Shown here piece by piece: positions 1 to 64,000 of a stretch of DNA of 64,000 bases. The DNA is from Streptomyces sp. NBC_01445 (GTDB lineage Bacteria; Actinomycetota; Actinomycetes; Streptomycetales; Streptomycetaceae). The stretch spans positions 4,960,001-5,024,000 of the forward strand of contig NZ_CP109485.1 in assembly GCF_035918235.1 (NCBI RefSeq). Reading direction: 5' to 3'. The notes beneath the pieces were generated by a model that was given only the letters and a program-made list of their open reading frames with translations, ran no database searches and had not been told where the DNA came from. Each line of letters begins with the position of its first letter. Within the stretch, counting starts at the first letter, position 1. The position numbers and the translations under genes are program-made.

Positions 1-741
1 AAGAGGATCGAGCGCAATGGCTACGAGACCCGGGTGCGGCGCATCCGTGACCTCGGCGACCAGGAACTGGAGCGGATCCGCCGCGCCGCCGACGACTGGC
101 GCGGCACCGACACCGAACGCGGCTTCTCCATGGCGCTCGGCCGCATCGGCGACGCGGCGGACGGCGACTGCCTGGTCGCCACAGCCCACAAGGCCGACGA
201 CCCGGCCGGCCCGCACGGCGACCTGAAGGCCGTACTCCACTTCGTTCCCTGGGGCACCGACGGCGTCTCCCTCGACCTGATGCGCCGCGACCGCGCCGCC
301 GACCCCGGCATGAACGAACTCCTCATCGTGGCCGCCCTCCAGGCCGCCCCGAAGCTCGGCATCACGCGGATCTCGCTGAACTTCGCGATGTTCCGCGCGG
401 CCCTCGCGCGCGGCGACAAGATCGGCGCGGGCCCGGTCCTGCGGGCCTGGCGCGGACTGCTCGTCTTCCTGTCCCGCTGGTTCCAGATCGAGTCGCTGTA
501 CCGGTTCAACGCGAAGTTCCGGCCGCGCTGGGAACCCCGCTTCGTGGTCTACCGCTCCTCGCGCGACCTGCCCCGGATCGGCTTCGCCGCCATGCAGGCG
601 GAGGGCTTCGTGAACCTGGCCATACCGCGCCTCCTGCGACGACGCAGGGCCGGGCCCCGGCCCTGCGCCCACGACGCCGGGCACGACGGCTCGCACGACG
701 ACTCGCACGACGGAGGCCGGCGCGGGGTGCGGGCCGTCTGA
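1..741 (+). CDS. MprF/LysX-type phosphatidylglycerol lysyltransferase-like protein, C-terminal part (gene begins before the window)
   Basis: The reading frame is open from base 1 to the TGA at 739-741, so only the last 246 codons are visible. The visible part looks like the cytosolic DUF2156 domain of MprF-type proteins (a GNAT-like fold that transfers an aminoacyl group from tRNA to phosphatidylglycerol): it has the typical GFSMALGRIGD, VLHFVPWG and SLYRFNAKFRPRWEPRF stretches. In Streptomyces such a gene lies directly before folP, as here. The expected N-terminal membrane part is outside the window. The last 30 residues are a His/Asp/Gly-rich tail (repeated HDGxHD) that is not part of the domain and is probably disordered. 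The family call is firm; lysine as the transferred residue is inferred. Confidence 0.8.
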   Translation, partial: KRIERNGYETRVRRIRDLGDQELERIRRAADDWRGTDTERGFSMALGRIGDAADGDCLVATAHKADDPAGPHGDLKAVLHFVPWGTDGVSLDLMRRDRAADPGMNELLIVAALQAAPKLGITRISLNFAMFRAALARGDKIGAGPVLRAWRGLLVFLSRWFQIESLYRFNAKFRPRWEPRFVVYRSSRDLPRIGFAAMQAEGFVNLAIPRLLRRRRAGPRPCAHDAGHDGSHDDSHDGGRRGVRAV

Positions 742-801
742 GGCCCGTCCGCACTCCGGCCGTGGCACGGCCACCGGGCCGCCGGGCCTAGGCTTGAAGG
801 C

Positions 802-1665
802 ATGAGCACGTCGCAGGGCCGTCGAGGCCACGTCACAGGCCTTCCCGAATGGGACCGCTGCGCGGTCATGGGAGTCGTCAATGTGACGCCCGATTCCTTC
901 TCCGACGGCGGCCGCTGGTTCGACACGACGGCCGCCGTGAAACACGGCCTCGACCTGGTCGCACAGGGCGCCGACCTGATCGACGTCGGTGGCGAGTCGA
1001 CCCGCCCCGGCGCCACCCGCGTCGACGAGGACGAGGAGCTCAAGCGCGTCATCCCCGTCGTGCGGGGCCTGTCCTCCGAGGGCGTCGCCGTGTCCGTGGA
1101 CACGATGCGCGCCTCCGTGGCCGAGCGCTCCCTGGCGGCCGGTGCCTCTCTGGTCAACGACGTCAGCGGCGGCCTCGCCGACCCGGCGATGATCCCCGCC
1201 GTCGCCGCGGCGGGCGCCCCCTTCGTCGTCATGCACTGGCGCGGCTTCCTGGAGGGAGGCAACGTCAAGGGCACGTACGAGGACGTGGTCTCCGAAGTCG
1301 TCGCCGAGCTCCACGCGCGCGTGGAGGCCGTCATCGAGGGCGGCATCGCCCCTGAGCGCATCGTCGTCGACCCGGGCCTCGGCTTCTCCAAGGAGGCCTC
1401 CCACGACCTGAAGCTCCTGGCCCACCTGGAGGAGCTGCGCGCGCTCGGCCACCCCCTGCTGGTCGCCGCGTCCCGCAAGCGGTTCCTCGGCCACGTCCTG
1501 GCCGGCGAGCAGGGCGCCCCGCCCCCGGCGCGCGAGCGCGACGCCGCCACGGCCGCCGTCTCCGCCATCGCGGCCCACCAGGGCGCCTGGGCCGTCCGCG
1601 TCCACGAGGTCCGCGCGACGGCCGACGCGGTCCGTGTCGCCCGCGCCGTAGAGGGAGCCCAGTGA
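802..1665 (+). CDS. folP: Dihydropteroate synthase FolP
   Basis: This enzyme condenses dihydropterin pyrophosphate with p-aminobenzoate to give dihydropteroate in folate synthesis and is the target of sulfonamides. All family signatures are present in 287 residues: NVTPDSFSDGG near residues 27-37 (pyrophosphate loop), DVGGESTRPGA near 61-71, DPGLGFSK near 190-197 and SRKRFLG near 224-230. The ATG at 802 follows a GAAGG sequence. The stop overlaps the GTG of the next gene (GTGA), so the two are translationally coupled. It is the first biosynthetic gene of a rightward folate operon with folB and folK. Length matches the usual 270-290 residues. Confidence 0.97.
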   Translation: MSTSQGRRGHVTGLPEWDRCAVMGVVNVTPDSFSDGGRWFDTTAAVKHGLDLVAQGADLIDVGGESTRPGATRVDEDEELKRVIPVVRGLSSEGVAVSVDTMRASVAERSLAAGASLVNDVSGGLADPAMIPAVAAAGAPFVVMHWRGFLEGGNVKGTYEDVVSEVVAELHARVEAVIEGGIAPERIVVDPGLGFSKEASHDLKLLAHLEELRALGHPLLVAASRKRFLGHVLAGEQGAPPPARERDAATAAVSAIAAHQGAWAVRVHEVRATADAVRVARAVEGAQ

Positions 1666-2213
1666 CCCCACCGAGGGAGCCCGACGAGCCGCGCGGTGCG
1701 GCAGGCCGGCGCACCGACGCGGAGGCCGTGGACAGCGCCAACCGCGCCTTCTACGAGGCTCTGGAGCGAGCCGACTTCGAACTGCTGACGGCGCTCTGGC
1801 TCGCCCCCGAGGACGTCTCGTACAGCGAGGAGTCCGACGAGGCCGAGGACACGTCCATCAGCTGCGTGCACCCCGGCTGGCCCGTGCTCACCGGCCGCGG
1901 CGAGGTTCTGCGCTCGTACGCGCTGATCATGGCGAACACCGAGTACATCCAGTTCTTCCTCACGGATGTGCACATCAGCATCGTCGCCGACACCGCTCTG
2001 ATCACCTGCACCGAGAACATCCTCAGCGGCGGCCCGGCCCCCGCGGAGGGCGACGAACTCGGCCCGCTCGTCGGCCAGCGCGTCGTCGCCACGAATGTGT
2101 TCCGTCGCACACGTGACGGCTGGAAACTGTGGTCGCACCACGCGTCGCCCGTACTGGCCGAGTCCGAGACCGAGGGCGACGACGGCGAGGAAAGCGACGA
2201 GACACCCTCCTGA
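1662..2213 (+). CDS. NTF2-like (SnoaL-type) fold protein of the folate operon
   Basis: A 183-residue protein whose core (AVDSANRAFYEALERADF, the CVHPGWPVLTGRGEVL stretch, and VFRRTRDGWKLWSHHASP) is typical of the SnoaL/NTF2-like alpha+beta barrel family. The GTG start lies inside the folP stop (GTGA), indicating coupled translation. The last 20 residues are acidic (E/D-rich) and probably disordered. This gene sits between folP and folB in Streptomyces, but no catalytic activity is assigned; family members range from isomerases to binding proteins. A role connected to folate is suggested only by position. Confidence 0.8.
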   Translation: MTPPREPDEPRGAAGRRTDAEAVDSANRAFYEALERADFELLTALWLAPEDVSYSEESDEAEDTSISCVHPGWPVLTGRGEVLRSYALIMANTEYIQFFLTDVHISIVADTALITCTENILSGGPAPAEGDELGPLVGQRVVATNVFRRTRDGWKLWSHHASPVLAESETEGDDGEESDETPS

Positions 2214-2426
2214 GTGGCTCCTGACGGGGTAGGCGGGCCCACGTGGGCACCACGGGATTGCCGGAGCGCGCTGGTGGGTAGGGGCGGCTACCAGCGGTGG
2301 GCCGCCCTGTCCATAGCCCCCGCGGGCGAGCGCTGTCGGTGCCCGCAGGTAGATTCGATCGAGGCTGGTGTGCCGACCGCACTCGGTACGAACCCGCCGC
2401 TACCGACGATTGCAGGAGTGATTCGC

Positions 2427-2786
2427 GTGGATCGTGTCGCGCTGCGCGGCCTCAAGGCCCGCGGGCACCATGGCGTCTTCCCCAAGGAGCGCGAGGAAGG
2501 CCAGACCTTCATCGTGGACCTGGTGCTCGGACTGGACACACGCGCGGCCGCGGCCGACGACGACCTGGCGAAGACCGTGCACTACGGCATCGTGGCGGAG
2601 GAGGTCGTGGCCGTCGTCGAAGGCGATCCGGTCGATCTCATCGAGACGCTCGCCGAGCGCATCGCCGGGACGTGCCTGAAGCACGAAGGAGTCCTGGAGG
2701 TCGAGGTCTGCGTCCACAAGCCGGACGCCCCGATCACCGTCCCCTTCGACGATGTGACCGTCACCATCACCCGGAGCCGAGTATGA
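2427..2786 (+). CDS. folB: Dihydroneopterin aldolase FolB
   Basis: This enzyme cleaves 7,8-dihydroneopterin to 6-hydroxymethyl-dihydropterin and glycolaldehyde, the step before FolK. I chose the GTG at 2427 because an AGGAG lies at 2414-2418, 8 nt upstream, and because the protein then begins exactly at the conserved DRVALRGLKARGHHGV start and has 119 residues, normal for the family. The frame stays open upstream, but that extension is not homologous. Visible family features are the GVFPKEREEGQ segment with the pterin-contacting Glu, LIETLAERIA, and VHKPDAPI near the end with the catalytic Lys. The stop overlaps folK by ATGA. The 213-nt gap before it separates it from the folP pair. Confidence 0.95.
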   Translation: MDRVALRGLKARGHHGVFPKEREEGQTFIVDLVLGLDTRAAAADDDLAKTVHYGIVAEEVVAVVEGDPVDLIETLAERIAGTCLKHEGVLEVEVCVHKPDAPITVPFDDVTVTITRSRV

Positions 2787-3394
2787 CTGCATCTTTCACC
2801 GAGGGCCCCAGCGACCCGACCGTACAGCCGGTGCCCGCCTCCGTGGTGGAACAGGTGGACGCGGCCGACACCACACTCTCCAACCCCAAAAACGCGGTGA
2901 TCGCCCTCGGCTCGAATCTGGGGAACCGCCTCGAGACGATCCAGGGCGCCATCGACGCCCTGGAGGACACCCCCGGCGTCCGCGTCAAGGCCGTCTCGCC
3001 CGTCTACGAGACCGAGCCGTGGGGCGTCGAGCCGGGCAGCCAGCCCGCGTATTTCAACGCGGTGATCGTGCTCCGCACGACCCTGCCCCCGTCCTCCCTC
3101 CTGGAGCGGGCGCACGCCGTCGAGGAGGCCTTCCACCGCGTCCGTGACGAGCGCTGGGGTGCCCGCACGATCGACGTCGACATCGTCACGTACGCCGACG
3201 TCGTCTCCGACGACCCGGTCCTCACGCTCCCTCACCCCCGCGCGCACCAGCGGGCCTTCGTCCTCGCCCCCTGGTTCGACGTGGAGCCCGAGGCGCAGCT
3301 GCCGGGCCACGGACCCGTGGCCGAGCTGCTCGCCGCGGTCACCCGCGAAGGCGTCGCGCCGCGCGCCGACCTGGAACTCCAGCTGCCCGAATAG
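2783..3394 (+). CDS. folK: 2-amino-4-hydroxy-6-hydroxymethyldihydropteridine pyrophosphokinase FolK
   Basis: FolK transfers pyrophosphate from ATP to hydroxymethyl-dihydropterin, supplying FolP. The ATG overlaps the folB stop. The catalytic domain starts only at about residue 37 (NAVIALGSNLGNR); the first 35 residues are an extension seen in actinomycetes and probably disordered. Signatures are SPVYETEPWG, PAYFNAVIVL, and RWGARTIDVDIV, which carries the paired Asp residues that bind magnesium. PHPRAHQRAFVLAPW closes the fold. It is 203 residues against about 160 for the Escherichia coli enzyme, the difference being the N-terminal extension. Confidence 0.96.
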   Translation: MTASFTEGPSDPTVQPVPASVVEQVDAADTTLSNPKNAVIALGSNLGNRLETIQGAIDALEDTPGVRVKAVSPVYETEPWGVEPGSQPAYFNAVIVLRTTLPPSSLLERAHAVEEAFHRVRDERWGARTIDVDIVTYADVVSDDPVLTLPHPRAHQRAFVLAPWFDVEPEAQLPGHGPVAELLAAVTREGVAPRADLELQLPE

Positions 3395-3452
3395 TCGTTA
3401 GGGTCATGCGGGCACACGAAGACAGCGCGGGGACTGAGGGGCGACCACCGGA

Positions 3453-3941
3453 ATGAAGCAACTGCGCATCAGGACGTTGGCCGGCCTCTTCCTGGTCGCC
3501 GGTGTACTGAGCTGGGCGGGCGCCCGCCTGTGGGACTCGATCGGCACGCTGCCGCGGGTCCCGCTGGCGGCGCCGATCGTCCTCGCCGTGATCGCCGTCA
3601 TCCTGCTGGCGACCGCGCTCTCCATCCGGGCCCGGCTGCGCGCCCAGCGCGAGCGGAGCCCCGGCGCCAAGGGAGTCGACCCGCTGATGGCGGCCCGCGC
3701 CCTCGTCTTCGGCCAGGCCAGCGCGCTGGTGGCCGCGCTGGTCGCGGGGATGTACGGCGGCACGGGCGCGTTCCTGCTCGAACACCTCGATGTCCCGGCC
3801 CGCCGCGACCAGGCCATCTACGCCGGCTTCTCGGTCCTCACCGGCATCGCCGTGATAGCGGCCGCCCTCTTCCTGGAGCGCGTCTGCAAGCTCCCGGAGG
3901 ACGACGACGAGGACCACGGCGGGGCCGCACCGGCGGCCTGA
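3453..3941 (+). CDS. DUF3180 family membrane protein
   Basis: A 162-residue integral membrane protein with four likely helices, at about residues 5-23, 33-52, 76-100 and 118-140, and a short acidic cytoplasmic tail (EDDDEDHGG). The pattern and the place directly after folK identify the actinobacterial DUF3180 family, whose function is unknown. It follows folK by 58 nt on the same strand and probably shares its transcript. A weak GAGG lies 14 nt before the ATG, so initiation may be inefficient. Nothing in the sequence links it chemically to folate. Confidence 0.82.
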   Translation: MKQLRIRTLAGLFLVAGVLSWAGARLWDSIGTLPRVPLAAPIVLAVIAVILLATALSIRARLRAQRERSPGAKGVDPLMAARALVFGQASALVAALVAGMYGGTGAFLLEHLDVPARRDQAIYAGFSVLTGIAVIAAALFLERVCKLPEDDDEDHGGAAPAA

Positions 3942-3944
3942 CCG

Positions 3945-3975
3945 GCCCGGGGGCCGGCCGCGCGCCGGCCTGGGC
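3945..3975. terminator. Hairpin between convergent DUF3180 gene and folE
   Basis: A GGCCGGC/GCCGGCC stem (3952-3958 with 3964-3970, 5-nt loop) is nested in an outer GCCC/GGGC pair. It fills the 34-nt gap between two convergent genes and could terminate both transcripts. No U-tract is present on either side. Confidence 0.5.
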
Positions 3976-4581
3976 TCAGCGCGCGATGATGAGGCTCATA
4001 GCCTCGTTGCGCGTCGCCGGGTCGCGCAGCTGGCCGCGCACCGCGGACGTGATGGTCTTCGCGCCCTGCTTGCGCACCCCGCGCATCGTCATGCACATGT
4101 GCTCGCACTCGACGACCACGATCACGCCGCGCGGCTCCAGGATCTCCATCAGGGAGTCGGCGATCTGCGTGGTCAGACGCTCCTGCACCTGCGGGCGCCG
4201 GGCGTAGACGTCCACGAGGCGTGCCAGCTTCGACAGGCCGGTGATCTTGCCGTCGGTCGACGGGATGTAGCCGACGTGGGCGACGCCGACGAACGGCACC
4301 AGATGGTGCTCACAGCTGCTCTGGACCTCGATGTCCTTCACCAGGACCATCTCGTCGTGACCGAGGTCGAACGTCGTCGTCAGAACGTCCTCGGGCTTCT
4401 GCCACAGGCCCCCGAATATCTCCTTGTACGCCCGCGCCACCCGCGCCGGCGTCTGCTTGAGGCCCTCGCGGTCCGGGTCCTCCCCGACCGCGATGAGCAG
4501 CTCACGCACGGCGTTCTCAGCCCGCTTCTCGTCGAACTCGCCGATCGGACCCTCGCCGTCCAGCGTCACCGGGTCGGTCAT
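3976..4581 (-). CDS. folE: GTP cyclohydrolase I FolE
   Basis: FolE converts GTP to 7,8-dihydroneopterin triphosphate, the first step of folate synthesis. The 201-residue protein carries the zinc site: Cys90 and His92/93 in [12 protein letters not shown], and a second Cys in [15 protein letters not shown] near residues 156-170. [22 protein letters not shown] is the family core and TITSAVRG lies near the end. The ATG has a GAGG 6-7 nt upstream. It is the last gene of the leftward ftsH-folE pair, but a strong hairpin lies between ftsH and folE, so it may also have its own promoter. It faces the folate operon convergently. Confidence 0.97.
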
Positions 4582-4604
4582 CTGTGCCTCTTCCTAGAAC
4601 AAAG

Positions 4605-4644
4605 AACCGCGTCCCCCACACCGTAAGGCGTGGGGGACGCGGTT
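4605..4644 (-). terminator. Intrinsic terminator after ftsH
   Basis: A perfect 15-bp stem pairs 4605-4619 with 4630-4644 around a 10-nt loop. Read leftward it is followed by the T-rich CTTTGTTCT. It lies between the ftsH stop and the folE start, so it should attenuate read-through into folE. Confidence 0.8.
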
Positions 4645-4660
4645 ATCCATTCCGGGGTGA

Positions 4661-6706
4661 TCAGGCCTCGGGGCTGTCCGTAGGAGCGATGTCCAGCCCG
4701 GACTCGACGCCCGTTGCCGCGCCGTTCGAACCGTTCGTCAGTGACAGCTCCCTGGGGGAGAGCACCGGCGGGCGGGTCGACGGAGTGCGGCGGGAGGAGC
4801 CGGTCCACGCGGGGCGGGCCGGGCGCTTCACGATCGGAGCGAAGATCTCGGCGATCTGCTCCTTGTTCAGCGTTTCCTTCTCCAGGAGCGCGAGGACCAG
4901 GTTGTCGAGAACGTCCCGGTTCTCGACGAGGATCTCCCAGGCCTCATTGTGCGCGGTCTCGATGAGCTTCTTGACCTCTTCGTCGACGAGCGCGGCGACC
5001 TCTTCCGAGTAGTCGCGCTGGTGCGCCATCTCCCGGCCGAGGAACGGCTCGGTGTTGTCGCCGCCGAACTTGATCGCGCCGAGCCGCTCGGTCATGCCGT
5101 ACTGCGTGACCATGGCCCGCGCGGTCGCGGTCGCCTTCTCGATGTCGTTCGCCGCGCCCGTGGTCGGGTCGTGGAAGACCAGCTCCTCGGCCGCGCGCCC
5201 GCCCAGCATGTACGCGAGCTGGTCGAGCATCTCGTTACGCGTGGTGGAGTACTTGTCCTCGTCGGGCAGGACCATCGTGTAACCGAGGGCCCGTCCACGG
5301 GACAGGATCGTGATCTTGTGCACCGGGTCGGAGTTGGGCGAAGCCGCCGCGACCAGGGCGTGTCCGCCCTCGTGGTACGCGGTGATCTTCTTCTCCTTGT
5401 CGGACATGATCCGGGTCCGCTTCTGCGGGCCCGCCACCACGCGGTCGATCGCCTCGTCCAGCATCGAGTTGTCGACGAGCTTGAGGTCGCTGCGCGCCGT
5501 GAGGAGCGCCGCTTCGTTCAGCACGTTCGCCAGATCGGCGCCGGTGAAGCCCGGGGTACGCCGGGCGACGGCGGACAGATCGACATCGGGTGCGACCGGC
5601 TTGCCCTTCTGGTGAACCTTGAGGATCTCCAGACGGCCCTGCATGTCCGGGCGGTCGACCGCGATCTGCCGGTCGAAACGTCCCGGGCGCAGCAGCGCCG
5701 GGTCGAGGATGTCGGGCCGGTTCGTGGCGGCGATCAGGATGACGCCGCCCTTCACGTCGAAGCCGTCCATCTCGACGAGCAGCTGGTTGAGCGTCTGCTC
5801 GCGCTCGTCGTGACCGCCGCCGAGACCCGCACCGCGGTGCCGGCCGACGGCGTCGATCTCGTCGACGAAGACGATCGCCGGGGCGTTCGCCTTGGCCTGC
5901 TCGAACAGGTCACGGACTCGGGAGGCACCGACACCGACGAACATCTCGACGAAGTCGGAACCCGAGATCGAGTAGAAGGGGACCCCCGCCTCACCGGCGA
6001 CGGCGCGCGCGAGCAGCGTCTTACCGGTTCCGGGCGGGCCGTAGAGCAGCACACCCTTGGGGATCTTGGCGCCGACGGCCTGGAACTTCGCCGGCTCCTG
6101 GAGGAACTCCTTGATCTCGTGGAGCTCCTCGACGGCCTCGTCCGAGCCCGCCACATCGGCGAACGTCGTCTTCGGGGTGTCCTTGGTGATGAGCTTCGCC
6201 TTGGACTTCCCGAACTGCATGACTCGGGAGCCGCCGCCCTGCATCTGATTCATCAGGAACAGGAAGACGACGACGATCAGGACGAAGGGGAGCAGGGAGA
6301 GCAGGATCCCCACGAAGGCGTTCTGCTTCGTCGGGGCGACGGTGTACCCGTCGGGGATCTGCTTGTCCTCGAACTTGGCCTGCAGATCCTTGGCCACATC
6401 GACGCCCTGGTCGCCGATGTAGCTCGCCTGGATCTTGCTGCTGCCCTGGACCTTCTGGCCGTTCTTGAGCTCGACCTTGATGTTGTTTTCGTCGCCGGTG
6501 GTCAGCTTGGCCGACTGCACCTTGTTGTCGTTGATGGCCTGAATGACCTGGCCGGTGTCCACCGTCTTGTAGCCACCGGACGAACCGACGACCTGCATCA
6601 ACACGACCACGGCAAGGACGGCCAGCACGATCCACATGACCGGCCCACGGAAGTATCGCTTCACGTCCATCCATACGGAGCGATGACGCCCCGTCCCTCC
6701 TGCCAT
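4661..6706 (-). CDS. ftsH: ATP-dependent zinc metalloprotease FtsH
   Basis: A membrane-anchored AAA+ protease that extracts and degrades membrane and soluble substrates. Domains in order: N-terminal transmembrane helix (about 24-42), extracytoplasmic region, second helix (about 131-153), AAA module with Walker A GPPGTGKT at 223-230, Walker B VFVDEID near 279-285, [20 protein letters not shown] (second region of homology), and the zinc protease motif HEGGH at 445-449. The C-terminal tail is basic then acidic and looks disordered. The start is uncertain: the ATG at 6706 has no Shine-Dalgarno, and an in-frame ATG at 6670 (MDVKRYF) is the start I would expect from homologues. It lies downstream of hpt, with a hairpin between them. 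Confidence 0.95.
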
Positions 6707-6817
6707 AGTGAGTTTGATAAAGGCTGTTTTGAAGACTGTTCTTCGGACGGTACCCCAGCATTGTCACCCGCAGCCGCAGGGGATGACTGGGAATCTCGCC
6801 CACGCATGCTCCAACGG

Positions 6818-6840
6818 CGGGAAACCCGCAGGGGTTCCCG
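6818..6840 (-). terminator. Hairpin after hpt
   Basis: CGGGAAACCC and GGGGTTCCCG pair (one mismatch) around a GCA loop, 28 nt beyond the hpt stop. This is a likely terminator or processing site between hpt and ftsH. Confidence 0.5.
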
Positions 6841-6867
6841 ACCGTCTCACATCGCTTCGGCGACGGT

Positions 6868-7428
6868 TCAGCCGCCGTAGACGTGCGGAGCCAGAGTGCC
6901 GACGAACGGCAGGTTCCGGTACTTCTCCGCGTAGTCCAGGCCGTACCCGACGACGAACTCGTTCGGGATCTCGAACCCGGTCCACTTCACGTCGATGGCC
7001 ACCTTCGCCGCCTCCGGCTTGCGCAGCAGCGTGCAGACCTCGAGGCTCGCGGGCTCGCGGGTGCCGAGGTTGGTGAGCAGCCACGACAGCGTCAGCCCGG
7101 AGTCGATGATGTCCTCGACGATCAGGACGTGCCTGCCCTTGATGTCGGTGTCGAGGTCCTTGAGGATCCGCACGACGCCGGACGACTGGGTGCCCGCGCC
7201 GTACGAGGACACCGCCATCCAGTCCATCGTGACGGGGGTGGACAGCGCACGCGCCAGGTCCGCCATGACCATCACGGCGCCCTTGAGGACACCGACGATC
7301 AGCAGGTCCTTGCCCGCGTATTCCGCATCGATCTTCGCGGCCAGCTCAGCCAGCTTCGCGTCGATCTCTTCCTTGGTGATGAGCACCGACTGGAGGTCGG
7401 TGCCCATGTCTTTCGCGTCCACCCGCAT
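6868..7428 (-). CDS. hpt: Hypoxanthine phosphoribosyltransferase Hpt
   Basis: A purine salvage enzyme making IMP or GMP from hypoxanthine or guanine and PRPP. The PRPP-binding loop [15 protein letters not shown] is clear, with [14 protein letters not shown] earlier and [28 protein letters not shown] split across the C-terminal half, all characteristic. I prefer the ATG at 7428 ([11 protein letters not shown]), which gives 186 residues; the GTG at 7446 adds six residues and has no better ribosome site. It lies 45 nt after tilS on the same strand, an arrangement found in many Gram-positive genomes (tilS-hpt-ftsH). Confidence 0.95.
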
Positions 7429-7473
7429 CACTTTCGGTCGTCCCACCGGCCGCTCAAGGACTCTCGTCCCGCG

Positions 7474-8496
7474 TCAGCCTTGCCGGATGACCAGTCTGCC
7501 ACCCTGCCGCTGAGCCACGACCTTGCCGGGGAGGTTGATCTCCCCCTGGCCGCGCCAGCCGGTGATCAGACGGTCGACCTCTTCGATGTGCCGGGCGAAC
7601 AGAGCGCCCGCCGGAGCGCCGGCCTCGATGGCCGCTCGGCGCAGTACACGGCGGCGTACGGCGGGCGGCAGCGCGTAGAGCTTGGCGCACTCAAGGAGCC
7701 CTGCGGGGTCCCGCACCATGGATTCGGCCTGCGCGGCCCACGTGTCCAGGGCGTCGGCGTCGTCCCGGGACAACTGGGCCGTACGGGCGAGCGCCTCGAC
7801 GACACCCTTGCCGAGCGCCTTCTCCAGGGCGGGCAGCCCCTCGTGGCGCAGCCGGGAGCGCGTGTACGCCGGATCGGTGTTGTGGGGGTCGTCCCAGACG
7901 GGCAGCGACTGGGCCATGCACGCCTTGCGGGCGGTCTGGCGGTCGAGGCGGAGGAAGGGCCTGCGGTAACGGCCGTCGACCCCCGAGGTCGCGGCCATTC
8001 CCGACAGGGAGCGGATACCGGAGCCGCGGGCGAGGCCGAGCAGGACCGTCTCTGCCTGGTCGTCGCGGGTGTGGCCGAGCAGGATCGCGGCGGCGCCGTG
8101 GTGGTCCGCGGCGGCGTCGAGCGCGGCGTATCTGGCGTCCCTCGCCGCGGCTTCGGGTCCGCCGTCGCGGCCGACGTGCACGGCCGCGGACTCGACGGGG
8201 TCGAGGCGCAGGGCGGTGAGCCGCGCGACGACTTCGGCGGCGCGGAGATCGGAGCCGGGCTGCAGACCGTGGTCGACGGTCACGCCACCGGCGCGGATGC
8301 CGAGCTTGGGGGCCTCGAAGGCGAGGGCGGAGGCGAGCGCCATGGAGTCGGCACCGCCGGAGCAGGCGACAAGCACCAGGGGCGGGGTGCGCGGGGCTTC
8401 TGGCGCCGGATGGGGGGCGCTGTGATCGTTGAGTACGTCGTGGAGTACGCGGCGGACCGCCAGGCGTATCGCCGCGACCGCAGGATGGGGACCCAT
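7474..8496 (-). CDS. tilS: tRNA(Ile)-lysidine synthase TilS
   Basis: TilS converts C34 of tRNA-Ile(CAU) to lysidine, so that the tRNA reads AUA and is charged with isoleucine. The PP-loop ATP-binding motif SGGADS lies at 46-51, followed by [10 protein letters not shown] and [21 protein letters not shown], all diagnostic. The 340-residue length fits actinobacterial TilS, which is shorter than the E. coli enzyme. GAAGGG lies about 9 nt before the ATG. It heads the tilS-hpt-ftsH run. Confidence 0.95.
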
Positions 8497-8711
8497 GTCC
8501 GGTTCCCTTCATGAAGTTTTCGGTGGGGGTGTAGCTCGGACCAGTCACTCAACAGCGACTCGTCGATTTCAGTCACTCAGAGTGCGTCGATGGTGACAGA
8601 GCCGAGCCGTTCCCCGAGCATTGCACGCCTACCCACGCCCCACGGTCCCTCGGATGGGTGATTACGGGGGCGTTCTCCTGCCGTTGGCCGTATTTGTTTC
8701 ACGACCCTGCC

Positions 8712-9854
8712 TTACGGTGCACCCTCGGACTTGCGGTGCACCCGCGCGACCCAGTCCGCCGGTTTGGCGATCTCCGCCTTGGTGGGGAGCGTGTTCGGCG
8801 ATGTCCATACGCGATTGAATCCGTCCATACCCACCTCGTTCACCACGGCCCTGACGAATCGCTCGCCGTCGCGGTACTGGCGCAGCTTCGCGTCGAGGCC
8901 CAGGAGCTTGCGCAGCGCCAGGTCCAGGCGGGACGCGCCCTTCTGGCGGCGCTCCTTGAACTTCTCCCTGATCTCGCCCACCGACGGCACCACCGCGGGC
9001 CCGACCCCGTCCATCACGAAGTCCGCGTGCCCTTCGAGCAGTGACATCACGGCCGTGAGCCGGGCGAGGATCTCGCGCTGGGCCGGGGACTGCACGAGCT
9101 CGACCAGGGAACGGCCCCCGTCGTCGCCCTCGCCCTGCTCGCCCTCGGGGCGCGCGCCCGCCAGGGACTGGGCGGCCTCCCGGATGCGCTCCAGGAACGT
9201 CATGGGGTCGACATCGGTCTCGGCGAGGAATGACTGGATCTCGCCCTCGAGGTGGTCTCGCAGCCAGGGCACGGCCGTGAACTGCGTGCGGTGCGTCTCC
9301 TCGTGCAGGCACACCCAGAGCCGGAAGTCGTGCGGGTTCACATCGAGTTCGCGCTCCACGTGCACGATGTTCGGCGCGACGAGGAGCAGTCTTCCGCCGC
9401 CGTTCGGCGCGGCCGGCAGGTCTCGGGTGGCCGGGGCGAAGGTCTCGTACTGCCCGAGGACTCGGGAGGACATGAAGGACAGCAGCATCCCGAGCTCGAC
9501 GCCCGTGACCTTGCCGCCTACGGCGCCGAGGACCGCTCCGCCGGGGCCGGAGCCGCGCCGCTCCTCCATCTTGTCCAGGAGGGGCTTGAGGAGTTCCCTG
9601 AACCCCGCCACGTTCGCCCGGACCCAGCCGGGGCGGTCGACGACGAGGACGGGAGTGTCGTGCGCCTCCTCGGTGGCCATCCGCGTGAACCCGCGGACAT
9701 GTTCCTCGGAGGCCTTGGCGTGGCGGCGCAGCTCCGCGACGATCGCCCGCGCCTCGTCCCGGCTCACCTCCGGGCCCGGCCGCACGAGTCGGGTCGCGGT
9801 CGCCACCGCGAGGTTCCAGTCGACCATCCCAGAAGCGCCACCGATGCTCGTCAT
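8712..9854 (-). CDS. Zincin-like metalloprotease (DUF2342 / F420-biosynthesis-associated family)
   Basis: A 380-residue protein of the actinobacterial family often annotated as zinc-dependent metalloprotease or F420-biosynthesis-associated protein. The HEETH sequence in VCLHEETHRTQF fits the HExxH zinc site, and EGHADFVMDG downstream supplies a plausible third ligand. No signal peptide is visible, so it is probably cytosolic. It lies between dacB and tilS on the same strand, with gaps of 93 and 215 nt. Proteolysis is inferred from the motif only; the direct link to F420 is a name inherited from co-occurrence, not shown here. Confidence 0.8.
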   Translation of the reverse strand: MTSIGGASGMVDWNLAVATATRLVRPGPEVSRDEARAIVAELRRHAKASEEHVRGFTRMATEEAHDTPVLVVDRPGWVRANVAGFRELLKPLLDKMEERRGSGPGGAVLGAVGGKVTGVELGMLLSFMSSRVLGQYETFAPATRDLPAAPNGGGRLLLVAPNIVHVERELDVNPHDFRLWVCLHEETHRTQFTAVPWLRDHLEGEIQSFLAETDVDPMTFLERIREAAQSLAGARPEGEQGEGDDGGRSLVELVQSPAQREILARLTAVMSLLEGHADFVMDGVGPAVVPSVGEIREKFKERRQKGASRLDLALRKLLGLDAKLRQYRDGERFVRAVVNEVGMDGFNRVWTSPNTLPTKAEIAKPADWVARVHRKSEGAP

Positions 9855-9947
9855 GCGTCAACCGTACGTGCTCGGGTCCTGGTGCACAGGGGCTTGGCCC
9901 CGGACGGCGCCCGGGTTGTGCCCCCTAGGGGACGCGGCCGGGGCGGG

Positions 9948-11444
9948 TCAGCGGCAGCCGCAGTTCGCGACCGTCGACGCGAGCCGGTCCAGGGCCGCCT
10001 GGGCCTGTCCCGGGTTCACCGTGCCGTCCGTCATGAACGCGAAGACCAGGAGCCGCCCGTCCGCGTCGACGACCGTGCCGGCCAGCGTGTTCACCCCGGT
10101 CAGCGTGCCGGTCTTGGCCCGTACGAGGCCGATGCCCGCCGCGTCGGCCTCGTCGGTGTACCGCTTGCTCAGCGTGCCCGTGAAGCCGGCGACGGGCAGT
10201 CCGGTGAGGACGGGACGCAGCCCCGGGCGCTCGCGCTCGACGGCGTGCGCGAGAACCTGGGTGAGCAGGTCGGCGGAGACCTTGTCGGCGCGGTCGAGAC
10301 CGCTGCCGTCCGCGAAGTGGCTTCCGGAGAGCGGGATTCGGAGCTTCTCCAGCTCCTTGCGGATCCCCTCGCCCCCGCCCTCGAAGCTCGCGGCCTCGTC
10401 CGTGGCGAGGGCCACCTGGCGGGCCAGGGCCTCCGCGATGTCGTTGTCACTGTGCGTCAGCATGCGCTCGACCAGGGCCGATACGGGCGGCGACGACACC
10501 TTGGCCAGCTTCTCGGCGTCGCCCGAGGCATGGCGGGGGCCCGGCTCGCCCTTCGTCCTGATGCCGCGGTCGTGCAGCAGATCCGCGAACTTCCGCGCGG
10601 TGGCCGCCGCGGGGTCTGACTCACGGGGAGCCGGACCGCTCGACGAGTCGTCCGTGCGCGCCTCGTCGGCCATGAGGGCGCTGACCGGCGCGATGTTCTC
10701 GTTCGGCCCGATGGGGTGCAGGAGCGGCCCCGAGTAGAGCGAGGTGTCGTAGGAGAGGGTGATCTCGTCCGTGTCCCGGCTCTTGAGCTCCTTGGCGGTG
10801 GCGTCGGCGAGGGCGCGCAGGCTCGCGTTCGGTCCGGCGTCCTTGCGGGCGGTGAGCGTGGGGTCGCCGCCGCCGACGAGGACGACCTCGTGCGCCTTCG
10901 AGCCGGGCTCGATCACGGTCTTCGTGTCGATGCGGTGGTCGGACCCCGGCATCGACAGGGCGGCGACGGCCGTGGCGAGCTTCGTGGTCGAGGCGGGAGT
11001 CAGTGCGTCGCCGGAGCTCTTGCCGTACAGCCGCTGACCGGTGGCCGCGTCGACGACGGCCGCCGTGCGCCGCTTGCCGAGGGCCGGGTCGTTCAGGAGC
11101 GGGTCGAGCACGTCGGCGAGCGCGCCCTTCGTGGGACCGGGGACCGAGCCGCCCGGCGCCGCGAGCACCGCACGGGCGCTCGGGGCCGCGTCCGGTTCCT
11201 CGGAGCCCCCGTCGCGGCCGTCGCGGCCGTGATCTGCGCCACCCCCGGCCTCCTGGGAGGCAGCCCGGCGCGCCTCCGCCGTACGCTGACCGCTGGAGTC
11301 CCACGGACCGGCCGAGGCCACCGCCACGGCCGAGAGCGCCAGGCCCAGGGTGGCAGCGCCCGCTGTGAGCTGCCAGGTCTTGACCTTCGTGAGCACCTTC
11401 ACTGCCTGTGAAACTGCCTGCGAAGCCTTGAGCTCGGGCACCAC
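9948..11444 (-). CDS. dacB: D-alanyl-D-alanine carboxypeptidase/endopeptidase, PBP4 type (DacB)
   Basis: A class C low-molecular-weight penicillin-binding protein that trims or cleaves peptidoglycan peptides outside the membrane. The three active-site motifs are present: STTK in TPASTTKLATA, SDN in THSDNDIAEAL, and KTG in RAKTGTLTGVN. A hydrophobic segment (TWQLTAGAATLGLALSAVAVA) acts as signal anchor or signal peptide. I chose the GTG at 11444, because AAAGGGG lies just upstream and the protein then begins VVPELKAS; a GTG at 11486 would add 14 residues without a ribosome site. It is divergent from ppa across about 80 nt. Confidence 0.93.
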   Translation of the reverse strand: MVPELKASQAVSQAVKVLTKVKTWQLTAGAATLGLALSAVAVASAGPWDSSGQRTAEARRAASQEAGGGADHGRDGRDGGSEEPDAAPSARAVLAAPGGSVPGPTKGALADVLDPLLNDPALGKRRTAAVVDAATGQRLYGKSSGDALTPASTTKLATAVAALSMPGSDHRIDTKTVIEPGSKAHEVVLVGGGDPTLTARKDAGPNASLRALADATAKELKSRDTDEITLSYDTSLYSGPLLHPIGPNENIAPVSALMADEARTDDSSSGPAPRESDPAAATARKFADLLHDRGIRTKGEPGPRHASGDAEKLAKVSSPPVSALVERMLTHSDNDIAEALARQVALATDEAASFEGGGEGIRKELEKLRIPLSGSHFADGSGLDRADKVSADLLTQVLAHAVERERPGLRPVLTGLPVAGFTGTLSKRYTDEADAAGIGLVRAKTGTLTGVNTLAGTVVDADGRLLVFAFMTDGTVNPGQAQAALDRLASTVANCGCR

Positions 11445-11527
11445 GGACCAGCCCCTTTCGCGATCACACACATGCGTGAGGGACACTTAATCACCAGTCG
11501 TATGTGTTGATCATGGAGGAGCCACCG

Positions 11528-12019
11528 GTGGAGTTCGACGTCACGATCGAGATTCCGAAGGGTTCGCGGAACAAGTACGAGGTGGACCACGAGACCGGTC
11601 GGATCCGCCTGGACCGTCGACTCTTCACCTCGACCAGTTACCCGGCCGACTACGGATTCGTCGAGAACACGCTCGGTGAGGACGGGGACCCGCTGGACGC
11701 GCTGGTCATCCTGGAGGAGCCGACCTTCCCCGGCTGCCTCATCAAGTGCCGCGCCATCGGCATGTTCCGTATGACGGACGAGGCCGGCGGCGACGACAAG
11801 CTGCTGTGCGTCCCCGCCTCGGACCCCCGCGTGGAGCACCTGCGGGACATCCACCACGTGTCCGAGTTCGACCGCCTGGAGATCCAGCACTTCTTCGAGG
11901 TCTACAAGGACCTGGAGCCCGGCAAGTCCGTCGAGGGCGCCGACTGGGTCGGCCGCACCGAGGCCGAGGCCGAGATCGAGCGGTCCTACAAGCGCTTCAA
12001 GGACGAGGGCGGTCACTGA
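11528..12019 (+). CDS. ppa: Inorganic pyrophosphatase
   Basis: A soluble family I pyrophosphatase (PPi to 2 Pi) that pulls biosynthetic reactions forward. The GTG at 11528 is chosen because GGAGGA lies at 11515-11520, 7 nt upstream, and the protein then begins [20 protein letters not shown] as in the family, with 163 residues. The signature EDGDPLDAL carries the magnesium-binding Asp residues, preceded by YPADYGFV. This window therefore holds both a soluble pyrophosphatase and the membrane pump hppA. Confidence 0.97.
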
Positions 12020-12034
12020 CCTCCCCCGCCACGC

Positions 12035-12072
12035 ACGGGCCGTCCGACTCCTCCGGGGGTGGGGCGGCCCGT
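12035..12072 (+). terminator. Hairpin after ppa
   Basis: ACGGGCCG (12035-12042) pairs perfectly with CGGCCCGT (12065-12072); the 22-nt loop is C/G-rich and can pair further. It sits 16 nt after the ppa stop and before the exporter gene. Confidence 0.6.
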
Positions 12073-12138
12073 TCGCGTGTCTGTGCTCATACTGAGGCGT
12101 ACCGGGAGGTGCGCAAGCGTCATACGAAGGGCGAGTTG

Positions 12139-13806
12139 GTGACGGAGCGGGAGCCGGAGGCGGCCGAAGACCGCAAACCGCAGTCGGACGAGGCACGCAG
12201 CGCCTTCACCCCGCCGCAGGGAGTGGTGCCGCAGACCCCGGTGCCCGAGCAGGACGAGTCGCAGACGACGTCCGAGTTCGCGCTCCCGGACGGGTTCAGC
12301 ACCCCGGCAGCCGCGCCCGCCGACACCAGCGGTTCGGCCTTCACTCCCCCGCAGACCTACAGCTCCCGGCACGCGCCCCCCGCGTTCACCCCCGCGCACG
12401 GCATCCCCATGGTCAAGCTGACCAAGGAGGCGCCCTGGCAGGACCGGATGCGCACGATGCTGCGCATGCCGGTCGCCGAGCGTCCGGCGGCCGAGCCCGT
12501 GCAGAAGCACGACGACGAGGGGCCGGCCGTTCCGCGCGTCCTCGACCTGACCCTGCGTATCGGCGAGCTGCTCCTCGCGGGCGGTGAGGGCGCCGAGGAC
12601 GTGGAGGCGGCGATGTTCGCCGTGTGCCGCTCCTACGGCCTCGACCGGTGCGAACCGACGGTGACGTTCACGCTGTTGTCGATCTCGTACCAGCCGTCCC
12701 TGATCGACGACCCGGTGACCTCCTCGCGCACCGTGCGCCGGCGCGGCACCGACTACACGCGCCTCGCGGCCGTGTTCCAGCTGGTGTACGACATCAGCGA
12801 CGCGGAGGTCGACGTCTCCCTGGAGGAGGCCTACCGGCGCCTCGCCGAGATCCGCCGCAACCGCCACCCCTACCCGGGCTGGGTGCTCTCCACGGCGACC
12901 GGGCTCCTCGCGGGCGGCGCCTCGATTCTCGTCGGCGGTGACCTGATCGTCTTCGTCGCGGCGGCGCTCGGCGCGATCCTCGGCGACCGGCTGGCCTGGC
13001 TGTGCGCCGGGCGCGGGCTGCCGGAGTTCTACCAGTTCACCGTCGCCGCGATGCCGCCCGCCGCCATAGGGATCCTGCTGACCCTCGCGCACAACCTCGT
13101 GGACGTACGCGCCTCCGCGGTGATCACCGGTGGGCTGTTCGCGCTGCTGCCGGGGCGGGCCCTCGTGGCGGGCGTGCAGGACGGCCTGACCGGCTACTAC
13201 ATCACCGCGGCCGCGCGCCTGCTCGAAGTCATGTACTTCTTCGTCGGCATCGTCGTCGGCGTCCTGGTCGTGCTCTACCTCGGCGTCCAGCTGCACGCGC
13301 AGCTGAACCCGGAGGCGGCCCTCCAGGTCATCGACCGCCCTTACTGGCAGATCGCCGCCTCGATGGCGCTGTCCCTCGCGTTCGCCGTCCTGCTCCAGCA
13401 GGAACGCTCCACCGTGCTCGCGGTGACGCTGAACGGCGGTGTGGCGTGGGTCGTGTACGGGGCCATGCACGTCGTCGGCGGGATCTCGCCGGTCGCCTCG
13501 ACGGCGGCGGCGGCCGGGCTCGTCGGCCTGTTCGGGCAGCTCTTCTCGCGGTACCGGTTCGCGTCCGCGCTGCCGTACGTGACGGCGGCGATCGGGCCGC
13601 TGCTGCCGGGTTCCGCGACGTACTTCGGGCTGCTGGCCATCGCGCAGAACGACGTGGACGCGGGCCTGGTGTCGCTCACGAAGGCGGCGGCTCTCGCCAT
13701 GGCCATCGCGATCGGGGTGAACCTCGGGTCCGAGATCGCGCGGCTGTTCCTGCGCTCGCCCGGCGCGGAAGGGCGCCGGGCGGCGAAGCGGACCCGAGGC
13801 TTCTAG
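12139..13806 (+). CDS. Threonine/serine exporter family protein (ThrE-like)
   Basis: A 555-residue membrane protein. Residues 1-100 are low-complexity (Pro/Gln/Ser-rich, with repeated AFTPPQ motifs) and probably disordered. A cytosolic ThrE-N domain follows (RVLDLTLRIGELLLAGGEGAEDVEAAMF split here by length limits, then a CRSYGL and SYQPS region), followed by about ten hydrophobic helices that fuse the ThrE (DUF1212) and DUF3815 modules in one chain. Corynebacterium ThrE exports threonine and serine; the substrate here is inferred. The GTG at 12139 has AAGG about 9 nt upstream; a GTG at 12109 is possible. Confidence 0.85.
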   Translation: MTEREPEAAEDRKPQSDEARSAFTPPQGVVPQTPVPEQDESQTTSEFALPDGFSTPAAAPADTSGSAFTPPQTYSSRHAPPAFTPAHGIPMVKLTKEAPWQDRMRTMLRMPVAERPAAEPVQKHDDEGPAVPRVLDLTLRIGELLLAGGEGAEDVEAAMFAVCRSYGLDRCEPTVTFTLLSISYQPSLIDDPVTSSRTVRRRGTDYTRLAAVFQLVYDISDAEVDVSLEEAYRRLAEIRRNRHPYPGWVLSTATGLLAGGASILVGGDLIVFVAAALGAILGDRLAWLCAGRGLPEFYQFTVAAMPPAAIGILLTLAHNLVDVRASAVITGGLFALLPGRALVAGVQDGLTGYYITAAARLLEVMYFFVGIVVGVLVVLYLGVQLHAQLNPEAALQVIDRPYWQIAASMALSLAFAVLLQQERSTVLAVTLNGGVAWVVYGAMHVVGGISPVASTAAAAGLVGLFGQLFSRYRFASALPYVTAAIGPLLPGSATYFGLLAIAQNDVDAGLVSLTKAAALAMAIAIGVNLGSEIARLFLRSPGAEGRRAAKRTRGF

Positions 13807-13832
13807 GACCCCGCAAAAGGGGCCGTGGCGCT

Positions 13833-14525
13833 CTAGCGCTTCGCGTGGCGGCCGCGCTGGCCCGGCGCCGGCGTCTGCGGCTGGGGCGTCGCCGCCGCGG
13901 CCTTCTTCGACTTGCTGCGCGCCCGCAGGAACTCGATCGCGATGGGGACCACCGAGATCAGGACGATCAGGATCAGGATCGCCTCGATGTTCTTGTGGAC
14001 GAACTCGATGTTGCCCAGCCAGGAGCCGAGGAGCGTGACGCCCGCGCCCCAGAGCACGCCGCCGATGATGTTGAACGTGATGAACGAGCGGTACTTCATG
14101 CCGCTGACGCCCGCGATGATCGGCGTGAACGTACGCACGATGGGCACGAAGCGCGCCAGGACCAGGGACTTCGGGCCGTACTTCTCGAAGAACTCGTGCG
14201 CCTTGACCACGTTCTCCTGCTTGAAGAGGCGGGAGTCCGGGCGGTTGAACAGCGAGGGGCCGACCTTCTTGCCGAAGAGGTAACCCGCCTGGTCACCGAG
14301 GATCGCGGCGACGCAGATCAGGCCGACGGCGCCCCACAGGGGGAAGTCCAGCGTGCCGGCGGTGATCAGCAGTCCGCACGTGAACAGCAGGGAGTCGCCC
14401 GGCAGGAAGAAGCCGATGAGCAGGCCGGACTCCGCGAACACGATCAGGAGCAGGCCCCAGATGCCGAACGTGTTGAGCAGGTGGTCCGGGTCCAGCCAGC
14501 TTGGTCCGAGAGCAAGCGTCGTCAC
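13833..14525 (-). CDS. DedA family membrane protein
   Basis: A 230-residue polytopic protein. The DedA core is clear: FAESGLLIGFFLPGDSLLF near the start and FGRFVPIVRTFTP-like sequence (LARFVPIVRTFTPIIAGVSGM in two parts) in the middle. DedA proteins are implicated in flipping undecaprenyl phosphate or phospholipids and in proton-coupled envelope maintenance. The GTG at 14525 is preceded by CAGGAG with 9-nt spacing, and begins VTTLALGPSWLDPDH. The C-terminus is a basic, Ala/Pro-rich tail ending GRHAKR. It converges with the exporter gene, 26 nt away. Confidence 0.9.
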   Translation of the reverse strand: MTTLALGPSWLDPDHLLNTFGIWGLLLIVFAESGLLIGFFLPGDSLLFTCGLLITAGTLDFPLWGAVGLICVAAILGDQAGYLFGKKVGPSLFNRPDSRLFKQENVVKAHEFFEKYGPKSLVLARFVPIVRTFTPIIAGVSGMKYRSFITFNIIGGVLWGAGVTLLGSWLGNIEFVHKNIEAILILIVLISVVPIAIEFLRARSKSKKAAAATPQPQTPAPGQRGRHAKR

Positions 14526-14656
14526 GGTTCCGGACTCCTGAGGGGTGGTGAAGCAAGGGCAATGGCGGTGCAAAGTTATCAACGCCGGATGACGGCACCA
14601 GGTTCCAGCGGCCCTCTCAGGATGCACTGTGCGTCAACTGTGGCAAACCTGTGTGT

Positions 14657-15022
14657 ATGGGTATCGAAGACTACGGCGGCGGCCAGAATCCGCAGACGGA
14701 TGTGCTCGTCGTCACCACGAACGACGTGCCCGGCTACCGGGTGGAGAAGGTGATCGGCGAGGTCTTCGGCCTCACGGTCCGCTCCAGGCACCTCGGCAGC
14801 CAGATCGGCGCCGGCCTCAAATCGATGATCGGCGGTGAGCTGAAGGGCCTCACCAAGACGCTGGTGGAGACCCGTAACCAGGCGATGGAGCGGCTCGTCG
14901 AGCAGGCCCGCTCCCGCGGCGCCAACGGGGTGCTGATGTTCCGCTTCGACGTCACGGAGGCGGCGGACGTGGGCACCGAGGTGTGTGCGTACGGCACGGC
15001 CGTGGTGATCGCACCCCTGTAG
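14657..15022 (+). CDS. YbjQ family (heavy-metal-binding-domain-type) protein
   Basis: A 121-residue protein matching the YbjQ/UPF0145 family: VTTNDVPGYRVEKVIGEVFG at the start, then SMIGGELKGLTKTLVETRNQ, then RGANGVLMFRFD. It forms a small pentameric fold. A metal role is a family label only: no Cys or His cluster suitable for a metal site is obvious apart from one Cys near the C-terminus. No good ribosome site precedes the ATG at 14657; a GTG at 14651 is an alternative. It is convergent with the tipA homologue, with stops 7 nt apart. Confidence 0.85.
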   Translation: MGIEDYGGGQNPQTDVLVVTTNDVPGYRVEKVIGEVFGLTVRSRHLGSQIGAGLKSMIGGELKGLTKTLVETRNQAMERLVEQARSRGANGVLMFRFDVTEAADVGTEVCAYGTAVVIAPL

Positions 15023-15028
15023 CGCCGG

Positions 15029-15787
15029 TCAGACGTTGCGGACGGCGTTGGCGAGGATCGCGTCGCGCAGGTGCTCGGCGAGGCCGGGGCGCATGGACTC
15101 GTAGAACTCCTTGAAGCGTTCGTCCGCCACGTACATCTCGCCGAGACCGCAGTGAATCTCGAAGCCGCACTCGTAGAACCACTTGGTGATGTGCTGCCGG
15201 TGTTCCTCGGCCATGTCCATGGCCCGCTCGCCGGTCGCGGGCTCGCCGGCCGCCATCAGGGCGTCGTAGCGCTCGCCCCAGTCGGCGACCTCGGCCTGCA
15301 TCCGCTTCCAGTCGTCCTTGGTGTAGCGGGCGGCGCGGCGCTGCGACTCGGCGTACGTGTCCGTGCCGCCCCAGCGCTCCTCCGCCTCCTGCGCGTACCG
15401 CTCCGGGTCCTTGTCCCCGAAGACCTCGAACTTCTCCTCGGGCGTGAGGTTGATGCCCATCCTGCGTGCCTCCATGGCGTGTTCCACGGCCTCGGCCATC
15501 TTCTGGAGCTCCCCGATCCGGGCGGTCAGCAGTTCGTGCTGGCGGCGCAGATGCGCGCGCGGGTCCGCGTCCGGGTCGTCGAGAAGGGCCGCGACCTCGT
15601 CGAGGGGGAAGCCGAGCTCCCGGTAGAACAGGATCTGCTGCAGCCGGTCCAGGTCGGCGTCGCTGTAGCGCCGGTGGCCCGCGTGGCTGCGCCCGACCGG
15701 CGCGAGCAGACCGATCTCGTCGTAGTGGTGCAGCGTGCGCACGGTGACGCCGGCGAACCCGGCGACCTGCCCCACGGAGTAGCTCAC
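15029..15787 (-). CDS. tipA: TipA-type MerR regulator with TipAS thiopeptide-binding domain
   Basis: This is a 252-residue homologue of the thiostrepton-induced TipAL of Streptomyces lividans. The MerR DNA-binding domain begins MSYSVGQVAGFAGVTVRTLH (the first codon is GTG at 15787), followed by a coiled-coil linker and, from Met110, the globin-like TipAS domain (MGINLTPEEKFEVFGD...). TipAL traps thiopeptides covalently through Cys214 and activates its own promoter. Here Cys207 is kept (YECGFEIH), but position 214 is Gly and a Cys sits at 213 (HCGLGEMYV). An internal ATG with GGAGG can make the TipAS form alone. The upstream operator is described separately. Family assignment is very strong; the effect of the Cys shift is unknown. 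Confidence 0.95.
   Translation of the reverse strand: MSYSVGQVAGFAGVTVRTLHHYDEIGLLAPVGRSHAGHRRYSDADLDRLQQILFYRELGFPLDEVAALLDDPDADPRAHLRRQHELLTARIGELQKMAEAVEHAMEARRMGINLTPEEKFEVFGDKDPERYAQEAEERWGGTDTYAESQRRAARYTKDDWKRMQAEVADWGERYDALMAAGEPATGERAMDMAEEHRQHITKWFYECGFEIHCGLGEMYVADERFKEFYESMRPGLAEHLRDAILANAVRNV
15458..15473 (-). promoter_or_regulatory. Internal ribosome-binding site and ATG for the TipAS-like short product
   Basis: GGAGG (15473-15469) lies 8 nt before an in-frame ATG at 15460, inside tipA. Translation from it gives 143 residues (15029-15460) beginning MGINLTPEEK, the same start as the known TipAS protein of about 144 residues. TipAS is made in excess over TipAL and sequesters the drug. 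Confidence 0.8.
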
Positions 15788-15826
15788 GGCTCCCGCCCCC
15801 TCCCTGTCGTTGTCGGTACGGGTCCC

Positions 15827-15857
15827 AGCGTGCGGCCTCACGTCACGTGAGGTGCAA
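15827..15857 (-). promoter_or_regulatory. tipA promoter with TipAL-type operator
   Basis: Reading leftward, TTGCAC (15857-15852) is followed by a 19-bp spacer and CACGCT (15832-15827) as a weak -10. The long spacer is typical of MerR-activated promoters. The spacer overlaps the 17-bp inverted repeat CCTCACGTCACGTGAGG (15836-15852; 7-bp arms, 3-nt centre). From memory this closely resembles the operator of the S. lividans tipA promoter. Confidence 0.8.
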
Positions 15858-15908
15858 GCGGGAATTTCTCCGGGTGTTATGCCGCTTTCATACGCTTATG
15901 GTGTGCCG

Positions 15909-17186
15909 GTGAGCACCGACGCGCAGGCCGAGCCCCAGGAGACCACCCCGGCACGGACGTTGCTGCCGCTGGTCGTCCCCGCGCTCGTCGTGGGCGTCGT
16001 GTGCAGCCTGCTGTTCCTCGGCGTGAGCTGGCTCGCCGAGCAGCTCCAGCACGTGCTGTGGGAGGACCTGCCCGACGCGCTCGGCATCGGCGGGTACTCC
16101 TCGGCCTGGATGATCGTCATGCTGACCACGACCGGCATCCTCGTAGGCATCGTCGTGTGGAAGGCGCCCGGTCACGCGGGGCCCGACCCGGCCACCGTCG
16201 GGCTCGAGAGCGATCCGCTGCCGCCATACGTGCTGCCCGGGCTGCTCGTCGCGACCGCGCTGATGCTGGCCGGCGGGCCCAGCCTCGGCCCGGAGAACCC
16301 GATCATCGCGGCCAACATCGGCCTCGCGTTCTGGCTCGGCTCGAAAGCCCTGCCCGCCATGCCCGCCGTCCTGTGGGGCACCCTGGCCGAGGCGGCCACG
16401 CTCGGCGCGCTGTTCGGCACACCCGTCGCCGCCGCCCTCGTCATCTCCGAGGCCCTCGCGGGCAAGCCGATCAAGGGCTCTCTGTGGGACGCCCTGTTCG
16501 CGCCGCTCACCGCGGCGGCCACCGGCGCGCTGACCACGGCCCTCATCGGACATCCCAGCTTCGACCTCGGCCTGCCCGCCTTCCCCCGGCCGGACTGGGG
16601 CGACCTCCTCTCCGTCCTGGTGGTCGCCTCCGCGGCCGCGGTCCTCGGCATGGCGGCCGTCTACGCCTTCCCTTACACGCACGCCGCGTTCGGACGCCTC
16701 AAGCACCCCATGCTGATGCTGCCCGTCGGCGGGCTCGTGCTCGGTCTGCTCGGCGCGCTCGGCGGCCATCTCACGCTCTTCAAGGGCCTCAATGAGGTCG
16801 CCGCGCTGGCCCAGGACCCCGAGGGCTGGTCGGCCGGGCAGTTCGCCCTGATGACGGTGGTGAAGCTGGCGGCCCTGCTGATCGCCGCCTCCTGCGGCTT
16901 CCGCGGCGGCCGGATCTTCCCCGCGGTCTTCATCGGGACGGCCTTCGGCCTCCTCGCCCACGCACTCGTGCCGGGCGTGCACCCCGCCGTCGGCGTCTCG
17001 GCGGGCGTCCTCGGCATCCTGCTCGCCATCACACGGCAGGGCTGGGTCAGCCTGTTCGTCGCGGCCATCCTCGTCGCGTCCCCGCCGATCCTCGTCCTGC
17101 TGTGCATCGCCTCGCTGCCGGCCTGGCTCCTGGTCACCGGACGCCCCCAGATGCAGCTCCACGACGACGGCACGGCCCTGCGCTGA
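15909..17186 (+). CDS. ClC-like chloride channel / ion transport membrane protein
   Basis: A polytopic membrane protein of about 425 residues with ten or more hydrophobic helices. LAGGPSLGPENPIIAANIGL corresponds to the GREGP loop that carries the gating Glu in ClC proteins, and SCGFRGGRIFPAVFIGTAFG matches the GxxGGxFxPxxxxG loop of the second half. The N-terminal selectivity sequence GSGIP is not seen. It is therefore a divergent ClC homologue, either channel or H+/Cl- exchanger. The start is uncertain: GTG at 15909, GTG at 15903 and ATG at 15879 are all in frame, none with a good ribosome site. It lies 108 nt before gadB on the same strand and divergent from tipA. Confidence 0.8.
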   Translation: MSTDAQAEPQETTPARTLLPLVVPALVVGVVCSLLFLGVSWLAEQLQHVLWEDLPDALGIGGYSSAWMIVMLTTTGILVGIVVWKAPGHAGPDPATVGLESDPLPPYVLPGLLVATALMLAGGPSLGPENPIIAANIGLAFWLGSKALPAMPAVLWGTLAEAATLGALFGTPVAAALVISEALAGKPIKGSLWDALFAPLTAAATGALTTALIGHPSFDLGLPAFPRPDWGDLLSVLVVASAAAVLGMAAVYAFPYTHAAFGRLKHPMLMLPVGGLVLGLLGALGGHLTLFKGLNEVAALAQDPEGWSAGQFALMTVVKLAALLIAASCGFRGGRIFPAVFIGTAFGLLAHALVPGVHPAVGVSAGVLGILLAITRQGWVSLFVAAILVASPPILVLLCIASLPAWLLVTGRPQMQLHDDGTALR

Positions 17187-17294
17187 GAGCGGGCCGCCCC
17201 CCGCCCGTCCGCCGATCCGTCGCCGGGCGGTACGCCCCACTCCTCCGTATCCTCGCGATGAGGCCACGACCGCGTATCGAGGGAGTCCGCGACA

Positions 17295-18707
17295 ATGCCG
17301 CTGCACCACGGTCCCCAACCGCACGACGAGAGCCCGATGGCCGTCAACCCCTTCTACGGCGAGGCCAATCCGGTCGGCGGCATGACCGACGCCCCGCCCA
17401 AGCACCGGCTGCCCGACGACCCCATGCCACCCTCCACGGCGTACCAGCTGGTCCACGACGAGCTGATGCTCGACGGCAACGCACGGCTCAACCTCGCCAC
17501 GTTCGTCACCACCTGGATGGAACCGCAGGCCGACGTCCTGATGGCCGAGTGCCGAGACAAGAACATGATCGACAAGGACGAGTACCCGCGCACCGCGGAG
17601 CTGGAGCGGCGCTGCGTGTCGATGCTCGCCCACCTGTGGAACGCACCCGACCCGGACGGCGCCGTCGGCTGTTCGACCACCGGGTCGAGCGAGGCGTGCA
17701 TGCTCGCCGGGATGGCCCTCAAGCGCCGCTGGATGAAGCGGAACGCCGACCGCTACCCGTCCAAGCAGGCCCGCCCGAATCTCGTCATGGGCATCAACGT
17801 GCAGGTCTGCTGGGAGAAGTTCTGCAACTTCTGGGAGGTCGAGGCGCGCCAGGTCCCCATGGAGGGCGACCGTTTCCACCTCGACCCGCAGGCCGCCGCC
17901 GAGCTGTGCGACGAGAACACCATCGGTGTCGTCGGCATCCTCGGCTCGACGTTCGACGGCTCGTACGAGCCGATCGAGGAGCTGTGCGCCGCACTCGACA
18001 CCCTCCAGGAGAAGACCGGCCTCGACATCCCCGTCCATGTCGACGGCGCCTCCGGGGGCATGATCGCGCCCTTCATCGACCCCGAACTGGTCTGGGACTT
18101 CCGCCTGCCGCGGGTGTCGTCCATCAACGCCTCGGGCCACAAGTACGGCCTCGTCTACCCGGGCGTCGGCTGGGCCCTGTGGCGTACGGCGGACGACCTG
18201 CCGGAGGAACTGATCTTCCGGGTCAACTACCTGGGCGGCGACATGCCGACCTTCGCCCTGAACTTCTCCCGGCCCGGCGCCCAGGTCGTCGCGCAGTACT
18301 ACACGTTCCTGCGCCTGGGCCGCGAGGGCTACCGCGCCGTGCAGCAGTCGACGCGGGACGTCGCCCGCGACATCGCCGAACGCATCGAGACCCTCGGCGA
18401 CTTCCAGCTCATCACGCGCGGCGACCAACTGCCCGTCGTCGCCTTCACGACAGCATCCGACGTGAAGGCGTACGACGTCTTCGACGTGTCGCGCCGCCTG
18501 CGCGAATTCGGCTGGCTCGTACCCGCGTACACCTTCCCCGCGCACCGCCAGGACCTGGCCGTGCTGCGGCTGGTGTGCCGCAACGGCTTCTCTGCCGACC
18601 TGGCGGCGCTCTTCTTCGCCGACCTCGGGCGGCTGCTGCCCGAACTGCGCCAGCAGCGGCACCCGTTGACCAGCGACAGGGATGCGGCGACCAGCTTCCA
18701 CCACTGA
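17295..18707 (+). CDS. gadB: Glutamate decarboxylase
   Basis: A PLP enzyme converting glutamate to GABA and CO2, consuming a proton. The 470-residue chain matches the group II GAD family: VGCSTTGSSEACMLAG binds the phosphate of PLP, VDGASGGMIAPF holds the Asp that pairs with the pyridine nitrogen, and Lys283 in NASGHKYGLVYPG is the Schiff-base lysine. The C-terminus ends in HH, as in the pH-gating tail of E. coli GadB (SFHH). The ATG follows GGGAG by 9 nt. Together with the ClC-like gene before it, the pair resembles the glutamate-dependent acid-resistance module. Confidence 0.96.
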   Translation: MPLHHGPQPHDESPMAVNPFYGEANPVGGMTDAPPKHRLPDDPMPPSTAYQLVHDELMLDGNARLNLATFVTTWMEPQADVLMAECRDKNMIDKDEYPRTAELERRCVSMLAHLWNAPDPDGAVGCSTTGSSEACMLAGMALKRRWMKRNADRYPSKQARPNLVMGINVQVCWEKFCNFWEVEARQVPMEGDRFHLDPQAAAELCDENTIGVVGILGSTFDGSYEPIEELCAALDTLQEKTGLDIPVHVDGASGGMIAPFIDPELVWDFRLPRVSSINASGHKYGLVYPGVGWALWRTADDLPEELIFRVNYLGGDMPTFALNFSRPGAQVVAQYYTFLRLGREGYRAVQQSTRDVARDIAERIETLGDFQLITRGDQLPVVAFTTASDVKAYDVFDVSRRLREFGWLVPAYTFPAHRQDLAVLRLVCRNGFSADLAALFFADLGRLLPELRQQRHPLTSDRDAATSFHH

Positions 18708-18742
18708 GCGCAGCGGTGCTCACGGGCCCTGCTTGCTGATCC

Positions 18743-19513
18743 CTATTTACTGAGTGCCGCGAACTTCCGTACCGCCAGCGGGAAGAACACCGCGAGCAGC
18801 GCGAGCGGCCACAGCACCGCCGCCCACAGGTGCCCCGGCTCCCCGCCGGGCCCGCCGAACAGGTCCCGTACGGCAGTCGCCGTGTGCGACATCGGGTTCC
18901 ACTCGACGACCGTGCCCAGCCAGCCGGGCATCGAGCCGGGCTCGGCGAGCGCGTTCGACAGGAATCCGACCGGCCAGACGAGGATCTGCACGGCCTGCAC
19001 CAGCTCCGGCTTCCCCGCCACCATCGCCAGGTGGATGCCGATCCACAGCATCGCGAACCGGAAGAGGAGCAGCAGCCCGAGCGCGCCCAGGAACGTCCCG
19101 GCCGAGCCCTGCGGGCGCCAGCCGATCACGTGACCGACGCCGGTCATCACGAGAAGCGCGGCGGCCGACTGGAGCATGTCGGCGGCCGAACGTCCCACCA
19201 GCACGGCGCCGTTGACCATCGGCATCGACCTGAACCGGTCGATCACTCCCTTGTTGAGATCCTGCGTCACCGCCAGCATCGTCGCCTCGAGCCCGAACGC
19301 CATGGTCAGCGCGAGCATGCCCGGCACCAGATAGTCGACGTACTCGCCCTCGACCCCCTTGCCGCCGCCGATCAGGAAGCCGAACATCAGCAGCAGCATC
19401 ACCGGGAAGGCCAGCCCGACCACGATCTGCGTGGGCTGCCGCGCCCAGTGCGCCAGCTCGCGCCGCGTCATGGTCCACGAATCGGCGACGGCCCAGCTCA
19501 TCGGCGTACTCAT
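18743..19513 (-). CDS. ABC-2 type transporter permease (DrrB-like)
   Basis: A 256-residue permease with about six transmembrane helices, of the ABC-2 family used for drug and lipid export (DrrB, NodJ). The segments [20 protein letters not shown] and [20 protein letters not shown] with [20 protein letters not shown] are typical. Its ATG overlaps the stop of the ATPase gene by 4 nt, so the two subunits are translated together. It converges with gadB. The substrate cannot be read from the sequence. Confidence 0.92.
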
Positions 19514-20496
19514 GCCTTCACCTCCGGCCGGTCCGATACGTGTCCACGTTCCGCTGCATCCGTCTGTCCCGACCGTCCCGATCCCGTCAGATGCAGGAAC
19601 ACCTCGTCCAGGGTCGGTCTGCGCACCGCGATGTCCTCCGCCTCCACACCCGCGTCCTGGAGCGCCCGCACGACCTCCGTGAGCGCGGCCATCCGGTCGG
19701 CGACCGGCGCGCTGACCAGCCGGCGGTCCGCGTCGACCGTGGCACCGTCCGGCAACAGCCTTGCCGCTACGTCCAGCTGGGACCCGTCCCGCACGACGAC
19801 GTCGATCCGGTCACCACCGAGCCGGGCCTTGAGCTCGTCGGCGGTGCCCCCGGCGACGACCCGGCCCCGGTCCACGACCGAGATGCGGTCGGCGAGCTGG
19901 TCGGCCTCCTCCAGATACTGCGTCGTCAGCAGCACCGTCGTACCGCCCCCGACGAGGGAGCGCACCGCGCCCCACACCTCGGCGCGCCCGCGCGGATCGA
20001 GGCCCGTCGTCGGCTCGTCCAGGAAGAGCACCTCCGGGTCCGTGATGAGCGAGGCGGCCAGGTCCAGGCGGCGCCGCATGCCGCCGCTGTACTGCCTGAC
20101 CGCCTTGCGCCCGGTCCCGGCGAGCCCGAAGCGCTCAAGGAGTTCGCCGGCTCGCACCCGCGCGCGCCGGGCGCCCAGATGGTGGAGGCGTCCGAACATC
20201 TCCAGGTTCTGCCACCCGCCGAGCTCCTCGTCCACCGCCGCGTGCTGGCCGAGGAGCCCGATGCGGCGGCGCACCTCGCCCGCCTGCCGCCGCACGTCGT
20301 AACCCGCCACCTCGACCCGGCCCTCGTCGGCCCGCAGCAGCGTCGTCATGGTGCGGACGGCCGTCGTCTTGCCCGCGCCGTTCGGCCCGAGCAGCCCGTG
20401 CACGGTGCCGCGGGCGACCGCGAGGTCGAGCCCGTCCAGCGCCCATCTGTCCCCGTACCTCTTCCGTGCGCCCTCGACGATGATCGCGTCGGTCAT
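19510..20496 (-). CDS. ABC transporter ATP-binding protein (DrrA-like)
   Basis: The ATPase of a daunorubicin-resistance-type exporter, 328 residues. Walker A is GPNGAGKTT, the signature is [16 protein letters not shown], and Walker B is [13 protein letters not shown]. The DrrA C-terminal extension follows ([20 protein letters not shown] and a final FLHLTG). I use the ATG at 20496 because AGGAG lies 5 nt upstream and the chain then begins [16 protein letters not shown]; a start at 20529 would lie inside the operator region. It is followed by its permease and preceded by a padR gene, which likely controls it. Confidence 0.93.
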
Positions 20497-20509
20497 CCGG
20501 CTCCTCTCA

Positions 20510-20597
20510 CCGAGAATCTCGGTACTCAAATTTGACTACGACGCGAAAGGTAGCCCCACCTCCGACCATTAGTCAAACTTGATTAATGAAAATTGAC
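20510..20597 (-). promoter_or_regulatory. Promoter and repeated operator of the drrAB-type operon
   Basis: An AT-rich island in GC-rich DNA. Leftward promoter: -35 TTGACT (20576-20571), 18-bp spacer, -10 TACCTT (20552-20547). Three related 10-mers occur: TCAAATTTGA (20526-20535, perfect palindrome), TCAAACTTGA (20573-20582, over the -35) and TGAAAATTGA (20587-20596). A second perfect palindrome CCGAGAATCTCGG spans 20510-20522 in the leader. The adjacent PadR protein is the probable ligand. Confidence 0.65.
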
Positions 20598-20622
20598 GAC
20601 GCCCGGCGATGACTGGCGATGA

Positions 20623-21264
20623 CTAACGAGGGTCCTCGGGGTGTGCCTCGCCCGTGGCGTAGGGGTTCTCCTGCCCCTCGGCGAGCACCCCTACAAAAGG
20701 CTCGCCCTCGCCCGCGAACGTGTACGCGCCGCCCTCGATCCGGCCGATCAGGCCGCGCGTCCACTCCGCGCCCGCGTCGGCCGAGTGCACCCAGAAATTC
20801 ATGATCTCGCCGATGTGCCCGAGCCGTTCGGGCCCGTCCTCGGGCGAGTAGTACTCGGTGACCGCGCGCCGCCACTCCTCGATGCCATCCACGCGCCGCC
20901 GCAGCAACTCCACCGCCTCCTGCCGCGGCAGATCGACGATGAAGCCGAGCGCGGCCGAGAGGATGTCCGGCTTCTGGTCGTACGCCACGAGCGCCTCACG
21001 CAGCAGCGTACGGAACTCCTCGGTGCCCTTGTCCGTGATCTCGTACTCGGTACGCGGCGGGCCGCCGGCCGTGGACGGCGCGATCTCGTGCGCGACGAGG
21101 AGTCCCTGCTTCGCCATCTGCTTGAGCGCGTGATAGATCGACCCGGGCTTGGCGTTCGACCACTCGTGCGCGCCCCAGTACTCGAGGTCGTTGCGCACCT
21201 GGTAGCCGTGCGCGCGGCCGTGCTGGCGTACGGCCCCGAGGACCAGGAGACGGATCGCTGACAT
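20623..21264 (-). CDS. PadR family transcriptional regulator
   Basis: A 213-residue PadR repressor. The winged helix is at 1-85 (MSAIRLLVLGAVRQHGRAHG, SNAKPGSIYHALKQMAKQGL, PRTEYEITDKG), followed by the helical C-terminal dimerisation domain. PadR proteins usually repress adjacent efflux genes and are released by the drug. It lies upstream of the drrAB-type genes on the same strand, 126 nt away, with the candidate operators between. The C-terminal 30 residues are not conserved in the family core and end in an acidic tail. Confidence 0.92.
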   Translation of the reverse strand: MSAIRLLVLGAVRQHGRAHGYQVRNDLEYWGAHEWSNAKPGSIYHALKQMAKQGLLVAHEIAPSTAGGPPRTEYEITDKGTEEFRTLLREALVAYDQKPDILSAALGFIVDLPRQEAVELLRRRVDGIEEWRRAVTEYYSPEDGPERLGHIGEIMNFWVHSADAGAEWTRGLIGRIEGGAYTFAGEGEPFVGVLAEGQENPYATGEAHPEDPR

Positions 21265-21282
21265 GGGCCCCAGCGTAGGACG

Positions 21283-21726
21283 TCACTCCTGAGCCATCGC
21301 GGCCAGCTCGTACGCCGCCTTCCCGTCGAGGGACTCGCGGATGATGTCCGCATGCCCCGCATGCCGGGCCGCCTCCCGGATCGGATGGAGCAGCATCCAT
21401 CGCATGGACGCCTCGCCCTCGTGCGGGGACCAGTCATGGCGGGGCAGCGGGAACGTGTCGTCGAGGCTCGGCACCGACCGGATGAACTCCTCGGCGGCCA
21501 GCGCCACCTTGTCCCAGTAGGCGAGCGCCGACTCGACACTCTCGTCGCCCACGAGCCGGGAGCTGTCGGCCCGGTTCGCCTCGGTGCGCTGCGTGTCGGG
21601 CGCGACCTGCCGGGCCCGCGCCACCCAGCCCTGCACGGTCTCGGCGACGCGCTTGATCAGCCCGGACAGCGACAGCGCGCTGGCGCTCGGGGTCGTCGCG
21701 GCCTGCTCGTCACTCAGCCCGAGCAC
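21283..21726 (-). CDS. DinB/DUF664 family protein, apparently shortened at its N-terminus
   Basis: The 147 residues from the GTG at 21726 match DUF664-type DinB proteins: SALSLSGLIKRVAETVQGWV, RWMLLHPIREAARHAGHADI and ESLDGKAAYELAA. HPIREAARHAGHAD supplies His residues of the typical metal triad. Codons directly upstream still read as family sequence (LAEQRGAIRRAV, encoded 21724-21759), but no ATG, GTG or TTG precedes them before a TAG, and that DNA is the neighbouring promoter. So the gene either starts at an unusual codon (CTG) or has lost about 20 N-terminal residues. Function unknown; some relatives are thiol-dependent transferases. Confidence 0.7.
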   Translation of the reverse strand: MLGLSDEQAATTPSASALSLSGLIKRVAETVQGWVARARQVAPDTQRTEANRADSSRLVGDESVESALAYWDKVALAAEEFIRSVPSLDDTFPLPRHDWSPHEGEASMRWMLLHPIREAARHAGHADIIRESLDGKAAYELAAMAQE

Positions 21727-21801
21727 GGCCCGGCGGATGGCGCCGCGCTGTTCGGCGAGGCAGATCAGGAGGGGGCAATACCCGGACCCGGGAACGTATC
21801 G

Positions 21802-21850
21802 CGTAGGGATTTGCCTACGTTTGACGCGTAGGGAAATCCCTACCTATAGT
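21802..21850 (+). promoter_or_regulatory. Promoter with two tandem ArsR-type operators, leaderless start
   Basis: Two 18-bp sites sit 25 bp apart, centre to centre: CGTAGGGATTTGCCTACG (21802-21819) and CGTAGGGAAATCCCTACC (21827-21844). -35 TTGACG is 21821-21826 and -10 TATAGT is 21845-21850, with an 18-bp spacer that is exactly the second site. The ATG at 21857 is only 6 nt beyond the -10, so transcription should start at or next to it. Confidence 0.85.
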
Positions 21851-21856
21851 CCGGGC

Positions 21857-22243
21857 ATGACCAGCCACACGAACATCACGCACGCCTCTTTCATCACACT
21901 CCCCGTCTCCGACCAGGACCGCGCGCTGCGGTTCTACGTCGACGTACTCGGCTTTGAAGTCACCGTCGACCGCGAGATGCCGCCGGGCCGCTGGCTCCAG
22001 GTCGCACCGGCCGGGGCGCAGACCGTCTTCACGCTGTCCGGCCCGGGCATGGGGGATTTCACGCCGGGTTCGGCGCGGGGGATCATGTTGGTGACGACCG
22101 ACGTCGACGCCGACTGCGCGCGGCTCACCGCCGCCGGAGCCGAGGTCACCGGCCCCGACGACGTGCCGTGGGGACGCATGGCCGCCGTCAGCGACCCGGA
22201 CGGCAACTCGCTGATGCTCATCACGGAGAAGGAAGGCTTCTGA
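21857..22243 (+). CDS. VOC (glyoxalase/bleomycin-resistance fold) family protein
   Basis: A 128-residue vicinal-oxygen-chelate protein: SFITLPVSDQDRALRFYVDV near the start, then ARGIMLVTTDVDADCARLTA and VSDPDGNSLMLI at the end, where a Glu/His ligand is expected but the motif is atypical. It probably binds or modifies a small hydrophobic or toxic molecule. The ATG at 21857 is placed 6 nt after a near-consensus -10, so the mRNA is probably leaderless. It heads a three-gene operon with an ArsR repressor and an SRPBCC protein. Confidence 0.9.
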   Translation: MTSHTNITHASFITLPVSDQDRALRFYVDVLGFEVTVDREMPPGRWLQVAPAGAQTVFTLSGPGMGDFTPGSARGIMLVTTDVDADCARLTAAGAEVTGPDDVPWGRMAAVSDPDGNSLMLITEKEGF

Positions 22244-22248
22244 CGCCG

Positions 22249-22605
22249 ATGACGACGACGAGCGCGACCGACACCGCCGGCCAGGACCGGCTGTTCGCCG
22301 CGCTCGCCAACGGGACACGGCGCGAGGTGCTCCGCCTCCTCAGGGACGAGGGCCCGCAGCCCGTCCAGGCCCTGGCCGACCACTTCGCGATGCGCCGCCC
22401 GAGCCTCTCGGAGCACCTCAAGGTGCTGCGCGAGGCCGGCCTCGTATCGGAGGAACGAGCGGGACGGCAGCGCATCTACCGGCTCGAGGCCACCCCCCTG
22501 GCCGAGGTGCAGGACTGGCTCCATCCGTACGAGCGGTTCTGGCGCGGCCGCCTGCAGGGGCTCGCCGAACTCCTCGACCGCATGCCCGACGATGACGAGT
22601 CATGA
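22249..22605 (+). CDS. ArsR family winged-helix repressor
   Basis: A 118-residue metalloregulator-fold repressor: DRLFAALANGTRREVLRLLR, then the recognition helix MRRPSLSEHLKVLREAGLV and the wing ERAGRQRIYRLEA. No Cys-based metal site is visible, so it belongs to the metal-free subgroup that is commonly paired with SRPBCC genes. It follows the VOC gene by 5 nt and overlaps the next gene by 4 nt. It most likely represses this operon through the two palindromes at 21802-21844. Confidence 0.93.
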   Translation: MTTTSATDTAGQDRLFAALANGTRREVLRLLRDEGPQPVQALADHFAMRRPSLSEHLKVLREAGLVSEERAGRQRIYRLEATPLAEVQDWLHPYERFWRGRLQGLAELLDRMPDDDES

Positions 22606-23045
22606 GCCTGACGAGCATCACGGTCGACCAGTTCTTCCCCCACCCGCCCGCCAAGGTCTGGCGCGCCCTCACCGAACCCGAGCTGATCACCCAGTGGCTG
22701 ATGACGGGCAGTGAGGACTTCCGCCTCGAGGTGGGCCACCGGTACGTGATGACGACCGTGCCGCGCCCCAACACCGGCTTCTCCGGCACCGTCGACGTCG
22801 AGGTCCTCGCGTACGAGGAGGAGCGGATGCTCAGCGTCCGGTGGCAGGACCGGGATCCGGCCAATTCTGCGGACTGGACCATTACGTGGAACCTGGAGCC
22901 AGAAGGCCGTGGCACGCGTCTCTTCCTAGTGCACGACGGATTCGATCCGGACGATCCGGCACAGATGATGGCGCGGAAGATCATGGATGGGGGCTGGCGT
23001 TCGCATGTCATGCGGGCGCTGGGGCAGACGCTCGAAGAGCTGTAA
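22602..23045 (+). CDS. SRPBCC (AHSA1-like) domain protein
   Basis: A 147-residue protein of the START/Bet v1-like superfamily, AHSA1 branch: FFPHPPAKVWRALTEPELITQW at the start (in part), a central beta sheet with VLAYEEERMLSVRW, and GGWRSHVMRALGQTLEEL as C-terminal helix. The fold forms a hydrophobic cavity. ArsR-SRPBCC pairs are common in Actinobacteria, with the repressor upstream. The start ATG overlaps the ArsR stop. The ligand is unknown. Confidence 0.9.
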   Translation: MSLTSITVDQFFPHPPAKVWRALTEPELITQWLMTGSEDFRLEVGHRYVMTTVPRPNTGFSGTVDVEVLAYEEERMLSVRWQDRDPANSADWTITWNLEPEGRGTRLFLVHDGFDPDDPAQMMARKIMDGGWRSHVMRALGQTLEEL

Positions 23046-23062
23046 CCGTGGGAACACCCCCC

Positions 23063-23085
23063 GTGCACGTGCATCTGCCCATGCA
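23063..23085 (+). repeat. 23-bp element, copy 1 (upstream of DUF397 gene)
   Basis: This 23-mer contains GTGCACGTGCAT then CTGCCCATGCA. It recurs with one mismatch on the opposite strand at 24165-24187, again upstream of a gene of the same module. A TATGAT -10-like hexamer follows at 23104-23109, and the DUF397 start is 100 nt downstream. Read as codons both copies give VHVHLPxH. Confidence 0.8.
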
Positions 23086-23185
23086 TCGGCATGTGAACGC
23101 AGCTATGATCCAGGACAGTTGACCACTACACCTGACTCACTGGCCACATGAGCCTCATAGGCCACAGCACGACCGGGGAGCGACT

Positions 23186-23428
23186 GTGCACCACGTGTAC
23201 AACGGCATGGCGGCCACGGAGCTTCACGGTGTGGTCTGGCAGAAGAGCAGGCACAGCAACTCGCAGGGCTCCTGCGTGGAGTTCGCGAAATTGCCGGGGG
23301 GGCGAGTGGCGATGCGCAACTCGAACTTCCCGGAGGGCCCGGCACTCGTCTACACGCCCGCCGAGATCGAGGCGATGCTGCTGGGCGCCAAGGACGGGGA
23401 GTTCGACCATCTGATAGCCGACGGATGA
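23186..23428 (+). CDS. DUF397 domain protein
   Basis: An 80-residue protein with one DUF397 domain: VVWQKSRHSNSQGSCVEFAK, then GRVAMRNSNFPEGPALVYTP and a C-terminal helix. DUF397 proteins in Streptomyces pair with XRE/DUF5753 regulators and RsbW-like ATP-binding proteins (the WhiJ/AbaA-type sets) and affect development and antibiotic production. All three partners are here within 2 kb. The GTG at 23186 follows GGGGAG by 6 nt. The partner XRE gene is at 24351. Confidence 0.9.
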   Translation: MHHVYNGMAATELHGVVWQKSRHSNSQGSCVEFAKLPGGRVAMRNSNFPEGPALVYTPAEIEAMLLGAKDGEFDHLIADG

Positions 23429-23460
23429 CCGGCAACCGGTGACAGCTCGCAACTGACGGC

Positions 23461-23500
23461 TGACAGGTGACAGGTGACAGGTGACAGGTGACAGGTGACA
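23461..23500 (+). repeat. 7-bp tandem repeat TGACAGG
   Basis: Five perfect head-to-tail copies of TGACAGG (23461-23495) and a partial sixth, flanked to about 23600 by degenerate copies in both orientations (CTGACGG, GTCAGCCGTCAG, TTGTCAG, CGTCAG). The array fills the gap between the DUF397 gene and the convergent RsbW-like gene. Confidence 0.9.
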
Positions 23501-23602
23501 ACTGACGGATAACGACAAACGTCAGCCGTCAGATAACAGTGGCCAGTTGTCAGTAACGAGTCGTCAGTTACCGGTAGCCAGTGACCAGTTGCCCGCCCGC
23601 CG

Positions 23603-24226
23603 TCACAGCCGGAACAGCGCCCACACCACTTTCCCGTTCAGCGTGCCGGCCAGCGGATGCCAGCCCCAGCTGTCGCTGAACGAGTCGACGAGGAACAGGC
23701 CACGGCCCGATTCGGCGTTGAAGTCGTCGTCCGTCTCGCGGGCGACGGGGCTCTCGTCGCTGGGGTCGCGCACCGCGCACACCAGGCGTGAGGTCCAGCG
23801 CAACAGGTGCAGTCGCACCGGCGGGTCCTGTGAGCGCGGGGTGTCCGCGGGCAGCCCGTGCCGCAGGGCATTTGTGACGAGTTCGGAGACGACGAGGCAG
23901 ACGTCGTCGAATCTCTCGGCCACGTCCCAGCCGTCGAGCGTCCCGCGCGTGAAGTTACGGGCGCTGCCCACCGCTTCGTACCGTGCGGGAAGTGCGCAGG
24001 AGGCGGAGCTGGAGACGCCTGAAGGGTCGAGTGGCGGAAGCCCCTGCCTTAACGGCTCGAGCATGGCCGGTCCATTCGTCCCCATGCGAGGCACTCCCGG
24101 GATTCGCGGTACATAGCGATTGGAGCGGTGGTGCGTGGCCATCGTTCCGAATGCGTACAGCAGATGCAAGGGCAGATGCACGTGCACGCGCCTGGCCTGT
24201 CCCCTCACGTACCACTTGTTGCTCAT
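23603..24226 (-). CDS. RsbW-like ATP-binding protein (GHKL fold), with a TTA codon
   Basis: A serine-kinase/anti-sigma-type ATPase of about 207 residues. The N box is VSELVTNALRHG and the G box GRGLFLVDSFSDSWGW; the ending GKVVWALFRL is typical of Streptomyces members. The start is uncertain: ATG 24226 has GGGAAG close by, while ATG 24142 (MATHHRSNRY) would put the shared 23-bp element in its promoter. A TTA leucine codon occurs at 24052-24050 (EPLRQG), the only TTA I found in this window's genes, so translation should depend on the bldA tRNA. It converges with DUF397 and diverges from the XRE gene. Confidence 0.85.
   Translation of the reverse strand: MSNKWYVRGQARRVHVHLPLHLLYAFGTMATHHRSNRYVPRIPGVPRMGTNGPAMLEPLRQGLPPLDPSGVSSSASCALPARYEAVGSARNFTRGTLDGWDVAERFDDVCLVVSELVTNALRHGLPADTPRSQDPPVRLHLLRWTSRLVCAVRDPSDESPVARETDDDFNAESGRGLFLVDSFSDSWGWHPLAGTLNGKVVWALFRL
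24165..24187 (-). repeat. 23-bp element, copy 2 (start region of RsbW-like gene)
   Basis: The minus strand here matches 23063-23085 at 22 of 23 positions. It lies 23 nt before the alternative start at 24142, or inside the coding region if the start at 24226 is used. Confidence 0.8.
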
Positions 24227-24350
24227 TTCTTCCCACGACTTCTTGTGGAGACCTTTCGCAACCTTTCCGTTTCTGTAACCGAACGAGTACAGGCCGGAGC
24301 GTTTTAATGGCAGACTTCGGCTGCTGGAGCGATCGGGAGGGTGGAGCGAC

Positions 24351-25217
24351 GTGAGTGCGGGAGAGTCGAGCGGCTCAGTGGTGCGACGCATCCTGCTGGG
24401 CTCGCAACTGAGGCGCCTGCGCGAATCGCGTGGCATCACCCGGGAAGCGGCCGGCTACTCGATCCGCGCATCCGAATCCAAGATCAGCCGCATGGAGTTG
24501 GGACGGGTGAGCTTCAAGGCCAGGGACGTCGAGGACCTGCTGACCCTGTACGGCGTCGCCGACGAGGCGGAGCGCGGCGCGCTCCTCTCCCTCGTCAAGG
24601 AGGCCAACGTCGCGGGCTGGTGGCATACGTACTCGGACGTCCTGCCCGGCTGGTTCCCCACGTATGTCGGCCTGGAGGGCGCCGCGTCGCTCATCCGCGC
24701 CTACGAGGTGCAGTTCGTGCACGGGCTGCTTCAGACCGAGGGGTACGCGCACGCGGTCGTCGCCCGGGGCATGAAGGACGCACCGAAGGCGGACATCGAC
24801 CGGCGCGTGGCGTTGCGCCTCGAGCGGCAGAAGCTCCTCGTCTCCGAGCGCGCCCCCGAGTTCCACGTGGTGCTCGACGAAGCGGCGCTGCAACGCCCGT
24901 ACGGAGGACGGAAAGTGATGCGGGGTCAGCTCCAGCATCTGATCGACGTCTCCGAGCGGCCCAACGTCACGCTCCAGGTCATGCCGTTCGGCTTCGGTGG
25001 CCACTCGGGTGAGACCGGTGCCTTCGCGATGCTCAGCTTCCCGGAGTCCGACCTCTCCGACATCGTCTACATGGAGCAGCTCACCAGCGCCCTCTACCTC
25101 GACAAGCGCGAGGACGTCACGCAGTACGCGCGGTCGATGAAGCAGCTCCAGTCGGAGTGCCCGACGCCGCAGGAGAGCGTGGACATCATCCGGGGGCTGC
25201 TGACCAAGAACGGCTGA
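24351..25217 (+). CDS. XRE-family regulator with DUF5753 domain (WhiJ-like)
   Basis: A 288-residue regulator. The XRE helix-turn-helix occupies about residues 14-75 (LRRLRESRGITREAAGYSI, SESKISRMELGRVSFKARDV). The DUF5753 domain then runs to the end (WWHTYSDVLPGWFPTYVGLE, IRAYEVQFVHGLLQTEGYAH, PNVTLQVMPFGFGGHSGETG and YARSMKQLQ). Such proteins regulate development with DUF397 partners. The GTG at 24351 has GGAG 4 nt upstream. It is divergent from the RsbW-like gene, so one 120-nt region controls both. Confidence 0.92.
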   Translation: MSAGESSGSVVRRILLGSQLRRLRESRGITREAAGYSIRASESKISRMELGRVSFKARDVEDLLTLYGVADEAERGALLSLVKEANVAGWWHTYSDVLPGWFPTYVGLEGAASLIRAYEVQFVHGLLQTEGYAHAVVARGMKDAPKADIDRRVALRLERQKLLVSERAPEFHVVLDEAALQRPYGGRKVMRGQLQHLIDVSERPNVTLQVMPFGFGGHSGETGAFAMLSFPESDLSDIVYMEQLTSALYLDKREDVTQYARSMKQLQSECPTPQESVDIIRGLLTKNG

Positions 25218-25375
25218 CCGGGACCGGTTGACCGGGACTGGCCGAGAAGCGCTGCTTCTGTCGCGTCCTACGACCGATGACGATCGGGTGGACGCCCTGA
25301 CCGGGCCACAACTCGACTGGTACAGACGTAAGATGACGAGCCATTAGGTGTCTGCCGGCAGCAGCAAGGGATCTC

Positions 25376-26833
25376 ATGTCCTACTTCACCGAACTGGCCC
25401 AGCAATACATCGACGGTTCATGGCGTCCCGGCCGCGGGGCGTGGGACATCATCGACTTCAACCCGTACAACGGTGACAAGCTGGCCTCCATCACCGTGGC
25501 GTCGGCCGACGAGGTCGACGAGGCCTACCGCGCGGCCGAGCGGGCGCAGAAGAGCTGGGCCGACACCAACGCGTACACGCGCCGCCTCGTCTTCGAGCGG
25601 GCGCTGCGCCTGGTCGAGGAGCGCGAGGACGAGATATCCGACGCGATCGTCGACGAACTCGGCGGTACGCGGCTCAAGGCCGGGTTCGAGCTGCATCTCG
25701 CCAAGGAGTTCCTGCGCGAGTCGATCCAGCTGGCGCTGCGCCCCCAGGGGCGGGTCATCCCGTCGCCCGTCGACGGCAAGGAGAACCGGCTCTACCGCGT
25801 TCCCGTCGGGGTCGTGGGCGTCATCAGCCCCTTCAACTTCCCGTTCCTGCTGTCGCTGAAGTCGGTCGCGCCCGCGCTGGCCCTCGGCAACGGCGTGGTG
25901 CTCAAGCCGCACCAGAACACCCCGATCTGCGGTGGCTCCCTGGTCGCGAAGATCTTCGAGGACGCGGGCCTGCCGGCCGGTCTGCTCAACGTGGTCATCA
26001 CCGACATCGCCGAGATAGGCGACGCGCTCCTCACCCACCCCGTACCGAAGGTCATCTCCTTCACCGGCTCCGACGCGGTGGGCCAGCACGTCGCGACGGT
26101 GTGCGCCTCCCAGTTCAAGCACGCCGTCCTGGAGCTGGGCGGCAACAGCGCGCTGACCGTGCTCGACGACGCGGACATCGACTACGCGGTCGACGCGGCG
26201 GTCTTCAGCCGGTACGTGCACCAGGGCCAGGTCTGCATGGCCGCCAACCGAATCCTGGTCGACCGCAAGGTGGAGAAGGAGTTCACCGAGAAGTTCGTCG
26301 CCAAGGTCAGGTCCCTCAAGGTGGGCGACCCCCGCGACCCGTCGACCGTCATCGGGCCGGTCATCAACTCCACACAGGCGGAGGCCGTTTCGGGTGTCGT
26401 CGACCAGGCGCTCGCGGAGGGCGCGACCGCACTGCTGCACGGCAAGGCCGTCGGCAATCTGGTCGAGCCGAGCGTCCTGACGGGCCTGCCGGCCGACTCC
26501 CCGGTGCTGCGGCAGGAGATCTTCGGGCCGGTCGCGCTCCTCATCCCGTTCGACGGGGACGAGGAGGCGGTGGCGGTCGCGAACGACACCCCGTACGGGC
26601 TGAGCGGGGCCGTCCACACGCGGGACGTGGAGCGGGGCGTCGCGTTCGCACGGCGCATCGACACCGGGATGATCCACGTCAACGACGGGACGGTGCACGA
26701 CGAGCCGCTCGTCGCGTTCGGCGGCGAGAAGCGCTCCGGGCTCGGCCGGCTGAACGGCGAGGCGACGGTCGAGGCGTTCACCACCCAGAAGTGGATCTCC
26801 GTGCAGCACGGCCGGAGTCAGTTCCCCTTCTGA
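25376..26833 (+). CDS. Aldehyde dehydrogenase (benzaldehyde/vanillin dehydrogenase-like)
   Basis: An NAD(P)-dependent aldehyde dehydrogenase of 485 residues oxidising an aldehyde to its acid. The catalytic Glu253 is in LELGGNSALTV, the nucleophile Cys287 in HQGQVCMAANRIL, and GVISPFNFPFLLSLK holds the Asn of the oxyanion hole. FGGEKRSGLGRLNGE closes the family core. The GRVIPSP and NRLYRVPVGVVG stretches resemble the aromatic-aldehyde group, but the substrate is inferred. AAGGGATCTC precedes the ATG. It stands alone and converges with the ribosomal protein cluster. Confidence 0.93.
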   Translation: MSYFTELAQQYIDGSWRPGRGAWDIIDFNPYNGDKLASITVASADEVDEAYRAAERAQKSWADTNAYTRRLVFERALRLVEEREDEISDAIVDELGGTRLKAGFELHLAKEFLRESIQLALRPQGRVIPSPVDGKENRLYRVPVGVVGVISPFNFPFLLSLKSVAPALALGNGVVLKPHQNTPICGGSLVAKIFEDAGLPAGLLNVVITDIAEIGDALLTHPVPKVISFTGSDAVGQHVATVCASQFKHAVLELGGNSALTVLDDADIDYAVDAAVFSRYVHQGQVCMAANRILVDRKVEKEFTEKFVAKVRSLKVGDPRDPSTVIGPVINSTQAEAVSGVVDQALAEGATALLHGKAVGNLVEPSVLTGLPADSPVLRQEIFGPVALLIPFDGDEEAVAVANDTPYGLSGAVHTRDVERGVAFARRIDTGMIHVNDGTVHDEPLVAFGGEKRSGLGRLNGEATVEAFTTQKWISVQHGRSQFPF

Positions 26834-26857
26834 CGCCCGCCCGCTCCGGCGGTTCGG

Positions 26858-27118
26858 TCAGCGTGTGGCGTACGGCAGCAGTGCCATCTCGCGGGCGTTC
26901 TTGATCGCCGCGGCGATCTGGCGCTGCTGCTGTGCCGTGACCCGGGTGACGCGACGGCCGCGGATCTTGCCGCGGTCGGAGAGGAACTTCCGCAGCAGGT
27001 CCGTGTCCTTGTAGTCGATGTACGTGATCTTCGCCTGGTCCAGAGGATTGGGGCGGGACTTGGCCGGCTTGCGGTCAGGCCTGCCGACGGGGTCGCGGGC
27101 AGGGTTGCGCGGGGGCAT
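26858..27118 (-). CDS. rpsR: Ribosomal protein uS18, zinc-independent paralogue
   Basis: The 86-residue S18 protein has the core [20 protein letters not shown] and [20 protein letters not shown] and no cysteine. It is the last gene of a leftward set of alternative ribosomal proteins (bL33, bL31B, CobW-like, S18). In Streptomyces this set replaces zinc-binding versions when zinc is scarce and is controlled by Zur. The ATG directly abuts the CobW stop. The ribosome should still carry the main rpsR encoded elsewhere. Confidence 0.95.
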
Positions 27119-28375
27119 TCAGATCTCCAGGAGGGTGTCGAAGGCGCGGGGCAGGCCCTTCCAGGACTCGCGGCCCGCGCCGTACTCGGCGTCGGTGAGC
27201 AGGCAGGACTCGAGGATCTCGGCGAGGCCGTCACGGTCGAGTCCGGGTGACGTGAAGACGAGGTGCTGGCAGCAGTCGCCGTGCTGCGGGTGCCAGTCCA
27301 GGGCGGCGGCCGCGCGGCGGACCGACGGGGCCATGTCCCAGGCGGCGTCCGGCAGGGACACCAGCCAGGGCCCCGCGCTCTCGACGCACAGCGTGCCGCC
27401 CGCCGCGTCCCAGTGCAGGAGCGTGTCGGGGCGGTCGGCGAGCCAGAACCGGCCGCGGCTGCGGGCCGCCGCGCAGGTCAGATCCTCCAGGGCCGCGTAG
27501 AGCCGCTCCGGGTGGAACGGCCGGTCGCGGTGCCAGACGAGCGTGGAGACACCCGCCTCGTCCGCGTCCGCGGGCAGCAGCGCGCACGCCGGATGCTGGG
27601 CCGCCGCTGCCGCCTCCACGTCGAATCCGCCGAGCGCGGCGGCCGCCAACTCGCCGTGGCCGATCGGGACTTGGCGGGCTGTCGGGTGGAGCTGGGCGAG
27701 CAGGGCCCGGTCCGCGTCGTCGGCCTCGGGGGAATCCACGAGGGCGAGCACGGGAGCGTATTCGAGCTGTCTGGCCCAGGTGTCGGCGATGGTGCGCTGG
27801 TCGGTGGCGGCCGTCGCGAGTCCGGCGTCCATGAGGTCGTCGCCGTTCCCGAGGTACGGCAGCAGGAGCGCGGGGTCCACGCCGGTGATGACGCCGGTGA
27901 CGGAGAGCTCGGGCCCGCCGTGCGCGGCGATGACCTCGACCATCGCCTTGGGCTCGACGGAGTCCCACAGTTCGACGATCGCGATGGAGGTTCCCCTTGC
28001 CCGAGCGGAGCCGAGAGCTTGGATGGGGGTCCCCCCTGCCCGAGCGGAGCCGAGAGCTTGGATGGGGGTCCCCCCTGCCCGAGCGGAGCCGAGAGCTTGG
28101 GGGAGGGTGAGCCCGGCGTCCGCGAGCCACTCCAGTTCGGGGACGAGGTCCTCGCGCAGGGCGCAGCACGCGCAGTCGTTGACGAGGGGCGCCTCGCCGG
28201 TGCCGAGGACTCCGGTGGCGTCGCGCAGGGTCCGTACGACTGTGCCCTGTACGGCAGTTGAGAGGTCGTGGTGGAGCGCGACGCTGCCCGGGACCGTGAC
28301 GAGCAGTTCCTCGACGGCGGCCCGGCGCGCTTCCGCGTGCAGGCCGCCGACGATCACTACGGGCAGCCGGGTCAC
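27119..28375 (-). CDS. CobW-family (COG0523-like) protein of the zinc-starvation cluster, with an internal repeat expansion
   Basis: A 418-residue COG0523-type protein; relatives are GTPases thought to deliver zinc. It starts at GTG 28375, overlapping the bL31B stop (GTGA). The metal motif CACC (Cys68, 70, 71 in [11 protein letters not shown]) is present, as are [20 protein letters not shown] and a C-terminal CobW-C region ([15 protein letters not shown]). The N-terminal [15 protein letters not shown] lacks the usual GxxGxGKT Walker A, so GTP binding by the normal P-loop is doubtful. Residues about 92-130 are three in-frame copies of a 13-residue unit ([13 protein letters not shown]), absent from the family core; see the repeat entry. 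The product may still be functional because all copies keep the frame. Confidence 0.88.
27984..28100 (+). repeat. Three 39-bp tandem copies inside the CobW gene
   Basis: Units at 27984-28022, 28023-28061 and 28062-28100 share CCCGAGCGGAGCCGAGAGCT; copies 2 and 3 are identical and copy 1 differs at a few bases. The period is a multiple of three, so the frame is kept. The unit resembles a short palindromic repeat that I know from Streptomyces intergenic regions (GGGG...CCGAGAGCTTGGGG type), here inside a gene. Confidence 0.92.
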
Positions 28376-28626
28376 CGGCCGCCCCTCTTCCCGAAGCGCC
28401 GCTCGAAGCGCTCCACGCGGCCGGCGGTGTCGAGGACGCGCGCGTTGCCCGTGTAGAAGGGGTGGCTCACGTTCGAGATCTCGACGTCGATGACGGGGTA
28501 GGTCCGGCCGTCCTCCCACTCGACGGTCTTGTCGCTGGTGGCGGTGGACCGGGTGAGGAAGGCGTGGTTCGCGGCGCGGTCGCGGAAGACGACCGGGCCG
28601 TAGTTGGGGTGGATGTCCTTGCGCAC
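28372..28626 (-). CDS. rpmE2: Ribosomal protein bL31 type B (zinc-independent)
   Basis: An 84-residue type B L31: [20 protein letters not shown] at the start, then [20 protein letters not shown] and [20 protein letters not shown]. The CxxC zinc motif of type A is absent. The GTG at 28626 begins 5 nt after the bL33 stop, with GAGGAG in the bL33 tail as ribosome site. The stop overlaps the CobW start. Type B L31 replaces type A in zinc-limited cells and so releases zinc. Confidence 0.96.
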
Positions 28627-28631
28627 GGGGC

Positions 28632-28796
28632 TCAGCGCTCCTCTCGGAAGTCGACGTGACGGCGTGCGACCGGGTCGTACTTGCGCAGGGTCACGCGGTC
28701 GGGGTCGTTACGGCGGTTCTTGCGGGTCACGTAGGTGTGGCCCGTACCCGCGGTGGACCTGAGCTTGATCACTGGGCGGAGTTCGTTGCGTGCCAT
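28632..28796 (-). CDS. rpmG: Ribosomal protein bL33, zinc-independent paralogue
   Basis: A 54-residue bL33: starts [20 protein letters not shown], continues [20 protein letters not shown] and ends [10 protein letters not shown], with no cysteine, so it belongs to the zinc-free class. It is the first gene of the leftward zinc-independent set. The ATG at 28796 lies 6 nt after a -10 hexamer, so its mRNA is probably leaderless. bL33 is dispensable at normal growth in most bacteria. Confidence 0.95.
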
Positions 28797-28802
28797 GTGG
28801 GT

Positions 28803-28830
28803 AGTATATGAAAATGAATCCCGTTTCCAA
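28803..28830 (-). promoter_or_regulatory. bL33 promoter with Zur-box-like operator in the spacer
   Basis: Leftward -35 TTGGAA (28830-28825), 16-bp spacer, -10 TATACT (28808-28803), then 6 nt to the ATG. The spacer contains TGAAAATGAATCCCG (28809-28823), which matches the actinobacterial Zur consensus TGAAAATGATTTTCA at 11 of 15 positions, including the whole left half. Zinc-loaded Zur bound here would block RNA polymerase. Confidence 0.75.
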
Positions 28831-28922
28831 AACGATCCGGGTCACAGGGCCAGGGGGCCGCGCGACCTTCGGGTCACGGCTCCGGGTCACGGGGCCACAG
28901 CCAACGAGAGAGGTACGTCGTT

Positions 28923-29159
28923 CTGTCCGCGCACTGCATGCTGACCGGGGCCGCCCCCGGCTTCGGCAACCGCATCTCCCACTCCCACCGGCGCACGTCA
29001 CGCCGCTTCGACCCGAACGTCCAGCGCAAGCGCTACTGGCTGCCGAGCGAGGGCAGACACGTGCAGCTGCGGCTGAGTGCCAGGGCGATCAGGACCGTCG
29101 ACGCGATCGGCGTCGAGGCCGCCGTCGCCAGAATTCGTGCCCGTGGAGTGAGGATCTGA
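28923..29159 (+). CDS. rpmB: Ribosomal protein bL28, zinc-independent paralogue, probable CTG start
   Basis: A 78-residue bL28: the conserved start [20 protein letters not shown] is in frame, followed by [20 protein letters not shown]. The only canonical start, ATG 28938, would remove the conserved SAHC residues. The codon before SAHC is CTG at 28923, with GAGAGAGG 9 nt upstream, so initiation at CTG is likely. It has one Cys only, not the paired CxxC zinc site. It is divergent from bL33 and its stop overlaps the uS14 start (TGATG). Confidence 0.88.
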
Positions 29160-29464
29160 TGGCCGAGAAGAGCAAGATCGCGAAGAACGAGAAGCGCCGG
29201 AGGGTCGTCGCCCGATACGCCGCGCGCCGGGCCGAGCTCAACGAGATCGTGCGCCGGCTGTCGTCCACCGACGCGGAACGGGCAGCCGCACAAAGGGAGT
29301 TGGCACGTCAGCCGCGGGACGCGAGCGCCACACGCGTACGCAACCGCGACAGCGTCGACGGCCGGCCGCGCGGATATCTGCGCGCCTTCGGCCTCTCCAG
29401 GGTGAACCTGCGCGAGCAGGCGCATGCGGGCTTCCTGCCCGGGGTGCGGAAGTCTTCCTGGTGA
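29159..29464 (+). CDS. rpsN: Ribosomal protein uS14, zinc-independent (long) form
   Basis: The 101-residue long S14 form without cysteines: [20 protein letters not shown] at the start, [20 protein letters not shown] and [17 protein letters not shown] at the end. The short zinc-binding uS14 is normally in the main ribosomal protein operon; this copy replaces it under zinc limitation. It overlaps the bL28 stop and has no separate ribosome site, so it is translated by coupling. Confidence 0.96.
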
Positions 29465-29539
29465 CGTGAGGGGCGGCTGGTAGCTTGCTGCGGGCCGGGC
29501 CACGTACCGGCAGTCACATCCGCAACGTAGGGGGATCTT

Positions 29540-30031
29540 GTGCTGAAGCGCGTACGGATCGGTGCCGCCGCGGCGGGAGTCGCCGTGGCGCTCGTGATCA
29601 CCGGATGCAGCAGCGACAGCGGTGACGGGGGCGACGGCGGCAAGTCCAAGGAGACGCCGCAGGCCTCGGCCACGGCGTCCACGGGCGGCGACACGAGTGG
29701 TTCCGGCTCCGGCGGGAAGTCCGGGAGTCTTCAGGGCAGTTGGGTCACCACGTCCCAGGGCAAGAGCGTCGCCCTGCTCATCAGCGGCAAGAAGGTGGCT
29801 CTGGTCGGCGAGCACGTGTGCAGCGGGACCGCCGGCGACGAGATGGGCATGCAGATGCTCACCCTGAAGTGCGCCGACGGGAACACCGACCGGAACATGG
29901 GGCAGGTCAAGTCCGTCGACGCCACGACCCTGAAGGTGTCGTGGGAAGGCTTCGGGGACGACACGTTCCGCAAGACGGACAACGGGAAGCTGCCGTCGGG
30001 GTTCCCGACGATGGGGCTGCCTACGTCCTGA
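29540..30031 (+). CDS. Putative lipoprotein
   Basis: A 163-residue exported protein. A signal peptide (MLKRVRIGAAAAGVAVALVI) ends in the lipobox ITGC, with Cys23 as the lipidated residue. A low-complexity Gly/Ser/Thr linker (about 24-65) leads to a small domain with two further cysteines (EHVCSG, TLKCADG) that could form a disulfide. No known family is recognised with confidence. The GTG at 29540 follows GGGGATCTT. It is alone between the ribosomal genes and the convergent FUSC gene. Confidence 0.8.
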   Translation: MLKRVRIGAAAAGVAVALVITGCSSDSGDGGDGGKSKETPQASATASTGGDTSGSGSGGKSGSLQGSWVTTSQGKSVALLISGKKVALVGEHVCSGTAGDEMGMQMLTLKCADGNTDRNMGQVKSVDATTLKVSWEGFGDDTFRKTDNGKLPSGFPTMGLPTS

Positions 30032-30083
30032 CGCGGGCGGGTTCCCTCGCTCCCTCGCGGCTGCCTCGTGAGCCGCTCTCCCG

Positions 30084-32279
30084 TCATCGGGCCGCTCGAT
30101 CCTCCGGACCGGGCGGCCCTTCGGGTTTCTGATCCTCGGGATTCCCGTCCTCGGGTTTCCGGTCCTCGGGTTTCCGGTCCTCGGGCGACGGGTCGGGTTT
30201 CAGGGTGATCGGGGGTACGTCGGTGTCGAGTGCGTCGGAGAGTTCCTCCAGGGCCTCGAGGAGCAGGCTCGCGCCCCGGCGTACGACCCGGTCCGGTACG
30301 CCCTCGCCGTCCCAGTCCGCGAGAGCGTCCCGTACCGCCTGCCACTGCGGCACCCGGCGCTCGCGCACCGCACGCGCGCCGTCCTCCGTGGCGGTGTGCA
30401 GCGCCTTCGCGAGGCGGGCGGCCGCCGGGACCGGGGTCGCGTCACGTTCGGGGAGGTGCGCCTCCATCAGCATCTCGACCCGGCCGATGTGCCGCAGGGC
30501 GTGTTCGGCGTCGTCAGCCGCCGCGCGGGAGAGGCCGCGGTGGCGCACCGGTTCGGTCCGCGCCCTGGCCGCGGCCTCCTGCCAGGCGAGTTCGGCCGTG
30601 CGGGCGGCGAGCAGGGCCTCGCGCACATCGGGCAGGTTCCCGCCGCCGGGCTCCGCGTAGCGGCCGATCACGGCGGCGCCGTACCGGCCGAGGGCGAGCA
30701 GCCAGTCCGCGAGGCGTGTGCGCAGGCGGGGCGTCTCCCAGGCCGGGTACACCGCGTACGCCAGCATCGCGAGGAGGCCGCCGACGAGCGTGAGGACGAC
30801 CCGCTCGGGGACCGTCTGGTCCCACGCCTCGCCGCCCATTCCGAGCAGGAACACGACGTACGCGGCGATGCAGGCCTGCGCGGCGAGCTGGCCCGTGCGC
30901 ATCACGAGGTACATCAGGCCCGCGCAGATGACGGCGAGCGTCGCGGAGAGGGCGGTGTCCGGGTGAACGACCTGGACGAGCCCGGTGGCAAGGGCGACTC
31001 CGATGAGCGTGCCGCCGAAACGGGCCACCGCGCGCGAGTACGTCTGTGAGAAGTCGGGGCGCATGACCATGACGGCGGCCATCGGCGCCCAGTAACCGTG
31101 GCCGAAGGGGAGGGCGGTGCCGATGAGGTAGCCGACCGCGGCGACGGCCGACACCCGGATGGCGTGCCGGAGAATCGGCGACCCGCGATGCAGCTCCTTG
31201 CGCATCGCTCCGGCCGCGATGGGGAGCAGCCGCACGAGGGTGGGGCGGGCGAGCTGGGGCTTCTCGTTGCGGGGCTCGGGATGCTGGGTGTCCGTCCGGG
31301 CGCCGGCGGTCTCCAGTACGTCCCTCAGGAGCGAGCCGAGGCGCGCCGCCACGCGCTTCGCCGGGCCGGAGAGGATCGCCCCCGTGTCGGGGGTCTTGAA
31401 CATGGCGACCGCCGCCGGGGGCACCTTGACCGGGGCCCCGTGGCGGATCGCCCGCGCCGCCGCGTCCAGCATCGAGCCCGCCGCGCCCAGGAGTTCCCGC
31501 ACGCGCTCGCGTTCGGGCCCCTCGTCCGGGACGCCGACGGCCGGGTCCGCGAGGGAGGCGAGGACCGGGCGGATGCGTTCGGCGATGCCGCGGGCGCCGC
31601 GCAGCTGGGCCGGGCGGGTGCGGGCCTGGCGCGGGGTGAGCGCGGCGGCGCTGCGCGCCAGCATCAGCGGTTCCCCGTCGAACGGGGCGACCGGGTCGTG
31701 GCGCAGCCGGCGCGCATAGTCGGCCTCGGCGGCGAGCGCGTCGGCCAGGGCGTCGCGGTGCGCGCCCCATCTGCGTACCGGGAAGAGGATCACGAGGGCG
31801 GCCTGGACGAGACCGCCGAAGACCATCATCGCGGCGTGCCCGGCGGCGGCCGCGACCGAGGTCGGCAGGGTGATCGTGACCAGCATCATCGCGACGTTCG
31901 ACGACGCGATGATGCCGATCGTCGGGCCCGCCGCCCAGGCGAGGCCCGCCAGGAACGTCCACAGGACGAGGAGCGCGAGGAAGAGGACGAGGTGGCCGCC
32001 GGTGAGGTAGCCGAGGAACGTCGAGACGCCGAGGCTCGCGCCGGAGGCGACGGCCAGCTCGGGGCGGGGGCGCCAGCTGCGCTGGAACGTGGCGATCGCC
32101 GCCTGGAACGCGCCGAACGCGGAGCTCGCCGCGACCGCGGGGCCGAAGAACGTGAGGCTGATCGTGATCACGATGGCCAGACCGGCGGCGCCGCGCAGCG
32201 CGATCAGGGGTTCCAGGCGTTTCCGCTCGACACTCAGGCCCGAGCGGGTGGTGTCCTTCAGCGCCCGGAACCAGCTCAC
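30084..32279 (-). CDS. FUSC family inner-membrane protein (aromatic acid exporter-like)
   Basis: A 731-residue protein with two blocks of about five to six transmembrane helices (roughly 25-170 and 375-520), each followed by a long cytosolic helical region, the layout of FUSC/YccS/AaeB proteins. Characteristic parts are SAFGAFQAAIATFQRSWRPR, FGHGYWAPMAAVMVMRPDFS and RFGGTLIGVALATGLV. Some relatives export aromatic acids; the substrate is unknown here. The C-terminus is a charged tail of PEDRK/PEDGN/PEDQK repeats encoded by a 15-bp array. It converges with the lipoprotein gene. Confidence 0.88.
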   Translation of the reverse strand: MSWFRALKDTTRSGLSVERKRLEPLIALRGAAGLAIVITISLTFFGPAVAASSAFGAFQAAIATFQRSWRPRPELAVASGASLGVSTFLGYLTGGHLVLFLALLVLWTFLAGLAWAAGPTIGIIASSNVAMMLVTITLPTSVAAAAGHAAMMVFGGLVQAALVILFPVRRWGAHRDALADALAAEADYARRLRHDPVAPFDGEPLMLARSAAALTPRQARTRPAQLRGARGIAERIRPVLASLADPAVGVPDEGPERERVRELLGAAGSMLDAAARAIRHGAPVKVPPAAVAMFKTPDTGAILSGPAKRVAARLGSLLRDVLETAGARTDTQHPEPRNEKPQLARPTLVRLLPIAAGAMRKELHRGSPILRHAIRVSAVAAVGYLIGTALPFGHGYWAPMAAVMVMRPDFSQTYSRAVARFGGTLIGVALATGLVQVVHPDTALSATLAVICAGLMYLVMRTGQLAAQACIAAYVVFLLGMGGEAWDQTVPERVVLTLVGGLLAMLAYAVYPAWETPRLRTRLADWLLALGRYGAAVIGRYAEPGGGNLPDVREALLAARTAELAWQEAAARARTEPVRHRGLSRAAADDAEHALRHIGRVEMLMEAHLPERDATPVPAAARLAKALHTATEDGARAVRERRVPQWQAVRDALADWDGEGVPDRVVRRGASLLLEALEELSDALDTDVPPITLKPDPSPEDRKPEDRKPEDGNPEDQKPEGPPGPEDRAAR
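30121..30186 (+). repeat. 15-bp repeat encoding the FUSC tail
   Basis: About four copies of a unit like TCCTCGGGTTTCCGG occur inside the 3' end of the FUSC gene. Each encodes about five residues (KPEDR-like), so copy-number change lengthens the charged tail without shifting frame. Confidence 0.8.
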
Positions 32280-32326
32280 TCCGTCAGGATACGGGCGAGT
32301 CGGGCATATGGGTTGGGGTGGTTCGG

Positions 32327-32401
32327 TTCGGGGGTTGGTTCGGGGGTTGGTTCGGGGGTTGGTTCGGGGGTTGGTTCGGGGGTTGGTTCGGGGGTTGGTT
32401 C
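32327..32401 (+). repeat. 12-bp tandem repeat after the DUF2786 stop codon
   Basis: Six exact copies of TTCGGGGGTTGG (32327-32398) and a partial seventh that runs into the stop of the DUF2786 gene (32400-32402). The array occupies most of the 120 nt between that gene and the FUSC gene. The G-rich strand contains regular GGGGG and GG runs and might form quadruplexes. Confidence 0.92.
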
Positions 32402-33587
32402 ACCGGCGTGTGCCGCCGCCGCGCACCTCGGCGCGGTCCGAGACGCGGGCGCGGTCGGCGGCGGCCACGCCCTCCGCCCAGCCGGCGCCGTCGCTGACGC
32501 CCCGGACCCGGGTCGTCACGGTCTGCGGGAACATGTCGTCGGTCCGGCCGGCCACCGCGACATCGCGCGCCGCCAGGACCGGCAGCAGCCCGCCCTCCCG
32601 GCTCTGGCCGGTCACCTCCTCCGCCACGGCCGCGAGCCGGTCGCCGATGCGGTGCGCGTACGCGGCGAGGAAGGCCTGCCGGAAGGTCTTGGTCCGCTTG
32701 CGTCCCCCGGCGCGCTGCTCGGCCTCGGCCCGCGTCATCGCCGCCGTGCCCTGCACCAGCAGCGACGTATGGAGCAGCTCCACCGCCTCCAGGTCGGACT
32801 CGAAGCCGACGACCGTGGAGAACCCGAAGCCGCTGTTCCACACCGCGCGGCAGCGGTTCGCCGACGCGACCGCGTCCAGGAGAGCCGCCCTCGCCGTCTC
32901 GTACGGGGCTTCCACGCCGATCCGGCACGCGACGGGCGTGTCCTTCGCGTGCGTACGGGCCGCGAGAAGCGCCGCGTCGACGCTGTGCCTGGTCATCAGT
33001 TCCTGCGCCTTCGCCGCCAGGGCCTCGGCCTCCGGCGGGTAGCCGGTCGCCTCGGCCTTGGCGAGCAGCGCGCGGATCCGGGCGAGCTCGCGCGGCTCCC
33101 CCGCGACGGGCCGCGCCACGGACTCGCCGGGCACGGGCCCCACAGCCTCTATCGGCGGGAGGCGCAGGAGGAGTCTGTACAGCTCCAGGACGGCCGTGGC
33201 GTACGAGAAGCGGTCGAGGCGGGGGCCCCGCGTTCCGGGGCCCGATGCCTGCCCCGGGTCCTGCGGGAGCTCGGCGAGCTGTGCGTCCCAGCGCGCGGGC
33301 AGGTACTCGTAACGCGCGGTCTCGGCGCGGATCAGGCGGGCCGCGATGTATCCGTGCGGACTCTCTTCGAGGTCACGTACGACGACGCGCATGACGTCGG
33401 CGGGCTGCCAGCCGCGCTCCCAGGACCGGCGCACGAACTCCTGCCCGCGCAAGGCGAGTTGGGTGTCGGCGGACGGGTCGGCGGCGAGCAGGGACGCACC
33501 GGTGTCGAGCCCGGCCTCCGCGCCCTCCCCGTACAGGGCGGCGGCGAAGGCCTGCTCGACCGTGGTCCGCGTCGTACGTTCCGTCAT
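32400..33587 (-). CDS. DUF2786 domain protein
   Basis: A 395-residue soluble protein. The DUF2786 motif is at about 168-205 ([20 protein letters not shown] and [14 protein letters not shown]), followed by the helical domain with [20 protein letters not shown] and [20 protein letters not shown]. The first 160 residues are an extension specific to actinobacteria ([20 protein letters not shown]). Function is unknown; no catalytic motif is clear. The stop codon is embedded in the end of a 12-bp repeat array. Confidence 0.85.
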
Positions 33588-33752
33588 GCGGGGGCGCCGT
33601 CTCCTTGCCTGTCTGGTCCACGGGTCCGCTGTGCGGCCTGTCGTGTCTTCTCTTCCATGGTCTCAGGCGCGTACGGGGGTAGGGCCGGCCATACCCCCGG
33701 GACGCCCCCCAGTGGTCGTGTTCCCGGGGCGCCGCGGCGGTTGGGTTGAGGC

Positions 33753-34682
33753 ATGACCACACCTGCCGTGCGCCTCACCGCCGTACGCCGCGAGTACCGC
33801 GGCGTCACCGCCCTCGACGGGGTCGACCTCGACTTCCACGCCGGGACCTTCACCGCCGTGATGGGGCCCTCGGGCTCCGGGAAGTCGACGCTCCTCCAGT
33901 GCGCCGCGGGCCTGGACCGTCCGACGTCGGGCACCGTCACCGTCGCCGGGACCGACCTCACCGGACTCGGCGAACGGGCACTCACGCTCCTGCGCCGGGA
34001 CCGGATCGGTTTCGTGTTCCAGTCCTTCAATCTACTGCCGGCGCTCACCGCCGCGCAGAACGTGGCGCTCCCCCTGCGGCTCGCCGGGCGGCGGCCCTCG
34101 CGCGCGGAGGTGCGCGAGGCGCTGGGCCGCGTGGGCCTCGCCGAGCGCGCGGGGCACCGCCCTTCACAGCTCTCCGGCGGCCAGCAGCAGCGGGTGGCCC
34201 TGGCCCGCGCCCTGATCACCCGGCCGGCCGTCCTCTTCGGCGACGAGCCGACGGGCGCCCTCGACACGACAACCGGACGTCAAGTCCTCACCTTGCTACG
34301 GGAGCTGGTCGACCGGGAGGGTCAGACGACGGTGATGGTGACCCACGATCCGGTGGCCGCTGCCCGCGCGGACCGGGTGGTGTTCCTGGTCGACGGGAGG
34401 GTCGTGGACGAGCTTCTGGCGCCGGACGCGGCGACGGTTGCTGCACGGATGACGGGACTGGAGGGGCTTGAGGGGCTGGAAGGACCGGAAGGGCTTGAGG
34501 GGCGTGCAGGGCTTGAAGGGGGTGCGGGGCTTGGAGGGGGTGCGGGGCTTGGAGGGGATGCGGGGCTTGGAGGGGGTGCGGGGCTTGGAGGGGGTGCGGG
34601 CGGCACGTCCACCGGCATTCGTTCCGTGTCCGCCGGTAACACCGACAACGCGTCGCTCGGCAAGGAGGTAGACGCATGCTGA
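33753..34682 (+). CDS. ABC transporter ATP-binding protein (LolD/MacB type) with a Gly-rich repeat tail
   Basis: The first 230 residues are a normal LolD/MacB-type ATPase: Walker [10 protein letters not shown] at 39-47, Q-loop FVFQSFN, signature [15 protein letters not shown], Walker [13 protein letters not shown]. It pairs with the FtsX-type permease that follows with a 7-nt overlap. After the domain come about 75 residues of Gly/Leu-rich repeats (GLEG then GLGGGA units) encoded by tandem DNA repeats, then a short unique end. Homologues normally stop near residue 235. The ATG has GAGG directly upstream. The pair may act as a mechanotransmission or export complex. Confidence 0.9.
34456..34610 (+). 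repeat. Imperfect G-rich tandem repeats in the ATPase tail
   Basis: First GGGGCTTGAGG-like units, then at least four 18-bp units of GGGGCTTGGAGGGGGTGC type with few differences. All are in frame and encode GLEG/GLGGGA. Copy number is likely to vary between strains. Confidence 0.85.
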
Positions 34683-36946
34683 CCACGCTCACCTCCGCCT
34701 GGGCGAATCTGCGGACGCGCCGGCATCTCTTCGCGGGGGCGTTCGTCGCCGTCGCGCTCGGGGTGGCCCTGGTCGCGAGCATGGGGCTGGGGCTCGCGGC
34801 GGCCGCCGACCCGCCTCCGGGCAAGCCGCAGCGGTTCGCCGCGCAGCCTGTCGTGGTCATGCCGCACGACTCTCTGACCGTAGAGGTCGACCGGGGCCCG
34901 AACCGCGCCCGTGACACGAAGAAGATTCCCTATCCACAGCCTGTGGACAAAGAATTGCTTGGCGAGCTCGCCGATTTGGGCACCGTTCACCGTGATCATC
35001 TCGCGCCGGACGCGGTCGGCGTGGACGCCTCGGCCGCCGCCGTACGCGAGGTGGTCGGCGACCGGGCGCAGGTCCTGACCGGCGCGGCACGGCGCCTGGC
35101 CGACCCGGGCGCGGAGCGCGACGCGCAGGCGGTCGTGGCGGTGCGGGCGATGCTGGGCACGGCCGGCGGGGTCTCCGCGTTCGTCGCCGTCTTCGTCACG
35201 GCGTCGACGTTCGCGTTCGTCGTCGCCCTGCGCAGACGGGAGTTCGGGCTCCTGCGGCTTGCGGGCGCCACGCCGGGACGCGTACGGCGGCAGCTCGTCA
35301 CCGAGGCCGTCGCGGTCGGGGTCGCGGCGAGCGCCACCGGCTGCGCCCTCGGCTCCTGGGGTGCCCCACTGCTCGCCCGGGCGCTGATCGACAACGGAAT
35401 CGCGCCCACGTGGTTCACCGTGAGCGGCAGCGGCACGGCGCTCTGGACTTCCTGGACCTCATGGTCCTACTGGGCCTCATGGCCGTTCCAACTCGCCTTC
35501 TGGACCGGCCTGTTCGTGGCGATCGCGGGGGCATGGGCCGCGTCGCGGCGCGCCGGACGCATCGGCCCGGTGGAAGCGCTTCGGGACGCCGACGTGGACG
35601 CGGACGTCATGCCGTGGAGCCGCCGGATCGTCGGCGCCGCACTCCTGTCCCTGGGACTCGGCCTGACGGTCCACACCCTCTGGACCGACCCGTCGGCGCT
35701 CCTGAAGCGCAAGACGTACACCACCCAGCCGATGATCCTCATCACGGCGGCGGCCGCGCTCGCCCCGCTCCTTGTGCGTCCGGTGCTGCGGCTGGTCCGG
35801 CTGCCCGGAGCGGTCGGGCTCCTCGTCCGCGAGAACGCCGCCGCCTCCGTCCGCCACACCGCCGCGGTCGCCGCACCCGTCCTGATAACAGTGGCGCTCG
35901 CGGGCTCCCTGATGGGCTCGGCGGAATCGGTGAGCGCGGCGAAGGCGCAGGAGGCGAGCGAACAGATGCACGCCCAACTCATCTCCACGGGGCATGAGTT
36001 GAGCCTTGCACGGCGGCCGGTTCCGGGCGTGGCCGCCGTGTCCCCGTCCGCCTCCACCGCGGTCTTCGTACGGGAGGAGGGCACCGCCCTCGTCCGCTCC
36101 GAGGCGCGAGCCGTGAGTGACCCCGCGGCCCTCGCCGCGACGAGCCGCCTCCCCGTCGTCGCCGGAGACATACGCCGCCTCGACGACCGCTCCATCGTCG
36201 TCAACGAGGAGTGGGAACACCACCGCGTCGGCGACCGCCTGACCGTCTGGCTCGGCGACGGCCGCCGCACCACGCTCCGCATCGCCGCCGTCCTGGCGCG
36301 CGGCACCGGCGACAACGGCGCGTACGTCACCATGGCCAACGCGGGCGCGGCCCCGGTCGACCGGATCGACGTCCGCCTGACGCCGGGCGCCTCACCCGCC
36401 ACCGCGGCGGGCGCCCTACGAGCGGCCACGTCCGGACACGACGTGCGCGTACGCACCGCAGCCGCCTGGCTCGACGCCACCCACCCCCGGGTCAAACCCC
36501 AGACCCGGCAAGGGATGCTGCTCCTCCTGGGCATCGCCCTCACCTATACGACGATCTCGCTGGCCGGAACGCAGTTGATGGCCGCGTCCGTACGGGACGG
36601 GGAGCTGCGGGCCCTGCGCCGGGCGGGGGCCACGCGAGTCCAGGTCAGGTGGATGCTCGCCGGCGAGGCACTGGTCACGGTCGCGGCCGGCACGGCCCTC
36701 GGACTGGCCGTCACCGCGCTCAACCTGGGAGGACTCGCGGCCGCGCTCGACCTGCTCGCGCCCGGGTCCGGTGCGGGGGCGGGGGCAGGGCTTGGGACTG
36801 GGCTCGCGAATGGGCTCGGGAATGGGCCTGGGGTCGTTGTGCCGTGGGGCGTCGTCGGTTCGGCCGTGGGCGTGTGTGCGGTGGTCGCTGTGGGGGCGGG
36901 GGTGCTGGGCGCGGGATGGGGGCGCCGGAATGGTGTGCGCGGGTGA
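34676..36946 (+). CDS. FtsX-type ABC transporter permease
   Basis: A 756-residue permease with an N-terminal helix, a short extracytoplasmic part, FtsX core helices at about 155-280, a helical linker, a second extracytoplasmic domain (about 410-600) and a final FtsX block (about 618-756). Landmarks are REFGLLRLAGATPGRVRRQL and DGELRALRRAGATRVQVRWM, the two cytosolic coupling segments. This is the MacB/FtsX layout of export or signalling systems. A Gly/Leu-rich low-complexity stretch lies before the last helix (about 700-725). It overlaps the ATPase gene by 7 nt. Confidence 0.92.
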   Translation: MLTTLTSAWANLRTRRHLFAGAFVAVALGVALVASMGLGLAAAADPPPGKPQRFAAQPVVVMPHDSLTVEVDRGPNRARDTKKIPYPQPVDKELLGELADLGTVHRDHLAPDAVGVDASAAAVREVVGDRAQVLTGAARRLADPGAERDAQAVVAVRAMLGTAGGVSAFVAVFVTASTFAFVVALRRREFGLLRLAGATPGRVRRQLVTEAVAVGVAASATGCALGSWGAPLLARALIDNGIAPTWFTVSGSGTALWTSWTSWSYWASWPFQLAFWTGLFVAIAGAWAASRRAGRIGPVEALRDADVDADVMPWSRRIVGAALLSLGLGLTVHTLWTDPSALLKRKTYTTQPMILITAAAALAPLLVRPVLRLVRLPGAVGLLVRENAAASVRHTAAVAAPVLITVALAGSLMGSAESVSAAKAQEASEQMHAQLISTGHELSLARRPVPGVAAVSPSASTAVFVREEGTALVRSEARAVSDPAALAATSRLPVVAGDIRRLDDRSIVVNEEWEHHRVGDRLTVWLGDGRRTTLRIAAVLARGTGDNGAYVTMANAGAAPVDRIDVRLTPGASPATAAGALRAATSGHDVRVRTAAAWLDATHPRVKPQTRQGMLLLLGIALTYTTISLAGTQLMAASVRDGELRALRRAGATRVQVRWMLAGEALVTVAAGTALGLAVTALNLGGLAAALDLLAPGSGAGAGAGLGTGLANGLGNGPGVVVPWGVVGSAVGVCAVVAVGAGVLGAGWGRRNGVRG

Positions 36947-37100
36947 GAGCGCTCGGGTGAGAGCGCTCGGGTGACGAGGCGGCGGGTGCCGGGCGCAGCG
37001 GATGCCGGGCGCGGCGCAGGCCGGGCGCAGCGCAGGCCGGGCGCAGCGCAGGCCGGGCGCAGCGCAGGCCGGGCGCAGCGCAGGCCGGGCGCAGCGCAGG
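36943..37100 (+). repeat. Two tandem arrays downstream of the permease gene
   Basis: Two exact 14-bp copies of GTGAGAGCGCTCGG (36943-36970), the first containing the permease stop codon, then seven copies of a 16-bp unit CCGGGCGCAGCGCAGG (36989-37100; the first two diverged, the last five exact). A 16-bp period cannot keep a reading frame, so this array is non-coding. Confidence 0.92.
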
Positions 37101-37109
37101 CCGCCCTTG

Positions 37110-37524
37110 TCACGCCGCCGCGTGGAACTTGGCCGCAGCCTCACCCCCTGGACCCCACCTCCAGCTTCGACAGGATGTTCGCCACATGGAACTCCACCGT
37201 GGACTCGCTGATGTGCAGGTCCTGCGCGATCACCCGGTTGCGGTGACCCCGGGCGAGGTGGGAGAGGACCTCCAGCTCACGGCGGCCGAGGTCGGCCAGG
37301 GGGCGGGCGGCCTCGGCGCGGGGCACGGTGAGGGGAACCGTCGTCGCCGTGACCCTCGTACCCCAGCCCGGCACCGCGTCCACGTCGAGCCGGCCGCCAA
37401 GCACATCGAGGCGTGCGCCGACCCGACGCGTGGCTCCCTCGGAATCCACGAACGTCTCGGGTGGTTGTGCCATGGCGAGCGCGGCGGTCGAGGGTGCGCC
37501 TGCCGGCCCGATGGGATGGGCCAT
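37110..37524 (-). pseudogene. LuxR-type HTH with kinase-like ATPase remnant, frameshifted near its end
   Basis: From ATG 37524 the frame reads a short segment like the end of a histidine-kinase ATPase domain (LDVLGGRLDVDAVPGWGTRV), then a LuxR helix-turn-helix (LGRRELEVLSHLARGHRNRV and STVEFHVANILSKLEVGSRG), and stops at 37141. One G fewer in the run at 37144-37148 would continue to GEAAAKFHAAA and stop at 37110, the normal kind of LuxR ending. The upstream sensor or kinase part is missing. So this is probably a decayed fragment; a sequencing error in the G run is the alternative. Confidence 0.65.
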
Positions 37525-37760
37525 GGCTTCGAGCGTACGACTCGGGCCTGCGCCGGTAGGCCGGTCCTTCGGACAGACAGAACTGTTCGAAGGGCGGGGC
37601 GGCCCGCCCCCGGCGACGATCGACTCTGAAGAACGTAACTCTGCAGAACGCAAGAGAACGTACGAGATCGCCAGGGAACACCGGAGGACACCGGCAGAAC
37701 CAGCCCCGCACCAGCCCCGCCCGGTTCGAAGAAGCAGTGAAGCGAGAGGAAGACACCGGC

Positions 37761-38687
37761 ATGGAAGCCATCGTTTTCGAGGAGTTCGGCGGACCCGAGG
37801 TACTGCGCTTCAAGGGCGACATCGAGGAACCGCACGCGGGTCCCGGCCAGGTCCGGGTGAAAGTCGCGGCCGTCGGGGTCAACCCCATCGAGTACAAGAT
37901 CAGGAACGGCTGGATGGAGCAGGCTTTCCCGACCTCCCTGCCGGCCGTGCCCGGCAATGAGTTCGCCGGAACCGTCGACGAGCTCGGCGAGGGCGTCACC
38001 GGCCTCTCGGTCGGCGACGAAGTCCTCGGCTGGAGCGAGACCGGCGCGTACGCCGCCTATGCCCTGGCCCAGGCCTCCGCCGTCACCCCGCGGCCCACCG
38101 GACTCGAACCCGCCGCGGCGGCCACCCTCCCCATCGCCGGCGAAACGGCCCAGCGCGTACTCGACCTGCTCGGCGTACGCAGCGGCGAGACGCTGCTGAT
38201 CCACGGCGCCGCGGGCGCGGTCGGCTCGATGGGCGTGCAGCTGGCCGTGGCCCTCGGCGCGACGGTGATCGGCACGGCCTCCCCCGCCAATCACGAGTAT
38301 CTGCGCTCCATCGGCGCCGTCCCCGTCGCATACGGGGACGGGCTTGTGGAGCGGGTGCGCGCGGTGGCCCCGCAAGGCGTGGACGCGGTGTTCGACGCGG
38401 CGGGCAAGGGCGCGCTGGCGGACTCGGTCGAACTCCGCGGAGGCACGCCGGACCGGGTCGTCACCATCGCCGACCCCGACGCCGCCAAGTACGACGTGAC
38501 CTTCGCGTCCGGCGGCACCGACCGTGCCAAGGCCCGCGAGGGCCTCACCCACCAGGCCGCACTCGCCGCGGACGGCAAACTCCACATCTCGATCGCCGGC
38601 ACGTTCCCCCTCCGCGACGCGGCCAAGGCACAGACCCTGAGCGAGACCGGCCACGTGCGGGGCAAGCTGGTGCTGCTGGTGGGCTGA
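37761..38687 (+). CDS. NADP-dependent zinc-free alcohol dehydrogenase-like oxidoreductase (quinone reductase group)
   Basis: A 308-residue MDR-superfamily protein. The start MEAIVFEEFGGPEVLRF is typical; GNEFAGTVDELGEGVTGLSV is the GroES-like part, and LLIHGAAGAVGSMGVQLAVA the NADPH-binding Rossmann motif (GxxGxxG). The cysteine and histidine ligands for zinc are absent, placing it with quinone oxidoreductases. ATG 37761 is preceded by GAGAGGAAG at 9 nt; a GTG at 37737 lies upstream of that ribosome site. It stands alone. Confidence 0.92.
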   Translation: MEAIVFEEFGGPEVLRFKGDIEEPHAGPGQVRVKVAAVGVNPIEYKIRNGWMEQAFPTSLPAVPGNEFAGTVDELGEGVTGLSVGDEVLGWSETGAYAAYALAQASAVTPRPTGLEPAAAATLPIAGETAQRVLDLLGVRSGETLLIHGAAGAVGSMGVQLAVALGATVIGTASPANHEYLRSIGAVPVAYGDGLVERVRAVAPQGVDAVFDAAGKGALADSVELRGGTPDRVVTIADPDAAKYDVTFASGGTDRAKAREGLTHQAALAADGKLHISIAGTFPLRDAAKAQTLSETGHVRGKLVLLVG

Positions 38688-38849
38688 GGAGACAGGTGGT
38701 CCTGGTGATCCTCGTGGGGTGATCCGGCGCGGGCCCAGGGCACGCAGGGTCGCCGGCACGCGCCGCCCACGAGGACCCCGCCTCCGCCAGCCATGACGCC
38801 ACCCGCCCCTGCGGATGCCGACTCCGCCGGACACTGCGACGCTCGAGGG

Positions 38850-39689
38850 ATGAGAGTGGCGCTTGCACAGACCGACTGTGTGCTCGGCGACGTGGACGCG
38901 AATCTGACCGTCGCCCGGGAGCAGACCGAGCAGGCGGCGGCCCAGGGCGCCGACCTCGTGGTCTTCCCCGAGCTGAGCCTGCACGGCTATCACCTCGGCG
39001 CCCTGCGCCAGGACGTCTCCCTCCCGGTGACGGACCCGCGTCTGACCGCCCTCTCGACACTCGGCGCGGATGTCGTGATCGGCCTGCACGAACACACCAG
39101 CCTGCGCGCCTACAACACCTCCGCCTACTACGCAGGTGGCCAACTCCTCCATTCCCACCGCAAGTTGTACCTGCCGAACTACCTGGCCTGGGAAGAGCGC
39201 AAGCACGTCAGCCCCGGCCAGCAACTGCGCGCGTACGACCTGCCGCACGGCCACGGCCGCGCCGCGACCCTCGTCTGCAACGACGCCTGGCAGCCGGTCC
39301 TCCCGTGGCTCGCCGTGCAGGACGGCGCCGAGGTCGTCATCGTCCCCGCGAACAGCGCGGCGACACTCGACCCGGAGGCCATGGACACGGGCCTGTACTG
39401 GGACACGCTCCTCGCCTACACCGCGAAGATGCTCCAGTGCTGGGTCGTCTTCGTGAACCGCGTCGGCAATGAACATGGCGCCTCCTTCTGGGGTGGCTCC
39501 CGCGTGGTCGACCCACGCGGGACGGTCGTGGCCCAGGCCCCCAAGTGGGAACCGAGCTTGGTGACCATCGACATCGACCTCCACGAGGCCCGCCGGCAAC
39601 GCAGGGTCGTTCCTCTGGTCGCGGAGGCCCGCCTCGGCCTGATCGACCGCGAGGTCCGCCGCCTGATCGACGAGGGCGGCGACAGCTGA
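38850..39689 (+). CDS. Carbon-nitrogen hydrolase (nitrilase superfamily)
   Basis: A 279-residue amidase of the nitrilase superfamily with the catalytic triad Glu41 (VFPELSLHGY), Lys105 (HSHRKLYLPNY) and Cys143 (LVCNDAWQPV). It hydrolyses a carbon-nitrogen bond in a small amide; the CNDAW version of the Cys motif is found in a group of uncertain substrate. The ATG at 38850 (MRVALAQTDCVLGD) is chosen because it begins at the conserved first strand; the frame is open upstream to 38793. It lies 160 nt after the oxidoreductase gene. Confidence 0.92.
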   Translation: MRVALAQTDCVLGDVDANLTVAREQTEQAAAQGADLVVFPELSLHGYHLGALRQDVSLPVTDPRLTALSTLGADVVIGLHEHTSLRAYNTSAYYAGGQLLHSHRKLYLPNYLAWEERKHVSPGQQLRAYDLPHGHGRAATLVCNDAWQPVLPWLAVQDGAEVVIVPANSAATLDPEAMDTGLYWDTLLAYTAKMLQCWVVFVNRVGNEHGASFWGGSRVVDPRGTVVAQAPKWEPSLVTIDIDLHEARRQRRVVPLVAEARLGLIDREVRRLIDEGGDS

Positions 39690-39812
39690 CGGGAATCCCG
39701 GCCCAGCCCCACGCCTGGGCGGGCGCCCGCCGTCACCTCTGCGAGCACCACCACCGCCCCGCCGATCCCGACGCACGCGGCGCTGTCAGTGCCGGGTGTA
39801 AAACTCACCGAC

Positions 39813-41504
39813 ATGACCGAGAAGTGGGCCATCGCGGCCACCGAGGACGGCGGAGCCCAGCTCGCGCCGCTCGGTGCCGACGGCGCACCCGCCGCCCCGG
39901 TCCGCCACGAGCCCAGCCTCGCGGAAGCAGTCCGCTCCCGCCCCGACGTCACGCGCTGGATCTGGCGATCGACAGCGGCCGTCTATCCCCGCCTGCTCGC
40001 CGCGGGCGTCCGCGTGCCACGCTGCTACGACATCGAGGACGCCGAGACTCTCCTCCTCGGCCACGCCGGCCGCTTCGGGGAACCCCGCTCCGCGGCCGCC
40101 GCCCTGGCCAGGATCCACGGCACGGCCGTCCCCCCGGACCCCCCTCAACGAGCCGCGACCCCCGGCTCCCAGTCCTCCCTCTTCGAACCACAACCCGTCC
40201 ATGTCCCCCTCGAAGACCTCATAGAGGTGTACGCCGATCAGCAGCGCCGCCACGACGCCACCGCCCACCCGGGCCGGATGCGGCTGCTCACCGCCGCCGA
40301 GTCCGCGGCCATGCTCGTGGCAGCCGAGATGAACGCGGCGGGCCTCCCCTGGAGCGCCGACGTGCACCGCTCCGTACTGCACGAGCTGCTCGGCGAGCGC
40401 TACGCGGGCGGCGGCGAACCGCGCCGCCTCGCCGAACTGGCCGACGAAGTGTCCGAGGCGTTCGGCCGACGCGTGCGCCCCGATCTGCCCGCCGACGTGG
40501 TGAAGGCGTTCGCCCAGGCCGGCGTCAAGATCACGTCCACGCGCCGCTGGGAGATCGAGTCGATCGACCATCCGGCCGTGCGGCCCCTGATCGAGTACAA
40601 GAAGCTGTACCGGATCTACACCGCACACGGCTGGTCCTGGCTCCAGGACTGGGTCCGCGACGGCCGCTTCCGCCCCGAGTACCTGCCCGGAGGCACCGTC
40701 ACGGGACGCTGGGTCACCAATGGCGGTGGCGCACTCCAGATCCCCAAGGTCATCCGCCGTGCCGTCGTCGCCGACCCGGGCTGGCGCCTCGTCGTCGCCG
40801 ACGCCGACCAGATGGAACCCCGCGTCCTCGCCGCCATCTCCCGCGACCCCGGCCTGATGGAGGTAGCCGGGCGAGAGACCGACCTCTATCAATCCGTCTC
40901 CGACCGGGCCTTCTCCGGCGACCGCGCCAAGGCAAAACTGGCGGTGCTCGGCGCGGTGTACGGCCAGACGTCCGGCGACGGCCTCAAGAACCTCGCCGCC
41001 CTCCGCCGCCGCTTCCCGCAAGCCGTCGCCTACGTCGACGACGCCGCCCGCGCGGGCGAGGAGGGCCGCCTCGTACGGACCTGGCTCGGCCGCACCTGCC
41101 CACCGGTCGCCGGCGCCGGCGACCAGGACGAGGCAGGCATCCCCCAGGACGGCCCGACGCCCGAACAGGCATCGGGAGACACCGAGTTCACCCCCGGCTA
41201 CGCCTCCTCGAACGCCCGCGCCCGCGGCCGCTTCGCCCGCAACTTCGTCGTCCAGGGCAGCGCCGCCGACTGGGCCGACCTGATGCTCGCCGCCCTGCGC
41301 CAGTCCTGCACCGGGATGGCGGCGGAACTGGTCTTCTTCCAGCACGACGAGGTGATCGTGCACTGCCCGGAAGAGGAAGCGGAAGCAGTGACCGCGGCGA
41401 TCCGCGTAGCCGCAGAACTGGCCGGCCACCTCACATTCGGCGACACCCCGGTCCACTTCCCTTTCACCACCGCAGTGGTGAAGTGCTACGCCGACGCGAA
41501 GTGA
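39813..41504 (+). CDS. Family A DNA polymerase without 5'-3' exonuclease (annotated as bifunctional 3'-5' exonuclease/DNA polymerase)
   Basis: A 563-residue relative of DNA polymerase I lacking the 5'-nuclease. Motif A is DADQMEPRVLAAISRDP, motif B RAKAKLAVLGAVYGQT (finger helix with Arg, Lys and YG), motif C FFQHDEVI with the catalytic Asp. The N-terminal third corresponds to the exonuclease-like domain (VPRCYDIEDAETLLLGH), but I do not see an intact DxE motif, so proofreading may be inactive. Actinomycetes carry this protein besides PolA; a repair role is inferred. The start may be ATG 39813 or GTG 39789. Confidence 0.85.
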   Translation: MTEKWAIAATEDGGAQLAPLGADGAPAAPVRHEPSLAEAVRSRPDVTRWIWRSTAAVYPRLLAAGVRVPRCYDIEDAETLLLGHAGRFGEPRSAAAALARIHGTAVPPDPPQRAATPGSQSSLFEPQPVHVPLEDLIEVYADQQRRHDATAHPGRMRLLTAAESAAMLVAAEMNAAGLPWSADVHRSVLHELLGERYAGGGEPRRLAELADEVSEAFGRRVRPDLPADVVKAFAQAGVKITSTRRWEIESIDHPAVRPLIEYKKLYRIYTAHGWSWLQDWVRDGRFRPEYLPGGTVTGRWVTNGGGALQIPKVIRRAVVADPGWRLVVADADQMEPRVLAAISRDPGLMEVAGRETDLYQSVSDRAFSGDRAKAKLAVLGAVYGQTSGDGLKNLAALRRRFPQAVAYVDDAARAGEEGRLVRTWLGRTCPPVAGAGDQDEAGIPQDGPTPEQASGDTEFTPGYASSNARARGRFARNFVVQGSAADWADLMLAALRQSCTGMAAELVFFQHDEVIVHCPEEEAEAVTAAIRVAAELAGHLTFGDTPVHFPFTTAVVKCYADAK

Positions 41505-41665
41505 CGTCCTTCCACAAGGCCACTCACGACACCCCGGAGCGCACAGCCCGGCGGCCACCGATCACCAATCACTGACCAGCACATACTGCTCACCGGTCGG
41601 CGGTCGCCGAGCACGAAGGGCCAAGGGCCAAGGGCCAAGCCCCGAGAGTGTCCCTTGTCGCCGCC

Positions 41666-42940
41666 CTACCCCTGCCACTTCTCACTCGTGGCTATCGCCT
41701 TGAGCTGCGTCATGGTCAGCGCGGGCGTCGCCCTCGTGGCCGCGGTGTTCTGCGTGCCTGAGTTGAACGCCGATATCGCCACGCGGAACCCGTCCTTGCG
41801 GATCGTGTCCACGGTCCACATCACCACGCCCTGGCCTCCCTTCTCGCCGGGCCCTTGATGCGTGACGACCTTCGTGCCGTCCGGCAGGGTCTGCGCGCCT
41901 GAGCCGAAGAGCTCGCCCTCCACATCCGACATGTTGGGCTGCACATTGATCTGGACGAGGCTCGCCCCCTTGCCGTCGTTCACCACCACGTACGCGAAGC
42001 CGTCGTCGCCCTGACGGGTCGTCACCTTGGCACTCTTCGGCAGCAGCGAGGTGAGGTTCTCGAGGATGGTGTCGCCGCTCACGGCCTGCGAGACCGGCTG
42101 CTGCACAGGCTCGTCCTGCGGCTTCGGCAGCGCCCGCAGTATCGGACGCCACTCCTTCGAGGTCACCAACGCCTTCAACTGTGCGATGCTGAGCGGAGGT
42201 TCGGCCCGAGAGACGGGTTCCCCCTTCTCCGCCGGCGCATTCCATTCGCTGGCATCGACGGTGAAGCCCTCCGACGTCACCACGTACGCGTGCCACCACT
42301 TGGTGTCCGCGCGCTTGTCCGGATACTCGTAGCCCTGCAAGAGCAGCAGCCTGGAGCCGTCGGTCAGCGTCTTGCTCGAGCAGGAGTCGTACGGCGTGTA
42401 GACCTTCTCGGGGCAGGCGAGCTGTTCCGCGACCCTCGTGCTCTCAGGGTCGACCCGGCCCAGACTCAGCCCGATGGCCGCCTTGCCCTTGCCGTCGTCG
42501 AAGACGACCGAGGCCAGTGGCCCGAGCTCGTCCTCCGTACCGCGGCCCGACTCACCGCTGAACTTGCCGTCGGGCAACAGACCTTCGAAGGTCTTGATCA
42601 GATGACTGGCCGAGAACTGTGGCCCTTCAACCGGCGCGCTCGTCTTCCCGTCAGCCGTGCTGCCCGGCTTGGGCTGCGCGGCCACCGGGCTGCCGTGCCC
42701 GGCCTCGGCCCCGAAGGCCCCGGCGGCGTACGACGCGCCGAATCCGACCGCGGCGAGCGCGGCGAAGCTCCCGGTGACGGTCGCGGCCCGCCTGCGCCGC
42801 AACCTGCGCCGGCCACGTGCCACGCCACCGTCGACCAGCGGCCCACCCGCGGCGTTGAACGTCTCACCGGTTATCCGCAGGGCCTCCCCGAGACCACCCA
42901 CGAAAGCTTCCTGGTCACGGTCTTCGTCTGTTCCTGACAT
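41666..42940 (-). CDS. CU044_5270-like membrane-anchored protein downstream of a SigE-type sigma factor
   Basis: A 424-residue protein: a cytosolic N-terminal segment (SGTDEDRDQEAFVGGLGEAL), basic stretch, one transmembrane helix (AATVTGSFAALAAVGFGASYAAG), and a large extracytoplasmic part with two similar modules (each ending ALTMTQLKAIATSEKW-like or SIAQLKALVTSKEW). This layout is typical of the CU044_5270 family found after SigE-type sigma genes and may act as an anti-sigma or sensor. The sigma gene before it appears broken. I start at ATG 42940; GTG 42964 adds eight residues. Confidence 0.8.
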   Translation of the reverse strand: MSGTDEDRDQEAFVGGLGEALRITGETFNAAGGPLVDGGVARGRRRLRRRRAATVTGSFAALAAVGFGASYAAGAFGAEAGHGSPVAAQPKPGSTADGKTSAPVEGPQFSASHLIKTFEGLLPDGKFSGESGRGTEDELGPLASVVFDDGKGKAAIGLSLGRVDPESTRVAEQLACPEKVYTPYDSCSSKTLTDGSRLLLLQGYEYPDKRADTKWWHAYVVTSEGFTVDASEWNAPAEKGEPVSRAEPPLSIAQLKALVTSKEWRPILRALPKPQDEPVQQPVSQAVSGDTILENLTSLLPKSAKVTTRQGDDGFAYVVVNDGKGASLVQINVQPNMSDVEGELFGSGAQTLPDGTKVVTHQGPGEKGGQGVVMWTVDTIRKDGFRVAISAFNSGTQNTAATRATPALTMTQLKAIATSEKWQG

Positions 42941-42980
42941 GCCGAACCACCACTCCTCACACAAGATCGAGTCAAGCTCA

Positions 42981-43485
42981 TTACGCGGCGAACTCGGCCA
43001 CGCTGCCGCCCAGTTGCTCCCGCAGCCGCGCCAGCGCCCGCGTGCTCCGCGTACGCACCGCCGCCGAGCTGACGTTCAGAATCTCCGCGGTCTCCATCAC
43101 GGACCGGTCCTCCCAGTACCGCAGCACGATCACTGCCCGGTCCTTCGGCGGCAGCTGTCGCAACGCGTCGAGAAGAGTGATCCGCAGCGAGGCGTCACCC
43201 GGCGTACTGTCCGAGCTCTCCGGAAGCTCATCGCTGGGCCGCTCCTGCGCGGAACGCCGCCGCTGGTGCGCGAGGAAGGCACGTATGAGGACGGTCTGGG
43301 CGTACGCCGCCGGGTTCCCGACCCGTGACGACCGCCCCCACACCACATACATCCGCCCCAGCGTCTCCTGCACCAGATCCTCGGCGAAGTGCGTATCGCC
43401 ACTGGTCAACACATGCCGAACGGAACAGGTGTCCTGTCCGAGCCTCCGCGAACTCCCGGAACCCGCTCTCCTTGGACAGCCTCAT
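42981..43485 (-). pseudogene. SigE-family ECF sigma factor, apparently frameshifted in region 2
   Basis: From ATG 43485, with a strong GGGGGAGGG ribosome site, the frame gives MRLSKESGFREFAEARTGHL FRSAC (split here), the normal start of a SigE-type sigma factor. The rest, LTSGDTHFAEDLVQETLGRM onward, with region 4 (PPKDRAVIVLRYWEDRSVME), is in another frame from about 43412 to 42981. Joining them needs one base more or two fewer near 43410-43413. As it stands the sigma factor cannot be made in one piece. Whether this is real decay, programmed slippage or a sequence error is not decided. Confidence 0.75.
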
Positions 43486-43757
43486 CAGGCGCCCTCCCCC
43501 TCATCGCCCCACACCTTTTAGATGCGGTGAGGCGGACGGCATGTTTCAGCGACGCCGCGTTCCAATCGAGATCTTGCGGCGCGCACTCTACGATCCGCCG
43601 CACGATACGACGCGGCCCGGCCCAGTCGCCCACCTCAAGCCGAGGCGGGCCCGCCGGACCAGGCCGCGTAATCAACTGTCAACTACCCGGGTCGTGATCG
43701 ACCGGGTTTGCTGCTCGAGTCATCACTGGCTGTGATGGGTTCGGCTGCGTCCAGTAC

Positions 43758-44930
43758 TCACGCGATGAGGGTGAGTTCAGGGGCCGTCGACTGGGCCCCG
43801 CAGACCCACGCCATCCAGCCGCGTTGGCGGATGTTGTGGGACGCGTTGTGGTCTGCATGCTCAACGAAGCCGCAGACCCGGCACGAGAAGACGGCCTGGG
43901 CGGGCCGGTTGCCGCGTTCGGTGTGATGACACTGCGAGCATTCCTGGCTGGTGTAGGCCGGATCGACGTGCACGACCGGCACCCCGGCCCGCTTCGCCTT
44001 GTAGGCGATGAACGAGCCGAGCTGGGCGAAGGGCCAGGAGTGGAGCGTGGTGCGTTGGGGCTTTCTCAGCCGTGCCCGCTCGCGAATGCCCGTGAGTATC
44101 TCGAGGGCGATACCGCGACCGGTGCGTTCAGCCTCCGCCACGATCCGCTTGCTGATCTTGTGGTTGATGTCCTTGGCACGCCGGGCTTCCTTGCCCGCAT
44201 GCTTCTTCGCCCGCCGCTTGGCGGACTTGGTGTTCTTCTTCTGTAGCTTGGAACGCAGCTTGCGATCCTGTTCCCGCTTGCGGTTGATCCGCCTGCCGCA
44301 GTGTCGCTCGCCGTCGGAAGTGGCCGCGATGTTCACGATCCCCAGGTCGACGCCGAGGAACCCGGCAGGGTGGGTGTTCGGGGCGGCTTCGGGGATCTCG
44401 CACGTCGCGATCAGGAACCACTTCCCGCCCTGGCACACCAGGTCGGATTCACCCTTGCGGTGTGCAGCCAGGACCTCCAGCTGCCCGGCCTGCCCGGTGA
44501 ACCGCACGCCCTTGAGCCGGCCCGCGGTGGTCCAGATCGATACCGTGTGTGCCTGGTGCTGCCAGGACAGCATCCGGTCGTCGTACGGCTGCGCCGCTTG
44601 GGGCCGGAAGACGACTGGCTTGCCCGAGGCCCGGGCGTGCCGCCTGGAACCGGGCGGTCCGTAGCGGCCGTTACGCAGGTTCGCCTTCAAGGTGGTGTAG
44701 GCATCGCAGGTCTTCTTGATCGCGTGCTGGGCGGCCTGCGCGCCAAGTCCCCACCGCTCCCGGATCTCGGCATAGGTGTGCTTGCGCAGCTCCAGTGGAC
44801 GTCGCGCGTCGTTCTCGAAGGCGACGGACGCGGCCCAGGTGGCGGCCTCGTTGCAGGCGTGCAGGGTCGCCTCAAGTGCCGCCGCCTGTACAGGCGTCGG
44901 CAGCAGCTTCACCCGCACCACCAGCTTCAC
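43758..44930 (-). CDS. tnpB: RNA-guided endonuclease TnpB (IS200/IS605 family)
   Basis: A 390-residue TnpB, the ancestor-like relative of Cas12. N-terminal wedge MKLVVRVKLLPTPVQAAALE (first codon GTG 44930), RuvC-I Asp in FLGVDLGIVNIAATSDG, RuvC-II Glu in GIALEILTGIRERARL, zinc ribbon CSQC...CRVC, and RuvC-III Asp in EHADHNASHNI: the triad is complete, so nuclease activity is likely. The guide (omega) RNA should come from the gene's 3' end and the right end of the element. No tnpA is adjacent. Upstream in-frame GTG/ATG codons give extra non-family residues. Confidence 0.92.
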   Translation of the reverse strand: MKLVVRVKLLPTPVQAAALEATLHACNEAATWAASVAFENDARRPLELRKHTYAEIRERWGLGAQAAQHAIKKTCDAYTTLKANLRNGRYGPPGSRRHARASGKPVVFRPQAAQPYDDRMLSWQHQAHTVSIWTTAGRLKGVRFTGQAGQLEVLAAHRKGESDLVCQGGKWFLIATCEIPEAAPNTHPAGFLGVDLGIVNIAATSDGERHCGRRINRKREQDRKLRSKLQKKNTKSAKRRAKKHAGKEARRAKDINHKISKRIVAEAERTGRGIALEILTGIRERARLRKPQRTTLHSWPFAQLGSFIAYKAKRAGVPVVHVDPAYTSQECSQCHHTERGNRPAQAVFSCRVCGFVEHADHNASHNIRQRGWMAWVCGAQSTAPELTLIA

Positions 44931-45259
44931 GAGCAGCGAACCTATACACCCGGACGAAGACCCACCACACGTTCGCCCCACCTCACCCGAACGAGCGACA
45001 CCCGCCCAGGCCCTGCCCGCGCACATCGCCGTGGCCCCGCTCCGCCGGAACGCCCCGGGCCGCTCCGCGGTCGTCATGGCCTGCGGCACGTCACGGCGGC
45101 GCTCCGCGTCGCACCCCGTGGATGCGATTCCTCCCGGGCGTGAACGCCCGGGGCTCCTCGCAAGAATCCGCTGAACTCGCGTAATGGAGCCAGGGAATCG
45201 CCTATCGCCTATCGCCTATGGACGAAGCGCGCAGTGGTGGAGCGGCACAGCCCCCTGCC
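44931..45259. other. Gap: left end of the IS element and flank
   Basis: No gene is seen in these 329 nt. They hold the tnpB leader, the 9-bp hairpin at 45133-45152, and three head-to-tail copies of ATCGCCT near 45198-45218. Confidence 0.6.
45133..45152. repeat. Perfect 9-bp hairpin near the IS left end
   Basis: CCCGGGCGTGAACGCCCGGG: 9-bp arms around a GA loop. This hairpin type is characteristic of ends of IS605-group elements in Streptomyces as I recall them. Confidence 0.75.
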
Positions 45260-45721
45260 CTACCAACTCGCGCCCGCCGGCTGCCGGGTGGTCACGTTGA
45301 ACCGGTTGAAGAGATTGGTGACGCCGATCATGAGTATCAGCGCCGCGAGCCCGCGCTCGTCGTAGTGACGGGCGACCTCGTCCCAGACCGCGTCCGGCAC
45401 CGGGTCCGTGGAGTCGGCAAGCCGGGTCACCGCCTCGGCGAGGGCCAGCGCGGCCCGCTCGGCGTCAGTGAAGTACGGCGCCTCACGCCAGGCGGCGACG
45501 GCGAACAGCCGGTCATCACTCTCCCCGCCCTTACGCGCACTGCGCACGCCGGCGTCGACGCAGTAGCTGCACCCATTGATCTGACTGGCCCGCAGATGCA
45601 CCAGTTCGAGCGTGCTCCCGGGAACACCGCCCTCACGGGTGGCCTTCAGAAGCGCCAGCACGGGCTGCATAGCCCCGGGAATGAGCTGGGCCGGGCTCTC
45701 CATACGCGCCTGAATGGTCAT
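45260..45721 (-). CDS. Carboxymuconolactone decarboxylase / AhpD-like protein
   Basis: A 153-residue AhpD-fold protein. ELVHLRASQINGCSYCVDAG contains the CxxC redox pair and upstream Glu; the His three residues after CxxC in classic AhpD is Asp here. YFTDAERAALALAEAVTRLA and GLAALILMIGVTNLFNRFNV complete the fold. Members act in peroxide detoxification or as alkylhydroperoxidase partners. The ATG has GGAGG 7 nt upstream. It is divergent from the LRV gene. Confidence 0.92.
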   Translation of the reverse strand: MTIQARMESPAQLIPGAMQPVLALLKATREGGVPGSTLELVHLRASQINGCSYCVDAGVRSARKGGESDDRLFAVAAWREAPYFTDAERAALALAEAVTRLADSTDPVPDAVWDEVARHYDERGLAALILMIGVTNLFNRFNVTTRQPAGASW

Positions 45722-45908
45722 GTCTTGTCCTCCGTCAGCTCTGTCTCTCTGCCTTCAATGAACTGACGGACCCCGACGCAGGAGTGTGACGACCTGAACG
45801 AAGATCTTCGCCATGCCAAGCAACGAGGCCCACCAACGCCGTGGGGCCTCATCTCCACAGCCCGCCCCACGTGAGCGACACACAGCAAAGGCCAGGGAAG
45901 ATGCCTCT

Positions 45909-47528
45909 GTGACCCCCGACCTCGTCCTGTGCGGGCTCGCCGCCAATACCGCCCTGCCCAACGACCTCATCGATCAGCTGATCGACCAGCTGACCGCTGC
46001 CGCCCGCAACACCTCCGCCGGCGGCACCCCCAGGGCCCACGTCAGCGGCCCCGCCGGCGCGCTCGCCGGCGACTCACTCAGCGACCTCGTCAATGAGCTC
46101 GCCGACCGCCCCGACCTCACCCACGCGCAGGCCGCCGCCCTGGCCTCCCTCGACGAGTACGCCGCGGTGCGGCTGGCATACGCGGGCCTTCTGGCCGCTG
46201 ACGACATCGACCCTGTGGCCCGGCCGCTCGCCGCGCTCGCTCTGCTGGACGAAGGTGCCGGTCGCGAGACATGGGTCCGTGCCTTCGCAACCGATCCCGA
46301 CGTCATGCACCGGGAAAAGCTGGCGGCATGCCCCGATCTGCCGGCGGACGTGACGGAGGCGCTCGCCAGCGACCCCGACATACGCGTCGTCGCTGAACTC
46401 GCGTCACGGACAACGCCCGCCATGGCCACCCGACTTGCACGGCATCCGCACGCCGACGTGCGCCGCGCGGTCGCTGCGAACGAACGGACACCCCCCGCCG
46501 TACTGGCGGCACTCATCACGGAAGGCGTGCTCCCTCCCGCGCAGGCGTGCGTCGTCTGCGACAGCAAAACGACGCCCTTCGTGCACGATCCGCAGTGCCC
46601 GATCCCCGACTGCACGCTGCCGCCAGACGCCTCGTGCGACGGCGTCATCCACGCATCCACCGTGCACGCGATGCAGTGTCTTGCGCTGCAGAACCCGGCC
46701 ACGCCCGCCGAAGCCGCCGCGGCCTTCGCGAACCACCCATCAGCCGTGCTCCGCTGGACGCTCGCCTCCCGCCCCGGGCTGCCCCCGGAAACGTACGCCC
46801 GGCTCGCCCAAGACCCCGTCCCCGGCATCCGGGCCGACCTCGCCGTGAATCCATCGATCGGCGAACCGCTGATGCGCGAACTGGCCACCGACCCCGGCCA
46901 CGACGTTCAACGCAGACTCGCGCACAACGCGGGCGTGCCGCTGGACATCCTCATCTCCCTGGCAGGCACCACGAAGACGGGATCCGTACTGCTGCCCCGT
47001 ATCGCCGTCGCCTCGCTCGCGGAGGTCGAGGAACTGGCCGCGTCGCCGTATCCGGCCGTACGCATGCTGCTCGCCGCGCGACGCGATCTACCGAACGGGA
47101 TCCGGGATGCCCTGGCCGCTGATCCCGACGCGAAAGTCCTCAAGGCCGTCGCCCCTCATCCGGGCCTCTCCGAAGTGCAGCTGCGCGCCATGGTGGACCG
47201 GCACGGGGCCCGGGTCATCGCCAGGGTGGCGACCAACCCCGGCGCGACACCATCGCTCCTGGCCTATCTGGCACACCAGGTCGAGCACCGCTCACCCGCG
47301 CAGAAGCTGCTCCGCGAGATAGCCCGCCACCGCAACGCCACCGCCCCGGCGCTGTTGGCCTGCCTGTCGGACGTCCGGGCGAGACCTCTGGCCGCTGCCC
47401 ACCGGGCTCTGCCTCCGGCGGTCATCGCCGAACTCCTTGCAGACGACGACCCACACGTCGCGGCGGCCGCAGCCGCCAATCCGTCACTGCCGCCCGGGCT
47501 GATGTGGACCCTGCTCAACGGCCGCTGA
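45909..47528 (+). CDS. Leucine-rich-repeat-variant (LRV/HEAT-like) protein with a cysteine cluster
   Basis: A 539-residue all-helical repeat protein: units of about 24 residues such as DPDIRVVAELASRTTPAMAT and NPSIGEPLMRELATDPGHDV, typical of LRV repeats. Between two repeat blocks, at about residues 213-245, is a Cys cluster (ACVVCDS, PQCPIPDCTL, DASCDG) with five cysteines that could hold a metal or iron-sulfur cluster, as LRV proteins of other bacteria do at their N-terminus. GTG 45909 follows GGGAAG by 8 nt; ATG 45813 is an upstream alternative. Probably a protein-binding scaffold; partner unknown. Confidence 0.85.
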   Translation: MTPDLVLCGLAANTALPNDLIDQLIDQLTAAARNTSAGGTPRAHVSGPAGALAGDSLSDLVNELADRPDLTHAQAAALASLDEYAAVRLAYAGLLAADDIDPVARPLAALALLDEGAGRETWVRAFATDPDVMHREKLAACPDLPADVTEALASDPDIRVVAELASRTTPAMATRLARHPHADVRRAVAANERTPPAVLAALITEGVLPPAQACVVCDSKTTPFVHDPQCPIPDCTLPPDASCDGVIHASTVHAMQCLALQNPATPAEAAAAFANHPSAVLRWTLASRPGLPPETYARLAQDPVPGIRADLAVNPSIGEPLMRELATDPGHDVQRRLAHNAGVPLDILISLAGTTKTGSVLLPRIAVASLAEVEELAASPYPAVRMLLAARRDLPNGIRDALAADPDAKVLKAVAPHPGLSEVQLRAMVDRHGARVIARVATNPGATPSLLAYLAHQVEHRSPAQKLLREIARHRNATAPALLACLSDVRARPLAAAHRALPPAVIAELLADDDPHVAAAAAANPSLPPGLMWTLLNGR

Positions 47529-47608
47529 CCCCGGGCGAGACGTACCGGCCGGCGCCGGATTCGCCATCAGCAGGACAAGAACCCGAGCACGTCCCCCAGA
47601 ACAAGCAA

Positions 47609-47643
47609 AAGCCCCAGATCACGGCGAGTGAGTTCTGGGGCTT
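47609..47643 (-). terminator. Terminator after tRNA-Thr
   Basis: A 10-bp stem AAGCCCCAGA/TCTGGGGCTT (47609-47618 with 47634-47643) is followed, reading leftward, by TTTGC. It lies 8 nt past the tRNA 3' end. Confidence 0.85.
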
Positions 47644-47650
47644 CTACAGA

Positions 47651-47723
47651 GCCGCCTTCGGGATTCGAACCCGAGACCTACGCATTACGAGTGCGTTGCT
47701 CTGGCCATCTGAGCTAAGGCGGC
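47651..47723 (-). tRNA. tRNA-Thr (anticodon CGU)
   Basis: A 73-nt cloverleaf: 7-bp acceptor GCCGCCT/AGGCGGC, D arm GCTC...GAGC, anticodon arm ACGCA-CTCGTAA-TGCGT giving CGU for ACG codons, and T arm TCGGG-TTCGAAT-CCCGA. No CCA is encoded, so it is added after transcription. It reads the common Thr ACG codon of this high-GC genome. Confidence 0.97.
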
Positions 47724-47852
47724 GCGCCGTCTGCACCATGGTGCGGTCAGCAACGTCGCCAAGTCTACACAGTTTTCGGGGGTGCTCTGCACACCCCCTG
47801 CGGAGGCCCCAGGACGAGTGTCCCGGGGCGTCGGAAAGTACCCTCGCACCCC

Positions 47853-49427
47853 TTATGAGCAGCGCTTTCCGTCCTTGGGCGGGGTGCCGTCCACGAGGTA
47901 CGCGTTGATCGCGGAGTCGATGCAGTCGCTGCCGCGGCCGTACGCCGTGTGGCCGTCGCCCTCGTAGGTGAGGAGCGTGCCGGAGTCGAGCTGGCCGGCG
48001 AGGGCCTGTGCCCAGCGGTATGGGGTGGCCGGGTCGCGGGTCGTGCCGACGACGACGATCGGGGCGGCGCCCTTCGCCTCGATGCGGTGAGCCTCGCCGG
48101 TCGCCTTCACCGGCCAGTACGTGCAGTTCAGTGCCGCCCATGCGAGGCCGTCGCCGAAGACCGGGGACGCCTTCTCGAAGGACGGCAGGGCGGACTTCAG
48201 GTCATCGGGGCTCTTGAAGGACGGCGGCAGGTCGAGGCAGTTCACGGCCGCGTTGGCCGCCATCAGGTTCTCGTACGTGCCGTTGCTGTCGCGCTCGTAG
48301 TAGCTGTCGGAGAGGGCGAGCAGGCCCGCCCCGTCCTTGTTCTTGATCGCAGAGCTGAGCGCGGAGCGCAGCTGCGCCCACTGCCCCTCGTCGTACATTG
48401 CCGCGATCACGCCGGTCGTGGCGAGGGCCTCGCCGAGCTTGCGGCCCGAGGGGTCACCGGTGGGGATGGGGGTGCGGTCAAGGTCGGCGAAGAAGGCCTT
48501 GAGGCGCTTGCCCGCGTCGGCGACACTCCCGGTGCCCAGGGGGCAGTCGGAGCGCCGTACGCAGTCCTTCGCGAACGACTGGAACGCCGTCTCGAAGCCG
48601 GCCGTCTGGTCGCGGTTCATATCCTGCGCCGACAGGGACGGGTCCATCGCGCCGTCCAGGACGAGGCGGCCGACCCGCTCCGGATAGAGCCCCGCGTAGG
48701 TCGCCCCGAGGAATGTGCCGTACGAGGCCCCGACATAGTTGAGCTTGTCGTCGCCGAGCGCCGCGCGCAGGATGTCCATGTCGCGGGCCGCCTCGACCGT
48801 GGAGACGTGGGGCAGCACCTCGCCGGACTTCGTCTCGCAGCCGGCCGCGTACTTCGTGAAGGCCGCCGACAGTTCGTTCTTTTCCGCCTGGTCGTCGGGC
48901 GTGACGTCGGTCTGCGTGTACGCGTCCATCTGCTTGCCGTCGAGGCACTTGACCGGTTCGCTGCGGGCGACGCCGCGCGGGTCGACCGCGACCATGTCGT
49001 AGCGGGCGCGGACCGCCGCCGGGTAGCCGAGGGCGGCGTACGACTGGAGGTAGCCGATCGCCGAGCCGCCGGGCCCGCCGGGGTTGACCAGGAGCGAGCC
49101 GAGGCGCTTGCCCGGGCCGGTGGCCTTCTTGCGGGCCACCGCCAGCTTGACGTCACCGGCGTCCGGCTTCTCGTAGTTCAGCGGCGCCTTCATAGTGGTG
49201 CATTCGAAGCCAGGGACGCCGCACTCGCGCCAGGTCAGCGACTGCCCGTAGTAGGCCGACAGGTTGGCGGGGGTCGCCCTGGGCAGCGCGGCCAGCGAGA
49301 CGTCCGCCGTCCGTGTGCTTCCCGAACTCCCTGGTGAGCAGGCGGACATGAGGAGTCCGGCGGCGGCGAGCAGGGTTCCACAGGCCCGGAGGCCTCGGAC
49401 AGGGGAATGGTGACGCCTGAAGTACAT
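47853..49427 (-). CDS. Secreted alpha/beta-hydrolase lipoprotein (tripeptidyl aminopeptidase Tap/SlpD-like)
   Basis: A 524-residue exported hydrolase. The signal peptide ends in the lipobox LMSAC (Cys30), so it is probably a lipoprotein. The catalytic Ser is in VGASYGTFLGATYAG, the oxyanion region in LVNPGGPGGSAIGY, Asp in VVGTTRDPATPY and His in YEGDGHTAYGRG. The C-terminal domain has the Cys pairs of the Tap/SlpD/SlpE family (SDCIDSAINAYL, GKRCS). These remove N-terminal tripeptides from extracellular proteins. It precedes tRNA-Thr on the same strand. Confidence 0.93.
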   Translation of the reverse strand: MYFRRHHSPVRGLRACGTLLAAAGLLMSACSPGSSGSTRTADVSLAALPRATPANLSAYYGQSLTWRECGVPGFECTTMKAPLNYEKPDAGDVKLAVARKKATGPGKRLGSLLVNPGGPGGSAIGYLQSYAALGYPAAVRARYDMVAVDPRGVARSEPVKCLDGKQMDAYTQTDVTPDDQAEKNELSAAFTKYAAGCETKSGEVLPHVSTVEAARDMDILRAALGDDKLNYVGASYGTFLGATYAGLYPERVGRLVLDGAMDPSLSAQDMNRDQTAGFETAFQSFAKDCVRRSDCPLGTGSVADAGKRLKAFFADLDRTPIPTGDPSGRKLGEALATTGVIAAMYDEGQWAQLRSALSSAIKNKDGAGLLALSDSYYERDSNGTYENLMAANAAVNCLDLPPSFKSPDDLKSALPSFEKASPVFGDGLAWAALNCTYWPVKATGEAHRIEAKGAAPIVVVGTTRDPATPYRWAQALAGQLDSGTLLTYEGDGHTAYGRGSDCIDSAINAYLVDGTPPKDGKRCS

Positions 49428-49514
49428 CAGCCGAGCCTAACCGTCCGCGTTCGGCCAGTCGCGGTGTGTGGCCGCCGCGCCCCGTACGAGTTAATCGAAT
49501 TAATAGAAGGTGTG

Positions 49515-50720
49515 TCAGCCCGCCCGCAGCGCCATCGTCATCGCCTCCACCGCGAGCAGCGGCGCCACGTTGCGGTCGAGCGCGTCACGGCATGCGGCGA
49601 TCGCCTCGATGCGGCGGAGCGTGGCCTCGGGCGAGGCCGCGCGGGCGAGCCGCTCCAGGGTGTCCTGCGCCTCGGTGTTCGCGAGGGCCACGCGGGAGCC
49701 GAGCTGCAGGGCGAGTACATCGCGGTAGAAGCCCGTGAGGTCAGTGAGGGCCAGGTCGAGGCTGTCGCGCTGTGTACGCGTTCTACGGCGCTTCTGGCGG
49801 TCCTCCAGCTCCTTCATGGCACCGGCCGTGCCGCGCGGCATCCGGCCGCCGCTCTGCCCGCCGAGCGCCGCCTTCAGCTCCTCGGTCTCCTTGGTGTCGA
49901 CCTCCTCGGCGAGCTGTTTGGTGTCCTCCGCCGCGGTGTCGATCAGCTCCTGGGCGGCCTTGAGGCACCCGCCGATGTCGTCGACACGCAGGGGCAGCCT
50001 CAGCACCGCCGCTCTGCGCGCCCGCGCGCGCGGGTCTGTGGCGAGGCGCCGCGCGCGGTCGATGTGGCCCTGCGTGGCGCGGGCCGCCTCGGCGGCGACG
50101 TCCGGCTCGATGCCGTCGCGTCGTACGAGCATGTCGGCCACCGCCTCGACCGCGGGCGTACGCAGCGTCAGGTGGCGGCAGCGGGAGCGGATCGTGGGCA
50201 GCACGTCTTCCAGGGAGGGCGCGCACAGCAGCCAGACGGTCCGCGGGGCGGGCTCCTCGACGGCCTTCAGAAGTACGTTCCCCGCGCCCTCCGTGAGGCG
50301 GTCCGCGTCCTCCAGGACGATGACCTGCCACCGGCCCACCGCAGGCGAGAGCTGTGCTCTGCGGACAAGCTCGCGGGTCTCCTTCACGCCGATGGAGAGC
50401 AGATCCGTACGGACGATCTGCACATCGGCATGCGTGCCCACGAGGCTGGTGTGACAGCCGTCGCAGAATCCGCAGCCGGGGGCTCCGCCCAGCGCCCGGT
50501 CCGGGCTGACGCACTGGAGCGCGGCGGCGAACGCGCGCGCCGCGGTCGCCCGCCCCGCTCCGGGCGGACCGGTGAAGAGCCAGGCGTGCGTCATCCTGGA
50601 GGCCTCGGGCGGCGGAGCGTTCGTCGCGTTGGCCGTGACGAGCGCGTCGGCGTCCCGCGCGGCGGCGTCGAGCTGTGCGGCCACGCGCTCCTGACCCACC
50701 AGGTCGTCCCATACGGGCAT
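49515..50720 (-). CDS. holB: DNA polymerase III subunit delta prime (clamp loader)
   Basis: A 401-residue clamp-loader subunit. WLFTGPPGAGRATAARAFAA corresponds to the P-loop, but the Lys is replaced by Arg, as expected of delta prime, which does not hydrolyse ATP. The zinc module is GCGFCDGCH with an upstream Cys and VGTHADV. QVIVLEDADRLTEGAGNVLL and APRTVWLLCAPSLEDVLPTI are typical. It is 145 nt after tmk on the same strand; tmk-holB adjacency is very common. Confidence 0.93.
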   Translation of the reverse strand: MPVWDDLVGQERVAAQLDAAARDADALVTANATNAPPPEASRMTHAWLFTGPPGAGRATAARAFAAALQCVSPDRALGGAPGCGFCDGCHTSLVGTHADVQIVRTDLLSIGVKETRELVRRAQLSPAVGRWQVIVLEDADRLTEGAGNVLLKAVEEPAPRTVWLLCAPSLEDVLPTIRSRCRHLTLRTPAVEAVADMLVRRDGIEPDVAAEAARATQGHIDRARRLATDPRARARRAAVLRLPLRVDDIGGCLKAAQELIDTAAEDTKQLAEEVDTKETEELKAALGGQSGGRMPRGTAGAMKELEDRQKRRRTRTQRDSLDLALTDLTGFYRDVLALQLGSRVALANTEAQDTLERLARAASPEATLRRIEAIAACRDALDRNVAPLLAVEAMTMALRAG

Positions 50721-50865
50721 GGACTACCGCCTCACCGTCGAACTCCGGCACTTCGCTCTACCGGATTCATTGTGCGGGACGCCACTGACAACGCCGTCCG
50801 GCGACCGAGCCACTGGTCGATCCAGCCCTCGGTCGCCGGACGGCAACAGCTTCCGCGCGGTCGGC

Positions 50866-53800
50866 TCAGCGCCGGCCCCGGCGCCTGCCGCCCGCTCCTT
50901 CGTCGCTCTCACCGGCGTCGTCGTGCCCGCCGAGCAACTCGTCCGCCAGCGACGGCAGGTCGTCCAGCGGGGTCTCTTCCGCCCAGTCGGGCCTCGGCCG
51001 CTGTCGCGGTCGGCCGTCCTCGTCGACCTGGGGCAGTTCACGCGTACGGTCGTTCGACCCAGCACCGGCACCCGCTGACGGAGCCGACGCCTGGCGCTCA
51101 TCACGGAAGTACCCCGGCGGAACCCGATCCGCCGGCCCACCGCCGGCAGCACCGGCACCGCCACCCACGGAGTCATCACGCACCGGCGGCAGCACCGCCG
51201 TCTCGTCGGCGGCCCCGCCCTGGTGCTGCGCGGGACGCGGCGGCACCGGCAGCTGAGTCGTCTCGTCGTTGTCCCCGCCCTGCCAAGCCCCACGCCCAGC
51301 CCTGGCGGCAGCGGTAGGACCGGCGTCAGAACCAGCCCCACCAGTCCCGGGATCCATACCGGCATCCCCGACCGGCGGCAGCACGGCCGACTCATCGGCC
51401 GCCCCGCCCGTGGGCTTCACCACAGGTGTGGGAACGGTGGTCTCGTTGTCGGCCACCGGATGCCCGGCAGCACTCGCGGACCCAGCCCCCGCCCCAGCGG
51501 CAGAGGCAGACGAGGCAGAGGCGGACTCGGCCGCCGCAGAAGCAGCCGCCGCAGATGCCGCCGCGAGCCGCCGTGCCTCCTCCGCCCGCAGCAGCGCCTC
51601 CTCCGCCTTGCGCTGCTTCTCCAGGCGCCGTTCCTCGGCCTCCGCGCGCAGGCGCGCCTCTTCCTCCGCCTGCCGGCGGCGGCGCTCCTCCTCGGCGGCC
51701 CGGGTCTGTTCCTCGGCGAGGAGCCTGGCGCGCTCCTCCTCGGCACGGCGCCGCGACTCCTCGGCGCGCTGCCGGGCCTCTTCGGCCTGGCGCTCGGCCT
51801 CGCGCCGCTGCGCCTCCTCCAGCTCGCGCTGCTTGCGCTCCTCCTCCTCGGCGCGCAGCTTGGCGAGCTGTTCCAGCCGCTCGCGCTCGACGCGCTCCTC
51901 CTCGGCCTTGCGGGCGGCCTCGGCCTCGGCCTTCCTGCGGGCCTCCTCCACGGCGGCCTTACGGGCCTCTTCCTGGGCCTTCACCTCGGCCTCGGAGAGC
52001 GGCAGCACCATGTCGAGCCGGTGCCGGACCACGGTCGTGACGGCTTCCGGCTCCTGGGCCGCGTCGACGACGAGGTAGCGGCCGGGGTCGGCGGCGGCGA
52101 GCGTGAGGAAACCTGAGCGCACGCGCGCGTGGAACTCGGCCGGCTCCGATTCGAGCCGGTCGGGCGCCTCTGTGAACCGCTCGCGGGCCGCCTGCGGGTC
52201 GACGTCGAGCAGGACGGTCAGATGCGGTACGAGTCCGCCGGTCGCCCAGCGGTTGATGCGGGCGACCTCGGTCGGCGACAGGTCGCGGCCGGCGCCCTGG
52301 TAGGCGACGGACGAGTCGATGTAGCGGTCGGAGATGACGACGGCGCCGCGTTCGAGGGCGGGCCGTACGACGGTGTCCACGTGCTCCGCACGGTCGGCGG
52401 CGTACAGGAGGGCCTCGGCGCGGTGCGAGAGGCCTGCCGATGACACGTCGAGGAGGATCGAGCGCAGCCGCTTGCCGACCGGGGTCGCGCCGGGCTCGCG
52501 CGTGACGACGACCTCGTGCCCCTTGCCGCGGATCCACTCGGCGAGCGCCTCGGCCTGGGTCGACTTCCCGGCGCCGTCGCCGCCCTCCAGGGCGATGAAG
52601 AAGCCGGTGGTTGCGGGGGCCTGCGCCGGGTCGTTCCCACCGAGCAGCGCGTCGCGCAGGTCGTGCCGCAGGGGCACTCCGCTGCGGTCGTCGGCCTTGG
52701 CGAGTACGAGGGCGGCCACGGGCAGCAGCAGGGCACCGACGAGCATCAGCGTGAAGGCGGCGCCGCCGTGCGCGAACACGAACTTGCCGTTGACCAGCCG
52801 GTGCGGGCCGATCGCGGCCGCGAGCAGGGGCGCCGCTACGGCGGCGACCGCGATGGACACCCGTACGACCGCCTGGAGGTGCTCGGTCGTGCGGGCTCGC
52901 CGGTAGTCCTCGGACTCCTGGTCGAGGAGCGTGTGCCCGGTGTTGGCAGCGATGCCCGCGGTGACGCCGGCGAGGGTGACGATCAGCAGCACGCTCGTGA
53001 CGTCCGGGACCAGGCCCGCGGCGAGCAGGGCGATGCCGGTCAGGGCGATCGCGAGCGCGAGGAGCCTGCGGCGCGACAGCGACGGCAGCACGGAGGGCGC
53101 CGAGCGGATGCCGATGACAGTGCCGCCGGTGAGGCCGAGCACGAGCAGCCCGAAGGTCACCGGTCCACCGGACAGGTCCTTGGCGTGCAGCACGGAGACG
53201 GCGACGGCCGCCGAGATCGCGGCGGCGACGGCGGCGCAGGCGAGGACGAGGAGCGGGATGGCGCCCGTGCGGCCCTTGTCGACGCCGCTGCCGGTCTTGG
53301 GGCGGCGCATGCCCTCGAGCGGCGACCGCGCGCGCTGGGTCTGTGTGTCGGGCAGTTCGAGGAAGAAGACGACGGACAGCGAGGCGGCGAACAGGCCGGC
53401 CGCCACGTAGGAGGCGAGTGCGGCCTGGTGCAGGCCGAACCAGTCGACCCCGGCCCCGATCAGATTCCCCACGAGGGTGACGGCGACGAGCGCGGCGGCC
53501 GCGACGGGCAGCGCCACGAATCCGGTGCGCAGGGAGAGGCGCCGCAGCGCGTCCATGTGGTCGGGCAGCGGGCGTACGGCCGCGCCTTCGAGGGGCGGCG
53601 CGGGCAGCAGCGCGGGCGCCGCGCTCTCGCGCGACACGGTCCAGAAGCGCTCGGCGACGCCGACGACGAAGGCGGTGACGAGCAGGACCGCCAGCGCGTT
53701 GTCCGGGGTCCAGTCGATCCACAGGGGCGCGACGATGAGGAGCGCGGCCCGCACGCCGTCCGCGCCGACCATGGTCCAGCGCCGGTCCAGGGGACCGTCC

Positions 53801-54129
53801 GTGGAGGTCAGCGAGGTGAGCGGGCCGAGGAGTACGGCCCCGAAGAGCAGCGTCGACAGGACGCGCGCGCCGAACACGGCGGCGACGGCGAAGGCCACGC
53901 CCCGGTACCCGCCCCCGAACGAGCCCTCGGAGACTGCTGTCTGAAGGGCCAGCACCACGAGCACGAGGAGCCCGAGTGCGTCACCGATGCCGCCCACGAG
54001 CTGGGCGCTCCACAGTCGTTTCAGCTGCGGCACGCGCAGCAGGGCGCGGACGGCGCGCTCCCGGGAATCTGCGACCAGGGCGTCGTCGGGGGCCGGATTC
54101 TGGGCCGTTGGCTGCTCGGCTCGCATCAT
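50866..54129 (-). CDS. tmk: dTMP kinase fused to a membrane (MFS-like) domain and a coiled-coil/repeat tail
   Basis: A 1087-residue protein, five times the size of a normal dTMP kinase. Residues 30-470 form about 12 transmembrane helices of MFS type. The kinase is about 500-700: P-loop FFIALEGGDGAGKSTQAEAL, DRYIDSSVAYQGAGRDL and a Lid region. A long highly charged helix (about 705-870, Glu/Arg/Ala-rich) probably forms a coiled coil. The last 200 residues are Pro/Ala/Gly-rich with recurring DETTQLP/DETAVLPP motifs. Streptomyces tmk genes share this layout, so it is not unique, but its purpose is unknown. Two ATG codons (54129, 54126) lie near a weak ribosome site. Confidence 0.92.
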   Translation of the reverse strand: MMRAEQPTAQNPAPDDALVADSRERAVRALLRVPQLKRLWSAQLVGGIGDALGLLVLVVLALQTAVSEGSFGGGYRGVAFAVAAVFGARVLSTLLFGAVLLGPLTSLTSTDGPLDRRWTMVGADGVRAALLIVAPLWIDWTPDNALAVLLVTAFVVGVAERFWTVSRESAAPALLPAPPLEGAAVRPLPDHMDALRRLSLRTGFVALPVAAAALVAVTLVGNLIGAGVDWFGLHQAALASYVAAGLFAASLSVVFFLELPDTQTQRARSPLEGMRRPKTGSGVDKGRTGAIPLLVLACAAVAAAISAAVAVSVLHAKDLSGGPVTFGLLVLGLTGGTVIGIRSAPSVLPSLSRRRLLALAIALTGIALLAAGLVPDVTSVLLIVTLAGVTAGIAANTGHTLLDQESEDYRRARTTEHLQAVVRVSIAVAAVAAPLLAAAIGPHRLVNGKFVFAHGGAAFTLMLVGALLLPVAALVLAKADDRSGVPLRHDLRDALLGGNDPAQAPATTGFFIALEGGDGAGKSTQAEALAEWIRGKGHEVVVTREPGATPVGKRLRSILLDVSSAGLSHRAEALLYAADRAEHVDTVVRPALERGAVVISDRYIDSSVAYQGAGRDLSPTEVARINRWATGGLVPHLTVLLDVDPQAARERFTEAPDRLESEPAEFHARVRSGFLTLAAADPGRYLVVDAAQEPEAVTTVVRHRLDMVLPLSEAEVKAQEEARKAAVEEARRKAEAEAARKAEEERVERERLEQLAKLRAEEEERKQRELEEAQRREAERQAEEARQRAEESRRRAEEERARLLAEEQTRAAEEERRRRQAEEEARLRAEAEERRLEKQRKAEEALLRAEEARRLAAASAAAASAAAESASASSASAAGAGAGSASAAGHPVADNETTVPTPVVKPTGGAADESAVLPPVGDAGMDPGTGGAGSDAGPTAAARAGRGAWQGGDNDETTQLPVPPRPAQHQGGAADETAVLPPVRDDSVGGGAGAAGGGPADRVPPGYFRDERQASAPSAGAGAGSNDRTRELPQVDEDGRPRQRPRPDWAEETPLDDLPSLADELLGGHDDAGESDEGAGGRRRGRR

Positions 54130-54178
54130 TCGTCCAGCCTATCCGGACCCACTGACTCCCCGAGGGTCCACCCGAACA

Positions 54179-54248
54179 TACGGCCGCTGGGGCACTCGCC
54201 CCGGCGGCCGTACGACATTCACGCGCGCGTGCACACTGCCGTGTGCAC
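54179..54248 (-). terminator. Two hairpins between topA and tmk
   Basis: A 15-bp stem with one wobble, TACGGCCGCTGGGGC/GCCCCGGCGGCCGTA (54179-54212), and a perfect 8-bp stem GTGCACAC/GTGTGCAC (54229-54248). They lie 45-115 nt after the topA stop and before tmk. Confidence 0.75.
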
Positions 54249-54292
54249 GCTCCTCCGTAGAAGGACCTCAGTAGAGGACCACCGAAGGATGA

Positions 54293-57127
54293 CTACTCCT
54301 CCGTAGAGGTCGACTTCGAAGCCGTCGCCTTCTTGGCCGTCGTCTTCTTCGCGGCGGTCGTCTTCTTGGCAGCCGTCGTCTTCGAAGCGGCGGTCTTCTT
54401 GGCAGCCGTCTTCTTGGCGGGCGCCTTCTTCGCCGGAGCCTTCTTCGCGGCCTTCTTGGCCGTCTTCTTGGCGGGGCCCTTCGCCCGCTTCTCGGCGAGC
54501 AGTTCGTAGCCGCGCTCGGGCGTGATCTCCTCGACCGAGTCGGACGACCTGAGCGTCGCGTTCGTCTCGCCGTCCGTGACGTACGCGCCGAAGCGGCCGT
54601 CCTTGACGACGACGGGCTTCCCGCTGACCGGGTCCTCGCCGAGCTCCTTCAGCGGCGGCTTGGCGGCCGCGCGCCCGCGCTGCTTGGGCTGCGCGTAAAT
54701 CGCGAGAGCCTCTTCCAGCGTGATGGCGAAGAGCTGCTCCTCGGTCTCCAGGGAGCGCGAGTCGGTGCCCTTCTTCAGGTACGGCCCGTACCGCCCGTTC
54801 TGCGCGGTGATCTCGACGCCCTCGGCGTCGGCGCCGACCACGCGCGGCAGGGACATCAGCTTGAGGGCGTCGTCCAGGGTGACCGTGTCGATGGACATCG
54901 ACTTGAAGAGCGACGCCGTACGCGGCTTGACCGCGTTCTTGCCGGTCTTCGGGGTGCCCTCGGGGAGCACCTCGGTGACGTACGGACCGTAGCGTCCGTC
55001 CTTCGCGATGATCTGGTTCCCGGAGACGGGGTCGGCGCCGAGCTCGAAGTCGCCGCTCGGCTTGGCGAGCAGCTCCTCCGCGTGCTCGACGGTGAGCTCG
55101 TCCGGAGCGAGGTCCTCCGGCACGTCCGCGCGCTGGTGGTTCTCGGAGTCGCGCTCGCCGCGCTCGACGTACGGGCCGTAGCGGCCGACGCGCAGGACGA
55201 TGCCTTCGCCGACGGGGAACGACGACACCTCGCGGGCGTCGATCGCGCCCAGGTCGGTGACGAGCTCCTTGAGGCCGCCGAGGTGGTCGCCGTCGCCGTT
55301 GCCCGCTTCGGCGGCGCCTCCGGAGCCCTCGCCCTCACCGAAGTAGAAGCGCCGCAGCCACGGCACTGCCTGGGCCTCACCGCGGGCGATGCGGTCGAGG
55401 TCGTCCTCCATCCGGGCGGTGAAGTCGTAGTCGACGAGCCGCCCGAAGTGCTTCTCCAGGAGGTTGACCACGGCGAAGGACAGGAAGGAGGGCACAAGAG
55501 CCGTCCCCTTCTTGAACACATAGCCGCGGTCGAGAATGGTCCCGATGATCGACGCGTACGTCGACGGGCGGCCGATCTCGCGCTCTTCGAGCTCCTTGAC
55601 CAGGCTGGCCTCGGTGTAGCGGGCCGGCGGCTTGGTCGCGTGACCGTCGACCGTCATCTCCTCGGCGGACAGCGCGTCTCCCTCGGAGACCTGCGGCAGC
55701 CGGCGCTCACGGTCGTCGAGCTCGGCGTTCGGGTCGTCCGCGCCCTCGACATAGGCCTTGAGGAAGCCGTGGAAGGTGATCGTCTTGCCGGAGGCGGAGA
55801 ACTCGGCGTTACGGCCGTCGGCGGAGGTGCCGCCGATCTTGACCGTGACGGAGTTACCGACCGCGTCCTTCATCTGGGAGGCCACGGTCCGCTTCCAGAT
55901 CAGCTCGTAGAGCCGGAACTGGTCGCCGGTCAGGCCGGTCTCGGCGGGCGTGCGGAAACGATCACCCGACGGACGGATCGCCTCGTGCGCCTCCTGCGCG
56001 TTCTTGACCTTGCCGGCGTACGTGCGCGGCTTGTCCGGCAGGTAGTCGGCGCCGTACAGCTGCGTGACCTGCGCACGGGCGGCCGAGACCGCCGTGTCGG
56101 ACAGGGTCGTGGAGTCCGTACGCATATAGGTGATGAAGCCGTTCTCGTACAGCTTCTGGGCCACCTGCATCGTGGCCTTCGCGCCGAAGCCGAGCTTGCG
56201 GCTCGCCTCCTGCTGGAGCGTCGTCGTGCGGAACGGGGCGTACGGCGAGCGGCGGTACGGCTTCGACTCGACGGACCGTACGGCGAAGTTCGTGTTCTCC
56301 AGGGCGGCGGCGAGCGCGCGGGCGTTCGTCTCGTCCAGGGCCAGCACGTTCGCCGACTTCAGCCGGCCGACCGAGTCAAAGTCGCGGCCCTGCGCGATGC
56401 GCTTGCCGTCGACCGCGCTCAGGCGGGCCACGAGGTTCGACGGGTCGCTGGCGTCGCCGGAGCGGCCGGTCGCGAAGGTGCCGGTCAGGTCCCAGTACTC
56501 GGCGGAGCGGAAGGCGATGCGCTCGCGCTCCCGCTCGACGACGAGGCGGGTGGCCACCGACTGGACACGGCCCGCCGACAGCTTCGGCATGACCTTCTTC
56601 CACAGGACCGGCGAGACCTCGTAGCCGTAGAGGCGGTCGAGGATGCGGCGGGTCTCCTGGGCGTCGACCATGCGCTGGTTGAGCTCGCGCGGGTTGGCGA
56701 CGGCGCTGCGGATCGCGTCCTTGGTGATCTCGTGGAAGACCATGCGGTGGACGGGGACCTTGGGCTTCAGGACCTCGAGGAGGTGCCACGCGATGGCTTC
56801 GCCCTCGCGGTCCTCATCGGTGGCGAGGAAGAGTTCGTCGGAGTCCTTCAGCAGGTCCTTGAGCTTCTTGACCTGGGCCTTCTTGTCAGCATTGACCACA
56901 TAGATCGGCTGGAAGTCGTGTTCGACGTCCACACCGAGCCGGCGCACCTCGCCGGTGTACTTCTCGGGCACCTCGGCGGCGCCGCTCGGGAGGTCGCGGA
57001 TGTGCCCGACGCTCGCTTCGACGACGTATCCAGGGCCGAGGTAGCCCTTGATCGTCTTCGCCTTGGCAGGCGACTCGACGATGACGAGTCGGCGGCCGCC
57101 GTGTGCGGTCTCGCTGGTCGGGGACAA
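54293..57127 (-). CDS. topA: DNA topoisomerase I
   Basis: A type IA topoisomerase, 944 residues, that relaxes negative supercoils. The TOPRIM domain is at the start (RRLVIVESPAKAKTIKGYL, DEDREGEAIAWH), the active-site Tyr in GFITYMRTDST. The C-terminus lacks zinc fingers and has repeats of GRYGPYV/GRFGAYV (Topo-C repeats) and then a Lys/Ala-rich tail of about 60 residues, an actinobacterial trait for processivity. I start at TTG 57127: GGAGAG lies 10 nt upstream and the chain begins LSPTSETAHGG as in homologues. The frame is open to 57319. Confidence 0.96.
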   Translation of the reverse strand: MSPTSETAHGGRRLVIVESPAKAKTIKGYLGPGYVVEASVGHIRDLPSGAAEVPEKYTGEVRRLGVDVEHDFQPIYVVNADKKAQVKKLKDLLKDSDELFLATDEDREGEAIAWHLLEVLKPKVPVHRMVFHEITKDAIRSAVANPRELNQRMVDAQETRRILDRLYGYEVSPVLWKKVMPKLSAGRVQSVATRLVVERERERIAFRSAEYWDLTGTFATGRSGDASDPSNLVARLSAVDGKRIAQGRDFDSVGRLKSANVLALDETNARALAAALENTNFAVRSVESKPYRRSPYAPFRTTTLQQEASRKLGFGAKATMQVAQKLYENGFITYMRTDSTTLSDTAVSAARAQVTQLYGADYLPDKPRTYAGKVKNAQEAHEAIRPSGDRFRTPAETGLTGDQFRLYELIWKRTVASQMKDAVGNSVTVKIGGTSADGRNAEFSASGKTITFHGFLKAYVEGADDPNAELDDRERRLPQVSEGDALSAEEMTVDGHATKPPARYTEASLVKELEEREIGRPSTYASIIGTILDRGYVFKKGTALVPSFLSFAVVNLLEKHFGRLVDYDFTARMEDDLDRIARGEAQAVPWLRRFYFGEGEGSGGAAEAGNGDGDHLGGLKELVTDLGAIDAREVSSFPVGEGIVLRVGRYGPYVERGERDSENHQRADVPEDLAPDELTVEHAEELLAKPSGDFELGADPVSGNQIIAKDGRYGPYVTEVLPEGTPKTGKNAVKPRTASLFKSMSIDTVTLDDALKLMSLPRVVGADAEGVEITAQNGRYGPYLKKGTDSRSLETEEQLFAITLEEALAIYAQPKQRGRAAAKPPLKELGEDPVSGKPVVVKDGRFGAYVTDGETNATLRSSDSVEEITPERGYELLAEKRAKGPAKKTAKKAAKKAPAKKAPAKKTAAKKTAASKTTAAKKTTAAKKTTAKKATASKSTSTEE

Positions 57128-57376
57128 CTTCGCTCTTCTCTCCGGTCGGCACTGGGGATCCCCCGCGCCCTCGGGACATGGGGGTCGGCACTGCGGTACG
57201 TGCGGTGTCGCTGCGGAGTGTGACGGTACCTCCCGCCCCCGTGTCAAACGGGAAAAGCCCGCAACGGCCACTCGAACGGTAACCCGACTACCGACGATCC
57301 TGCCGCCCGGAGTGCCCACAGGGTGTCCGGGACGTCCACCGGGCCCTCACTCGGGACACCCCCTGCGGGACGCCGC

Positions 57377-57574
57377 TCAGAACCGGCCGAAGCACCACAC
57401 CCCGAGTACCAGGGAGGCCACTGCGGCCAGGGTGGCGAGGGTCGCCGATGCGACGGGGTTCACACCGTCGGCGACGGGTGCGCGGTGCATGACACGCACC
57501 CCGGTCCACAGCAGCAGTCCTGCCCCGAACAGCGTGAACACGGTCCCGGCGAAGATCGCTGGTCCGCTCTCCAT
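57377..57574 (-). CDS. Small membrane protein, unknown
   Basis: A 65-residue protein with two transmembrane helices (about 6-25 and 41-60) separated by a short basic loop, VRVMHRAPVADG. The ATG at 57574 has GGGAGG 8 nt upstream, a strong site, so it is a real gene. I know no function. It lies between topA and the methyltransferase gene and is on the same strand as both; the phased palindromes are upstream of it. Confidence 0.7.
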   Translation of the reverse strand: MESGPAIFAGTVFTLFGAGLLLWTGVRVMHRAPVADGVNPVASATLATLAAVASLVLGVWCFGRF

Positions 57575-57700
57575 AGCTTTTCCTCCCGGTGCTGGGTCCC
57601 CAGGCCGGTGAGGCTGACACGCGTGGGAGACGACAGGACGAACCCCGGGTGAACGACCGCCGCGCATGCCTTTGGCAACGATGTCGCGGGGCACCACCGG

Positions 57701-57771
57701 AGATCTTTTGAGGCCTCTCGGAAGATCTTCGGAGTCCTACCTGAGATCTTCCGAGAGACCTCCCGAGATCT
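57701..57771. repeat. Four phased AGATCT palindromes within a long inverted repeat
   Basis: AGATCT occurs at 57701, 57723, 57744 and 57766, that is 22, 21 and 22 bp apart, two helical turns each. Inside, AGGCCTCTCGGAAGATC (57711-57727) pairs with GATCTTCCGAGAGACCT (57745-57761) with one mismatch. It lies 38 nt after the methyltransferase stop and may also serve as its terminator. Confidence 0.85.
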
Positions 57772-57808
57772 TCGGGGGAGAAAAGCGGAATCGCCTCAGC
57801 CCCGCGCG

Positions 57809-59332
57809 TCAGACCTGAGCCGGCTCCAGGAACCCCTGCTCGACGAGCATCCTGATCTGCGCGGGTGTGCGGTCCCGCAGCAAGACCGGGTCCTCCCCGA
57901 CCAGTTGCGCGATGGCGTCGAGGATCCGGCCGGCGCTGAGCGTGCCGTCGCAGACGCCTGCGAACCCGGCGCCGATCGTGTCCACCTTCGTGGCCCGGCG
58001 CATCCCGCGGTGCTGGCGCAGCACCACATGCTCCGGGTCCTCGGCCCCCGGCAGCCCGACCTGCTCCTGCACGACCTCGCCCGCGAGCTTGAAGTGGGCG
58101 CCGAGCAGGGCGGCGTCGTCGTGCGTGCGCAGATAGTCGAGGCGCTCGAAGTGCGCCCGCACCGTGTCCCCGAGGGGTTGTTCGACGGAGTGCGGCCACT
58201 CCTCCACCGTGACGGACGGCTCGACGCCCTCCGGCGCCTTGCGCAGCGTGATCCAGCCGAATCCGACGCCACGCACCTTTCGTGCCTCGAACTCGTCGAG
58301 CCACGCGTCGTACAGCGCCGCGTACTCCGCCGGATCCGTGCGGTGATCGCCGGCGTCCCGCAGCCACAACTCGGCGTACTGCGTGATGTCCTGCACCTCG
58401 CGCTGCACGACCCATGCGTCGCACCCGCGCGGCACCCAGGACCGGAGCCGGTCGGTCCACTCCTCCCCGTCGATGTGCTGCCAGTTGGCGAGAAACTGCG
58501 CGTACCCGCCCTCGTTCAGTCGTGCCCCCGCCTCCTGAACGAGCGTGCGGCACAGATCGTCCCCGGCCATCCCGCCGTCCCGATACGTCAGCCGCGCACC
58601 CGGCGAGATGACGAAGGGCGGATTCGACACGATCAGGTCGTACGTCTCGTCGCCCACGGGCTCGAACAGCGAGCCTTCGTGCAGGTCCGCGGGGCCCGCG
58701 CCGGAGAGGGCGAGGGTCAGCGCCGTCATGTGGAGGGCGCGGGGGTTGAGGTCGGTGGCGACGACACGCGTGGCGTGCCGGGTGGCGTGCAGGGCCTGGA
58801 TCCCGGAGCCCGTACCGAGGTCGAGGGCGCTCTCCACGGGCGTACGCACGGTGATTCCGGACAGCGTCGTGGACGCGCCGCCGACGCCCAGGACGACGCC
58901 CTCGGCGCGGCTGCCGATGCCTCCGGCGCCGCCGACGGCGCACCCGAGGTCGGACACGATGAACCAGTCCTCGCCGTCGGGCCCTCCGTACGGCCGTACG
59001 TCGACGGCCGCGGCGACCTCGTCATCGCCGGCGCGCGTCAGCCACCCGGTCTCCAGGCACTCCTCGACGGGCAGAACGGCCGCCACGCGCGCGTACTCCG
59101 CGGGCTGCTGCAACAGGAACAGCCGTACGAGCGTCTCCAGCGGGCTGTCCCCGCGGGTCGCCCGCAGGGCGGGGACGGTCTCGCTCCGCGCGAGCGCCGT
59201 GTAGGCCGGCGCCCCGAGCAGCTCGAGCAGGCCGTCGGCGGTGAACTCGGCCCCCAGCAGGGACTCACGCAGCCGGGCGGCGACATCGTCACGGTCAGTG
59301 GACGGCAACTTGGACAGACTGGAGCTACTCAC
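57809..59332 (-). CDS. SAM-dependent methyltransferase (HemK/RsmC-like N6 type)
   Basis: A 507-residue protein. About 150 N-terminal residues form a helical module (PAYTALARSETVPALRATRG, RLFLLQQPAEYARVAAVLPV), then a Rossmann methyltransferase with motif I ALDLGTGSGIQALHATRHA, motif II ATDLNPRALHMTALTLALSG, and NPPF in YDLIVSNPPFVISPGA, the signature of N6-methylation of Asn/Gln/Ade or guanine N2. A C-terminal extension of 150 residues is also present. The target (rRNA, protein or DNA) is not known. I start at GTG 59332, which is preceded by ATGGGGGC. Confidence 0.88.
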   Translation of the reverse strand: MSSSSLSKLPSTDRDDVAARLRESLLGAEFTADGLLELLGAPAYTALARSETVPALRATRGDSPLETLVRLFLLQQPAEYARVAAVLPVEECLETGWLTRAGDDEVAAAVDVRPYGGPDGEDWFIVSDLGCAVGGAGGIGSRAEGVVLGVGGASTTLSGITVRTPVESALDLGTGSGIQALHATRHATRVVATDLNPRALHMTALTLALSGAGPADLHEGSLFEPVGDETYDLIVSNPPFVISPGARLTYRDGGMAGDDLCRTLVQEAGARLNEGGYAQFLANWQHIDGEEWTDRLRSWVPRGCDAWVVQREVQDITQYAELWLRDAGDHRTDPAEYAALYDAWLDEFEARKVRGVGFGWITLRKAPEGVEPSVTVEEWPHSVEQPLGDTVRAHFERLDYLRTHDDAALLGAHFKLAGEVVQEQVGLPGAEDPEHVVLRQHRGMRRATKVDTIGAGFAGVCDGTLSAGRILDAIAQLVGEDPVLLRDRTPAQIRMLVEQGFLEPAQV

Positions 59333-59508
59333 GCCCCCATTGTCACCCCGGACCCCGGATGGCCACCCACATACGACGTGTCCCCGGGCACCGCGTGAAG
59401 ACGGCACCGGGGACACGAGCAAAAAACGTCAGCGCACTGAGGCAGCCCGCGTGGAGCAGGCTCGCGTGGAGCAGGCTTCCGGAGCGGGTTCACCCGGAGC
59501 CGGCTCCC

Positions 59509-59534
59509 GATGCCGGCCCACCCGGGCCGGCATC
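59509..59534 (-). terminator. Terminator after the small lipoprotein gene
   Basis: A perfect 11-bp stem GATGCCGGCCC/GGGCCGGCATC with an ACCC loop, 20 nt past the lipoprotein stop, beside the palindrome GGAGCCGGCTCC (59496-59507). A 15-nt direct repeat around CGTGGAGCAGGCT lies next to it at about 59450-59478. Confidence 0.75.
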
Positions 59535-59553
59535 CGGAATCAGCTCACCTGCG

Positions 59554-60126
59554 TCAGCTCTTGGAGGGAGCCGGGGAAGCGGACGCGCTCTTGCAGCTGT
59601 CCTGCTTCGCCATCGCCTTGCCGACGTCGCCCTCCTCCAGCTTCTTGAGCGCGTCGCTCCCGCTCTGGCTCAGCTTGTCGAGCTCGCCCGCGATGCCCTT
59701 GAGGCCGTCGGCGAACTTCGCCTGGTCCTTGGTGTCGAGCTTGTCGACCTGCTTCTTCAGATCCGCGTACGAGGCCGAGATCCCGTTGAGCTCCTTGACC
59801 GCGTCCTTCTGCTTCTTGTCGCCGCCGTCGACCGGCGGGGCGCCCGCGTTGTCCACGGCCGAACCGATCGCCTTGTAGGCGTCGGACATGTCCTGGAAGG
59901 CCTGCGAGTCGGTGCTCTGGACGTCTGCGGGCTTGCTGTTGTCCGACGTCTCCTTCTGGATCGCGGCGTTGGCGTTCTCGATCTTCTTGGCCTGCGGCTG
60001 GACCGCGTCACAGACCGTCTTGGCCCAGGAGTCCAGCTTCTCGTTGCCGTCGTCGCTGCTGCATCCCGACAGCGCAAGCACCAGTACCGCACCGCTGGAC
60101 AGTGCGGCTGCAAGCTTCTTGTTCAC
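59554..60126 (-). CDS. Small lipoprotein of unknown function
   Basis: A 190-residue exported protein with signal peptide (VNKKLAAALSSGAVLVLALS) and lipobox LSGC (Cys22), so it is probably attached to the outer face of the membrane. The mature part is mostly helical and Asp/Lys/Gln-rich (KKIENANAAIQKETSDN, ELNGISASYADLKKQVDKLD), with two cysteines (AKTVCDAV and QDSCKSA) that may pair. No family is recognised. GTG 60126 is preceded by AAGGGA; an ATG at 60144 is an alternative. It lies after hppA on the same strand, with the long hppA hairpin between. Confidence 0.8.
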   Translation of the reverse strand: MNKKLAAALSSGAVLVLALSGCSSDDGNEKLDSWAKTVCDAVQPQAKKIENANAAIQKETSDNSKPADVQSTDSQAFQDMSDAYKAIGSAVDNAGAPPVDGGDKKQKDAVKELNGISASYADLKKQVDKLDTKDQAKFADGLKGIAGELDKLSQSGSDALKKLEEGDVGKAMAKQDSCKSASASPAPSKS

Positions 60127-60278
60127 CGGATTGGTCCCTTCCATGGCTCTCGGCCCCGGAACATACACGCCAAGTGGGCGACAATCGCATGCCGGACGTC
60201 CGCTATGGATGCTTTATCGGCTTTTTGCAGCCATTTGCACCAAGAGAGATAAGCCTCACTGAAGGGCCGTCACCTGAC

Positions 60279-60324
60279 ACGGGCGGGCGGGCAGCGCGTC
60301 AATACGCGCTGCCCGCCCGCCCGT
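60279..60324 (-). terminator. Terminator of hppA with a perfect 21-bp stem
   Basis: Bases 60279-60299 pair perfectly with 60304-60324 around a 4-nt loop, 39 nt past the hppA stop. The stem is almost only G/C. No T-run follows in the hppA direction. Confidence 0.9.
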
Positions 60325-60362
60325 TGAGCTTGCGGCCGTACCTGACCAGGTGAAACCCAAGG

Positions 60363-62768
60363 TCAGGAAACCACCGCCGGGTCCGCCGGCTGCTTCGGTA
60401 CGTGGTCGGAGTTGTCGTCGTCGCCGACCGTGATGCCGCGCCTCTTGGAGACATAAACGGAACCGACGATCACGCCGATCGACAGCACGGCGACGACGAT
60501 CCGTACGCCCAGGCTCGCGTCCGCCCCGTAGCTGAACTTGACGACCGCGGGCGCGATGAGGAGCGCCACCAGGTTCATCACCTTCAGCAGCGGGTTGATC
60601 GCGGGCCCGGCCGTGTCCTTGAACGGGTCGCCGACCGTGTCGCCGATGACGGTCGCGGCGTGGGCCTCACTGCCCTTGCCGCCGAAGTGCCCGTCTTCGA
60701 CGAGCTTCTTCGCGTTGTCCCACGCGCCACCGGAGTTGGCGAGGAAGACCGCCATCAGCGTCCCGGTGCCGATCGCGCCGGCAAGGAACGAACCGAGGGC
60801 ACCGACGCCGAGCGTGAAGCCGATCGCGATGGGCGCGAGAACGGCGAGTAGACCCGGCGTGGCCAACTCCCGCAGCGCGTCCTTCGTACAGATGTCGACG
60901 ACGCGCCCGTACTCCGGCGTCTCCGTGTAGTCCATGATCCCGGGGTGTTCGCGGAACTGCCGCCGCACCTCGTAGACCACGGCACCCGCGGACCGCGACA
61001 CCGCGTTGATCGCGAGCCCGGAGAAGAGGAACACGACCGCCGCGCCGGCGATCAGGCCCACCAGGTTGTTGGGCTGCGAGATGTCCATCACGAGGTTCAT
61101 CGGGCCGCCGTCGCCGACCTTCTCGCCGACGTCCTGGGCGGCGGAGACGATCGCGTCACGGTAGGACCCGAAGAGCGCCGAGGCCGCCAGTACAGCCGTG
61201 GCGATGGCGATTCCCTTGGTGATGGCCTTGGTCGTGTTGCCCACGGCGTCCAGGTCGGTGAGGACCTGCGCACCCGATCCCGTCACATCGCCGGACATCT
61301 CGGCGATGCCCTGCGCGTTGTCGGAGACGGGCCCGAAGGTGTCCATGGCGACGATGACGCCGACCGTGGTCAGCAGGCCCGTGCCCGCGAGGGCGACGGC
61401 GAACAGCGCCAGCATGATCGACGTGCCGCCGAGCAGGAACGCCCCGTACACGCCGAGACCGATCAACAGGGCGGTGTAGACGGCCGATTCGAGGCCGACG
61501 GAGATTCCGGCGAGCACGACGGTGGCGGGTCCGGTGAGCGACGACTTGCCGATGTCGCGCACCGGGCGCCGGCTGGTCTCGGTGAAGTAGCCCGTGAGCT
61601 GCTGGATCAGCGCGGCAAGCACGATGCCGATCGCCACGGCGACGAGGGCCAGGATCCGCGGATCGCCGTCCTTCACCTTGATCGCCGCGTCGGTGATGCC
61701 GTTGAGCTCGGCATACGTCCCCGGCAAATAGGTGTAGACGGCTACGGCCACAAGGGCGAGCGAGATGACCGCGGAGATGAAGAACCCGCGGTTGATGGCA
61801 CTCATGCCGCTGCGGTCGGACCGGCGCGGCGCTACGGCGAAGATGCCGATCATCGCCGTCACTACGCCGATCGCGGGAACGATCAGCGGGAAGGCGAGCC
61901 CGGAGTCGCCGAAGGCCACCTTGCCGAGGATCAGCGCGGCGACCAGCGTGACGGCGTACGACTCGAAGAGGTCGGCGGCCATACCGGCGCAGTCGCCGAC
62001 GTTGTCGCCCACGTTGTCGGCGATGGTCGCGGCATTACGCGGATCATCCTCCGGAATGCCCTTTTCGACCTTGCCGACCAGGTCGGCGCCGACGTCGGCG
62101 GCCTTGGTGAAGATGCCGCCTCCGACACGCATGAACATCGCGATGAGCGCCGCACCGAGGCCAAATCCTTCGAGGACCTTGGGCGCGTCGGCCGCGTAGA
62201 CCAGCACGACACAGGAGGCGCCGAGCAGGCCCAGCCCCACCGTGAACATGCCGACTACGCCACCCGTGCGAAAAGCGATCTTCATGGCCTTGTGCGAGAC
62301 AACGGTGAGATCCTTTTCCGGCTCGCCTTCCGCCGGGGTGGCCTCCCTGGCCGCGGCGGCGACGCGCACATTGCTGCGCACCGCCAGCCACATTCCGATG
62401 TATCCGGTGGTGGCCGAGAACACCGCGCCGATCAAGAAGAAGATCGAGCGCCCGGCTCGCTGATTCCAATCGTCCGCGGGCAGCAGCATGAGCAGGAAGA
62501 ACACCACGACGGCGAATACCGCGAGGGTCCGCAGCTGCCGCCCGAGATAGGCATTCGCGCCTTCCTGGACCGCTGCCGCGATCTTCTTCATGCTGTCGGT
62601 GCCCTCGCCTGCCGCCAGCACCTGGCGTACGAGCACTGCGGCCACCACGAGGGCGGCGAGCGCGACGATGCCGATCACCATGACGATGAGCCGGTTGTCG
62701 TCGGTCAGGACCGCGGCTGCGAAGGTTGAGGGGTGGTCAAACGCTTGAGGGGTAGAAAGCCCCGCCAT
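60363..62768 (-). CDS. hppA: Proton-translocating pyrophosphatase HppA (K+-independent type)
   Basis: An 801-residue membrane pump coupling PPi hydrolysis to proton export. Signature KAADVGADLVGKVEKGIPED DPRNAAT (split here), with the Asp cluster of the active site, and DNVGDNVGDCAGMAADLFES follow. Sixteen or so transmembrane helices fit the length. In GNTTKAITKG a Lys occupies the place that is Ala in K+-dependent enzymes, so it should not need potassium. AAGGAGG lies 4-5 nt before the ATG. A -10-like TACAAT lies at 62816-62811. It works beside the soluble Ppa in the same genome. Confidence 0.97.
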   Translation of the reverse strand: MAGLSTPQAFDHPSTFAAAVLTDDNRLIVMVIGIVALAALVVAAVLVRQVLAAGEGTDSMKKIAAAVQEGANAYLGRQLRTLAVFAVVVFFLLMLLPADDWNQRAGRSIFFLIGAVFSATTGYIGMWLAVRSNVRVAAAAREATPAEGEPEKDLTVVSHKAMKIAFRTGGVVGMFTVGLGLLGASCVVLVYAADAPKVLEGFGLGAALIAMFMRVGGGIFTKAADVGADLVGKVEKGIPEDDPRNAATIADNVGDNVGDCAGMAADLFESYAVTLVAALILGKVAFGDSGLAFPLIVPAIGVVTAMIGIFAVAPRRSDRSGMSAINRGFFISAVISLALVAVAVYTYLPGTYAELNGITDAAIKVKDGDPRILALVAVAIGIVLAALIQQLTGYFTETSRRPVRDIGKSSLTGPATVVLAGISVGLESAVYTALLIGLGVYGAFLLGGTSIMLALFAVALAGTGLLTTVGVIVAMDTFGPVSDNAQGIAEMSGDVTGSGAQVLTDLDAVGNTTKAITKGIAIATAVLAASALFGSYRDAIVSAAQDVGEKVGDGGPMNLVMDISQPNNLVGLIAGAAVVFLFSGLAINAVSRSAGAVVYEVRRQFREHPGIMDYTETPEYGRVVDICTKDALRELATPGLLAVLAPIAIGFTLGVGALGSFLAGAIGTGTLMAVFLANSGGAWDNAKKLVEDGHFGGKGSEAHAATVIGDTVGDPFKDTAGPAINPLLKVMNLVALLIAPAVVKFSYGADASLGVRIVVAVLSIGVIVGSVYVSKRRGITVGDDDNSDHVPKQPADPAVVS

Positions 62769-63099
62769 TCGTCCTCCTTGACGCTTGGGCTGAGCTCAAG
62801 ATGTGGACGGATTGTAGGGAGCGGCGCCTGATCAAAACAGTGCGCGAGAAACGGAATTTGCCATCCGTTACTACCCGGCAAATGATCGTCCAACACGATG
62901 GGCGCACAAGAAGCAGTAATGCCCTGAAAGCATTGAGGCTTGATCCAATTATGATCGACGATCTAGGGAATGCAAATAGGCCCTGCTCACCGGGGTGAAG
63001 GCAGGGCCTGGAACCAGAAACGATCACATGGGGGCAGCGTCGAGCGGAGCCACGGACGGGCGAATCAGGGGGCGTTGCGTGGACGCCGGGTGGACCGCG
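62769..63099. other. Gap between the bldG unit and hppA
   Basis: 331 nt without a convincing gene, more AT-rich than its neighbours. It holds the hppA ribosome site, a -10-like TACAAT (62816-62811, leftward) and the hairpin at 62978-63009. Confidence 0.6.
62978..63009 (-). terminator. Terminator after the bldG-rsbW-like unit
   Basis: AGGCCCTGC (62978-62986) pairs with GCAGGGCCT (63001-63009), and inner TCACC pairs with GGTGA, with a 2-nt bulge. Leftward it is followed by ATTTGC. It is 91 nt past the stop of the RsbW-like gene. Confidence 0.7.
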
Positions 63100-63537
63100 T
63101 CAAGACGGAAGAGTCGCCGGCGTGGTCGGCCAAGTCATCCGAATGAGTCCACCGGACTCGTCCGCAGTGACCTCCACATCGTCGACAAGGCCACTGATGA
63201 CGGCGAGGCCCATGTCGTCCTCGCCCTCCGCCGCCAGATCGTCCGCCCCGCCGGGCGCGCCGGACGACTGCTCGCCGGGAACGCTCCGCGGAGCCTCGTC
63301 CCCGACCTCGATGGAGAACTGCTTCTCCTCCTCAGTGAGAAGGACCCGAACGGGTGCAGTGATACCGCTGCTCCGGTGAAGACCGACGGCGCGGCTGCAG
63401 GCCTCGCCGACAGCGAGCCTGACCTCGTCGAGCACGGCCTCGTCCACTCCGGCCCTGCGCGCCACCGCGGCCGCCACCAGACGGGCGGTCCTGACATGCT
63501 CGGGCTGCGCACTGAATCGGAGTTCGACGGTGGCCAT
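63100..63537 (-). CDS. RsbW-like anti-sigma factor / serine kinase downstream of bldG
   Basis: A 145-residue GHKL ATPase: MATVELRFSAQPEHVRTARL start, N box LDEVRLAVGEACSRAVGLHR and G box DDMGLAVISGLVDDVEV. The N box has Cys-Ser where Asn-Ala is usual, which may weaken ATP binding. ATG 63537 is chosen because GAGGGGG lies just upstream. It follows bldG by 97 nt and is expected to bind or phosphorylate BldG. The C-terminus (DESGGLIRMTWPTTP) is typical. Confidence 0.88.
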   Translation of the reverse strand: MATVELRFSAQPEHVRTARLVAAAVARRAGVDEAVLDEVRLAVGEACSRAVGLHRSSGITAPVRVLLTEEEKQFSIEVGDEAPRSVPGEQSSGAPGGADDLAAEGEDDMGLAVISGLVDDVEVTADESGGLIRMTWPTTPATLPS

Positions 63538-63634
63538 GCATCCCCCTCGGATGTACGGGCGTGCTCTGAAGGGACCGGGCCATCGGCCCGGCCCCCACTT
63601 CCGCTCAGCCACCGGCCTGTGGGCCGGTGACCGA

Positions 63635-63976
63635 TCAGTCGGTAGCCGCTACGGCTTCCTCGACCGAGGTGTGAATGGGGAACACCTTGGTCAGGCCGGT
63701 GATACGGAAGATCTTGAGAATGCGCTCCTGGTTACAGACCAGTCGCAGCGAGCCCTCATGGGCCCGCACTCGCTTCAGACCGCCCACCAGTACGCCGAGC
63801 CCGGTGGAGTCGAGGAAATCGACTCCCTCCATGTCGACGACAAGGTGGAAGCTGCCGTCGTTCACCAGCTCGACCAGCTGCTCTCGCAGCTTGGGCGCGG
63901 TATATACATCGATTTCGCCACCGACCTCGACGACCGTACGATCGCCGACGGTACGGGTCGACAGGGACAGGTCCAC
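63635..63976 (-). CDS. bldG: Anti-sigma factor antagonist BldG
   Basis: A 113-residue STAS-domain protein identical in pattern to Streptomyces BldG, required for aerial growth and antibiotic production. The phosphorylatable Ser57 is in [14 protein letters not shown]; phosphorylation by RsbW-type kinases inactivates it. [20 protein letters not shown] is the start, from GTG 63976 with GGAGG 5 nt upstream. It is followed by its RsbW-like gene. The second RsbW-like protein in this window (23603-24226) is another possible partner. Confidence 0.97.
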
Positions 63977-64000
63977 GGATCCTCCAGCACCTTGCTATCG

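Follow-up and report, generated by a model that had tools for sequence, protein, structure and literature searches.

The best-known palindromes that encode protein are those of Rickettsia and Wolbachia. The Rickettsia palindromic elements (RPE) and the Wolbachia elements are described, in the parts of PMC2996958, PMC2229807 and PMC3767692 that deal with them, as palindromic and as lying both between genes and in frame within conserved genes, in non-structured or solvent-exposed parts of the proteins. The Streptomyces element reported here is also palindromic, and is found both in frame in genes and outside genes (25 and 47, respectively, of 104 classified copies). The gene pheT is a host in both systems (on the RPE and Wolbachia side according to a figure legend in PMC3767692, and in Streptomyces in genome G122). 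RPE are, however, approximately 100-150 bp long and belong to the Rickettsiales, whereas the Streptomyces element is approximately 45 bp long and has a free-living host, a CG-led target, in-frame arrays and a net swap of 39 bp. Furthermore, a passage of PMC3767692 has the rickettsial orthologues of a host gene each carrying the insert at the same locus, whereas the Streptomyces element has empty sites within a species.

Two other groups of repeats are comparable. The Streptomyces element resembles the REP/RAYT repeats in being a short imperfect hairpin whose copies in a genome can run to tens, with many in non-coding DNA; it differs from them in having no GTAG/CGTC tag, in not always being accompanied by a Y1 transposase, and in often lying in frame within genes. 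MITEs with readable frames (ERIC, Correia and others) are likewise non-autonomous, dispersed and sometimes fused in frame, as noted in a section of PMC2229807, but the Streptomyces element is smaller, loses target bases without duplicating any, and has ends that are not inverted copies of each other. A literature search by topic and by sequence words did not find the element described; subscription papers were mostly beyond reach, and an earlier description is possible. Because there are filled and empty sites within one free-living species, direct tests could be made of the insertion reaction, of the target it uses and of what it does to the protein. If the swap rule set out below is right, it explains how mobile repeats can get into genes and leave them intact, and offers a concrete path by which non-coding DNA becomes new protein sequence.

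The element was encountered in a gene of the CobW/COG0523 family (27119 to 28375, minus strand) in the window, by which we mean the whole stretch of 64,000 nucleotides analysed. The gene encodes 418 amino acids from a GTG start assigned from homologues, the reading frame remaining open upstream of it. It is set among ribosomal protein genes, named by eye from their translations: on one side S18 (26860 to 27118, minus strand), and on the other L31 (28372 to 28626, minus strand; its end overlaps the assigned CobW start), L33 (28632 to 28796, minus strand) and the divergent L28 and S14 (approximately 28940 to 29465, plus strand, in that order). Between the divergent ribosomal genes there is an AT-rich stretch at about 28806 to 28835, found by eye, which we take to be a possible Zur box. 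The cobW gene is a probable zinc-starvation gene. The usual Walker A motif is GxxxxGKT; no recognisable version of it was found in the host protein, which has a different stretch of twelve residues at that place, and an alignment of 40 sequences shows no variation at G11, L12, H13, A16 and R17. The CobW_C domain scores above its cut-off. Against the family of the ribosome-hibernation recruiter MRF (NCBIfam NF047431, cut-off 375 bits) the host protein scores 178 bits and its element-free homologue P0006 193.9 bits, both below the cut-off. The gene and its neighbours resemble the mycobacterial MRF gene cluster as presented in part of PMC7174638, and the host protein may be a P-loop-less relative of MRF.

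An earlier note, made from the sequence alone, described three 39-bp units that add some 39 residues in frame between the CxCC region and a particular stretch of twelve residues, and this description is confirmed. The whole insert occupies 27983 to 28105 on the minus strand, as do all its parts. It consists of the left six base pairs of the element, CTCCCC, which are present once only (28100 to 28105), then unit 1 (28061 to 28099), close to the consensus of 184 copies, unit 2 (28022 to 28060), identical to unit 1, and unit 3 (27983 to 28021), which differs from unit 1 at three positions. Tandem Repeats Finder reports period 39, 3.0 copies, 96% matches and a score of 215 over 27983-28100. The insert is thus 123 bp in place of 6 bp of the element-free orthologues (such as CGGCTC, Arg-Leu codons), a net addition of 39 codons, and the first copy taken by itself gives a net +39 bp against these orthologues. 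The cobW frame is open across all three units, and Streptomyces codon bias is seen on both sides of the insert (0.30 and 0.36). A search of solved structures with profile A1 gave 0 matches at E 0.01.

The consensus of the element is CTCCCCCAAGCTCTCGGCTTCGCTCGAGCAGGGGGGACCCCCATC, approximately 45 bp. In an alignment of 184 copies, conservation extends over about 45 bp and is near background outside, except for a preferred A at -2 and C at 0. The earlier note likened the unit to GC-rich intergenic palindromic repeats, and it does belong to a dispersed Streptomyces palindrome: 25 loci of its own genome match at E<0.001, the cobW insert included. A copy within three mismatches is present in 120 of 200 sampled Streptomyces genomes, as against 0/200 for the reversed control, and copies number from 0 to 55 per genome among the 200. 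Nine plasmid records match the element, all from Streptomyces, and a search of phage records gave no match. The palindromic character claimed for the insert stands in part. A single unit forms an imperfect hairpin, but the three-unit array folds as a single strand no better than dinucleotide shuffles (DNA z 0.97; RNA z -0.18). Among 152 distinct copies, three stem positions vary in pairs (3-35, CG 103 and TA 26; 11-28, CG 128 and TA 14; 16-23, GC 134 and AT 11), so that a one-strand hairpin appears to be maintained.

The ends of the element are CTCCCC and CCCATC; the outer hairpin arms are at 3-7 and 31-35, so that a tail lies outside the hairpin. The element has no terminal inverted repeats. 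In an ABC permease gene of G030 and G034 (L310, L311), the place of the L069 element is taken by another hairpin, which is shorter but ends in the same way (CTCCCCCGGACTTCGTCCGGGGGGACCCCCA), and there may therefore be a wider family of such elements. It is worth adding that at L227, L235, L240 and L241 the 45-bp element is enclosed in a longer repeat whose ends are inverted (about TAGGGCC..TTGGATCA and TGATCCAA..GGCCCTAG), which by eye looks like a separate MITE.

CobW homologues were examined as the best 120 of 3257 found. Six of these carry the element: P0001 (NBC_01361) has two copies, P0002-P0005 have one each, and P0010 has a degenerate form. The other 114 are without it in the loop, 109 of them fitting the search pattern and five missing it, with no insert visible in the printed sequence. 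At the DNA level, 111 sequences were compared (the window and 110 loci, one of which, L031, is the window's own). The spacer is plain in 100 of them and slightly longer in two; the window and L031 account for two more; L094 (CB01635) carries a single copy; the loops of L093 and L095 are longer and unrelated; and four went unread. The cobW region is matched in 261 of 392 Streptomyces genomes, and among the matches listed only G000 and G180 span the insert. G180, a genome of the same species, has a single copy at the cobW site, which has ACCTCC in common with unit 3. Over 4182 bp G180 is identical to L094, and is therefore probably the same strain, CB01635, rather than a second one. At this one site copies number 0, 1, 2 or 3, the last three values being found in close relatives. 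The loops of P0041 and P0051 (L095, L093) contain unrelated insertions of 11 and 14 residues, which suggests that the CobW loop may be a permissive site.

Element-free relatives were sought among the fetched loci for 27 hosts; 19 had one and eight had none. Compared with the best such relative, the net difference is +39 bp (13 codons) in 16 of the 19, with approximately 45 bp standing in place of 6 bp. The exceptions are L069 and L383 (+36, a 42-bp variant) and L078 (+51, in a doubtful alignment), and among lower-scoring relatives two gave +42 for L074 and two gave +36 for L082. The comparison for L379 depends on a distant relative (score 143). The coding comparisons were aligned by codon, and their multiples of three are partly by construction; differences at the DNA level include +38 and +56. 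In L067/L271, L342/L434 and L356/L436 the six flanking bases on each side are identical. No target-site duplication is seen at the element sites, about 6 bp being lost instead. At 14 of 18 sites (CobW, L085 and the 16 hosts) the first two bases of the lost 6-mer are CG, against 3 of 36 flanking 6-mers (1/18 upstream and 2/18 downstream; Fisher p 5e-7). The swap may be of 4 to 7 bp, because target and element frequently share both their first and their last C. In L067, L077 and L359 a core one base longer still nets +39, so one border of the element is evidently not fixed. The earlier note had reasoned that a length divisible by three keeps the frame. This holds for the net 39 bp of each event, but the event is not a pure insertion, the element of about 45 bp replacing about 6 bp.

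Presence of the element differs within the species. Between the window's own genome and G180, 17 loci are shared, CobW included, and L078, L082 and L087 are also filled in both. Five own-genome copies are missing from the matching G180 site (L062, +38; L067, +39; L071, +39; L085, +39; L072, +56), the difference at L072 falling inside a larger repeat. L067 is the only locus that could be polarised: two relatives from other species are also empty there, so that the copy there is a gain. The L062 copy (1507-1576, minus strand) lies inside a sequence resembling a cobalamin riboswitch, for which the empty allele (L273) scores 31.7 bits in Rfam (cut-off 31.5) and the filled allele 24.2.

The explanation that we consider very probable is that a dispersed, non-autonomous palindromic element entered cobW by exchanging 6 bp for 45 bp, and that its copy number then changed. 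Entry would date from the common ancestor of a small clade of Streptomyces. At insertion, approximately 45 bp would take the place of approximately 6 bp, frequently CGNNNC preceded by a C, presumably by means of a specific enzyme, and because the net 39 bp is a whole number of codons, the gene can survive in any phase or orientation that lacks a stop. The cobW site would be a loop that tolerates other insertions, where copy number later moved in 39-bp steps (1, 2, 3), either growing in the window strain or being lost in G180; the longer host protein is presumably made and functional. Mobile DNA appears on this evidence to have been turned into protein repeatedly. The earlier note's suggestion of a mobile intergenic repeat becoming protein is thereby supported, since presence differs within the species and many genes carry the element in frame, the step to protein being deduced from the reading frame.

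A more specific proposal is an active site-specific replacement element, whose enzyme would find CCGNNNC-like sites, remove about six bases and insert a 45-base hairpin. It would act as a natural inserter of in-frame peptides, core genes like pheT and asd included, and one reaction would give the 39-bp step in both insertions and arrays. We put this forward tentatively, as something that may well prove wrong; if true, such an element is a standing source of new protein sequence, at thirteen codons per event.

It is unlikely that the element is instead REP-like and moved as single-stranded DNA by a Y1 transposase (IS200/IS605 or RAYT), the loss of about 6 bp being a by-product of joining. The conserved imperfect hairpin with its paired changes fits such a route. 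So do the Y1 matches in 11 of 15 element-rich genomes compared with 4 of 15 element-free ones (Fisher p 0.027), these being hand-picked sets with kinship and genome size uncontrolled. However, four of the 15 rich genomes (G026, G163, G006 and G210) have no Y1 match, the match is weak or broken in G143 and G119, and the consensus of the 184 copies contains no GTAG or CGTC tag. Y1 transposase chemistry is not known to involve a loss of target bases. A Y1 transposase as sole mover is not supported, and is neither proven nor clearly required.

Arrays like that in cobW occur elsewhere: three units and a partial one in Asd (aspartate-semialdehyde dehydrogenase) of G036, four in a P450 of G213, four in a glycosyltransferase fusion of G366, and three in non-coding DNA of G347. 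The register is 39 bp, apart from a single unit in G036 and another in G347 that lack 3 bp, and it is not an unbiased measure, the arrays having been found through likeness to the cobW array, which favours a 39-bp register. G087 has one unit with a degenerate second one 57 bp further on. The coding arrays are open in the frame of the host gene; the codon score of the left flank in Asd is weak (-0.08), probably owing to the position of the insert near the gene start. All three CobW units have a G that is found in approximately 7% of copies overall, and local duplication within the array is therefore likely. The P450 units alternate, as if two-unit blocks had been doubled. The observed array junction would also result if a new element entered an existing copy at its left end, but the shared G in cobW and the alternating P450 units appear to favour local duplication.

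These same features, with the identity of units 1 and 2, could be taken to indicate an ordinary coding minisatellite, produced by local slippage in cobW and unrelated to the dispersed repeat. They do show that local duplication contributed, but we regard this origin as very unlikely. The single-copy form at the cobW site is already the dispersed element, and the element-free orthologues have no precursor. Moreover, the terminal C runs would favour slippage by 35 bp, whereas among the loci collected, same-strand copies less than 150 bp apart are spaced 39, 81, 84, 85, 94 and 133 bp, and none 35 (a small set found by likeness). A minisatellite origin of the first cobW copy is contradicted.

Copies inside coding sequence were identified from the codon bias of both flanks, at 104 of 105 loci in four genomes (one gave no hit; in three of the genomes the loci classified are those among the matches listed). 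Of these copies, 25 are in frame within genes and none lies out of frame; 47 are non-coding, 31 fall at an edge and 1 is between opposite strands. The same rule applied to 416 shifted positions gives 214 in frame, 10 out of frame, 154 at an edge, 33 non-coding and 5 between strands. Copies in genes are therefore fewer than expected, yet the element is not excluded from genes. The in-frame rule is strict, and CobW, IucC (L074) and NUDIX (L082), judged by eye, are outside its in-frame class. Hosts identified by family match include dGTPase, a sialidase-type protein with a laminin-G domain, an ABC permease, a UbiA-type protein, IucA/IucC, TnpB, DUF4032, NUDIX, a response regulator and an MBL-fold hydrolase. 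PaaN, GlnE and PheT are above cut-off, and LacZ-like and anthranilate-synthase-like hosts below it; the family search gave no match for hosts L078 and L338. At L077 an IS605-type tnpB gene carries the element in antisense orientation and in frame.

We consider it most improbable that the insert is a functional protein module kept by selection. The frame is indeed preserved across several copy numbers, and one sense phase, of a type with a characteristic stretch of fourteen residues, is the commonest (10 of the 25 in-frame copies). But nearly all the listed homologues do without the insert, and the same element occurs in unrelated proteins, in both orientations and several phases, including antisense; the loop also accepts the unrelated insertions noted above. 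A reading of the insert as a conserved domain is ruled out by the element-free orthologues. Finally, although the stretch is repetitive and GC-rich, we give practically no credence to an assembly or sequencing artefact, the genome being in two contigs, with one and two copies at the same site in other strains and similar arrays in other genes and genomes. The window also contains other tandem arrays, at 34491-34600, 36988-37103 and 32311-32401, with periods of 18, 16 and 12 bp.
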